A stretch of 32,357 nt of DNA from a virus, in the IMG/VR virus record IMGVR_UViG_3300017775_000003, positions 1-32,357 of that record. One strand, written 5' to 3'. The notes beneath the pieces are model-generated. The model worked only from the letters and a program-made list of their open reading frames with translations. It was not told where the DNA came from and searched no databases. This document shows, one piece after another, positions 1 to 32,357 of this stretch (its first letter is position 1; each line of letters begins with the position of its first letter). A program made the translations under genes and the position numbers.

Positions 1-539
1 GCGCCGTCCTGTGCTCTTACCTTCGCCTTACCGTACTGCCTCAAGTGCTCAAGCATATCCCCCTCAACAAATGCAAGCAGGGAGTTGTCTATACCGTTTA
101 TTGCAGGTGAATCGTCAACGCCCAGTGCGATCATTTTTAGCTTACCAAGAACCAGAAGTGTTTTCTCTTCCTTTGGCTTTCGGAGCAGCTTGATCTTTAC
201 TGAACCAGTACCGCTATCAATAACTATAAAGTTAACAACATCACCGGAATCATTAAATAGCGTAGGGTCAACCTGAAACACGGATGAGTAATCAACGGGA
301 GTAATTTCCTTGTCGTCCCAAGTTGCAGCAACGGGAAAGTCAACCGTAGACTCCAGCGTAACCTCCTGAGTATCAACCGCAACAGTGTATGATGTTGTTC
401 CTAGACTGGTTCGCCATAGTGCGGAGTCCCAGATCATCTCGTACCTTCTGTCTATAAAAGACTTAACCATATCCAAGCTCCCCTGATCGGTCTTTTGCAG
501 CTTATCCGATACAAATTGCGCTAAGGCTGTTTTAGTCAT
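1..539 (-). CDS. Putative virion connector / tail-tubular-type protein (partial, C terminus off the left edge)
   Basis: An open frame reads from ATG at 539 to the left edge without a stop; 179 residues are visible, starting MTKTALAQFVSDKLQKTDQG. It has the look of podovirus head-tail adaptor or tail-tubular proteins: an alpha-helical N terminus (YEMIWDSALWR), a beta-rich middle, and a helical stretch near the edge (NSLLAFVEGDMLEHLRQYGKAK), the kind of helix found near the C terminus of gp4/gp11-like adaptors. That assignment is inference from pattern and from its place downstream of capsid and fibre genes; no diagnostic motif was found. It follows the 350-aa fibre-like gene by only 4 nt, so it belongs to the late minus-strand operon. 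Alternatives are a minor tail or baseplate-like protein. Confidence 0.6.
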   Translation of the reverse strand, partial: MTKTALAQFVSDKLQKTDQGSLDMVKSFIDRRYEMIWDSALWRTSLGTTSYTVAVDTQEVTLESTVDFPVAATWDDKEITPVDYSSVFQVDPTLFNDSGDVVNFIVIDSGTGSVKIKLLRKPKEEKTLLVLGKLKMIALGVDDSPAINGIDNSLLAFVEGDMLEHLRQYGKAKVRAQDG

Positions 540-543
540 TAAA

Positions 544-1596
544 TTAAACAGGTATTTCAGTTAAGATCATTTGACTGACAGCCCTAAAATGTGAAGCAGT
601 ACCATTGCCCGTACCATCATCCTGAGAACGATCTCGGTTTGTGGTTAGGTATTCACTTGCATGGGTTCCGCAAATAACCCTGTACCGTACTGCCTCCTCC
701 CCCGTACCCCCTGCCGGAGTATCGATGTAGCAGAAAGTTGTTACAGGTATATTGTAATGCTGATGATGTGATGGCCCCGCAGAAAACTGCGCCCTCTGAC
801 GCAAATCTGAACCACCAGCAGAATCAGATATGGCAGTATCAGACCAAGAAACTCCGTCATCCAAACTTCTCTGAACTTTGCCCCAAGACGCATAAGCCGA
901 TGTCTCAATGTGCATTACAAAGTCTATCCTGACCTTGGAATCCAATGCTCGCCTTGTAATTGTATCGTCAAAGGAGTTGGTTCCATCGGTGAATACATAC
1001 ATAGCACCAATGGCCCCATTTGCGCCTTCTACTGCGGTATCAGTGGTATTCGAAGAATGGTTATAGATTTCATATTGTGCAGTAAGAACGACTTGCTCTA
1101 CATTAGGGGCATGGACACTCGACCATTCAGGTGCATTGGCAGCGGAGTTCATCTTCAACAACTGTGCCGCTGTCCCTTTCGGTAGCCTTACATAGTCCGT
1201 GCCATTATGGTAAAGAACATCTCCCGCCGCGTCTGACCCCATAGCAATCTTAGGCCCAGTCACGTTTCCATCCAGTATCATTGCAGTAAGAACCTTGTCG
1301 CTTCCTATTGCAGATACACCAGCATTGGTAAGGGTCACATCACCAGCAACGGTGACATAGGTTGGGACTCCAGACACATTGCACAAAATAGCCTGAGCGT
1401 CAGTACCCTCTGCCAATTTAGACAGGGCTATATCCGCTGAAGCACTTACCTTGGCGTTGGTGACAGCAGAGGCGTTTATCTTGGCTTCAGTTACAGCATT
1501 GTCGTTAAGGGTGGCATTGCCTACCAAGTTGTTAAGGTTACTATGGGTAACGGAGTCGCTTGCGCTGTAAGTATGTCCACGAGTTAAGTCAGGCAT
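544..1596 (-). CDS. Tail-fibre / tail-spike-like structural protein, 350 aa
   Basis: Low-complexity, Ala/Thr/Asn/Ser-rich N-terminal half with fibre-type repeats (NATLNDNAVTEAKINASAVTNAKVS, VAGDVTLTNAG, ILDGNVTGPKIAMGSDAAGDVLYHNG), typical of trimeric beta-structured phage fibres. The C-terminal half (about residues 165-350) looks like a globular beta-sandwich, perhaps a receptor-binding tip. The start at 1596 is supported by AAGGA seven bases upstream. It lies at the end of the late operon beside holin-like small genes. It shares the DGN/GNV style of the larger fibre at 2455-5250 but not its VGIG motif. Function in host attachment is inferred from composition; an attached structural appendage other than the fibre itself is possible. 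Confidence 0.7.
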   Translation of the reverse strand: MPDLTRGHTYSASDSVTHSNLNNLVGNATLNDNAVTEAKINASAVTNAKVSASADIALSKLAEGTDAQAILCNVSGVPTYVTVAGDVTLTNAGVSAIGSDKVLTAMILDGNVTGPKIAMGSDAAGDVLYHNGTDYVRLPKGTAAQLLKMNSAANAPEWSSVHAPNVEQVVLTAQYEIYNHSSNTTDTAVEGANGAIGAMYVFTDGTNSFDDTITRRALDSKVRIDFVMHIETSAYASWGKVQRSLDDGVSWSDTAISDSAGGSDLRQRAQFSAGPSHHQHYNIPVTTFCYIDTPAGGTGEEAVRYRVICGTHASEYLTTNRDRSQDDGTGNGTASHFRAVSQMILTEIPV

Positions 1597-1599
1597 TTG

Positions 1600-1773
1600 T
1601 TATTCCTTTTTCTTCTTGGCTAGTGCTGACCACACCACACCGATAATTGTAATCAAAGCACCTACAAGTGCCTCAATTTCCGTCTCAGCCACCATACCCT
1701 TTGCCACCAGTGCTCCACCGCCAGCAGTTAGTATGTGTCTAATTACTCCATTTAATATACTGTCTTTCTTCAT
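1600..1773 (-). CDS. Small holin-like membrane protein (Pam3-gp28 type), 57 aa
   Basis: Holins make the inner-membrane lesion that starts lysis. The protein begins MKKDSILNGVIRHILTAGGG and ends with a lysine-rich tail (KKKKE). It has a hydrophobic Ala/Gly-rich segment near residues 11-26 and a second one near 35-51 (VGALITIIGVVWSALA). The order IRHILTAGGG, VAKGMV, EIEALVGALITIIGVVWSALAKK closely matches the short proteins I know as the Pam3-gp28 family of putative phage holins; that is family knowledge, not a search result. ATG overlaps the stop of the upstream 42-aa gene by 4 nt (ATGA), so the two are translationally coupled. Confidence 0.72.
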   Translation of the reverse strand: MKKDSILNGVIRHILTAGGGALVAKGMVAETEIEALVGALITIIGVVWSALAKKKKE

Positions 1774-1898
1774 GCTGTTCTCTGTGCTTTCCTGTTTTTA
1801 GTTTTGGCTTTAGAGGCTGCTACATATCCCTTCTTTGTATATGGGAAGTGCTGAACCTTTTTCTTTCCTGCCTTATTAGTTACCGTTACCTTTGGCAT
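1770..1898 (-). CDS. Small basic conserved-type phage protein, 42 aa
   Basis: The sequence starts MPKVTVTNKAGKKKVQHFPY and continues with a lysine/alanine-rich tail; about a third of residues are basic. Short proteins of the form MPKVT...K...FPY.KKG are common beside phage fibre and holin genes, with no known function. The gene is supported by its tight packing: stop overlaps the holin-like ATG (ATGA), and its own start follows the preceding stop by 3 nt. AAGGACG lies upstream of the ATG with a longish gap. A nucleic-acid or capsid-binding role would fit the charge but cannot be shown. Confidence 0.6.
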   Translation of the reverse strand: MPKVTVTNKAGKKKVQHFPYTKKGYVAASKAKTKNRKAQRTA

Positions 1899-1901
1899 AT
1901 C

Positions 1902-2060
1902 TTAATCGTCCTTCATAAGTTTAACAATTTTTACGCCCGTCCAAACGCAGGTTAGAACAAGCATTAGTATTTTCAGGGCAAGCTCAAGTTCAGACAGGGA
2001 TACAGTGGCGAAAACACCTCCGTTTATCCCGAACACCTTTAGCCATTCCAAATCATTCAT
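1902..2060 (-). CDS. Small single-TM protein, second holin / antiholin candidate, 52 aa
   Basis: Starts MNDLEWLKVFGINGGVFA and has one clear membrane segment (ELALKILMLVLTCVWTGVKI, about residues 26-46) ending in a positively and negatively charged tail (KLMKDD). GGTGGAG precedes the ATG. Its position next to the Pam3-gp28-like holin, separated only by the 42-aa basic gene, suggests a lysis-related membrane protein such as a second holin or holin regulator. That role is inference; other small membrane proteins are possible. Confidence 0.6.
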   Translation of the reverse strand: MNDLEWLKVFGINGGVFATVSLSELELALKILMLVLTCVWTGVKIVKLMKDD

Positions 2061-2085
2061 AACTCCACCCGATTCATCCTATGAA

Positions 2086-2433
2086 TTATTCTGAAGGTTC
2101 CACTTCCGTTGGTGATTGCCACGGGAATTTCGCAGGTAAAGGCCGCATACGAGCAGACGAAATCTGTGCGTCAAGCGAGGCTTCCCACCCCTTCTCTTCC
2201 GCAACACCATTCGCTATATCGACAGCCCACGATTCGGGGAGGTCATCAAAGGGAATGAAGTTGTCGGGATCGAGAGGTGTCGATACTGCCGTGTCTATGT
2301 AAGCGGAATAGCCATCATCTGAAACGGCTGTCATGCCGCACACTAATGTCTCTACCACTTTCTGAGGTGATCCAGATACGTCCTCGGTTTTAACGAGGGG
2401 TTCTAGCCGTGTCCATTTGTATTCTGTTGCCAT
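2086..2433 (-). CDS. Conserved-type phage protein beside the tail fibre, 115 aa
   Basis: The protein starts MATEYKWTRLEPLVKTED, has a central DDGYSAYID segment, and ends in PTEVEPSE. The arrangement (a short beta N terminus, a G-Y-x-A-Y strand, then helical EESW/GWEASLDAQI) resembles a family of small proteins regularly encoded next to tail-fibre genes, some of which are suspected fibre chaperones or accessory subunits; I cannot name the family firmly. The start has no Shine-Dalgarno: the 21-nt gap after the fibre stop is purely A/T-rich with TAAAC pentamers (2434-2454), so it may depend on ribosomes arriving from the upstream gene. Confidence 0.65.
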   Translation of the reverse strand: MATEYKWTRLEPLVKTEDVSGSPQKVVETLVCGMTAVSDDGYSAYIDTAVSTPLDPDNFIPFDDLPESWAVDIANGVAEEKGWEASLDAQISSARMRPLPAKFPWQSPTEVEPSE

Positions 2434-2454
2434 TGTTTTATTTAGTTTAGTTTA

Positions 2455-5250
2455 TTAGAGTCCTGCGTCTTCCTCGATTTGCGCGGTTATTTCTGCGTCA
2501 GTTGTACCCCACGATGTTAATTCCATTATGAGGTATGTTCCCGAAAATGAGCTAATATCAACTCCAAAGGCAATCCAGCTTGGAGCAGATATTGTTGGAG
2601 GGGTAGAAAGGACGGCGGAGCAGTCGATAAACAGCTTTACAGTGCGTCCGGCAGCGCGGGAGGAGCTGGCTGTTGTGATTGTTAAGTCTGTGTCATTCTC
2701 GTGAAGCACAAGTTTCTGTAAATTAGAGTCAGTGAAATCAATCTCGTAGGATACTGCCCCCTCAACCGTGCTGGTCGTGGTTTCAACGGCTTGCTGAAGC
2801 TGACCGTTAATAGTTACGGTTCCATTGGAATCAATTACCATCCGTTCAGCATTAGCTCCAGAAAACTGATTACCCGTGCCATCACTCTGAGTCCAGAATT
2901 TGATTCTTGAAGGGTAATCATAATCAGCAGCAGTCCAAGCTGCGTCTGCTTCAGCAGTAATCATTGCTCCAATTTCGTTGGATGCCGTATCACCACCGAA
3001 CATGTAACCTCCTAATATATCATCTGCTGCTACTGATGCTGCGGCTTCAGCGCGGTGCATCATCATGTAAGCACCTGTCGAGGTTGAGACTACAAGTTTA
3101 CTTCTGGCTGACTCTCCGGCTATCTCTGGATTAGTCGTCCCGATTCCGACTTTGCCCGTATTGTAATAAATATCACTCCCGCTAGTTGTCCAAACACTAC
3201 TGCCACCAGCACCCAACTGTACGTCAGTGCCAGCATCATCAGTGAAGTACAAGGTGTTGGGTGTTCCTGTCTTAACCCATATCTGGCCGTATGCCGCAGT
3301 ATCAGAATCAGCAGCAGCTTGTTCCTTGAGAGTGACTGAACCTTCAACGGTTAATTTAGTAGCGGGCACGGCCGTACCGATGCCGACGTTGCCCGCCTTT
3401 AGATATAGCGTGTTTGCTGTCGCGCCTACTTGCGCTATCGTCATTACATCCGCAACACCATTAACAGAGAGTAGTATATCTCCGCCTGTCACATCACCAC
3501 CGTGGAGTTTAAGCTGCCCCCCGTAAGTGGCGTGTTCGTTGCCGTAAAACTGTGCATAAGCACCCCGCGAAACGCCAGCACCACCAGCACCCGCTAATGT
3601 CAACAAGCTATTATCACTACCGTCTGAAGTGGGTATGCTTATGGTGCTATCGCCACCTATTGTCAGGCTGGTAGACGGGGCAGCTTCTCCGATGCCGACA
3701 TTGCCACCGTCTAGAATTGTCATCAGTGGAGTTCCGCCAGATGAGAACTTCATAGTGTCCGATCCCGCAGCCATGTTCAATATGACTTCATCGGGAGTGG
3801 AACTATGATTAGGGCTAGTAACACTTATATGGAATTGATTGCCACCAGATTCAATCGCGTGTCGGGCTAAAGCAGCAGTATTGTTAGTGCTGTTGTATAC
3901 TCTTGAAACTAATGCTCCGCTTACTCCTTTGACTAAATCGAGCTGATGCGTTGGCGTGCCTCCGATGCCGACATTACCCGAAGAGTCGATTCGCATCCGT
4001 TCTGCACCATTTACTAGAGTTACCAAGTACGGTGAACCCGAATTGTAGTAGCTACCGATATAATTATAGTCATTGTCGGTATCACTTCCGAATAGCAAAA
4101 ATGAACCCTTATCATCGGGTGAATTTATACTGATTCTTGCATAGTCGTCATTCTCGACAGTAAGCCCGTCCCAACTGTGCGCTGCCGCACCCGAAGACCC
4201 TCCGTAAACATGAAGCAATGAGGTTGGCGAAGCCGTCCCGATGCCGACATTGCCCGCTTTAACATAAACCGTAGCAGCAGATGCACCATCGGTTAAAACT
4301 AACGCATCCTCTGAAGCATCGTGATACACACTAGCCTTGCTGCTGCCATCCTCCATAAACCACAAGTAAGCATCTGAACCAGCAGCACCACTGTTAATGT
4401 AAACATTCTCTGCGCCCGAAGTGCCGTCAAATCTAGCCGTACCTACGACATGAAGTTTCTCTGCTGGCGAAGCCGTACCGATGCCGACTTTGCCGTCAGA
4501 GATAATCCGAATCCTCTCAGTGCCATTAGTATTAAAGTTAAGGTAATTAGTTCCACTAGAACCGGAACCCCCAATGAGGTTATTCCCGTCCTCAAACATA
4601 AGAGCGTAATTGTTGTCTAGTGTTATATGGCCAGTCGCAACGTGCAGTTTAGTAGCTGGCGAAGCCGTACCGATGCCGCAATTTCCCCCGTGGAGCATTG
4701 AGAAACCGTTAATCTGGTTTGTCCCGTCATCTTCTATGCTTAAAACACGAAATAGGCCACCATCTACGTTGATAGCAAAAGACCTGTCGTCGGCAGTAGC
4801 ACCGTTATCGGAAAGGGTTATTCCTGCAAGGGTGTCTCCCTCGACAATGATTTGACCTCTATCAGCTCCTCCATCAATATGTAATTTAGTCGTTCCGTGC
4901 ACGACTCCGTGTAGTGTTCCGGGCGAAGCCGTCCCGATGCCGACATTGCCGGAAGTGTCGATTGAAAGCGGGGCTGAACTTCCGGTATCATCAGATACAA
5001 TAAACGAACCAGCCGTACTTATACCGACACCCCATTTGCGTGGATTAGATGCGTTAGTCCTCTCCAAGAATACAGCCCCGTTTGCGTCTCCCTTAATTGA
5101 AAGTTTCGTGCCAGAGGGCAGCCAGTTTGGAGTAAATGAGGTTGTGTCCTCCCCGATGCCGACATTGCCGGAACTACGGTATACATCACCGCTGCTTTCC
5201 GTCCAAAGGTGAGCATCATGGCCGACTAAAGTTGAACTACTTTGACTCAT
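2455..5250 (-). CDS. Long tail fibre with nine VGIG-type repeats, 931 aa
   Basis: Host-receptor-binding appendage by pattern. The body contains nine copies of a motif of the form GNVGIGTASPxxKLHV (variants GNCGIG, GKVGIG, GNVGIGG, GNVGIGEAAP) at irregular spacing, separated by beta-rich segments with ERMRIDSSGN-like motifs; such repeats are typical of marine-phage trimeric fibres and tail-associated beta-helices. The last ~120 residues are non-repetitive and could be a tip or trimerisation domain. Start: an upstream in-frame ATG exists at 5271, but ATG at 5250 has GGCGGTGA before it and a 4-nt ATGA overlap with the upstream gene, so MSQSSSTLVG is preferred. The repeats are visible in the DNA too (CCGATGCCGACATTGCC on the plus strand), a likely substrate for recombination. 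Confidence 0.85.
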   Translation of the reverse strand: MSQSSSTLVGHDAHLWTESSGDVYRSSGNVGIGEDTTSFTPNWLPSGTKLSIKGDANGAVFLERTNASNPRKWGVGISTAGSFIVSDDTGSSAPLSIDTSGNVGIGTASPGTLHGVVHGTTKLHIDGGADRGQIIVEGDTLAGITLSDNGATADDRSFAINVDGGLFRVLSIEDDGTNQINGFSMLHGGNCGIGTASPATKLHVATGHITLDNNYALMFEDGNNLIGGSGSSGTNYLNFNTNGTERIRIISDGKVGIGTASPAEKLHVVGTARFDGTSGAENVYINSGAAGSDAYLWFMEDGSSKASVYHDASEDALVLTDGASAATVYVKAGNVGIGTASPTSLLHVYGGSSGAAAHSWDGLTVENDDYARISINSPDDKGSFLLFGSDTDNDYNYIGSYYNSGSPYLVTLVNGAERMRIDSSGNVGIGGTPTHQLDLVKGVSGALVSRVYNSTNNTAALARHAIESGGNQFHISVTSPNHSSTPDEVILNMAAGSDTMKFSSGGTPLMTILDGGNVGIGEAAPSTSLTIGGDSTISIPTSDGSDNSLLTLAGAGGAGVSRGAYAQFYGNEHATYGGQLKLHGGDVTGGDILLSVNGVADVMTIAQVGATANTLYLKAGNVGIGTAVPATKLTVEGSVTLKEQAAADSDTAAYGQIWVKTGTPNTLYFTDDAGTDVQLGAGGSSVWTTSGSDIYYNTGKVGIGTTNPEIAGESARSKLVVSTSTGAYMMMHRAEAAASVAADDILGGYMFGGDTASNEIGAMITAEADAAWTAADYDYPSRIKFWTQSDGTGNQFSGANAERMVIDSNGTVTINGQLQQAVETTTSTVEGAVSYEIDFTDSNLQKLVLHENDTDLTITTASSSRAAGRTVKLFIDCSAVLSTPPTISAPSWIAFGVDISSFSGTYLIMELTSWGTTDAEITAQIEEDAGL

Positions 5251-5591
5251 ATTATCACCGCCGTAAACCAACAGTCGGCAGAACCCAAGGTGAGCGTTGT
5301 GTCGGTGGTTGAGTTAGCTACATAAATACCGTTCTCGAAGTTCATTCCTCGCACCGGAACCTCAATGTAGAAGTTATCTTCAGCAGCTATGAATATGGGA
5401 TGTATCGACGGGGCAGTACCGTTACTAACCGCAGTCTTGCTGTCGAACACCATTACCCATTGTGCGCTCGTTTTTTTAGATGACCCCAGAAGTCCGAGCA
5501 TAACACCCCCACCCCTGCGAACTATTAAGTCATTGTCCCAAGTCGCGTTGGATATAGGACGTCCGATTTCGTTGATATCTTCTCTTCCCAT
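5247..5591 (-). CDS. Small virion-associated protein (decoration / fibre-adjacent type), 114 aa
   Basis: The protein starts MGREDINEIGRPISNATW and looks all-beta, with GGGVMLGLLGSS, a VMVFDSKTAVSNGT strand-turn-strand, and VRGMNFENGIYV. Small proteins with this GGGxxLGxLxSS...VxxFDS...GxxFxxGIYV layout are frequent between capsid and fibre genes of phages; they are usually annotated hypothetical and may be capsid decoration or fibre-attachment proteins. The start codon shares a base with the upstream stop (TGATG) and the stop overlaps the fibre ATG, showing tight late-operon coupling. The role is inferred from position. Confidence 0.65.
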   Translation of the reverse strand: MGREDINEIGRPISNATWDNDLIVRRGGGVMLGLLGSSKKTSAQWVMVFDSKTAVSNGTAPSIHPIFIAAEDNFYIEVPVRGMNFENGIYVANSTTDTTLTLGSADCWFTAVII

Positions 5592-5848
5592 CAGTTACTC
5601 CATGCTTTTTTAATTTGTTTTTTACTAAACTCAGATTTCCATTTGCTGCCGTACTTGCACTCCTGATCGTAATACCCCCTCAAAACTCCGTCTTTCATAT
5701 TGTTTGGGCTTTGTGCTCTGCCAGTGAAGGCTACGGGCTGGGGGGCGTCCACTCTTTTATATCCTTCGGGACACATATCCTTATCCTTAGACAGCCTTAA
5801 CTCCTCCACCTTTACCCCATTGTCATTCTCATAAACGTATAACGGCAT
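5591..5848 (-). CDS. Small FmdB-like N-terminus phage protein, 85 aa
   Basis: The preferred start is ATG at 5848, giving MPLYVYENDNGVKVEE; the frame extends to 5962 but that part overlaps the end of the capsid gene and looks non-coding. MPLYVYE resembles FmdB zinc-ribbon proteins (MPLYEYxC), but the Cys pairs of a zinc ribbon are missing; only Cys in DMCPEGY and in YDQECKYG are present. The C terminus (FSKKQIKKAW) is a motif I associate with short phage proteins next to capsid genes. No good ribosome site is seen before 5848. Function unknown. Confidence 0.55.
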   Translation of the reverse strand: MPLYVYENDNGVKVEELRLSKDKDMCPEGYKRVDAPQPVAFTGRAQSPNNMKDGVLRGYYDQECKYGSKWKSEFSKKQIKKAWSN

Positions 5849-5869
5849 ACAGCTTAAAATGTAAAGACC

Positions 5870-5892
5870 GAGGGAGTTTCTTAGGCTCCCCC
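5870..5892 (-). terminator. Weak hairpin downstream of the capsid gene
   Basis: On the minus strand GGGAG (5886-5890) can pair with CTCCC (5872-5876) across a 9-nt loop, followed shortly by a T-rich run (TCTTTACATTTT). It sits just after the major capsid stop and before the 85-aa gene. It might be a partial terminator that keeps capsid mRNA above downstream genes, but the stem is short and the T-run broken, so this is tentative. Confidence 0.3.
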
Positions 5893-5910
5893 AGTTGTTG
5901 TTAACTATTC

Positions 5911-6924
5911 TTATGCACCACCGTGCGAGTAGGCAGATTTCGAGCGAAGTACGATGAACCAATCTTCGTTCAGTACCTTAGCCGTGTAATATGCTTTCCA
6001 GCCGATTGTGGTGGTTTGGTTAAGCGGATCGCTCTTATCGGGAGTATCCGTAATAACTATTGAGGGAGACTTCGGTGAATCACCAGCTAATGCCGGAACA
6101 CCAAAGGCGTCACCACCCAAGATAATAGATGAGAATACATCGCCAGAAGCGTTGTAAGTGCCTTTATCGGCAGCAGAGCCCTCTATGTATGGGTTAGTGT
6201 CCTCGATTACCTTAACGCCGTGGAACGAGCCCACTTCGCCCTTAAACAAACCTTGAACAGCACTGTACTTATGGGCTTCGAGCCAGTCAGAGTTGTTCAT
6301 TAGGTCGCGTGTTACTTGAGGTGAAGCAATCATAACATACTGCCCAGAAATTTGGGGAGCACGATTGATCTTCAACTGGGTAACACTGTCCAATAGGTCG
6401 GTTGCGTCAATTTTACCGTTCGCATCCGTCAAGACATCCAGTTCAGCAAATGTGGTAGCTGTACCGGAATACTTCTTGGTGCGACTGTCACTCTCATCGG
6501 TGTCACCGGAATTAACCAGCTCGTTACGAATGAGGTTGTCACAGTATAACGCAGCGTCCTCGCCATTTGTTTTGATGGCTTGGGACATGATGTTTAGTAG
6601 CGAGGTAGCGTTGAGTACGTCTGTTACAGCGATTACCTGACCGATTTGGTTCAGAGTCGCCTCGACATAAGCAAGCGTCAGCTCACGATATGCGCTAGAT
6701 GCCATCGCGGTTCCTTCAGTGAGGTCTACCACGCTGGCTGCTGATGGTTCATTAAAGCGGAAGAATCGGATAGTCTGAGCACCAGCATTTTTTGGTAGTG
6801 GTGCAGTTTTTCCGAACTCAGCTTTTCGTAAACCTTGTACCGCGTAATCTAATAACTGCTTACTAAAGTATGTTTGATACTCGTTGGCAATCGACGCGGG
6901 ATTGGTTGTTGATAGTGTAGCCAT
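5911..6924 (-). CDS. Major capsid protein, N4-gp56 family type, 337 aa
   Basis: Shell protein with the HK97 fold by family. Pattern evidence: N-terminal helical YFSKQLLDYAVQGLRKAEFG, then FFRFNEPSAASVVDLTEGTAM, and TLAYVEATLNQIGQVIAVTDV, followed by a helix with GEDAALYCDNLIRNELV. This LTEG...L.QiGqvi.vTDv series is what I recall for N4-gp56 capsid proteins, and the length fits. It follows the scaffold-like gene by 22 nt. The only good Shine-Dalgarno (GGAGG) is 16 nt before the ATG, unusually far; the intervening CATTAT-AA-ATAATG is a dyad that could fold and shorten the gap, and it contains TATAAATA. Expected to be the most abundant late product. Confidence 0.87.
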   Translation of the reverse strand: MATLSTTNPASIANEYQTYFSKQLLDYAVQGLRKAEFGKTAPLPKNAGAQTIRFFRFNEPSAASVVDLTEGTAMASSAYRELTLAYVEATLNQIGQVIAVTDVLNATSLLNIMSQAIKTNGEDAALYCDNLIRNELVNSGDTDESDSRTKKYSGTATTFAELDVLTDANGKIDATDLLDSVTQLKINRAPQISGQYVMIASPQVTRDLMNNSDWLEAHKYSAVQGLFKGEVGSFHGVKVIEDTNPYIEGSAADKGTYNASGDVFSSIILGGDAFGVPALAGDSPKSPSIVITDTPDKSDPLNQTTTIGWKAYYTAKVLNEDWFIVLRSKSAYSHGGA

Positions 6925-6946
6925 TATTTATAATGCGTTTCCTCCA

Positions 6947-7906
6947 TTAGTAAGCTACAGCGGCATCGACTTCGGCAGCGCGGCGTTGTAATTCCGCAAA
7001 CTGTTGCTCCGCAGTCAACTCGCTAAATGCCCTAGACCCTACAGGGGCCGATGAGGGCTCAGAGCCACCAATGGATAGTTTATTTTTTAGACCATCATTC
7101 TCCTTCTGAAGAGTGTTGATCTGTTCCTGAAGTTGTCCTGAAGATTCGACTTTCATCTGCATGGCAACGATATCTGCTGCGTCAATAATGCCTCCTGAAT
7201 ATGTAGCGAGCACAGGTCTTTCCTGAAGGATTCCATTTACCGCCTTACGGAATGTGGAGTTAGCGTCTCTCAGTTCAGGATATGAGTCTGCGGCACGATC
7301 AAAATGGTCGCCCCACTCCTTCTTGAACTGATTATCGTTGCTCTCCACTTGGTTATTCCGCCCCATTTCCCTTACCCTTTCGGCTTGCTCCTTAGCCTTT
7401 TCAGCTAATCGGCCTTCGCCATCCAGTTCAAAGTGCTTGGCAGCGGCTTCGTAGTCCTCTGCGGTGTTCCCGTCCTCATCAACATAGGCTGCTGGCTTGG
7501 CTCGCTCGTTCAAGGTTCCTCTCAGTTCCTCAAGCTCACGCTCCTTTGCGGCCAGTTCCTCTTTAGTGGCATTAAGTTTACGCCAAGATTCGTTAAGCCG
7601 TTTTTCAGACTTGTTCGTTCTTTCGTCAACTTCAACTGTCAAAGAACTATCAGGTACTTCTGGAGGCCCAGCGTCAGCTTCCGGTTCAGGGGAGGGTTTC
7701 TCAGACTTAGACTCAGGAGCCTCAATCCTTGTTTCCTCTTTAGGTGTCTCAGGTTCAGGGTCTTTCTCCGCTTCCTTCCGTTGCTCTATTTCAGCAGCGG
7801 GTATTTCAGCAGGGTGATCTGACCCTTCATATCCCGATAACCTATCCTGTTCCGCAGCCATATCCTGTAGCTGCTCCAATGTCCTACCTTCTACTTCTTC
7901 ACTCAT
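6947..7906 (-). CDS. Scaffolding-like protein, 319 aa
   Basis: Placed directly upstream of the capsid gene, where scaffolds usually lie. The N-terminal third is acidic and Pro/Glu/Lys-rich (disordered), followed by a predicted coiled coil (SWRKLNATKEELAAKERELEEL, about residues 105-130), a charged helical middle, a second coiled coil (EQINTLQKENDGLKNKL), and a helical C terminus (LTAEQQFAELQRRAAEVDAA). This composition and size fit internal scaffolds that direct capsid assembly and are then lost. No protease motif is visible, so a scaffold-protease fusion is unlikely. AGAGAA lies before the ATG. The identification rests on composition and context. Confidence 0.75.
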   Translation of the reverse strand: MSEEVEGRTLEQLQDMAAEQDRLSGYEGSDHPAEIPAAEIEQRKEAEKDPEPETPKEETRIEAPESKSEKPSPEPEADAGPPEVPDSSLTVEVDERTNKSEKRLNESWRKLNATKEELAAKERELEELRGTLNERAKPAAYVDEDGNTAEDYEAAAKHFELDGEGRLAEKAKEQAERVREMGRNNQVESNDNQFKKEWGDHFDRAADSYPELRDANSTFRKAVNGILQERPVLATYSGGIIDAADIVAMQMKVESSGQLQEQINTLQKENDGLKNKLSIGGSEPSSAPVGSRAFSELTAEQQFAELQRRAAEVDAAVAY

Positions 7907-7921
7907 GGTTCTCTTTGTGCA

Positions 7922-7975
7922 TTATTTCAAGATAACCCGCACCGTGCTATCCTGTGGCGTGTCTTTATATTTCAT
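7922..7975 (-). CDS. Possible 17-aa micro-ORF MKYKDTPQDSTVRVILK
   Basis: In the 110-nt gap between the 104-aa gene and the scaffold, a minus-strand frame encodes MKYKDTPQDSTVRVILK. The codons look gene-like and its stop (TAA) is followed at once by TAATG, but there is no well-spaced ribosome site. A 14-nt direct repeat (TGTCTTTATATTTC) covers its start (7960-7973) and the end of the neighbouring gene (8012-8025). It may be a real peptide or a remnant. Nothing else was recognised in the gap. Confidence 0.25.
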   Translation of the reverse strand: MKYKDTPQDSTVRVILK

Positions 7976-8016
7976 TCCTGATCGACACAAACCAGAAATG
8001 TATTGTTAGGATGTCT

Positions 8017-8331
8017 TTATATTTCGAGGTCACTCAGCTCATCCTCTTCTGAGCCCTCGTAAAGTTTCGAGTCTGCTAGTGATTCTATACTGCTAACAGC
8101 CCCTTTGAAACCATTAGCGAATCCTGCATTAAACTCAAGGTCTTTTTTATCCTCTATACAACTAGACTGAGTTTTAATTACCATATTCAATAACGTCATC
8201 CCCAGCTTCTTTCCAGTGTCAGAACCAAGGAACATCTCAAGTACCTTTGCGTCATCTACTGTCCATTCCGGTTCATTCACCCACCCTATCTCTCTGGCAA
8301 AGAGCATCATCGCCCTTATCTTTCTAAGCAT
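8017..8331 (-). CDS. Hypothetical protein between portal and scaffold, 104 aa
   Basis: Mostly helical and mildly acidic; notable pieces are MLFAREIGWVNEPEWTVDDAKVLEMF, LGMTLLNMVIKTQSS and NAGFANGFKGAV, with an acidic tail EEDELSDLEI. Small proteins at this location are common in this type of phage and may be packaging or head-completion accessories; no family is recognised. ATG at 8331 overlaps the end of the HNH gene by 16 nt; a second ATG at 8310 (MMLFAREIGW) has AAGGG just upstream and might be the ancestral start before the endonuclease gene arrived. Confidence 0.6.
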   Translation of the reverse strand: MLRKIRAMMLFAREIGWVNEPEWTVDDAKVLEMFLGSDTGKKLGMTLLNMVIKTQSSCIEDKKDLEFNAGFANGFKGAVSSIESLADSKLYEGSEEDELSDLEI

Positions 8332-8879
8332 ATCTTTTTTCCTTTTCTTATATTATCCCTTTTCCACATTGGTTTCAAGTTACTGAAGTGCCAACAGGCG
8401 TCCATTTCCTTCTTGTTTTCATGGTCAAAGGCGGAAATTGGTATATGGTGGTCTATTGTCCATCTCTTCGCGTAATTAGCCCAAGTCATTCCCTTCTTGA
8501 ATTGAACCTCTAAATGCTTCAGTAAATGGTTTCTGTCGCATCCCATTAAGTCCATCGTCTTTCTGCTTTTCCCTCTTATTATCGACGACAATCTGGAGCG
8601 TAAGTTGCATATTATTCTGAGCTTTGGGTCTGATTTTTTTCTTGAAAGCCTCTTTGCATTTATAACGTCTTTGTATGTTTCGTAGTATTTCTTATGCCTT
8701 AACCGTGCTTTCTCTAAATTTGAGTAATAATTATCGCTCGACTTCTTCTTGAGCCGCTCACGATTCTTCTGATAATACCGACTCTGCTGCTCTCTTATTT
8801 TCTCTCTGTTTTTCTTATAGTATTCCTTACGCTCCCTGCTGCGGCATAGCTTGTTGTTGCTGTCCTTGTTGTTCCCCAT
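8316..8879 (-). CDS. HNH homing-type endonuclease, about 187 aa
   Basis: The C-terminal region holds the HNH core: TWANYAKRWTIDHHIPISAF with D-H-H, then SNLKPMWKRDN for the N-containing helix. The N-terminal half is a lysine/arginine/tyrosine-rich repeat (KEYYKKNREK, RYYQKNRERL, KKYYETYKD) as in many phage HNH proteins, probably DNA contacting. Homing endonucleases cut unoccupied alleles to spread their own gene. The open frame extends to 8984, but the first 35 codons lie in the portal gene in another frame; ATG at 8879 is chosen, still overlapping the portal 3' end by 53 nt. It appears as an inserted gene between portal and its normal neighbour. Confidence 0.75.
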   Translation of the reverse strand: MGNNKDSNNKLCRSRERKEYYKKNREKIREQQSRYYQKNRERLKKKSSDNYYSNLEKARLRHKKYYETYKDVINAKRLSRKKSDPKLRIICNLRSRLSSIIRGKSRKTMDLMGCDRNHLLKHLEVQFKKGMTWANYAKRWTIDHHIPISAFDHENKKEMDACWHFSNLKPMWKRDNIRKGKKICLER

Positions 8880-10692
8880 CCTGAGGTGCTCCCATCTGCC
8901 TTTCCTCTGATAGCGAGGCGGCTGATTCGGAAAGTTGTTTGCGAAGTTGTCTGGCTGCATTTGGATTTGTCTCTTCGTAGGCATCCAGCAATTCAGTCAA
9001 CCTCGTAACTATTAACTGTTGAGTCTGTTCAGATATTCCCTCTTCTCCGGCCATCTTCTGGTCTAGGTATTGGACGAGAACTCCGATCCTTAGCTCAAAG
9101 TTTTCATCCCCCCTGACTGGCACTGGGAATCCGGTTTCCATAATTCCTATATTGTTAGCCTCCTCAAGCCCTTCATGCTGTTGTCTCATCTGCGGGTCGA
9201 GGAACATTCTTCGCACCAAGCTCGGATCATCCAGTTCAAGTATGGAGCGATCCAGTTCTGCCTGATTTATGAACGGAGAACCGGAAAACAACTGCTTACG
9301 TTGCATAGCCTGTTGCAGCTTTAATGCGCGGTTCTGACTATCAGGCCCACCCTTGGGTTCAATAACATATTCACCCATAAAGGCGTCCGGTTCAATCCGT
9401 CCATTATCTTCACGGTATCGGAAGTTCAAGTCCTCCTTGTTGTATTGCAGATAGAGGTTCCATGATTGTCGATACAGTTCACCGAGGGACAAACGGAACA
9501 CGCGAGCACGCAGGTCGTTGGATTCAGCCATGAGGCCGCTTATTGCGTTAATTTCGGTTGCCGTCCTTCGGTCTCCTTTGTTCTGCATTGATTGAACACC
9601 AAAGTCGGGCATACCGATGCGTTGCTCTGCGATATGTCGTGTCAGCTCGATTTCCTGATCCCAGCTAATAGGAGGGCTGCTCATCTGCACTGGAGCTAAA
9701 CCAACCGGAAGTATCTGGGCAGGGGAAAGTCTAATGTTACTGCTGTTGGGTATATCCCTGTCGGTCTTGAACATCGGGCGATTGTAAAGAGTCATTGCGT
9801 CATGCTTCTCGTTCCACATCTTGCAAAGCGACGACTCAAACGGGGCTAAGATTTCACAAACACCGCGAGGAGAATACCAGCCCTTGTCCTTTATCTCATA
9901 ACTGAAATCAACGAACGGATAGCTGCCGTGGTTGTAATCCAGTTCCATTGTCGGGCGAACGTCCATGCTGGCAACCTCTGGGCAGAACGTCTGGACAAAA
10001 ACCTTGTCGTCCTTCTTCTCATAAACCTCCCACAGAATTATCCTGTTCATGTCGGAGCTATAGTTAATTCCTTCGCGGCGATATGCGTTCACCTCTTTTT
10101 CATTGCTGTTGCCTACCTTGCCCCGCTTGGACTGTATCTCGTTTACGTCAACACCGGAATAGAGTGGATTTCTCTTAAACGAGTCTACGCTCATCTGCAT
10201 TATGTTCACTACCCGCTCTGACTCCTGAAGGTTGCGAGTCTTTTCGGGAACCACAATCATCATGGGGTCTATTGCATCATACTGAACCTTCTTCTTCTGC
10301 TCATCCCAGTAAACCTTTACGACAGACCTTCCGCTCATCAGCCCGTGATCTATCCATGTAAGCCCTTCCGTAAGGAAATTCGTTCTCTCCTTTATCTTGT
10401 AATCGAACCACCGCTCGGCTGTAACTGTCATCCCCGCGTCCTGCTGCCTCATCGGGATGAACGAAGCTATGGTATCCATCCCCACGATCTGCATAAAATA
10501 GAACGGCTTCAGTCTCTCAACAACAGAGTCAGATAGGGGGAAGTGAAGGTCGCTGGCGTTCTTCCAAGGCTTATTCTTTCTCCTTAGCCCAGTGTGGCGC
10601 ATCTCATACCATAGGCTCTGACGCTGCTCCCACCTTGACCTGTCCTTAATGTCGCTGGTTATCTTGTCGTGTAATTCTGCCCTGTTAGTCAT
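8827..10692 (-). CDS. Portal protein, 621 aa
   Basis: Dodecameric ring through which DNA is packaged and ejected. Supporting features: size, position downstream of the large terminase, and a typical portal text: KNASDLHFPLSDSVVERLKP near residue 44, GLTWIDHGLMSGRSVVKVYW near 108, the acidic wing (DPMMIVVPE), HGSYPFVDFSYEIKDKGWY near 255, RTATEINAISGLMAE near 375, and a Gln-rich C terminus (QQGQQQQAMPQQGA). The layout is like P22-class portals of podovirus-like phages. AAGGAGAG directly before the ATG is an excellent ribosome site. The tail end is overlapped by an HNH gene in another frame, so the final few codons may have been altered by that insertion. Confidence 0.88.
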   Translation of the reverse strand: MTNRAELHDKITSDIKDRSRWEQRQSLWYEMRHTGLRRKNKPWKNASDLHFPLSDSVVERLKPFYFMQIVGMDTIASFIPMRQQDAGMTVTAERWFDYKIKERTNFLTEGLTWIDHGLMSGRSVVKVYWDEQKKKVQYDAIDPMMIVVPEKTRNLQESERVVNIMQMSVDSFKRNPLYSGVDVNEIQSKRGKVGNSNEKEVNAYRREGINYSSDMNRIILWEVYEKKDDKVFVQTFCPEVASMDVRPTMELDYNHGSYPFVDFSYEIKDKGWYSPRGVCEILAPFESSLCKMWNEKHDAMTLYNRPMFKTDRDIPNSSNIRLSPAQILPVGLAPVQMSSPPISWDQEIELTRHIAEQRIGMPDFGVQSMQNKGDRRTATEINAISGLMAESNDLRARVFRLSLGELYRQSWNLYLQYNKEDLNFRYREDNGRIEPDAFMGEYVIEPKGGPDSQNRALKLQQAMQRKQLFSGSPFINQAELDRSILELDDPSLVRRMFLDPQMRQQHEGLEEANNIGIMETGFPVPVRGDENFELRIGVLVQYLDQKMAGEEGISEQTQQLIVTRLTELLDAYEETNPNAARQLRKQLSESAASLSEERQMGAPQDGEQQGQQQQAMPQQGA

Positions 10693-10912
10693 CTTCTCTC
10701 CTTAGTTGGTATTCCAAGTCGTTTACTGAGTGCAGGGCTTCCTTCGCCCAACGCTTAATCTCCTCTGAGGATTCCTTTACGGACTGAAACTCAGGCATAT
10801 CCGTCAGACGCTTGACATTCCCTTCCGGTAGTCTGGTGATTGGAAGTAGTCTGATACTACCGCAAGAGGTCATCAATAACATCAGAATTGTGCCTGTGGC
10901 TATCCGCAGCAT
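10685..10912 (-). CDS. Outer-membrane-type lipoprotein, o-spanin candidate, 75 aa
   Basis: Starts MLRIATGTILMLLMTSC, a short signal peptide ending in a lipobox (MTSC) with Cys17 as the likely lipidated residue; 58 mature residues follow, partly helical and charged (SSEEIKRWAKEALHSVNDLEYQL). The frame is open to 10996, but ATG at 10912 has AAGGA six bases upstream and yields a proper signal peptide. Its start lies inside the upstream 53-aa membrane-protein gene in a different frame, the overlapping architecture of Rz/Rz1 spanin pairs that fuse inner and outer membranes at lysis. It overlaps the portal start by 8 nt. The spanin role is inference; the lipoprotein signal is direct. Confidence 0.65.
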   Translation of the reverse strand: MLRIATGTILMLLMTSCGSIRLLPITRLPEGNVKRLTDMPEFQSVKESSEEIKRWAKEALHSVNDLEYQLRREDD

Positions 10913-11018
10913 TTTGATCCTTCTTCTCCTTTTTTGTCGCAGCTCTATTTCTAAGCCACCAAAGCCAGATAGATAATCCAGCACCAGCAGCTCCAAGTAT
11001 TCCTTCCAGCCATCCCAT
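10857..11018 (-). CDS. Small N-terminal-TM protein, i-spanin-like partner, 53 aa
   Basis: Starts MGWLEGILGAAGAGLSIWLW; one membrane segment at about residues 3-21 is followed by a strongly charged tail (RNRAATKKEKKDQNAADSHR). The stop lies 56 nt inside the lipoprotein gene, in another frame. Topology and overlap match an inner-membrane spanin, but it is far shorter than usual i-spanins (often more than 100 aa with coiled coils), so a small holin-type or non-lysis membrane protein is possible. No good Shine-Dalgarno precedes the ATG. The gene sits between the HExxH protein and the portal, away from the other lysis candidates. Confidence 0.5.
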   Translation of the reverse strand: MGWLEGILGAAGAGLSIWLWWLRNRAATKKEKKDQNAADSHRHNSDVIDDLLR

Positions 11019-11150
11019 ATTCAGGTAGCACGGAGCTTTGTTTCAAGAACCCCCAGAGAGTGCGAGCCGTTACGGAATCTCTCCGTACACCATGCGCCAC
11101 CGCGCTCTACATTCCTATTATTATTTCTAGTGCATTTCAATTTCAAAATT
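11019..11150. other. Intergenic region with a foldable segment
   Basis: This stretch between the HExxH gene and the 53-aa membrane gene has no open frame that I believe. It contains TACGGA-ATCTC-TCCGTA (hairpin, 11074-11090) nested inside AGAGTGCG (near 11055) pairing with CGCGCTCT (11101-11108), so some 50 nt can fold into a two-part structure. No T-run follows in either direction, so it is not a normal terminator. It could be an RNA-processing or regulatory structure in the late transcript. Confidence 0.3.
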
Positions 11151-11229
11151 CGTTCTCCGGTTTCTCCGAACATCTCCGTAACACTCACGACAGAGTAGAG
11201 TATAATAGATTAGAGTAAAATAGATTATT
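11151..11229. repeat. Intergenic element copy A: three TCTCC repeats plus AT-rich pentamer tract
   Basis: TCTCC occurs at 11154, 11163 and 11173 (9-10 bp apart), followed by ACTCAC and then an AT-rich tract with 5-bp period (TAGAG TATAA TAGAT TAGAG TAAAA TAGAT). A second copy lies at 15908-15984 in the same orientation; the 52 nt after the third TCTCC align without gaps with 42 identities. The layout (repeats at helical-turn spacing, then an easily melted tract) resembles an iteron-type replication origin or a protein-binding array. TATAAT is present at 11201-11206. It lies immediately downstream of the minus-strand HExxH gene. Confidence 0.6.
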
Positions 11230-11500
11230 CCCTATAGCCCATGCGCCAAAGGAGCTTTGAGATATTGAGTGCTGCTGTATCAACCCATTCTTCCTCATTA
11301 TACTTAGGTATAGACGGGTACTCTGCGTGTAGACATTCATGTATTACTACTTCCAACCTTCTCCGCCCTTTTATCCTTGGGCTTATAGTAATCGACTTCT
11401 CCTTATCAGGTATCACATCGGAGTCGATGCACAACCCGTCAATATCCTCAATATGTATATTAAACTTCCCCGTGCTAAATTCATGTGTCTTTATTCCCAT
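11225..11500 (-). CDS. Small HExxH metallopeptidase-like protein, 91 aa
   Basis: The sequence VVIHECLHAEYP places H54-E55-x-x-H58, the zinc-binding motif of zincins; the acidic cluster EEEW near 69-72 could give the third ligand. The C-terminal helix ends KLLWRMGYRE. I recall small phage proteins of this kind (HExxHAxxP...LWRLGYR) next to terminase genes, without known substrate. At 91 aa it is a minimal domain, so activity is unproven. The ATG overlaps the large terminase stop (TAATG). Its 3' end shares sequence with a microgene at 15983-16072, see findings. It could cleave a virion or host protein or only bind metal. Confidence 0.68.
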   Translation of the reverse strand: MGIKTHEFSTGKFNIHIEDIDGLCIDSDVIPDKEKSITISPRIKGRRRLEVVIHECLHAEYPSIPKYNEEEWVDTAALNISKLLWRMGYRE

Positions 11501-12993
11501 TATCCAGCATTCATCCCTGCCACGCCATATCCAGCATCTTCTTCCTCCTCCTCACCCCATATCAGATCAAAGACGCTCTTGCGTGAGCCCATTACCGCTG
11601 GGTTGTTAATACCACCACAAGCCAATGCACCCACCAGCGCATCTGCCCTATCCGGCGAATTAAGCCCCCTAGACTTCATATCCTGCTTACTCTCCAACAT
11701 TAGCTTACCTTTACTGCTAGTCTTGCCCAATCTAGTCGTAAGCTGTTCAACTAATAGATCATCTTCCGGTAAACGTACATCACCCTTTTCAATCATGCGA
11801 GCAGACTCATACCACATCTCAGCACCTCTGTTTCCATAATGCCTGTCATCATAAGCCCTGCTACCGTTATTTACCCTGTTAACCACCCAGCCAGCCTCGC
11901 CCAACGCATCACACATCGGAATCCCCAAGCCTCCCGCATCAGCATATATATTGGAGGCTTCCAGTCCCATCTTCTTAAACTCCATAATAAACCGCCCCAC
12001 CCCCTCCATCGTATTCCTCTCCTTCCAGCATTTAAGGGGTAAAACCTCATTCCCGTCCCGAACACATAATACATTCTCATCACCCCCAGCCGCAAAATCA
12101 CAGAAGGCTATCTTCCCGCCAGACCGCTTTGAAGGTGGATTCTGATAACAAAACTGTAGCGTGTTATAGGGTATTACCAGATTCTCAGAGCCCAAGTCCA
12201 TGAACTCCCCATAAATCATAGACCTAACCAGAGGATGCTCAATACCCCACTTCTCCGTCTGCTCATCAATCCAGTCCTTCGGTATATGAGGGCAGTCGAA
12301 AGCCGTAACACTATGCGTATCCCAATAACTAGCCTCCTTCGTAAATGCCCTGTAAAACGAACCGCTCGGCCCACCGGGGGATGACATCACCAATAACCTG
12401 CTAGGCTGACATCTGGCTATAGCCTCATATATCGTATCAGGAACCGTCTTAGCCTCATCCACTATCATCATCAAATTATCAGTCGGCCCCTGCCTATGCC
12501 ACCCCTCAAACTTACCCGCATCATTCGTACTAAACCCAATAGCCCTAGAACCATTCTGATGCTCCAATTCACTACTCGTAACCCGCCAGCCATCACCCAG
12601 ATTAGCAATATACTTCCTGAGACTAGGCCAAAGCTGATCCTCAACCTGACGCCATACCCCCGCCGTAGTAATAGTCAAACTCTGAGGGAACCTTATCATG
12701 TGCCACAGAACAGCCGCTCCTGCAACCACAGCGGTCTTTCCTGAGCCGTTTGCTGCCTTCATGGCTACACGGGACTCCTTGAAATTAAGATCGCTTAGAA
12801 CGCGTTTCTGCCACTCATAAGGTTTAATGCCCAGAAACAACTCAGGGAAGTTCTCCAGATTAGCCGAACGCTCCACTATAGATCGCTTCGTAAGGGCCTT
12901 ATCTCCCTTTTTAGCGACCTTTTTCTGTATTTCACCCGCAGTTTTCTTCGATATCTTAGCGGATTTTAGGGGGTTCTTTAACTTGAGGCCCAC
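11500..12993 (-). CDS. terL: Terminase large subunit, 497 aa
   Basis: DNA-packaging motor. ATPase domain: Walker A AANGSGKT at residues 80-87, Walker B LMMIVDEA with D180/E181, coupling motif LLVMSSPGG at about 201-209. Nuclease domain of RNase H type: D300 (AFCDFAAGGDEN), D353 (YADAGGLG), and D449/D452 (NSPDRADALVGAL). An acidic tail EEEEEDAGYG ends the protein. Full-length and apparently intact. The start is GTG at 12993, with CGGAG ten bases upstream; no ATG is closer. Directly downstream of the small terminase and overlapping the HExxH gene by one base. Confidence 0.92.
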   Translation of the reverse strand: MGLKLKNPLKSAKISKKTAGEIQKKVAKKGDKALTKRSIVERSANLENFPELFLGIKPYEWQKRVLSDLNFKESRVAMKAANGSGKTAVVAGAAVLWHMIRFPQSLTITTAGVWRQVEDQLWPSLRKYIANLGDGWRVTSSELEHQNGSRAIGFSTNDAGKFEGWHRQGPTDNLMMIVDEAKTVPDTIYEAIARCQPSRLLVMSSPGGPSGSFYRAFTKEASYWDTHSVTAFDCPHIPKDWIDEQTEKWGIEHPLVRSMIYGEFMDLGSENLVIPYNTLQFCYQNPPSKRSGGKIAFCDFAAGGDENVLCVRDGNEVLPLKCWKERNTMEGVGRFIMEFKKMGLEASNIYADAGGLGIPMCDALGEAGWVVNRVNNGSRAYDDRHYGNRGAEMWYESARMIEKGDVRLPEDDLLVEQLTTRLGKTSSKGKLMLESKQDMKSRGLNSPDRADALVGALACGGINNPAVMGSRKSVFDLIWGEEEEEDAGYGVAGMNAG

Positions 12994-13018
12994 TTTTTTG
13001 GTGCTCCGATAATTTGTG

Positions 13019-13453
13019 CTAGGTAGATAGTATACTACGACTGGCCTTGGGGGCCGTATCCCCCCGTGGTCTTACCCGTTCGGGTGCCCCAGCCAAGGCT
13101 CGCAATAGTTCCGGGCTGACTGTGCCCTGAGTTTCCTGCCTGATTTCCTGTCGCTCAGTCTTATTCCATTGTGAGTGACGCCGTTCGAGGATTGCGATAG
13201 CCAATTTGCCATCTTTCTCGGCATGACGGGCGGCGAGTTGGATCATCCGGTGCTCATGATCTGCGGTTGCTTTCTCCACGGCCGATTTCAATGCGGGATA
13301 AATACGGAGCCATTTCTCAACCTGAGGCAGGGAAAGCTCCACGAAATTGCAAGCCGATGGCAAACCCAAACCTTCGCGGACGGCATCGCAGAGGGCATCG
13401 ATTTTTTCCGTGGGAAGCGGCGGCATCTTGGTTGGTTGCGTTATCTTGGGCAT
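13019..13453 (-). CDS. terS: Terminase small subunit-like DNA-binding protein, 144 aa
   Basis: Recognises phage DNA for packaging and activates the large subunit, by analogy. The start at 13453 gives MPKITQPTKMPPLPTEKIDA; the N-terminal half looks like a helix-turn-helix (DALCDAVREGLGLPSACNFVELSLPQVEKWLRIYP), followed by a helical oligomerisation region (EHRMIQLAARHAEKDGKLAIAILERRH). The frame extends to 13519, but that part lies over the -35/-10 promoter and the first 22 residues look non-coding. The C terminus is Arg/Pro/Ala-rich. First gene of the late operon, immediately before the large terminase. Confidence 0.75.
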   Translation of the reverse strand: MPKITQPTKMPPLPTEKIDALCDAVREGLGLPSACNFVELSLPQVEKWLRIYPALKSAVEKATADHEHRMIQLAARHAEKDGKLAIAILERRHSQWNKTERQEIRQETQGTVSPELLRALAGAPERVRPRGDTAPKASRSILST

Positions 13454-13480
13454 CGTTTTTTTATAATCGTGGTGGCCGTA

Positions 13481-13509
13481 TTTATATGTAGAGAGGCAAG
13501 GGTTGTCAA
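13481..13509 (-). promoter_or_regulatory. Late-operon sigma70-type promoter
   Basis: On the minus strand, TTGACA (13504-13509) is followed after exactly 17 nt by TATAAA (13481-13486), in the context CATATAAATACGG. Transcription would start some 20 nt before the small-terminase ATG at 13453. The -10 region also reads TATAAATA, the same octamer as before the capsid gene. This is the best promoter seen on the minus strand and sets the start of the structural operon. Confidence 0.75.
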
Positions 13510-13786
13510 GGCAATCCACCTAGCGATAGCTTACCCACAAGGTCGGCGGGATCGTTCTCTGCATTGCGGGTCAATTCAGACCATACCGAAGCAGAGCGGC
13601 ACGTAGGTTTCCGTGAAAAACTTGTTATGGAACCGGAAAGCCTCTTCGGAGGTGAGGTGCGTAATGGCATCTCGGTCACACATGAGGGCAGGGTGAAATC
13701 ATAAACCCAGTTCGTAAGAGCGTTGCCCGAATCATGAGTGACCATCCTAGAGTCATTGAGATGTATCCCAGAAAGATAAAATCATC
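13510..13786. other. Divergent intergenic region between late and early operons
   Basis: No convincing gene. A plus-strand frame with possible TTG start at 13564 and stop at 13704 encodes 46 residues with natural-looking composition (HTEAERHVGFREKLVMEPES in the middle) but no good ribosome site; a minus-strand 79-aa frame over the same bases (13506-13745) is equally unsupported. A DnaA-box-like TTACCCACA is at 13531-13539. The early promoter is not obvious; TAAAAT at 13777 is too close to the ATG. The right side holds one arm of an inverted repeat (13737-13752). Confidence 0.4.
13737..13752. repeat. Inverted-repeat arm 1: AGTGACCATCCTAGAG
   Basis: This 16-mer is the exact reverse complement of CTCTAGGATGGTCACT at 14200-14215; weaker similarity continues on the loop-facing sides (ATGACTC versus ATGGCTC). 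The arms flank the first early gene, one about 35 nt before its start and the other 24 nt after its stop. Possible binding sites for a regulator, or a recombination pair able to invert the enclosed gene. Confidence 0.6.
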
Positions 13787-14176
13787 ATGACAAACCAAAA
13801 TAAAATAGCTGAACTAATACCAGCAGAAACCATCGAGGAAACAGAGACAGTATTAACTATATCAGGCGATGAGTTAACGCAAATCTGTGCAGCAATTAGG
13901 AAATCAGAGACACTGGCCGAAGGGTTGGATATCTCAGGGATCGGGGCTGCTGAAGGCGAACCAAAGCCTACTAATGCCCAGCAAAAGCGCATAGACAAAG
14001 CGTTCGACTCACTAAAGGCACGTCTCCAAAAGGAAAAGGATGAGAGAGAGACGAAGAAAGCCAGCCTGTTAGAGAAAGTTGAGATAGCTGTACGTTGGCA
14101 CATGACAAATCCCTTCTCAAAGTGGAACGGGACTGAAGAAGAATGTCGCCAAGCAATGTTAGGTCAAGTTAAGTAA
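13787..14176 (+). CDS. First early protein, unknown function, 129 aa
   Basis: I do not recognise this protein. It starts MTNQNKIAELIPAETIEETE, has a helical segment SGDELTQICAAIRKSETLAEGLDIS, a lysine/glutamate-rich coiled-coil-like helix (QQKRIDKAFDSLKARLQKEKDERE, about residues 65-90) and a C-terminal piece (VRWHMTNPFSKWNGTEEECRQAM). It could be a small regulatory or host-interaction protein, as is common for the first early gene. No clear Shine-Dalgarno precedes the ATG. It is enclosed by a 16-bp inverted repeat, a hint that it is regulated or exchangeable. Confidence 0.6.
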   Translation: MTNQNKIAELIPAETIEETETVLTISGDELTQICAAIRKSETLAEGLDISGIGAAEGEPKPTNAQQKRIDKAFDSLKARLQKEKDERETKKASLLEKVEIAVRWHMTNPFSKWNGTEEECRQAMLGQVK

Positions 14177-14199
14177 ATAAATAAACCATTTCTCGATGG

Positions 14200-14215
14200 C
14201 TCTAGGATGGTCACT
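14200..14215. repeat. Inverted-repeat arm 2: CTCTAGGATGGTCACT
   Basis: Exact reverse complement of 13737-13752. It lies in the 92-nt gap before the 242-aa gene, which otherwise holds A-rich sequence and a good ribosome site (GAGAGG). As it is upstream of this gene and its partner upstream of the 129-aa gene, a shared operator is one reading. Confidence 0.6.
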
Positions 14216-14268
14216 GTACTAGAAAACATACCGTCAAAAACCATAACAAAAAGAAAGAGAGGCTAATA

Positions 14269-14997
14269 ATGCCTGAAGTAATAGAGAAACCTGAAGTCGT
14301 AGTTCACGAATTGGACATATCCGCAATAAAGAATAAAGAAGAAAAGCAAACTGGAGAAATTATCCGTGCTGCTTTATCTAACCTTTCTATTGAGGATTTA
14401 GGTAACTTGTTCGATCAAAGTAGTGTCATACCTGAAGCGCAATATGTTATCAGGACATGGCACAATAATTGTGAAATGGACGAAGCTGCTCCAGAATGGA
14501 TGAAGAATCCTAACGCGGATCAGAACCTAGTCCTAGTATCTGCGCCATTGGATGCCAGACTATACAAGAAAGCTATGGCCGCTATCGACTTGGAACACCG
14601 CAAGGTAACTGAGAAGGACGGCAAGGTAGCCCAACTTGTAGTGACTGGACATACCTACGATGATAATGGAAAGAAAGTGCCAGTTAAGAAATGGAATAAA
14701 GACGGCAAGGTGCTGTTTTCTGCCCAGAATAAGACTGACATTTACAACTTCGCTATCAGAGCGGCTGCTACCCTCAATCATGAGGAACAATATGCTGACA
14801 ATGTGAAAGAGCGGATCAAGAGAGGATTCCGTACTATTGAACAGCGTGAGAACAAGAGTAAGTTCGTAACTACAATGCTGCGACCTCAGGATAAGAAGAA
14901 GAAAACAATCAGGACAACTAGCGGAAGGGAGATAGATCAGGAGACACTGAATCGTATCGAACGTCTGCACCCTGATGTGTTCGACAGTAACGAGTAA
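14269..14997 (+). CDS. Early protein of unknown function, 242 aa
   Basis: No family recognised. The protein is charged and mixed alpha/beta: acidic N terminus (MPEVIEKPEVVVHELDIS), EEKQTGEIIRAALSNLSIEDLG, a middle segment (LVLVSAPLDARLYKKAMAAI) followed by a strand-rich part, and a basic C-terminal region (RPQDKKKKTIRTTSGREID). The basic tail could bind nucleic acid. GAGAGG six bases before the ATG marks the start. It is followed by a strong terminator-like hairpin at 15038-15120, so this and the 129-aa gene may form one early transcription unit, perhaps the most strongly expressed. Confidence 0.65.
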   Translation: MPEVIEKPEVVVHELDISAIKNKEEKQTGEIIRAALSNLSIEDLGNLFDQSSVIPEAQYVIRTWHNNCEMDEAAPEWMKNPNADQNLVLVSAPLDARLYKKAMAAIDLEHRKVTEKDGKVAQLVVTGHTYDDNGKKVPVKKWNKDGKVLFSAQNKTDIYNFAIRAAATLNHEEQYADNVKERIKRGFRTIEQRENKSKFVTTMLRPQDKKKKTIRTTSGREIDQETLNRIERLHPDVFDSNE

Positions 14998-15037
14998 TCA
15001 CGGCCAACGTGCCGAATAAAACCATGTCATGATGGTT

Positions 15038-15120
15038 GGGGAGTCGGAGAAATACAGTCGATTCTGTAGCAGTATAGTATATAGGATCGGCTACCTGTAA
15101 AATTCTCTGGCTCCCCTTTT
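15038..15120 (+). terminator. Long structured terminator hairpin
   Basis: GGGGAG (15038-15043) pairs with CTCCCC (15111-15116), continuing through two G-T pairs and a C-G pair to GAGAA/TTCTC (15047-15051 / 15103-15107), then ACAG/CTGT (15054-15057 / 15095-15098) and GTAGC/GCTAC (15066-15070 / 15090-15094). TTTT follows the stem at 15117. The outer stem is 14 bp. It is preceded by a dyad AACCAT-GTCATG-ATGGTT (15020-15037). The size of the enclosed part (about 50 nt) is unusual for a simple terminator, so a stable 3' RNA or small RNA is possible. Confidence 0.65.
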
Positions 15121-15174
15121 CTGCTGCCAATCAATTTTCAAGTAAAATGAGCGACAAATTCTGTTGCCAATCAA
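15121..15174. repeat. Direct repeat CTGYTGCCAATCAA, two copies 40 bp apart
   Basis: CTGCTGCCAATCAA at 15121-15134 and CTGTTGCCAATCAA at 15161-15174 differ by one base and are spaced by 40 bp, close to four helical turns. They lie between the terminator hairpin and the 74-aa membrane-protein gene, with TAAAAT between them. A regulator binding both sites is plausible, not shown. Confidence 0.45.
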
Positions 15175-15200
15175 AAAGAAACATCAACCAAGGAATAAAG

Positions 15201-15425
15201 ATGAGTAAAATGGGAGACAAATACATAGAGCAGATGAACAGGGAGAATATGGAGCCGCCTTCATGGGAGGATGTCCAGAAAGCCAAGCGAGAGGTAAAAG
15301 AATCGTTTGAAAACAGGATCAGAAAGGAAAATAGAGGTCTGATTGCGGGAGCTTGCTTCACTATCATGATCGTAATAGGTATTGCACTCTATTGTTATGC
15401 TCTGATTCAGAAAGTAGGAGGATGA
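15201..15425 (+). CDS. Tail-anchored small membrane protein, 74 aa
   Basis: Starts MSKMGDKYIEQMNRENMEPP with AAGGA seven bases before the ATG at 15201; an upstream ATG at 15147 has no ribosome site. About 45 charged helical residues (VQKAKREVKESFENRIRKEN) precede one C-terminal membrane segment (LIAGACFTIMIVIGIALYCY) and a short tail. No enzymatic motif. It is the first gene of a three-gene cluster joined by ATGA overlaps, the other two being coiled-coil proteins, so a small membrane-linked complex is conceivable. An inner-membrane host-exclusion or lysis-timing role is only speculation. Confidence 0.65.
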   Translation: MSKMGDKYIEQMNRENMEPPSWEDVQKAKREVKESFENRIRKENRGLIAGACFTIMIVIGIALYCYALIQKVGG

Positions 15426-15667
15426 GTGAGGAGTCAATTCTAAATACAATCAAGATACTAAGACATGAGCTGGAATCCTTGAGAAAGGAACTAAGACAGT
15501 CTCAAAGATGTAGTGTCCTGATGTACCGAAAGGCTGGTGAAAGATGCGGCCAGATCGAACAGCATATAAACATGAGACACCATCAAGATGTCCTGCCACC
15601 TGACTTGATTGAAGCAGTAGATGGACAGGAGTTCTTTGAAGGATACGAACCAAGGATAACGAAATGA
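15422..15667 (+). CDS. Small coiled-coil protein, 81 aa
   Basis: ATG at 15422 overlaps the upstream stop (ATGA) with GGAGG right before it; the longer frame from 15353 lies within the upstream gene. The protein opens with MSEESILNTIKILRHELESL and a heptad-like helix to about residue 30, followed by a Cys/His-containing middle (SVLMYRKAGERCGQIEQHIN) and an acidic C terminus. No domain recognised. The start is translationally coupled to the membrane protein before it. Confidence 0.62.
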   Translation: MSEESILNTIKILRHELESLRKELRQSQRCSVLMYRKAGERCGQIEQHINMRHHQDVLPPDLIEAVDGQEFFEGYEPRITK

Positions 15668-15894
15668 GTAAAGAATTAGGCAGAGATATGGGTTTACTGA
15701 GGAGGGTGGAAGCCCTAGAGAAAACATTAGGCGACTTACAGGCTGGCAGCAGTCTATTTATGGAGGCCATGCAAAGGGAAGTTAAAGAACTGCATCGCTA
15801 TGTAGCAGAACTTCAAAGCCACAGCTTAATGCTAAAGAAAAGGATAGTGGAACTGGAGGAGGAGAAGAAAGCAGGTCGGTTTGAATTAAACTAA
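15664..15894 (+). CDS. Small coiled-coil protein, 76 aa
   Basis: Again joined by an ATGA overlap. Nearly the whole chain is heptad-patterned: LLRRVEALEKTLGDLQ, then MQREVKELHRYVAELQSHSL and LKKRIVELEEEKKAG, so a two-helix or parallel coiled coil is very likely. No membrane segment or catalytic motif. It may oligomerise with the 81-aa coiled-coil protein. It is the last plus-strand gene before a 420-nt gap containing antisense microgenes. Confidence 0.62.
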   Translation: MSKELGRDMGLLRRVEALEKTLGDLQAGSSLFMEAMQREVKELHRYVAELQSHSLMLKKRIVELEEEKKAGRFELN

Positions 15895-15907
15895 TATCAG
15901 AATGCTA

Positions 15908-15984
15908 TCTCCGACTATCTCCAGACATCTCCACAATACTCACAACAGAATAGAATAGAATAGAATAGAATAGAATAGATTATT
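15908..15984. repeat. Intergenic element copy B: three TCTCC repeats plus TAGAA pentamer array
   Basis: TCTCC at 15908, 15918 and 15928 (exactly 10 bp apart), then ACTCAC, then AGAA followed by five perfect TAGAA units (15951-15975) and TAGATTATT. Copy A is at 11151-11229. In copy B the pentamers are perfect, in copy A degenerate. The repeats, one helical turn apart, next to an AT-rich tract look like an origin or an operator array. The tandem pentamers may also vary in number by slippage. Confidence 0.65.
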
Positions 15985-16072
15985 ATATATAGCGTATGCA
16001 GTAAAGAGCATAGAACAAGATGACTACAAAGCATAGCTCCGCCAGTATTTGAAGCGCACAAGGAGGTTTCAT
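15983..16072 (-). CDS. Antisense membrane microprotein, 29 aa
   Basis: Encodes MKPPCALQILAELCFVVILF plus YALYCIRYI; nearly all of it is one hydrophobic segment with three Cys. ATG overlaps the stop of the upstream 31-aa frame (ATGA). Its final codons align in frame with the 3' end of the HExxH gene (CGC-TAT versus GGC-TAT before the stop). The ribosome site is weak. It is opposite in direction to the surrounding early genes. Confidence 0.4.
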   Translation of the reverse strand: MKPPCALQILAELCFVVILFYALYCIRYI

Positions 16073-16164
16073 TTCATCTTACAGGATATAACAACCAAGG
16101 TTCCTGCGACCACCACGTTGCAAACTGAATCTAAAAGTGCCATCAATAATCCTAGCTCATTCAT
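16069..16164 (-). CDS. Antisense membrane microprotein, 31 aa
   Basis: Encodes MNELGLLMALLDSVCNVVVA plus GTLVVISCKMK, a single hydrophobic segment with a small basic tail. TTCACA followed after 17 nt by TATATG lies just before the ATG and could be a weak minus-strand promoter, implying a nearly leaderless message. Followed by the 29-aa microgene in a coupled ATGA arrangement. Too small for certainty, but two overlapping membrane frames in a row are unlikely by chance. Confidence 0.38.
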   Translation of the reverse strand: MNELGLLMALLDSVCNVVVAGTLVVISCKMK

Positions 16165-16322
16165 ATACTATTAGACGCAGACAATGTGAATAAGATGCAA
16201 ACAATCTTACGCTCACCCTGACCCTATCGACTCCTTTACAAAAAATACAGGTAGGTTCTTCATAATTCAGGGTGAGACAATTTCAAAACAAAACAAACAA
16301 CCAACAAACGAAAGATAAAGTA
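16165..16322. promoter_or_regulatory. Intergenic region with a 10-bp inverted repeat
   Basis: CTCACCCTGA (16212-16221) and TCAGGGTGAG (16267-16276) form a perfect inverted repeat around 45 nt of T/A-rich sequence (containing TTTACA at 16235-16240). The region precedes the plus-strand gene starting at 16323 and faces the antisense microgenes, so it may be a divergent control region. A GTG inside the right arm (16272) could extend the next gene but lacks support. Confidence 0.45.
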
Positions 16323-16619
16323 ATGGGAGAAGGTAAATACATATATGTAGTAAGACGCCGATCAACCAATGGTAGAGTCCCTTGGTCAATAATGTCTATA
16401 TGCAAGACAGAAGAACTGGCCCGTGAAGTTGTCAAAAAACACAAGAACACGAACTCCGACAGGTTCTATCACTCCATCAAAGAACACTTGCTCGCTTCTG
16501 ACTTGGAGACAGCCTTTGAGAAGTGCGGTGGTAATGATGTTGTTTGGGAGAACGATGACGGCGTATATGAAAGCCCGTATCACAAGAGGAGAAAAGAAAG
16601 GAGAGAAGTGGAGGTATGA
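16323..16619 (+). CDS. Unknown early protein, 98 aa
   Basis: Starts MGEGKYIYVVRRRSTNGRVP; the N-terminal strand-loop-strand (KYIYVVRRRSTNGRVPWSIM) followed by TEELAREVVKKHKN and an acidic stretch (WENDDGVYESPYH) ends in a basic tail (KRRKERREVEV). I recognise no family. ATG at 16323 is preferred over the in-frame GTG at 16272, which lies in the inverted repeat. It is followed after 12 nt by the HNH gene. Confidence 0.58.
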   Translation: MGEGKYIYVVRRRSTNGRVPWSIMSICKTEELAREVVKKHKNTNSDRFYHSIKEHLLASDLETAFEKCGGNDVVWENDDGVYESPYHKRRKERREVEV

Positions 16620-16631
16620 AGGAGACTGGAT

Positions 16632-17315
16632 ATGCCATACAAAACTAAAGAAGAAAAGAGGCTATACGATATTGAGTACAGAAAAAAGAACCCCATAAAA
16701 CTAAAAGAGAATAAAAGAAAATACTATTACGAGCACCGAAGGGAGTGTTGCGAATACTCTAAGAAATGGGTCGCCGAAAACAAAGAACGGCATAAAATGA
16801 ACGGCCTAAAATGGAGAGAAGAACACAAAGAAGAATACAAAGAATACAAGAAACAATATAGACTAAGGAATCTAAAGAAAATCCTAAGGCGAGAGGCAAA
16901 ATATCGTAAACATCTAAAGGCAGACCCTGAACTACGAAAGAAAGAGGCTGAGTATAAAAAGAAATGGGCCAAAGAAAACAGTGCAGACTGCATACTAAGA
17001 GCCGATTGGCATAGAGCCACAAAAAGAAACGCAATTCTACCCTCTTCAGATGCTAATAAAATAAAAGAAATACTATCAGAGTGCAGGGCTAAGACTAAAA
17101 GATGTAAAAGAAAATATCACGTTGACCATATCATACCGCTTCACATTGGAGGAGCACATCACCAAGACAACCTAAGAATAATTACAGCCTTAGCAAACCT
17201 AAGAAAACAGGGCAAGTACATACCCTCTCTAGGTGGAGTATGGGCTGATAACAAACTAGCTAAGAAGAACAGGAGGAAGTATGGCGTGGGAAGCACAATG
17301 GAATCTAAAGCCTAA
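16632..17315 (+). CDS. HNH endonuclease with Lys/Tyr-rich N-terminal region, 227 aa
   Basis: The C-terminal part carries HVDHIIPLHIGGAHHQDNLR (about residues 163-182) and then ANLRK, an HNH fold with D-H pair and downstream N. The first 140 residues are repeats of charged Y-K-K-K-W and K-E-N-K-x-R elements, like the repeats in the other HNH gene at 8316-8879, although the cores differ. GGAG lies seven bases before the ATG. Its 3' end overlaps the next gene by 35 nt. Probably a free-standing homing endonuclease. Confidence 0.78.
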   Translation: MPYKTKEEKRLYDIEYRKKNPIKLKENKRKYYYEHRRECCEYSKKWVAENKERHKMNGLKWREEHKEEYKEYKKQYRLRNLKKILRREAKYRKHLKADPELRKKEAEYKKKWAKENSADCILRADWHRATKRNAILPSSDANKIKEILSECRAKTKRCKRKYHVDHIIPLHIGGAHHQDNLRIITALANLRKQGKYIPSLGGVWADNKLAKKNRRKYGVGSTMESKA

Positions 17316-17463
17316 TCAAAGAGACGCGTTCACAGAGAGAATAGCTTTCGAGAGATGGCTTGAACACATGGTAACAATGAACCAAAAGGAAAGTAATGGA
17401 GAAGAAAAACGCACACGTTGCAATGGAGAAGAACATCTGTTTAGCAACGGGGAAGGAATATGA
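17281..17463 (+). CDS. Hypothetical protein, 60 aa
   Basis: AGGAGG four bases before the ATG is one of the best ribosome sites in the window. The protein is charged and helical at the N terminus (MAWEAQWNLKPNQRDAFTER, IAFERWLEHM) with a polar, low-complexity C terminus (NGEEKRTRCNGEEHLFSNGE). It overlaps the HNH gene before it by 35 nt and the 140-aa gene after it by 68 nt, so the C-terminal half may be less constrained. No function recognised. Confidence 0.5.
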   Translation: MAWEAQWNLKPNQRDAFTERIAFERWLEHMVTMNQKESNGEEKRTRCNGEEHLFSNGEGI

Positions 17464-17818
17464 AACAGGGTCACTCCTACTAGCAACAAGATACCGAAAC
17501 GGTGAATCAGTTGTAGACTTGGAGGGAACCAATAAAAGAACTGGCTTTGACAATAACATAACAGGCAACGGCTTTTGCCCAGAAGTTCAGGAGAAACTGG
17601 ATAAAGGGTATGTTGTTCTGGTTGTTATTGATTCAGAGAAGTCAGGTATAGGCGAGAACCGATCTATAGTTCAGCCGGATGAGCCATACAGGACAGGAGA
17701 GATTATCTACATGAAGAAGGATGAGTCAGATAAGTTCTTCGATAATGAAATAAAGACAATAGCCTTCATAGACGAGGAGGTAGCTGAAGTAATAAAGGAA
17801 AGGATGCCAGATGAGTGA
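17396..17818 (+). CDS. Conserved-type phage hypothetical protein, 140 aa
   Basis: Starts with MEKKNAHVAMEKNICLATGK, with AAGGA five bases upstream. A beta-rich middle (SLLLATRYRNGESVVDLEGT) and a KGYVVLVVIDSEKSG segment, then PYRTGEIIYMKKDESDKFF, look like a compact alpha/beta phage protein of the kind that recurs in early regions, generally annotated hypothetical. No catalytic residues could be assigned. It overlaps both neighbours, a sign of operon coupling. Confidence 0.6.
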   Translation: MEKKNAHVAMEKNICLATGKEYETGSLLLATRYRNGESVVDLEGTNKRTGFDNNITGNGFCPEVQEKLDKGYVVLVVIDSEKSGIGENRSIVQPDEPYRTGEIIYMKKDESDKFFDNEIKTIAFIDEEVAEVIKERMPDE

Positions 17819-18110
17819 AACACCAGAAGAACAATGTGCATCGCTGCTTAAAACATTCAATGAGATGGCTACGAAGAAATTCATGGCCGGACAGGAGGAA
17901 CACGGAGGAGATATATCAGATAGAGACTGCCTCAAGGAAAGTATGGGTGAGGGAGTTGATCTTATATTCTACCTCTTAATAGCAGAGCAACAGAAGAAAG
18001 ATAAGGAAGCAACAGTAAGGTTCTTGGAGGGTACAATCTCACTCCTGAAGAACGAACTGGATGAGGCTAAGAAAACGTGTGACTACTATAAGGAGTTAAG
18101 CAAGAGGTAA
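17811..18110 (+). CDS. Possible MazG-like / helical phage protein, 99 aa
   Basis: KKFMAGQEEHGGDISDRDCL followed by MGEGVDLIFYLLIAEQQ recalls small phage proteins with a MazG-like all-alpha pyrophosphohydrolase fold (KxxxGQxEHGGD...E..DLxxYL), where the acidic residues would bind metal and nucleotide. The C-terminal third is a charged coiled coil (FLEGTISLLKNELDEAKKTC). The usual paired ExxE motifs of MazG are not complete, so catalytic activity is uncertain. AAGGA six bases before the ATG; overlaps the previous gene by 8 nt. Confidence 0.55.
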   Translation: MSETPEEQCASLLKTFNEMATKKFMAGQEEHGGDISDRDCLKESMGEGVDLIFYLLIAEQQKKDKEATVRFLEGTISLLKNELDEAKKTCDYYKELSKR

Positions 18111-18113
18111 TTA

Positions 18114-18200
18114 CAGGTAGCTAATTAGGCTACTGCAACACCGCTCATTGCTGGCTGTCAGTTTCAGGGCTGGCGGTGGGCGGTATGCAGTTGCTTGACC
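18114..18200 (+). promoter_or_regulatory. Structured leader before the DUF932-like gene
   Basis: The 118-nt gap upstream of the 362-aa gene is GC-rich and foldable: GTAGC-TAATTAG-GCTAC hairpin (18117-18133); GCAACACCGC (18135-18144) pairs with GCGGT (18180-18184) and GTTGC (18190-18194), or CACCGC pairs instead with GCGGTG (18173-18178). The two pairings compete. CTTGA-CCAGTAA-TCAAG forms a third hairpin at 18194-18210. No T-run follows. It may be a regulatory leader, a processing site, or a weak terminator. Confidence 0.45.
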
Positions 18201-18228
18201 AGTAATCAAGTGACTCGGAAAGAAACCT

Positions 18229-19317
18229 ATGAAAGAAATAGAAGATAGGGATGTTGCTGCTCATGAGATAAGAGTAGAGAAAGACGACATCCAAAACGCA
18301 AGGACAGGAGAGAAGATAGAAGGATTCATCGGACTATACAGGAAGGACACTAACGGTATCGTTGGCGTTCACTCTGACAAGTACGGCTTCATATCTTACC
18401 AAGACATACATGATTGTATTGCTACGGAAATAGCCATCATGGCTGGGCCTACAATCGAACCAGAGTACACATCATACGCTCTACCATTCAAGCGCACAGG
18501 CGAGATGGGCGGTAGGATTTCTATGAAATGGTCTGTCCCTTCACTGAGTATGGAATGTATCAAGACAGGAGACGTGCTAAATTACACCTATGAGTGTTCA
18601 CCTAGTCACGATGGCTCCGCTGGTGTTCCGTCCAGAACTGGGGCTGACAGGGTAGCGTGCATGAACGGTATGGTTCTGAATGAAACACTGATGACCACAA
18701 CCTTCAAGCACTCAAAGCACGTTGATTATAAACAGATCATTAAGAACGTGAAGGGCTCTGTTGTGGAGTTCGAGAAGGGTGTTAAGAAGTACGGCCAGAT
18801 GTTCGATGAAGAACTGAACACACGCATAAGCTGGGCCGAAGGTCATAACGCAATAAAGAACATATTCCATGAGAAGGCTGACAGGGAGGCGATCCAAATG
18901 CTATGGCAGCGTCCAAGCTACTGGAACAATATCCCAGCCGACAGAAAGCCAAGCTCTAACGAAGGATGGCATGACCTTAGCCAGTTCAGGGATCAGCACA
19001 ACGTTGAGGTCAGGCATGGAGGAGAGACTGAGCTATGGAAGATGCCAGCATCGACTGACAGGACACAGACAGTGTTCATCGGTGACTTGCTTAACTGCAT
19101 CACTGACCACCTGACACATGGGCAAGACAGCCGACTGTACGCTGCACAACGCAGCCAGAAGGCGTTCAAGCAGCTACTAGACTTCACAAGCAACGAGAGA
19201 AGCTCCAACGCATCGATGAAGTTAGTAAGCTCACCGCCTAAGCGTCCTAGAAACGCGACACCACAACGTAGAGAGCAAGGTTCCTTAGAGATATTGGCAC
19301 ACAACCCGATTGACTAA
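18229..19317 (+). CDS. DUF932-like phage/plasmid protein, 362 aa
   Basis: The region GLYRKDTNGIVGVHSDKYGF with SYQDIHDCIATEIA is the characteristic core of DUF932 (phage/plasmid-like) proteins, which are often produced early and of unclear function. A later stretch (SMKWSVPSLSMECIKTGDVL, YECSPSHDGSAGVPSRTGADRVACMNG) gives the beta-rich centre with several cysteines; the C-terminal end is basic and Pro-rich (SSPPKRPRNATPQRREQG) and may contact nucleic acid. GGAAAG precedes the ATG. It has its own structured leader and is followed by a 13-bp hairpin, so it seems to be a separately controlled unit. Confidence 0.72.
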   Translation: MKEIEDRDVAAHEIRVEKDDIQNARTGEKIEGFIGLYRKDTNGIVGVHSDKYGFISYQDIHDCIATEIAIMAGPTIEPEYTSYALPFKRTGEMGGRISMKWSVPSLSMECIKTGDVLNYTYECSPSHDGSAGVPSRTGADRVACMNGMVLNETLMTTTFKHSKHVDYKQIIKNVKGSVVEFEKGVKKYGQMFDEELNTRISWAEGHNAIKNIFHEKADREAIQMLWQRPSYWNNIPADRKPSSNEGWHDLSQFRDQHNVEVRHGGETELWKMPASTDRTQTVFIGDLLNCITDHLTHGQDSRLYAAQRSQKAFKQLLDFTSNERSSNASMKLVSSPPKRPRNATPQRREQGSLEILAHNPID

Positions 19318-19324
19318 AGGAGAA

Positions 19325-19368
19325 GAGGAGGGTAGGGGGCTGTAGATGCCAATTTCCCTACCCTCCTC
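19325..19368 (+). terminator. 13-bp perfect hairpin after the DUF932-like gene
   Basis: GAGGAGGGTAGGG (19325-19337) pairs exactly with CCCTACCCTCCTC (19356-19368) around an 18-nt loop with a further GGC/GCC pair. No T-run follows; AGGAGGTGA (a full anti-16S match) comes directly after the stem. It may be a 3' stabilising hairpin or a Rho-linked stop. The AGGAGGTGA is not spaced before any start codon, and AGGAGG can also pair with the CCTCCT of the stem. Confidence 0.6.
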
Positions 19369-19426
19369 AGGAGGTGACAAGCGAGGAGTCGCCTTAATCT
19401 ATAACGACTAGAGAAAGGATAATCAA

Positions 19427-19711
19427 ATGGAAGTTATTAAGCAAACTTCTTGGGTACTTCCCCTTATGATAGAGGCAACAGCCGTTGAGTTAAAAGACAA
19501 CAGGGTTGATGACCTTATACAGTTCGGGGTAATTACCAGTGCAGGACATCCGGTTGGGCCTCGTCTATTGAAGGGTGAGGATAGTCCTAACATACAGGAT
19601 TGGGGGCCGTTTTGTGAGTTCGAGCCAGCGGAAAAGCTGAAGAACAGACTCACGGCTCACATAGAGAAAACAGAAAAGCGTAAAGAAAAGAGAACAAGGA
19701 GGAAGAAATGA
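19427..19711 (+). CDS. Unknown early protein, 94 aa
   Basis: Starts MEVIKQTSWVLPLMIEATAV, then GVITSAGHPVGPRLLKGED and WGPFCEFEPAEKLKNRLTAH; a highly basic tail (EKRKEKRTRRKK) ends it. The tail may bind DNA or RNA. AAGGA lies seven bases before the ATG. Its stop overlaps the start of the lysozyme-like gene (ATGA), so the two are translated together. No family recognised. Confidence 0.58.
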   Translation: MEVIKQTSWVLPLMIEATAVELKDNRVDDLIQFGVITSAGHPVGPRLLKGEDSPNIQDWGPFCEFEPAEKLKNRLTAHIEKTEKRKEKRTRRKK

Positions 19712-20187
19712 AGAAACTATTACTGTTAATGCTTACGCAAATGTGGGCATCGGCACAACTACACCACGGCAACATATCATGGGAACTTGTCGAGGCCATA
19801 CGTCAGGTTGAAAGCGGTGGCCGGAACGTAGCTGGAGATCACGGTCTTGCGAGAGGGCAATGGCAGTTCCATCGTGAGGCTTGGAAGGATATCAACCTGT
19901 TCAGGGCAAAGAGAAAGCTGCTAACATATTCCTATGACTTTTCGTGGAAGGAGAAGGTGTCTAGGATATACGCTTATGACTACCTACATATCCAGAGAAG
20001 CAGGTTCCTCAAGACACAGAAGATGGAGCCCACCACTACTGAGCTATGGTATATGTGGAGCTTGGGATACGACAGGTACGTTGTACAATGCAAGGCAGAC
20101 ATAGAGAACCTTACAGTACCGGAGAGGGTGAGGGCATGGAAGAAGTCTATACTAATAAACAACCTAATCAGAAAACAAATGGAGTAA
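19708..20187 (+). CDS. Secreted lysozyme / transglycosylase-like protein, 159 aa
   Basis: Starts with a Sec-type signal peptide (MKKLLLLMLTQMWASA); the following domain has the catalytic environment of lysozyme-like transglycosylases: WELVEAIRQVESGGRN (Glu35 the likely acid), GDHGLARGQWQFHREAW, and helical segments with YDYLHIQRSRFL and SLGYDRYV. It could be the phage endolysin, exported by Sec and acting on peptidoglycan, or a local wall-degrading enzyme. No classical T4 motif is present. Excellent ribosome site AAGGAGG. Odd location for an endolysin: plus-strand early block, far from the holin candidates on the other strand. Confidence 0.72.
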   Translation: MKKLLLLMLTQMWASAQLHHGNISWELVEAIRQVESGGRNVAGDHGLARGQWQFHREAWKDINLFRAKRKLLTYSYDFSWKEKVSRIYAYDYLHIQRSRFLKTQKMEPTTTELWYMWSLGYDRYVVQCKADIENLTVPERVRAWKKSILINNLIRKQME

Positions 20188-20191
20188 ATCA

Positions 20192-20362
20192 ATGGGACTA
20201 TTAAACATGAAGGCTTGCATCAAGGAAGCACTGGAGACAGCCAAGAGACACAAGGGAGAGGTGACACAGGTGAGCCAGTCTTGGAAGGATGAACTGGAGC
20301 AGGACGTAAGGGTTCTTATATTCAGGAAGGTGATGGCACACAAAAAAGGCAAGACTATGTAA
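20192..20362 (+). CDS. Small basic helical protein, 56 aa
   Basis: Encodes MGLLNMKACIKEALETAKRH and then a strand/helix region (SWKDELEQDVRVLIFRKVMA) and a basic tail (HKKGKTM). ATG follows GGAG with seven bases between, and the gene begins 4 nt after the lysozyme-like stop. No homologous domain recognised. Small size, tight spacing and a good ribosome site support it as a real gene. Confidence 0.5.
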   Translation: MGLLNMKACIKEALETAKRHKGEVTQVSQSWKDELEQDVRVLIFRKVMAHKKGKTM

Positions 20363-20391
20363 GGGGTTTAATTGATCGAAATAAGTCCCTC

Positions 20392-20421
20392 TTGACAGGT
20401 AAATACAGGCGTATGTATAAT
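20392..20421 (+). promoter_or_regulatory. Perfect-consensus sigma70 promoter with internal dyad
   Basis: TTGACA (20392-20397), an 18-nt spacer, and TATAAT (20416-20421): both hexamers match the consensus exactly. The spacer contains ATACA-GGCGTA-TGTAT (20403-20418), a dyad overlapping the -10, which would suit an operator. The first gene after it encodes a ribbon-helix-helix DNA-binding protein, so negative autoregulation is a natural model. This is the strongest promoter seen on the plus strand and would drive the recombination/replication module. Confidence 0.8.
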
Positions 20422-20473
20422 CCGCGCCGTGACTACGATTAAGAAGAAACCCATATACAAGGACGGTAAGAAG

Positions 20474-20617
20474 ATGAGGACTTACAGGCTCTCTGATGCC
20501 ACCGTAGAGAGGCTCAAGGAGTTATCCGATGCCACAGGAAAGACCATGACTAAGGTTGTGGAAGAGTTAATCCATGCTGCGGAGGTTGATGATGAACTCG
20601 AGACAGAAGGGAGCTAG
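20474..20617 (+). CDS. Ribbon-helix-helix (CopG/Arc-type) regulator, 47 aa
   Basis: The sequence MRTYRLSDATVERLKELSDA then TGKTMTKVVEELIHAAE has the RHH pattern: a basic beta strand (RTYRL), helix A (DATVERLKELSDAT), turn, and helix B (MTKVVEELIHA). RHH dimers bind short inverted repeats in promoters. The frame extends back to a GTG at 20429, only seven bases after the TATAAT, so the longer protein would need a leaderless GTG start; ATG at 20474 has AAGGA ten bases upstream and begins exactly at the first strand. It follows a perfect promoter with a dyad, which it may repress. Confidence 0.75.
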   Translation: MRTYRLSDATVERLKELSDATGKTMTKVVEELIHAAEVDDELETEGS

Positions 20618-20939
20618 AGGTGAGAGATTGTGGAGGGATGTTCTAAGGGCTCAGGGATTCGAGGCAATTAGAGGATGTCAAAACGCAGGGAGATTCGCAG
20701 GGGGTCAGGAGGCTCCCGATGTAATCTGTAATCTGCCGTTCCACTTCGAGGTTAAATTCGTTGAGAAGCTAAACGTAAGCAACGCCATGGCTCAGGCTAC
20801 CCGTGATGCTAATGAAAAATTTCCAGTGGTAGCACACAAAAAATCTAGGGAGGATTGGTTGGTAACAATGGACGCCAGCCTGTTCTTCCAAATGGTAAAG
20901 GGAGAAATCCCAATTCAACAAAAGGAAGCAAGTGAGTGA
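20592..20939 (+). CDS. Holliday-junction-resolvase-like PD-(D/E)XK nuclease, 115 aa
   Basis: Starts MNSRQKGARGERLWRDVLRA; GARGER with Glu11, APDV with Asp43, and HFEVKFVEKL with E53-V-K55 form the PD-(D/E)XK active site as in archaeal Hjc resolvases and related phage nucleases. It probably cuts branched recombination or packaging intermediates. GGAGG six bases before ATG 20592 sets the start; a frame starting at 20574 is less likely. It overlaps the RHH gene 3' end by 26 nt, and the next gene (ERF) starts before its stop, so all are co-translated. Confidence 0.78.
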   Translation: MNSRQKGARGERLWRDVLRAQGFEAIRGCQNAGRFAGGQEAPDVICNLPFHFEVKFVEKLNVSNAMAQATRDANEKFPVVAHKKSREDWLVTMDASLFFQMVKGEIPIQQKEASE

Positions 20940-21516
20940 AGAACAAGAAACATTAGATACAACGTATCCCTTGAGGAGAGAGATACCAGTGACCAATGAC
21001 CAGCACCTTGATGAGCTTAACCGCATCATTGAAGAACTGACTGAGGCACTGGAGGAGAAGAAAAACAGCGGCGAAGATTGGTCAATCCAGAGCGACAGCA
21101 TAAAGGGTGTGTCAACCGCACTAGCAAAGGCTCAGGTAGACTGGTCTGGAGGCGTAGCAGAAACAGGAAAGAACCCTCATTTCAAGAGGCACGATGGCAG
21201 TCCTAGCACGTTCCAGAAGTTGCAGGACATGGTTGAGAAAGCTGGGCCTATTCTGTCAAAGAACGGTCTAGCCGTCACTCAAGTTACTGTCCCGAAAGAG
21301 ACAAGTGCTGGCGTGAGGATATTCCTAGTTACTACCGTAATGCACGGATCAACTGATAGCTGGATAAGGAGCTATTGGCCTATGAACCCAGACAGAAAGG
21401 GTCAGCAAGCACTAGCCAGTGAGCACACCTACTCGAAACGTCAGGGCTACGGAGGTACTCTTGTAATACCCCCAGCCGACGACGATGACGGTGAAGCATC
21501 CGAAGGGAGAGGTTAA
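20932..21516 (+). CDS. ERF-family single-strand annealing protein, 194 aa
   Basis: Core text matches the ERF family: ALAKAQVDWSGGVAETGKNP, then FQKLQDMVEKAGPILSKNGLAVTQ, a TTVMHGSTDSWIRSYWP strand pair, and HTYSKRQGYGGTLVIPPADDDDG. ERF proteins bind single-stranded DNA and anneal complementary strands in phage recombination. An extra N-terminal ~45 residues form a charged helix (LNRIIEELTEALEEKK). The start is GTG at 20932 with AAGGA five bases upstream, overlapping the resolvase stop. Neighbours (resolvase, Cas4-like nuclease, SSB-like protein) fit a lambda-Red-like recombination set. Confidence 0.85.
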   Translation: MSEEQETLDTTYPLRREIPVTNDQHLDELNRIIEELTEALEEKKNSGEDWSIQSDSIKGVSTALAKAQVDWSGGVAETGKNPHFKRHDGSPSTFQKLQDMVEKAGPILSKNGLAVTQVTVPKETSAGVRIFLVTTVMHGSTDSWIRSYWPMNPDRKGQQALASEHTYSKRQGYGGTLVIPPADDDDGEASEGRG

Positions 21517-21701
21517 TGAAACGGGGTACGTCTGGTAAGAAACACGCTGGGCGTACCCCTACCGTCAAGGATTGCGATGAGTTCAATAGAGCTTTTAGCA
21601 AATGGTATAAGGAACGCTATGGGAATTATAACTACCGAAAACTTACACGGAAACAACGAGAAGCCCAAGAAGGAGAACGCCCCGACAAGGCATCATCCTG
21701 A
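21516..21701 (+). CDS. Small basic protein, 61 aa
   Basis: Starts MKRGTSGKKHAGRTPTVKDC; Arg/Lys/Tyr-rich (WYKERYGNYNYRKLTRKQRE) with a polar end. The ATG shares its base with the ERF stop (TAATG). No family recognised; the charge suggests nucleic-acid binding. The next gene begins inside it at 21619, in another frame, so the last third codes for two proteins. Confidence 0.5.
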   Translation: MKRGTSGKKHAGRTPTVKDCDEFNRAFSKWYKERYGNYNYRKLTRKQREAQEGERPDKASS

Positions 21702-21840
21702 ATTGTCTCCCTCGTCGTTTCCCTCGATGGCCACCTGCCCCTGCTATGTATCCAAGAAGGATGCTAGTGGTGCGGCGTTAGAGAGAGGAAACAAACTACA
21801 CCAACAACTCAGTGAGATACTAACATCCCATGAAGTATGA
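21619..21840 (+). CDS. N-terminal part of a split Cas4/RecB-like nuclease, 73 aa
   Basis: PELSPSSFPSMATCPCYVSK followed by ALERGNKLHQQLSEIL is the classical start of Cas4/RecB/AddB-type nucleases: the SPSS motif, a Cys (C40 or C42) that would be the first ligand of an iron-sulfur cluster, and a His (H61) in GNKLH for the active site. The protein stops after 73 aa; the remaining domain motifs lie in the next gene, in the +1 frame, overlapping by 11 nt. AAGGA five bases before ATG 21619 supports this start; the frame is open back to 21577. Either a separate subunit, a frameshifted product, or a mutation or sequence error. Confidence 0.68.
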   Translation: MGIITTENLHGNNEKPKKENAPTRHHPELSPSSFPSMATCPCYVSKKDASGAALERGNKLHQQLSEILTSHEV

Positions 21841-22666
21841 TGAAGAAGCCGTAGCTACAGCGGAGTATATCCGTAAGGTGGCGAACGGAAAGAAGATAGA
21901 GTCAGAGGTAGAGGTTAGCCTAATGCGTGATGGCAAGGAAGTAACCTATGGAACCTATGACGCATACTGTGAGGGACACCTGTTCGACTTAAAGACAGGC
22001 CAGATGGAGAGATACTATGTACCCCAGATGGCAGTCTATGTCGCAGCCATTTGCCAGCGTGATAACGTAGACAAGATTGAGGTTCACCTGATTTATTCAG
22101 CACTCAAGAAGGTTGACAAGTTCACTCTGACAAGGGAGGAAGCAGAGAAGGTATCTTACAGTATAATAGATTCCGTTAACGATCCAACTCGAAGCCCTAA
22201 TACAAGCGAGTATTGTAACTGGTGCGGTAGACAGGAAAGCTGTACTGCATTACGGGGCATGGCCATGACGGTTGCTGAGAAGCAGAAGATGGTACTGGAG
22301 CAGGAGCTGACAGTCATTAGCGACCCAAAGACAATGGGTGTGTTTAGGGATGTTGCCGAGGCTTGCACGGTATTCGCCAGAATGGTCAAGGAAAAGAGTG
22401 GTGAGTTCGACGAGATAGAAGGATGGAGTAAGACAACCCGCAAGGGAAAGAAAGCCATATCAAGTATAACTACCGCACTATTCCAATCGGGATTACCAGC
22501 GGAGATTTTTGTTAAGGCTTGCACTGTGTCTTACCCAAAGTTAAAGAAACAATTTGCTGAACACAAAGGAGTCAGTGAACATGAAGCAGACAGGATATTG
22601 TCCGGCCTGTTAGCTTCCATAACAAAAGAAGGACATTCAGTTAAATACTGGAGGAAGGAGAAGTAA
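21830..22666 (+). CDS. C-terminal part of a split Cas4/RecB-like nuclease, 278 aa
   Basis: Active-site text: GTYDAY (D44), LFDLKTGQ (D53-x-K55), QMAVY (Q66 and Y70), the usual RecB-nuclease motifs, then SEYCNWCGRQESC with C129, C132 and C138 as three iron-sulfur ligands; the fourth Cys and the active-site His are in the preceding 73-aa protein. The remaining half is helical with KKQFAEHKGVSEHEADRIL near the C terminus. ATG at 21830 lies just before the stop of the first half. Predicted role: 5' end resection for ERF-mediated annealing. A joined product would be about 350 aa, typical of full phage Cas4-like exonucleases. Confidence 0.75.
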   Translation: MKYDEEAVATAEYIRKVANGKKIESEVEVSLMRDGKEVTYGTYDAYCEGHLFDLKTGQMERYYVPQMAVYVAAICQRDNVDKIEVHLIYSALKKVDKFTLTREEAEKVSYSIIDSVNDPTRSPNTSEYCNWCGRQESCTALRGMAMTVAEKQKMVLEQELTVISDPKTMGVFRDVAEACTVFARMVKEKSGEFDEIEGWSKTTRKGKKAISSITTALFQSGLPAEIFVKACTVSYPKLKKQFAEHKGVSEHEADRILSGLLASITKEGHSVKYWRKEK

Positions 22667-22672
22667 GAAAAA

Positions 22673-22948
22673 ATGCCACAAGAAAAACTAGGCAGCGGTG
22701 TTCTAATGAAGAACTCGTACAAAGAGGAGGGCGATAAGAAGCCTGAATACACTGGGCCATGCACCTTAATGGTGAACGGTCTGGAGCAGGAAGCTGAAAT
22801 AGCGGCTTGGATAAAGACAGCAGAATCGGACAAGACCAGACTGAAAAAGGGAGATAAGTATTTCTCTTTCCAGATTCAGGAGAAGTTCAAGAAGGACATC
22901 CCTACTGCTGCCAGCGCACCAGACGACAACGACCAACCCCCATTCTAA
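22673..22948 (+). CDS. Small SSB-like protein with acidic C-terminal tip, 91 aa
   Basis: LGSGVLMKNSYKEEGDKKPE followed by YTGPCTLMVNGLEQEAEIAAW and GDKYFSFQIQEKFKK looks like a compact OB-fold; the tail PDDNDQPPF matches the acidic-plus-Pro-Phe tip of bacterial SSBs, which recruits partner proteins. It probably coats single-stranded DNA or docks the phage annealing machinery. The family is inferred from layout and tail, not from a catalytic signature. Its position between nuclease and initiator genes supports this. Confidence 0.66.
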   Translation: MPQEKLGSGVLMKNSYKEEGDKKPEYTGPCTLMVNGLEQEAEIAAWIKTAESDKTRLKKGDKYFSFQIQEKFKKDIPTAASAPDDNDQPPF

Positions 22949-22949
22949 T

Positions 22950-23375
22950 ATGAATGATGAGGAGTCATACGCCAATGAAAAATGGGGTAGGGTTGGCGCG
23001 ATAAGAAATAAACCAAATATCAGGGAGGCGGAAGTTCTGGATAGGGTTGTGGCTGCGGCTGCGATTGAGTCCGGCCTTTCTCCTGCGTCTATTGTGGGTA
23101 GAAGGAGACCAACACTGTACTGTGATGTGAGATTCATCGTGTATAAAATGTGCATGGACTCGCAGATATTCACGCAGTCGCATCTCGCTAGATGTATGGG
23201 AAGAGATCATGGCACTATCTGGAATGGTGTCAGGCAGGTCGACGCTAGATTAGCGGGAGACGAAAGTGCGTTTAAGAAGTTCCGTGACCTATATGATCGG
23301 ATAGAGAAAAGGTATGAAGCCTATGAGATCGACCCCGAACGTATGGTACAGGAACTCAGTATATATGATGGATGA
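22950..23375 (+). CDS. DnaA domain IV-like DNA-binding protein, 141 aa
   Basis: Segment ASIVGRRRPTLYCDVRFIVY then TQSHLARCMGRDHGTIWNGV is the DnaA C-terminal domain: a basic loop and helix, then GRDHGTI (residues 84-90), the DnaA box signature. The ATPase and domains I/II are missing, so this is only the DNA-binding part, with an N-terminal 40-aa extension. It may bind DnaA boxes in the phage origin or compete with host DnaA. Two nucleotides after the SSB-like stop; overlapped by the next gene at 23365. Confidence 0.8.
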   Translation: MNDEESYANEKWGRVGAIRNKPNIREAEVLDRVVAAAAIESGLSPASIVGRRRPTLYCDVRFIVYKMCMDSQIFTQSHLARCMGRDHGTIWNGVRQVDARLAGDESAFKKFRDLYDRIEKRYEAYEIDPERMVQELSIYDG

Positions 23376-24138
23376 CAAGGAAATGATCTACCTCCAAAAG
23401 CGTGACTGTGCTAGTTGCGCCGTATGGGAGTGGATCAAATCCGACTGCTGGAAAAGAACCAGACCCGACATGAGGCCGCTCTCCCTAATAGAAAAGGAGG
23501 GGGTGGCTGAAGCTCTTGGAATGTTAACCGATAAAGGAATTGGTGACGTTGAGAGATTCGACAATATCGTTGATATGATTCGCACCAAAGTGAATTGGAT
23601 GAACGAGAAGGGAGAAATAAGGGGCTGGGAGAAATGGCAGTCAGTCAATACCAAGGTCGAGGACGCAGCTCGCAAGAGAGTGGAATACTGGAACAAGAGG
23701 ACAGAGGAGTACGACACTCCCGATCTCCCTCCACCACTCGAAACGGATGAGTTCAAGATCGCTTGGGAAGAGTACGAAACATACCGTAGAAGAAACGGAT
23801 GGAAGAAGCTCAAGCCCATGTCCGTCAGTAAACTATGGGGAGAGATGGTACAGTGGGGTGGCGTAGATGAAGCTATTGCATCCATTAACCAGACAATATC
23901 CAAAGGATGGCAGGGGTTATTCCAACCTCGTTCATCAAAGGATGCTGCTGGGGAAGGCAAGAAAACATCATACGCTGGCAAACTGTGGGCTCTCGAAACC
24001 CATAAGAAAACCCTTCAAGATCAACTCAACCAACTCAGAGAATGGGGAGGTAAAGAGAAGGATAAAGAAAGAAGGGAGATAGCTATAAAGGTCAAAGACA
24101 TAAACGATAAGATTCGTAAACTTGACCCAGAAGCCTAA
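23365..24138 (+). CDS. Replisome organiser / DnaT-like protein, 257 aa
   Basis: The C-terminal module EFKIAWEEYETYRRRNGWKK with VSKLWGEMVQWGGVDEAIAS and ISKGWQGLFQPR is the domain seen in phage replication proteins and DnaT (primosome): F..aW...Y......gW. It binds single-stranded DNA and helps load helicase. The N-terminal half has a Cys pair (RDCASCAVWEWIKSDCWKR) that may bind zinc, and a central helix. A coiled-coil tail ends the protein. ATG 23365 (or 23368) is preferred over a start at 23314 that lies in the DnaA-like gene. It is the last gene of the module; its stop is 4 nt from the stop of the convergent giant gene. Confidence 0.72.
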   Translation: MMDDKEMIYLQKRDCASCAVWEWIKSDCWKRTRPDMRPLSLIEKEGVAEALGMLTDKGIGDVERFDNIVDMIRTKVNWMNEKGEIRGWEKWQSVNTKVEDAARKRVEYWNKRTEEYDTPDLPPPLETDEFKIAWEEYETYRRRNGWKKLKPMSVSKLWGEMVQWGGVDEAIASINQTISKGWQGLFQPRSSKDAAGEGKKTSYAGKLWALETHKKTLQDQLNQLREWGGKEKDKERREIAIKVKDINDKIRKLDPEA

Positions 24139-24142
24139 CAAC

Positions 24143-27100
24143 CTACCTGACAGGCTCGGTGACGTAATCCTGAATGGTTTCACCACGTTGTTGCAGACGC
24201 CTCATTAAATCGTTTGCAACTTCCTGAGTGAGAATCTTCTTACGCGCTAAGTCTGTCAGGTAGACCTTTACTTCTGCGGGACTCTTACCCTGCAACTGAT
24301 TCATAACAACAGCCGCCCTTACAGTAACGGGCGAGTTCTTCATTCTAATTTCTTCCGGCTCCAATCCGAGGGCCATCTCCCTAAGCCTACGAACAATCAA
24401 ATCATTACGAAGTTTCTCACTATGGTTACGGGCAGGTTGTATATGCCTAACCCTATCCTGAATACTCATACCTCTGGTATCATTCATCCACCTGTCAACA
24501 TATCTTCTACGCAGAACCCGATCAGTCGCGCCAACCATGTCGGCATCATCCATGATCTCCATAATCTCACTCTCGGCAAGATAGGTGCTGCGAGCAAGAC
24601 GGGCGATAAGCGGAGTAGATGCAAGAGTTCTACCAGCAGGAGCAGCCCCAGTCTCATCCGGTATCCCCACATTCTTGTTAGGTATAAACTGTGTAATGCC
24701 GCCAGCGGTAAGGGTTTCAACCAGATGCTTAGTCCTTAACGCACCCAAGCTAGTGAACCCTCCAAGAGCCTTGTAGATATCAGGTGTACTTTCATAGTAT
24801 TGCTCCTCTGGTGCGGCCTTTAACATTGAGATTGGAACTATTGGCTTATGACGGAAGAAGTTCCTGTTGCCCATTAGTTCAGCGGGAGCCTTGATTAGAG
24901 GATTGAGACTGGAACCTACGCTCTCCATAGTCTTAACCAAGTCACCCTCAGTTACCCCAGCTACGTTAATTGGCATCGTTGACTCCAGCCAGAATCCGAG
25001 CATCTCGCTTACTGCATCTGGGTCACGGTCATACATCCAGTCAAGCCCCTTCTCAAGTGTGTAGGAGAACAGGCCAAAAGATTCGCGTCTCGGTATGCGG
25101 ATATAATCCCTGACCATCTTGCCCTCGATATAGGGGTGTTCAAAATGCTCATCAAGCGGGATCATAAAGTAACGCTTCTTCTCCTCATCACTTACCTCAT
25201 CGTAATCATCCTTGTACCTTCTGTTCATCGACCAAGCCATCATGGTGGGAAGGGCAGCGAAGGCACTCAGCTTCATCATCACCATCGCCGCTTCACCCTT
25301 ATCTCCACCCTTCTTGAACACTTGCAGCATCCTAGATAGATCACGCTCAACGCCCTGTACTCTGGCATTGAAGAACATAAATATAACATTCAAAGCCTCG
25401 CTCTCAGTGAACTTACCCTTTCTTATGAAGTCAGGTGATCCAGCGTAGTTCCTTATCTCAACGGCAATCTGATCCATCCTCTCATCCAGTTGCTTCTTCA
25501 GTGCCATCCTCTTTTTGGAATCAGTGGTTGCCTCCATCTTTGATACAAGCTCATCAATCCCCTCAAATCCCATCATCCTCTGCATCCCCACCATCTTGGC
25601 AGTCTGCTCCAGAGTCTTACCCACCAGAGATAGTTTTGAATTGGCCCATATAAGTGGGTTTCTTCTTGGTGAACCATGCCTCATCAGGGGGTCTTTGATC
25701 TGGGTAGCTTTGCTGAAGTATTCGGCTATGGTCGATCCAGCCGCGCCACTGTTAACAAACTCATTATATAAACTATCAAGTCCCGCCACCTGATCTGGAG
25801 CGAACTTGCGAACTAAATTCTTAATTGAGTTTGGTGTAAGGTTTTGCCAAGAGGATGAAGCCAGAGCCTTGAAATACTGAAGGGCTAATACTATCGGGCT
25901 CAACCCTTTATCCTTTGCCCTTAAACCAGCCTTGGATGTGGTGAGTAGACGGATCGGGTCGAACAACATAAAGTTACCCAACTGGAAGAACGCATTGACA
26001 CCTGTTGCACCCAGCTTGAATATATCCCCAGCCATCTTGGTAGCTATATAAGTGTGGGAAACGCTCACTGGATCAAATGTGTTAAGCAGCCTAGCTATCT
26101 CCCTGTCAAACCAGAGGTATTTAACTTCCCCGTTCTCGAAGAACTTAACCTCCTCCATGTCAGCAGCAGCACCTATGGTTTCAGACTTCTTTATGTACTT
26201 ACCATCTGGATCAAAGTCCCTGCGGAAATCCTCAATCTTGGTTATGAACACATTCCTGTCCACCCTTAGCTGGGTCATATATAACTTGTACCTTGCAGCA
26301 TCCATCGGGTTCAGGACTGACCAATCACCAGACTTAATCCCCGTAATCATCTGCCCGAACGTGTCCTCTGGGTTCCTATTGAAATGCTTCATCACAAAGA
26401 ACGGAGCGTAGAACGAGGTTGATGCAGACATATTACTGTAGGATGTGCCTGATATAACACCGGACTCGAACATATCCTTCAGTGCTTCCTCAAAGTGTGC
26501 ATGATAAACTTCACTTGCCTCAATAAATTTACCGTCAAACAATGGCCCATCCGGCCCTCGCAGAACATTCCCTTCGGCATCTGTCTTGTGCCTTAACATC
26601 TCTGGGTCGTCTATCTCTGCCATGAGAGCATCCAACCCTCCAACCAACTTGGGAACATCCGACCTATTCTTGTAGGTTCCAACCTCCCTCGACTTCGTTA
26701 GCAGGTTAATCAACTCAATCTGAATGTCCTCGACTGTCTTTCCACCAGTTAGCTCATCCGGTGGGACAATGAACTCGCCAGTCTTGGGGTCTATATATTC
26801 CTCAAGGATTCTTATTCTCGCAAGATCACCCTCGGATGACTCGTTAACCAGCCTGTCCTGTATTCTTAGATTAAGCAGGAAGCGATTAAACCTCTCCATC
26901 GTCTGCTTGTTTCCGCCTATCAGGTTGTTTATAGATTCATTAAGCCTACCAACACGCAGGTCAGCCTTAACCGGACTACCAGCCTGAAGCTCATGTTGCT
27001 GGGCCAATGTTATCCTAGTCTTACCCGCAATGTTATTCTGCTCAAAGACCATATCCTGAAGTATAGATAGTGGGTGAGACTTTGTGATGACAGCTTCCTT

Positions 27101-30100
27101 GAACTTATCCATCCAAGACATCTCCTTCTCAACCAAACCCTTCTTTGCTTCTGGGGATTCTAGTCTGCCCTTTAGATCATCATTAACTTCTTCAGGCGTA
27201 GTTGGAACTGCACTCTCTCTACCCTTAGCGAACGCACCAGTAATCTCTATATCAGTATCGTCAAAGATAACGTAGTTGTAGTTGCCTTCGCCCTCTCTTC
27301 TGGCTGCACCTTCAAGGTATTTGTTACCTCGTATGCCGTGCTTGAGAAGGAGCAGGGAAGTGTCCTCCTTTGTGCCGCCTATAATACGACCAATCTCCCT
27401 GTAAATATCCATACCATTACCTAAATTAACTGGAAGCAACTCACCCAACTCATCCTCGATAGCGTTCAAGGCTTTGGAAACTTTAGAAGATTGCTCGGCA
27501 CGGTTCTTATCAAGCAACAGGTATTCGTCCTCGGCGGGGGCTAGTGTGACTTCGTATATTTTGCCCTTGGGTCTGCTTACTTTAAGGCGTTCCCAAAAAT
27601 CGTATCGGAATCCTTTTCCCACGCTCACCCCTTGACTCTCCAGATTCCCTAGCCATTCAATAGCTCCTATGGAAATTTCATCGATTACCTCAATAGAAGC
27701 ATCCTCATAAATAGCAAAAAGATCTTCCTCCGCTTGGGTTAATTCGACTACATCCCCACCCTTCCAGAGCTCCATCAGCTTTTTCTTAATTTCTGGGCCT
27801 GATTGCTCCCATTCAGCGAATGATTCAGGGGAGGCTTCTTTCATCTTCTCCAAATTCAATCTCTCTATCAACGCCTCTACCTCTCCTGTTCCTCCCATAT
27901 CCTCCCATGTAAAGTTGAGATTAGGTTCTTCGATAGATTCCCTAGTAAGGCGAACTAATTCTGGCCCCAGTTGCGTAATCCAAGATTTAGCTTGCGATAA
28001 TTTAACACCTTTATTTTCCGACGGATATCTGCTGGGGTTCCTGAGTACATAAGCCATTTGTGCCAACGCAACTGCCCTCGGTAACGCATCCTTCTCCACC
28101 CTTTCAGATTGCTCGGCAAATTCCGCACCGCGCCCCTCTGCCACAAGCTCATCACCAGTTTTCCCATCCCATGTAATTTCCAACGGCCCCGATCCCGTCA
28201 AACCAGTTCCTCTCATATTCTTATAATGCTCTGCAACACCCCTAGACGTAGCAAAGTAAAGACCCCAGCCGTATGCCTGATGCCCCTCACCTTCGCCTAT
28301 GTTTTCAGTAGAGAACTTATCAAATCGCTCTGATCTAGGTGTACCGTGTAAGGCTGCTGCGGCGAACATGGCATCAATCAATTCACTCTCATTCTTCAAG
28401 CCGTCCTTCATGTCTCGGAATAACTCTCTGCTATTCTCAATCGGAACAACCTCTTCGCCTTGGAGGGTGGACTTATCCATAACAAAACCATGTCTGGGAT
28501 CGTCAGGCACACCGATGTTCATACTGTAGTTGGCTGTATCGAGTTGCCTTATGGTAATGACACCCCTCCCGCCAGTTCCTATAAAGTCAGCATAGTTCTT
28601 TGGGCCAACCATAGACCTGTCTGCTGCTGCCATCGAGCCCATCTCAACAACCTCATCAAGAAGGCTTTCGTACTGCTTGCTTAATCCAACTATACTCTTC
28701 AGTATCTCCCAGATTTCATCAAGCAATGTTAGCCCACTTGTGAGAGTATCTCCCTTTCTGGTTGAAGGAATCGTTTGTAGAAAGCTCCTGAACTCGTCAT
28801 TGAACATAGCGTGTGCCACAAACTCAAGGTCGCTGGTGAACGGGTAATAGTCCAAGCTCCCGAATGTATCACCCTTGTTCTTGTATGCCTTCCTAGCCTT
28901 CTTGAGCATCCTGTTCAGCCTCGCCCTATCCGCTTTATTGTGAGGACTAATAATCGAGCCAGAAGTTAGGGCATGGAAGTATTCCTCTAAAAGAACCTTC
29001 ATCGCCGAGAACTCACTGTTGCCCATTCTGGTAGGATCAATAATAATCTGATCGTAAATCTGGTTATAGAAACCCGCAGGTGCAGCATTGGTAGCATCCG
29101 ACTCCAGACGACCAAGCAGAACCGGAACCTTCAGGGTGTTCTTGGATTCAGCCAACTTGAATAGCGGCCTAAACCTGTCCACATACTTTCTCTGGGACGG
29201 TGTAAGTTTGCTGTATAAATGATCGAAGGCTTCTGATACTGGAACATTACCCAATCCAGCGGGAAGAGGCGAGAACAGCATATCAGGTTGACCTTCGCTG
29301 ACAGCACCCTTGGCAAACTGGGCATCCTCCGAACTGTTAAGAAACTCTTCCTCTGAGCTAATAGACTCGTAAAGTGAAGCCTCATTGAACGCACCTCTAA
29401 CGTCCCTCCTCAACATCTTGATCTTCTCTTGTATATAATAGTTAGTCCACTCTCCACCACCACCCGCCCCATAAACAGGCTCAGTCTTTTTCTTACCAGT
29501 GAACGCCTTATGCTGTGCCTTGGACACTGGCCTGTAGGCTCCACGTTTATTAGACCAGATATAGTATATTGTTTTAGTTACCTTAGGAGCCCCAGTTAGC
29601 TTGGAGAAAACTTCCTTGGCCCCTTCCCTGTCAATGCCCCTGCCCCTAGCCTTGTTGATCTCACCGTAAATTCTGGCTATCTCTTTCCTGACTTTATCAA
29701 AGCTGAAGTTCCTAGTATCGTCAGCCCTTTCACTTATTATCTTCTCCAACTTAATCCGTAGATTGAACAAGGAATCAGAAACAATCTTACGCCTAGCCTC
29801 AAGTTCAGCCAGATATTCCTTTGCCCTGCGTTGAACAATCCTGTCTCCCTCCTTTACATTGATCTTTACATTGGTATTTCTAGGAAGAACTCCCTCCCTC
29901 TGTATCACCTCAAAGTATCCGGCAAGTGCAGAGTTATGGGTTATGATGGTGTCGGGGGTTAGCTCGGTATTCTCTGCCAAGTATTCATCTGAGAATAATT
30001 CCCCTGCCCTGATTTGTGTGCCAAAGGACTTGTACCTCTTTACAAATTGTTCCAGCTTGTTTCCGCTTAGTAAGTCTATCTTCTGGTCAAGTTTGGAAAT

Positions 30101-32357
30101 CTCCCTAAACAACCTCTCCCTCTCCTTCATTGTCTTGTACTGCTCCGGCTTCTTCGCGTTGTCTAGTTCAATCGACCTTGTTAGCTCAGGAAGAAAAGCC
30201 TCATTCCATATCCTGTTCCTTACCCCACTCATGCCGTGAGCTTCAATAGCACCAGTAGTCTTAAACCCTATCCTGTCGTCCAACATAGACCTGAACTGTG
30301 CAATAAAGCTGGCTATATCTTCTCTCGCCTTCTGAACCCTAGCTACATCTTCAGGTGTCCGGTTGGCTTCATCAATCTGTCTGCCTAAGTCTGGGCTGTT
30401 GGCTATTAACTGATCTGCGGAATCCAGACTATCATCTTGGTAGTGTTCTTCGTTTGTAAATTCTGATGCAGCCTCAAGTTTCCTTCCAAGAGGGCTATCC
30501 TCAGTAGCTTCTTCCACAATCGCTGGCATCCTTAGCTCACCCGTGACCCTCTTAACCCCCTCATGAGGTCTTGCGGCAAACTGTTCCTCCAGCTTTTTAT
30601 TTTCATTCCTAACCTTTTCAAGACTGTCGCGCATTGAGTTTAGAATGATAGTCTTGCCGCCAAAATCCCTGTAAAGACCACGATCCCCAACTGACCTACC
30701 CTTATCCTTATGGTTCTGAACACGATCCCTAGCCTGAATGACAGCCTTTGTGAAAGCGTTCCATGCCATGTCAGCAGCCGGAGTCCCGTAAGTGTTCCTC
30801 CAGTTGGATGCGAGGTGGGTGGCAAATCTTCTCCAAGTCTCTATAAGGCTGACATCAAGCATATTGCCGTCCTTATCCCTTACCTCCTGAACAGGCTCGG
30901 CAAACCCCGCTAGTTCTTCCTTGCTAAATTCTCTCCACAATTTCTCGTTAAACAACTGATGCCTTGGGTCGTACTCAGCCTCAGTCGTGGTGCTAAGGTC
31001 GTGCTCCTCGTTTATCTGGCTTATCTCCGCGTCGATAACTGCCATCTGCTTCTTGAGTATTTCAACAGTTTTGGGCTCATTTATATTACTGACAGCTTTA
31101 TCCTCAAGATCACTACGCTGTTTGATTAGATTGTTTATTCTTTTAACAGCACTGGAGGTACTCAAATCCTGTTCGGTTGCTTCGGGAGATAACTCTATGG
31201 GCGTTCCGGTGAATAGTTCTGACCCCTCAACTCCTATGTCAGCAGGTCTTTTTGCTTCTCTCCTGCCCAGTTCTCTGTTTGCCTCTAGGACTGCCCTCTC
31301 CTTCGGGGTCATCACCTTCTGCTTAAATCCAATTTTCTCTTTCTGTGTTGGTTCGCCAGCTTCAACCTCAATCTTCGGCCCCTTCCTCTCTGTCTCTGCC
31401 TCTTCAATCACCTGCTCTGTCGTCTTTTCAACTTCGAGAACATCCTCCGCAGCCATCGTCACCCCTGTTGCTGGGTCTATCTTAACCTCTCCCTTTACCT
31501 TACCCTCCTTCTCGGCAGCACTAGCCTTATTGGCAACCCTATCAAAAAGATCGCCAGTTCCGGTATCTGCCTTTCTACCTTTGACTACACCTTTGGCAAA
31601 TGGCGCACCTCCTCCAATACCTACGTCAGTCGTTGCCTCATAGTTCTCATCAAGGTAAACTCCAAGTGCTCTAAGCGTTTCTGTGTCCTTCTCCTCAATT
31701 AGAGTTCCGTAAGTATCAGCCGCTTCATTGAAGATATCCCTGAAACTCAGCCCCTCTCCAGAACCAGCAATGGCCTCCCTCACAAACTCTGTTATCAGTT
31801 CAGACGATTGAGCAGTTTTCTCACTATCAGACATGGCTTCAAGGATAGCGTCCTCAGGGCTTGAGAGAACATTGAAATTCTTTTTACCCAACGCCTCTTC
31901 AAGAATGTTGACCGCATTAGAAAGCTCCATTGATTCACCCTTGAGAGCGAGCTTCTCCTGCCCTTCTCTGGTGACTCTTACTCGGCTTGCTTTAATTCCT
32001 TTTTTCTCAGCGATTTCTTTAAGCCTTTCAGCAGACGGATTCTTCTCTATGGTAACAAGCTCAAGGTCTACCATCTTCTCTCTCTCATCAGCATCCTTCT
32101 CTACCATATAGCTATCAACCTGAGCCCTCTTCCCTATAACATACTCTGCGTCAGGTTGAGCCTCCTCTGTTTGGCTAAGTCTGAAAGCATAATCACGGGC
32201 AGCTTGTCGTTCCGCTCTGGCAATGTTGTTGTTTATCGCCTTGAGAGCCTCCTTGTGTCCTGTCTTGGTTACTGCCCCCTCTTCACTTGGCGGGATAGCC
32301 TTCTCATCCTTGCTCTTAACCAAATAAACTTCATCAATGTGCTCCTTGAATATCTCA
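24143..32357 (-). CDS. Giant polyvalent protein with zincin, ADP-ribosyltransferase and LPD38-like regions (partial, N terminus off the right edge)
   Basis: Read through the right edge without a stop (upstream residues EIFKEHIDEVYL precede the TTG at 32323), so the true start lies outside; 2,737 residues are visible. N-terminal ~1,000 residues: charged, helical, coiled-coil rich. About 28973-28987: LLEEYFHALTSG, a zincin-like helix lacking the first His. About 28346-27258: HGTPRSERFDKF, AYGWGLYFATS, NYVIFDD, a PARP-like ADP-ribosyltransferase with a large insertion. About 25680-25330: WANSKLSLVGKT, YAGSPDFIRKG, FNARVQGVERDL, typical of LPD38 in phage polyvalent proteins. Two hydrophobic stretches lie in the C-terminal third. 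Such proteins are carried in virions and ejected with DNA. Confidence 0.85.
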   Translation of the reverse strand, partial: EIFKEHIDEVYLVKSKDEKAIPPSEEGAVTKTGHKEALKAINNNIARAERQAARDYAFRLSQTEEAQPDAEYVIGKRAQVDSYMVEKDADEREKMVDLELVTIEKNPSAERLKEIAEKKGIKASRVRVTREGQEKLALKGESMELSNAVNILEEALGKKNFNVLSSPEDAILEAMSDSEKTAQSSELITEFVREAIAGSGEGLSFRDIFNEAADTYGTLIEEKDTETLRALGVYLDENYEATTDVGIGGGAPFAKGVVKGRKADTGTGDLFDRVANKASAAEKEGKVKGEVKIDPATGVTMAAEDVLEVEKTTEQVIEEAETERKGPKIEVEAGEPTQKEKIGFKQKVMTPKERAVLEANRELGRREAKRPADIGVEGSELFTGTPIELSPEATEQDLSTSSAVKRINNLIKQRSDLEDKAVSNINEPKTVEILKKQMAVIDAEISQINEEHDLSTTTEAEYDPRHQLFNEKLWREFSKEELAGFAEPVQEVRDKDGNMLDVSLIETWRRFATHLASNWRNTYGTPAADMAWNAFTKAVIQARDRVQNHKDKGRSVGDRGLYRDFGGKTIILNSMRDSLEKVRNENKKLEEQFAARPHEGVKRVTGELRMPAIVEEATEDSPLGRKLEAASEFTNEEHYQDDSLDSADQLIANSPDLGRQIDEANRTPEDVARVQKAREDIASFIAQFRSMLDDRIGFKTTGAIEAHGMSGVRNRIWNEAFLPELTRSIELDNAKKPEQYKTMKERERLFREISKLDQKIDLLSGNKLEQFVKRYKSFGTQIRAGELFSDEYLAENTELTPDTIITHNSALAGYFEVIQREGVLPRNTNVKINVKEGDRIVQRRAKEYLAELEARRKIVSDSLFNLRIKLEKIISERADDTRNFSFDKVRKEIARIYGEINKARGRGIDREGAKEVFSKLTGAPKVTKTIYYIWSNKRGAYRPVSKAQHKAFTGKKKTEPVYGAGGGGEWTNYYIQEKIKMLRRDVRGAFNEASLYESISSEEEFLNSSEDAQFAKGAVSEGQPDMLFSPLPAGLGNVPVSEAFDHLYSKLTPSQRKYVDRFRPLFKLAESKNTLKVPVLLGRLESDATNAAPAGFYNQIYDQIIIDPTRMGNSEFSAMKVLLEEYFHALTSGSIISPHNKADRARLNRMLKKARKAYKNKGDTFGSLDYYPFTSDLEFVAHAMFNDEFRSFLQTIPSTRKGDTLTSGLTLLDEIWEILKSIVGLSKQYESLLDEVVEMGSMAAADRSMVGPKNYADFIGTGGRGVITIRQLDTANYSMNIGVPDDPRHGFVMDKSTLQGEEVVPIENSRELFRDMKDGLKNESELIDAMFAAAALHGTPRSERFDKFSTENIGEGEGHQAYGWGLYFATSRGVAEHYKNMRGTGLTGSGPLEITWDGKTGDELVAEGRGAEFAEQSERVEKDALPRAVALAQMAYVLRNPSRYPSENKGVKLSQAKSWITQLGPELVRLTRESIEEPNLNFTWEDMGGTGEVEALIERLNLEKMKEASPESFAEWEQSGPEIKKKLMELWKGGDVVELTQAEEDLFAIYEDASIEVIDEISIGAIEWLGNLESQGVSVGKGFRYDFWERLKVSRPKGKIYEVTLAPAEDEYLLLDKNRAEQSSKVSKALNAIEDELGELLPVNLGNGMDIYREIGRIIGGTKEDTSLLLLKHGIRGNKYLEGAARREGEGNYNYVIFDDTDIEITGAFAKGRESAVPTTPEEVNDDLKGRLESPEAKKGLVEKEMSWMDKFKEAVITKSHPLSILQDMVFEQNNIAGKTRITLAQQHELQAGSPVKADLRVGRLNESINNLIGGNKQTMERFNRFLLNLRIQDRLVNESSEGDLARIRILEEYIDPKTGEFIVPPDELTGGKTVEDIQIELINLLTKSREVGTYKNRSDVPKLVGGLDALMAEIDDPEMLRHKTDAEGNVLRGPDGPLFDGKFIEASEVYHAHFEEALKDMFESGVISGTSYSNMSASTSFYAPFFVMKHFNRNPEDTFGQMITGIKSGDWSVLNPMDAARYKLYMTQLRVDRNVFITKIEDFRRDFDPDGKYIKKSETIGAAADMEEVKFFENGEVKYLWFDREIARLLNTFDPVSVSHTYIATKMAGDIFKLGATGVNAFFQLGNFMLFDPIRLLTTSKAGLRAKDKGLSPIVLALQYFKALASSSWQNLTPNSIKNLVRKFAPDQVAGLDSLYNEFVNSGAAGSTIAEYFSKATQIKDPLMRHGSPRRNPLIWANSKLSLVGKTLEQTAKMVGMQRMMGFEGIDELVSKMEATTDSKKRMALKKQLDERMDQIAVEIRNYAGSPDFIRKGKFTESEALNVIFMFFNARVQGVERDLSRMLQVFKKGGDKGEAAMVMMKLSAFAALPTMMAWSMNRRYKDDYDEVSDEEKKRYFMIPLDEHFEHPYIEGKMVRDYIRIPRRESFGLFSYTLEKGLDWMYDRDPDAVSEMLGFWLESTMPINVAGVTEGDLVKTMESVGSSLNPLIKAPAELMGNRNFFRHKPIVPISMLKAAPEEQYYESTPDIYKALGGFTSLGALRTKHLVETLTAGGITQFIPNKNVGIPDETGAAPAGRTLASTPLIARLARSTYLAESEIMEIMDDADMVGATDRVLRRRYVDRWMNDTRGMSIQDRVRHIQPARNHSEKLRNDLIVRRLREMALGLEPEEIRMKNSPVTVRAAVVMNQLQGKSPAEVKVYLTDLARKKILTQEVANDLMRRLQQRGETIQDYVTEPVR

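What the first reader, a model, noticed from the sequence alone, without database searches (positions are those of the whole stretch)
24143..32357. Giant injected effector candidate combining degenerate zincin, PARP-like ART and LPD38
One minus-strand gene takes a quarter of the window (>2,737 aa) and joins several effector-type domains with long coiled-coil regions. The order (zincin, ART, LPD38-like end) suggests a virion-carried protein that modifies host proteins at entry. Polyvalent proteins are known in phages (LPD and ART domains); this particular combination and size deserve a domain-by-domain annotation.
Basis: partly seen in the sequence, partly recalled or inferred. Interest (0 to 1): 0.72.

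Follow-up and report, generated by a model that had tools for sequence, protein, structure and literature searches.

The report
Giant phage ejection protein with swappable ART
This is a giant protein that a short-tailed phage very probably carries in its head and ejects into the bacterium; it holds a protein-modifying (ADP-ribosyltransferase) domain that differs between phages whose genes are otherwise about 98% identical, on a frame that also contains a metalloprotease-like domain whose zinc motif has been altered.

Summary
One minus-strand ORF (24143-32356, at least 2737 aa, cut by the contig end) contains a zincin-like domain, a PARP/diphtheria-type ART and LPD38. Full relatives are 2.8-3.6 thousand aa; the window lacks about 430 N-terminal residues. 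By gene order it is the last, largest member of a podoviral ejection-protein cluster, where T7 gp16, N4 gp50, cyanophage A-4L ORF27 and JC1 gp69 sit; the last three are in virions. Both ends are conserved; the middle carries cargo. Two points go beyond the known class. (1) The zincin is homologous to N4 gp50 C1, but its first zinc-ligand His is Glu (EExxH) in all six lineages of the clade; an outgroup (L130) and nine N4-like phages keep HExxH. It is probably not a standard protease. (2) In three metagenome contigs 94-98% identical elsewhere, DNA identity collapses within the ART: start and end motifs stay, the middle differs. At least two other ART-bearing giants show this clearly. Other relatives carry a second zincin or nothing there. 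Best reading: an ejection protein with a conserved delivery frame and an exchangeable ART that modifies a host target at entry. Target, activity and virion presence are untested here.

The parts
24143..32356 (-). giant ORF, residues 1-2737 (stop at 24143-24145); 5' end lies beyond the contig, about 430 residues missing
   Evidence: residue 1 aligns with residue 433 of the full-length relatives L003 and L005
29240..32356 (-). variable, charged middle region (residues 1-1039), no recognised domain
   Evidence: roughly 10-45% identity to relatives; no Pfam match above cut-off
28637..29239 (-). pseudo-zincin domain (residues 1040-1240), homologous to N4 virion RNA polymerase domain C1
   Evidence: hhalign prob 86.8%, E 4.3e-06, score 46.5 against at most 17.7 in 60 shuffles, 94.6% with L130 added; VIA Z 5.7 to 9pnr 2138-2366
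28973..28987 (-). EEYFH (residues 1124-1128) at the place of HExxH; third ligand Glu kept at residue 1178 (28823-28825)
   Evidence: EExxH invariant in six lineages; HESIH in outgroup L130; HExxH in nine N4-like phages
27227..28369 (-). ADP-ribosyltransferase domain (residues 1330-1710), the exchangeable slot; core positions H1337, Y1367, N1694, D1699
   Evidence: divergence between alleles confined to this stretch
24146..27154 (-). conserved C-terminal frame (residues 1735-2737)
   Evidence: 54-68% identity over about 1000 aa across the clade
24683..25213 (-). LPD38 (residues 2382-2558)
   Evidence: Pfam PF18857 E 1.7e-17; HTVC010P AGE60290 is a stand-alone relative

Best explanation
The protein is the last and largest ejection (internal virion) protein of a podovirus of about 39 kb. 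It is packed in the head and expelled into the host ahead of or with the DNA. The conserved N-terminal 430 residues (not in the window) and C-terminal 1000 residues with LPD38 form the frame that is encapsidated and threaded through the tail channel. The middle carries cargo: a zincin-fold domain that has lost the canonical HExxH ligand set and so probably serves as scaffold or linker, and an ART that uses NAD+ to mono-ADP-ribosylate one or more host molecules at entry. The ART is replaced or diversified as a unit while the frame stays the same, which fits selection on target choice. Shown here: ORF, domains, zincin homology and ligand change, allele pattern. Inferred: encapsidation, ejection, catalytic activity, host target, cause of the diversity.
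For: Domains. Gene order in L003: tail adaptor-like protein, nozzle-like protein (phrog_578 head closure and phrog_511 internal virion), 183, 322 and 741 aa proteins, then the 3204 aa giant. Other phages have a giant late in a similar cluster: CP2 ORF24, DC33, vir555 with an annotated internal virion protein upstream, A-4L ORF27. A-4L ORF27 is chain B of 9k3a, a pre-ejectosome solved in the capsid, and its sequence carries an HGT...GTYF ART-like signature. JC1 gp69 (4515 aa, LPD38) was found in purified virions by mass spectrometry with 51 unique peptides (PMC9144972). N4 gp50 has NTD, RNAP, zincin C1 and helical C2 and is ejected (PMC12633501). Cassette pattern.
Against: No virion proteome for this phage. 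ART-PolyVal is below the Pfam cut-off in the window itself. Foldseek alone gave no match at E 0.001; the fold evidence comes from the second aligner. The position of the tankyrase catalytic Glu holds Asn here. The C-terminal model was too poor to use (pLDDT 48) and that region shows no profile similarity to N4 C2. Not every pair of related giants shows a variable ART (L072/L074 and L086/L092 do not).
Confidence: 0.72

Rival explanations
1. The giant is mainly an anti-restriction or head-morphogenesis protein of the DarB type; the ART protects phage DNA or disables a defence system instead of reprogramming the host.
For: JC1 gp69 and Bcep22 gp75 are annotated DarB-like (PMC9144972); [quoted passage not shown] one of the ART fold matches is an anti-CRISPR protein.
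Against: No helicase or methyltransferase domain here, unlike JC1 gp69. It is a different target for the same kind of delivery and does not exclude the best explanation.
Confidence: 0.25
2. The ART is catalytically dead and, like the zincin, is only a structural module; the whole protein is conduit.
For: The zincin of the same protein has lost a zinc ligand; Asn stands at the catalytic Glu position of tankyrase; two relatives lack an ART (L009, L016).
Against: His, Tyr and Asn are nearly invariant in 48 rows of diverse ARTs while the rest of the domain diverges, which is the pattern of an enzyme kept for activity.
Confidence: 0.12
3. The cassette pattern is an assembly artefact: short-read assemblies joined the ART of one strain to the frame of another.
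For: All contigs come from metagenomes, and the flanks are conserved enough to confuse an assembler.
Against: All alleles are in frame with intact start and end motifs; the pattern recurs in unrelated giants from other samples (L063/L082, L075/L078). Mis-joining would still need several real ART alleles.
Confidence: 0.08

Closest known systems
Phage-type polyvalent proteins (Iyer et al. 2017, PMC5512222), including Tox-ART-HYD2-like ARTs, zincin MPTases and LPD38
   Same: very large multidomain protein of a phage combining ART, zincin and LPD38; late-gene context
   Different: zincin motif is EExxH throughout the clade; ART behaves as an exchangeable cassette
N4 gp50 virion RNA polymerase (PMC12633501; 9pnr)
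   Same: giant ejected protein; homologous zincin domain C1; a large C-terminal block follows
   Different: no RNA polymerase domain found; C-terminus not detectably related to C2; C1 ligand His lost
Cyanophage A-4L ORF27 (9k3a chain B)
   Same: large late ejection protein of a podovirus; ART-like fold; Z 11.5
   Different: 1717 aa; no sequence-profile match to this ART family; another large protein and tail fibre genes follow it
JC1 gp69 / Bcep22 gp75 (DarB-like)
   Same: 4515 aa giant with LPD38 at the end of the structural module, in virions; MCP of the same Pfam family (PF13252)
   Different: carries lytic transglycosylase, helicase/methylase-like and LPD3 domains; no ART or zincin listed in that paper's domain table
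T4 Alt
   Same: virion-carried ART acting at entry
   Different: R-S-E type ART, not part of a polyvalent protein (PMC5512222)

Membership tests
LPD38 (PF18857) | Pfam profile above curated cut-off | tested here: met
   64.5 bits against cut-off 27; met in all relatives scanned
ART-PolyVal (PF18760) | Pfam profile above curated cut-off | tested here: not met
   18.4 bits against 31.2 in the window; allele L002 30.4, relative L131 37.6
ART superfamily, PARP/diphtheria-like | fold and conserved His in strand 1 and Tyr in strand 2 | tested here: met
   (tankyrase 2 Z 8.2, diphtheria toxin Z 8.0); H1337 and Y1367 conserved
ART superfamily, H-Y-D type | Asp in strand 5 | tested here: inconclusive
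   D1699 present, 40/48 conserved; the position matching tankyrase E1138 (from alignment end points) is N1694
Zincin metallopeptidase | zincin fold / homology | tested here: met
Zincin metallopeptidase | HExxH with third Glu ligand | tested here: not met
   EEYFH, third Glu kept
Phage-type polyvalent proteins | several unrelated effector-type domains plus LPD in one phage polypeptide | tested here: met
Podoviral ejection proteins (T7 gp16 / N4 gp50 position) | last, largest gene of the ejection cluster after adaptor and nozzle | tested here: met
   L003 gene order; in the window itself only by relatives, as the junction is missing
Podoviral ejection proteins (T7 gp16 / N4 gp50 position) | present in virion and ejected | not testable with these tools
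   needs virion proteomics; virion presence reported for JC1 gp69, A-4L ORF27 and N4 gp50
N4-type virion RNA polymerase | T7-like RNA polymerase domain | tested here: not met
   no RNA polymerase match in the window or full-length relatives

The most novel reading that the evidence does not exclude
ART domains of podoviral giant ejection proteins are specificity cassettes: phage populations keep one delivery frame and exchange or diversify the ART to follow changing host targets or defences, and in this clade the neighbouring zincin has been turned from a protease into a non-catalytic EExxH domain. Ejection proteins would then be a second major hot spot of adaptive exchange in phages, besides tail fibres.
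Probability: 0.45. Interest if true: 0.66.

Novelty: new variant of a known kind. Interest (0 to 1): 0.52.

Why it matters
Polyvalent ejection proteins were described by domain content, but which part is frame and which is cargo has been unclear. Near-identical alleles that differ only in the ART give a natural experiment: the frame can be held constant while ARTs are compared for targets. The zincin, thought to process such proteins, has here lost its canonical motif in a whole clade while an outgroup keeps it, which bears on whether self-cleavage is needed. The ART targets of such phages are, as far as I know, unidentified.

Tried and rejected
Foldseek of the zincin-ART model against PDB: nothing below E 0.001; the second aligner was needed. 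C-terminal fold prediction: pLDDT 48, not used. C-terminus against N4 C2: no similarity. ART profile against PDB sequences: only chance hits. Prokaryote genomes searched for the C- and N-terminal frames to find a host or prophage: none. Wider search for the zincin: only the same clade, partly because the search pattern itself required EE; the HExxH outgroup came from the C-terminal search. An apparent paralogy between the N-terminal domain and the upstream gene came from two wrong ORFs in my profile and vanished after correction. Ranges used for two pairs were wrong and were redone. PHROG 873 'endolysin' and 5107 'amidase' labels are not supported as functions here: the former match covers only the C-terminal half of the ART. 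More alleles of the L003 type were sought by DNA pattern: none beyond the three.

Full report
What is there. The minus strand of 24143-32356 is one open frame of 2737 codons that runs off the contig. The record is an IMG/VR virus contig of 32,357 bases. Other genes mark it as a tailed phage: terminase (phrog_2), SU10-type portal, Phage_capsid_3 major capsid protein and tail fibre on the minus strand, ERF recombinase and a weak PD-(D/E)XK nuclease match on the plus strand. In full relatives (L003, L005, L006, L009, L016; 2.8-3.4 thousand aa) the protein begins about 430 residues earlier. The adaptor-like gene sits at the left window edge and the giant at the right edge, both on the minus strand; the missing 6-7 kb would hold the nozzle, three small genes and the giant's start, so the contig is probably a cut, permuted genome of about 39 kb (inference from L003, 38.6 kb, and L006, 40.4 kb).

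Domain by domain. LPD38: residues 2382-2558, E 1.7e-17. It lies in a C-terminal block of 1000 residues with 54-68% identity across the clade; the Pelagibacter phage HTVC010P has a 504 aa protein with LPD38 alone. The C-terminal part of the predicted ART core is confident (pLDDT mostly 90-98) and the domain matches tankyrase 2, diphtheria toxin, an anti-CRISPR protein and the A-4L ejection protein. From the end points of the tankyrase alignments, catalytic E1138 falls on N1694; this is arithmetic on ranges plus recalled residue numbering, not a printed alignment. Zincin: residues 1040-1240.

The zincin. Profile alignment with nine N4-like virion RNA polymerases gives 86.8% (E 4.3e-06), rising to 94.6% when the outgroup L130 is added. 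Column shuffles never exceed 40% of the score and the reversed alignment reaches 51%. In N4-like phages and in L130 the motif is HExxH; in the window, L006, L009, L003, L005 and L016 it is EExxH, with the second His and the third Glu kept. The C-terminal tree groups L130 with L131 on a long branch apart from the others, though unrooted. The simplest history is one H-to-E change at the base of the window's clade. Loss of peptidase activity is inferred; Glu could still help bind a metal.

The slot. L002, L003 and L004 come from three metagenomes. Along the giant their DNA is mostly 92-100% identical in 50-column windows, but inside the ART it falls to 33-86% with large length differences. At base level the break lies at the codons around the catalytic His and the recovery at the codons for YNYVIFDD. 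blastn finds no alignment of L003 to L004 between 14443 and 15173, with 97.7% before and 95.3% after. Protein identity over 50-residue windows is 98-100% upstream, about 21-63% over most of the ART and 90-100% downstream for L003 against L004. In the same slot L009 has a second zincin-like stretch with HEIAH and IDEFIAEAF, L016 has little, and L005 has an extra insert with an HERRH motif. Among other giants fetched by their ART, L063/L082 and L075/L078 show near-identical upstream flanks and a divergent ART middle, and L029/L036 a weaker case; L072/L074 and L086/L092 do not. The ends of the domain with the core residues are kept and the middle changes, as expected if substrate choice changes and chemistry does not (inference). 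The count is small and the pairs were found through the ART, so frequency cannot be estimated.

How it probably works. Podoviral ejection proteins are packed in the head and form the channel through the envelope; the largest has an enzymatic part and a DNA- or membrane-associated part, and domains are known to swap between them (PMC8954989). N4 gp50 is the best parallel: a lipid-binding N-terminus, an effector, the zincin and a helical C-terminus, proposed to be ejected last (PMC12633501). The window protein has a similar layout, with an ART after the zincin and no RNA polymerase. JC1 gp69 (LPD38) and A-4L ORF27 (ART fold) show that proteins of this kind are in virions (PMC9144972; 9k3a). The ART would act on host molecules at entry, as T4 Alt does; RNA polymerase, translation factors or a defence protein are all possible.

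Novelty. The class is known since 2017 (PMC5512222); that paper lists LPD38 as found only in phage-type proteins and gives as prototype an ART in a protein with an N4-like RNA polymerase module. What I did not find described in the searched library is allele exchange of the ART in an otherwise constant ejection protein, or the clade-wide EExxH zincin. The library lacks most subscription papers, so this is not proof of novelty.

Limits. The family sequences are all from metagenomes; no host is known. The nearest terminases are in Akkermansia phages at 34-38% identity, which is only a hint.

Noticed in passing
L003 6437-8662 (741 aa gene upstream of the giant): This second ejection-protein candidate is also highly variable: L003 aligns with L012 up to 6520 and again from 8690, with no DNA alignment between.
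   Followed up: partly
L003 5122-5475: A 117 aa frame in the structural module matches Pfam Flavokinase (PF01687) above its cut-off (24.2 against 19.6 bits); unusual place for a riboflavin-kinase-like fold.
   Followed up: no
L131 6062-12475: Another giant (2138 aa) with weak GNAT matches, ART-PolyVal above cut-off and LPD38 in one protein.
   Followed up: partly
L009 8051-9421 (slot after the pseudo-zincin): A second zincin-like stretch with HEIAH and IDEFIAEAF sits where other members have the ART, so an intact-looking motif coexists with the degenerate one.
   Followed up: partly
window 8316-8984 (-) and 16632-17315 (+): Two frames that read like HNH endonucleases (DHHIPISAFDH; DHIIPLHIGGAHHQDNL), one overlapping the end of the portal gene; by eye only.
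   Followed up: no
window 11500-12993 (-): Terminase closest to Akkermansia phages (34-38% identity), a possible hint at a Verrucomicrobiota-type host.
   Followed up: no
window 19708-20187 (+): Small protein with a lysozyme/transglycosylase-like stretch (AIRQVESGGRNVAGDHGLARGQWQF) but no PHROG or Pfam match.
   Followed up: no
L105 (PQ492659.1, Limnohabitans phage DC33): Record is filed under Inoviridae but is a 39 kb genome with an LPD22 plus ART giant in a podovirus-like gene order; the taxonomy looks wrong.
   Followed up: no
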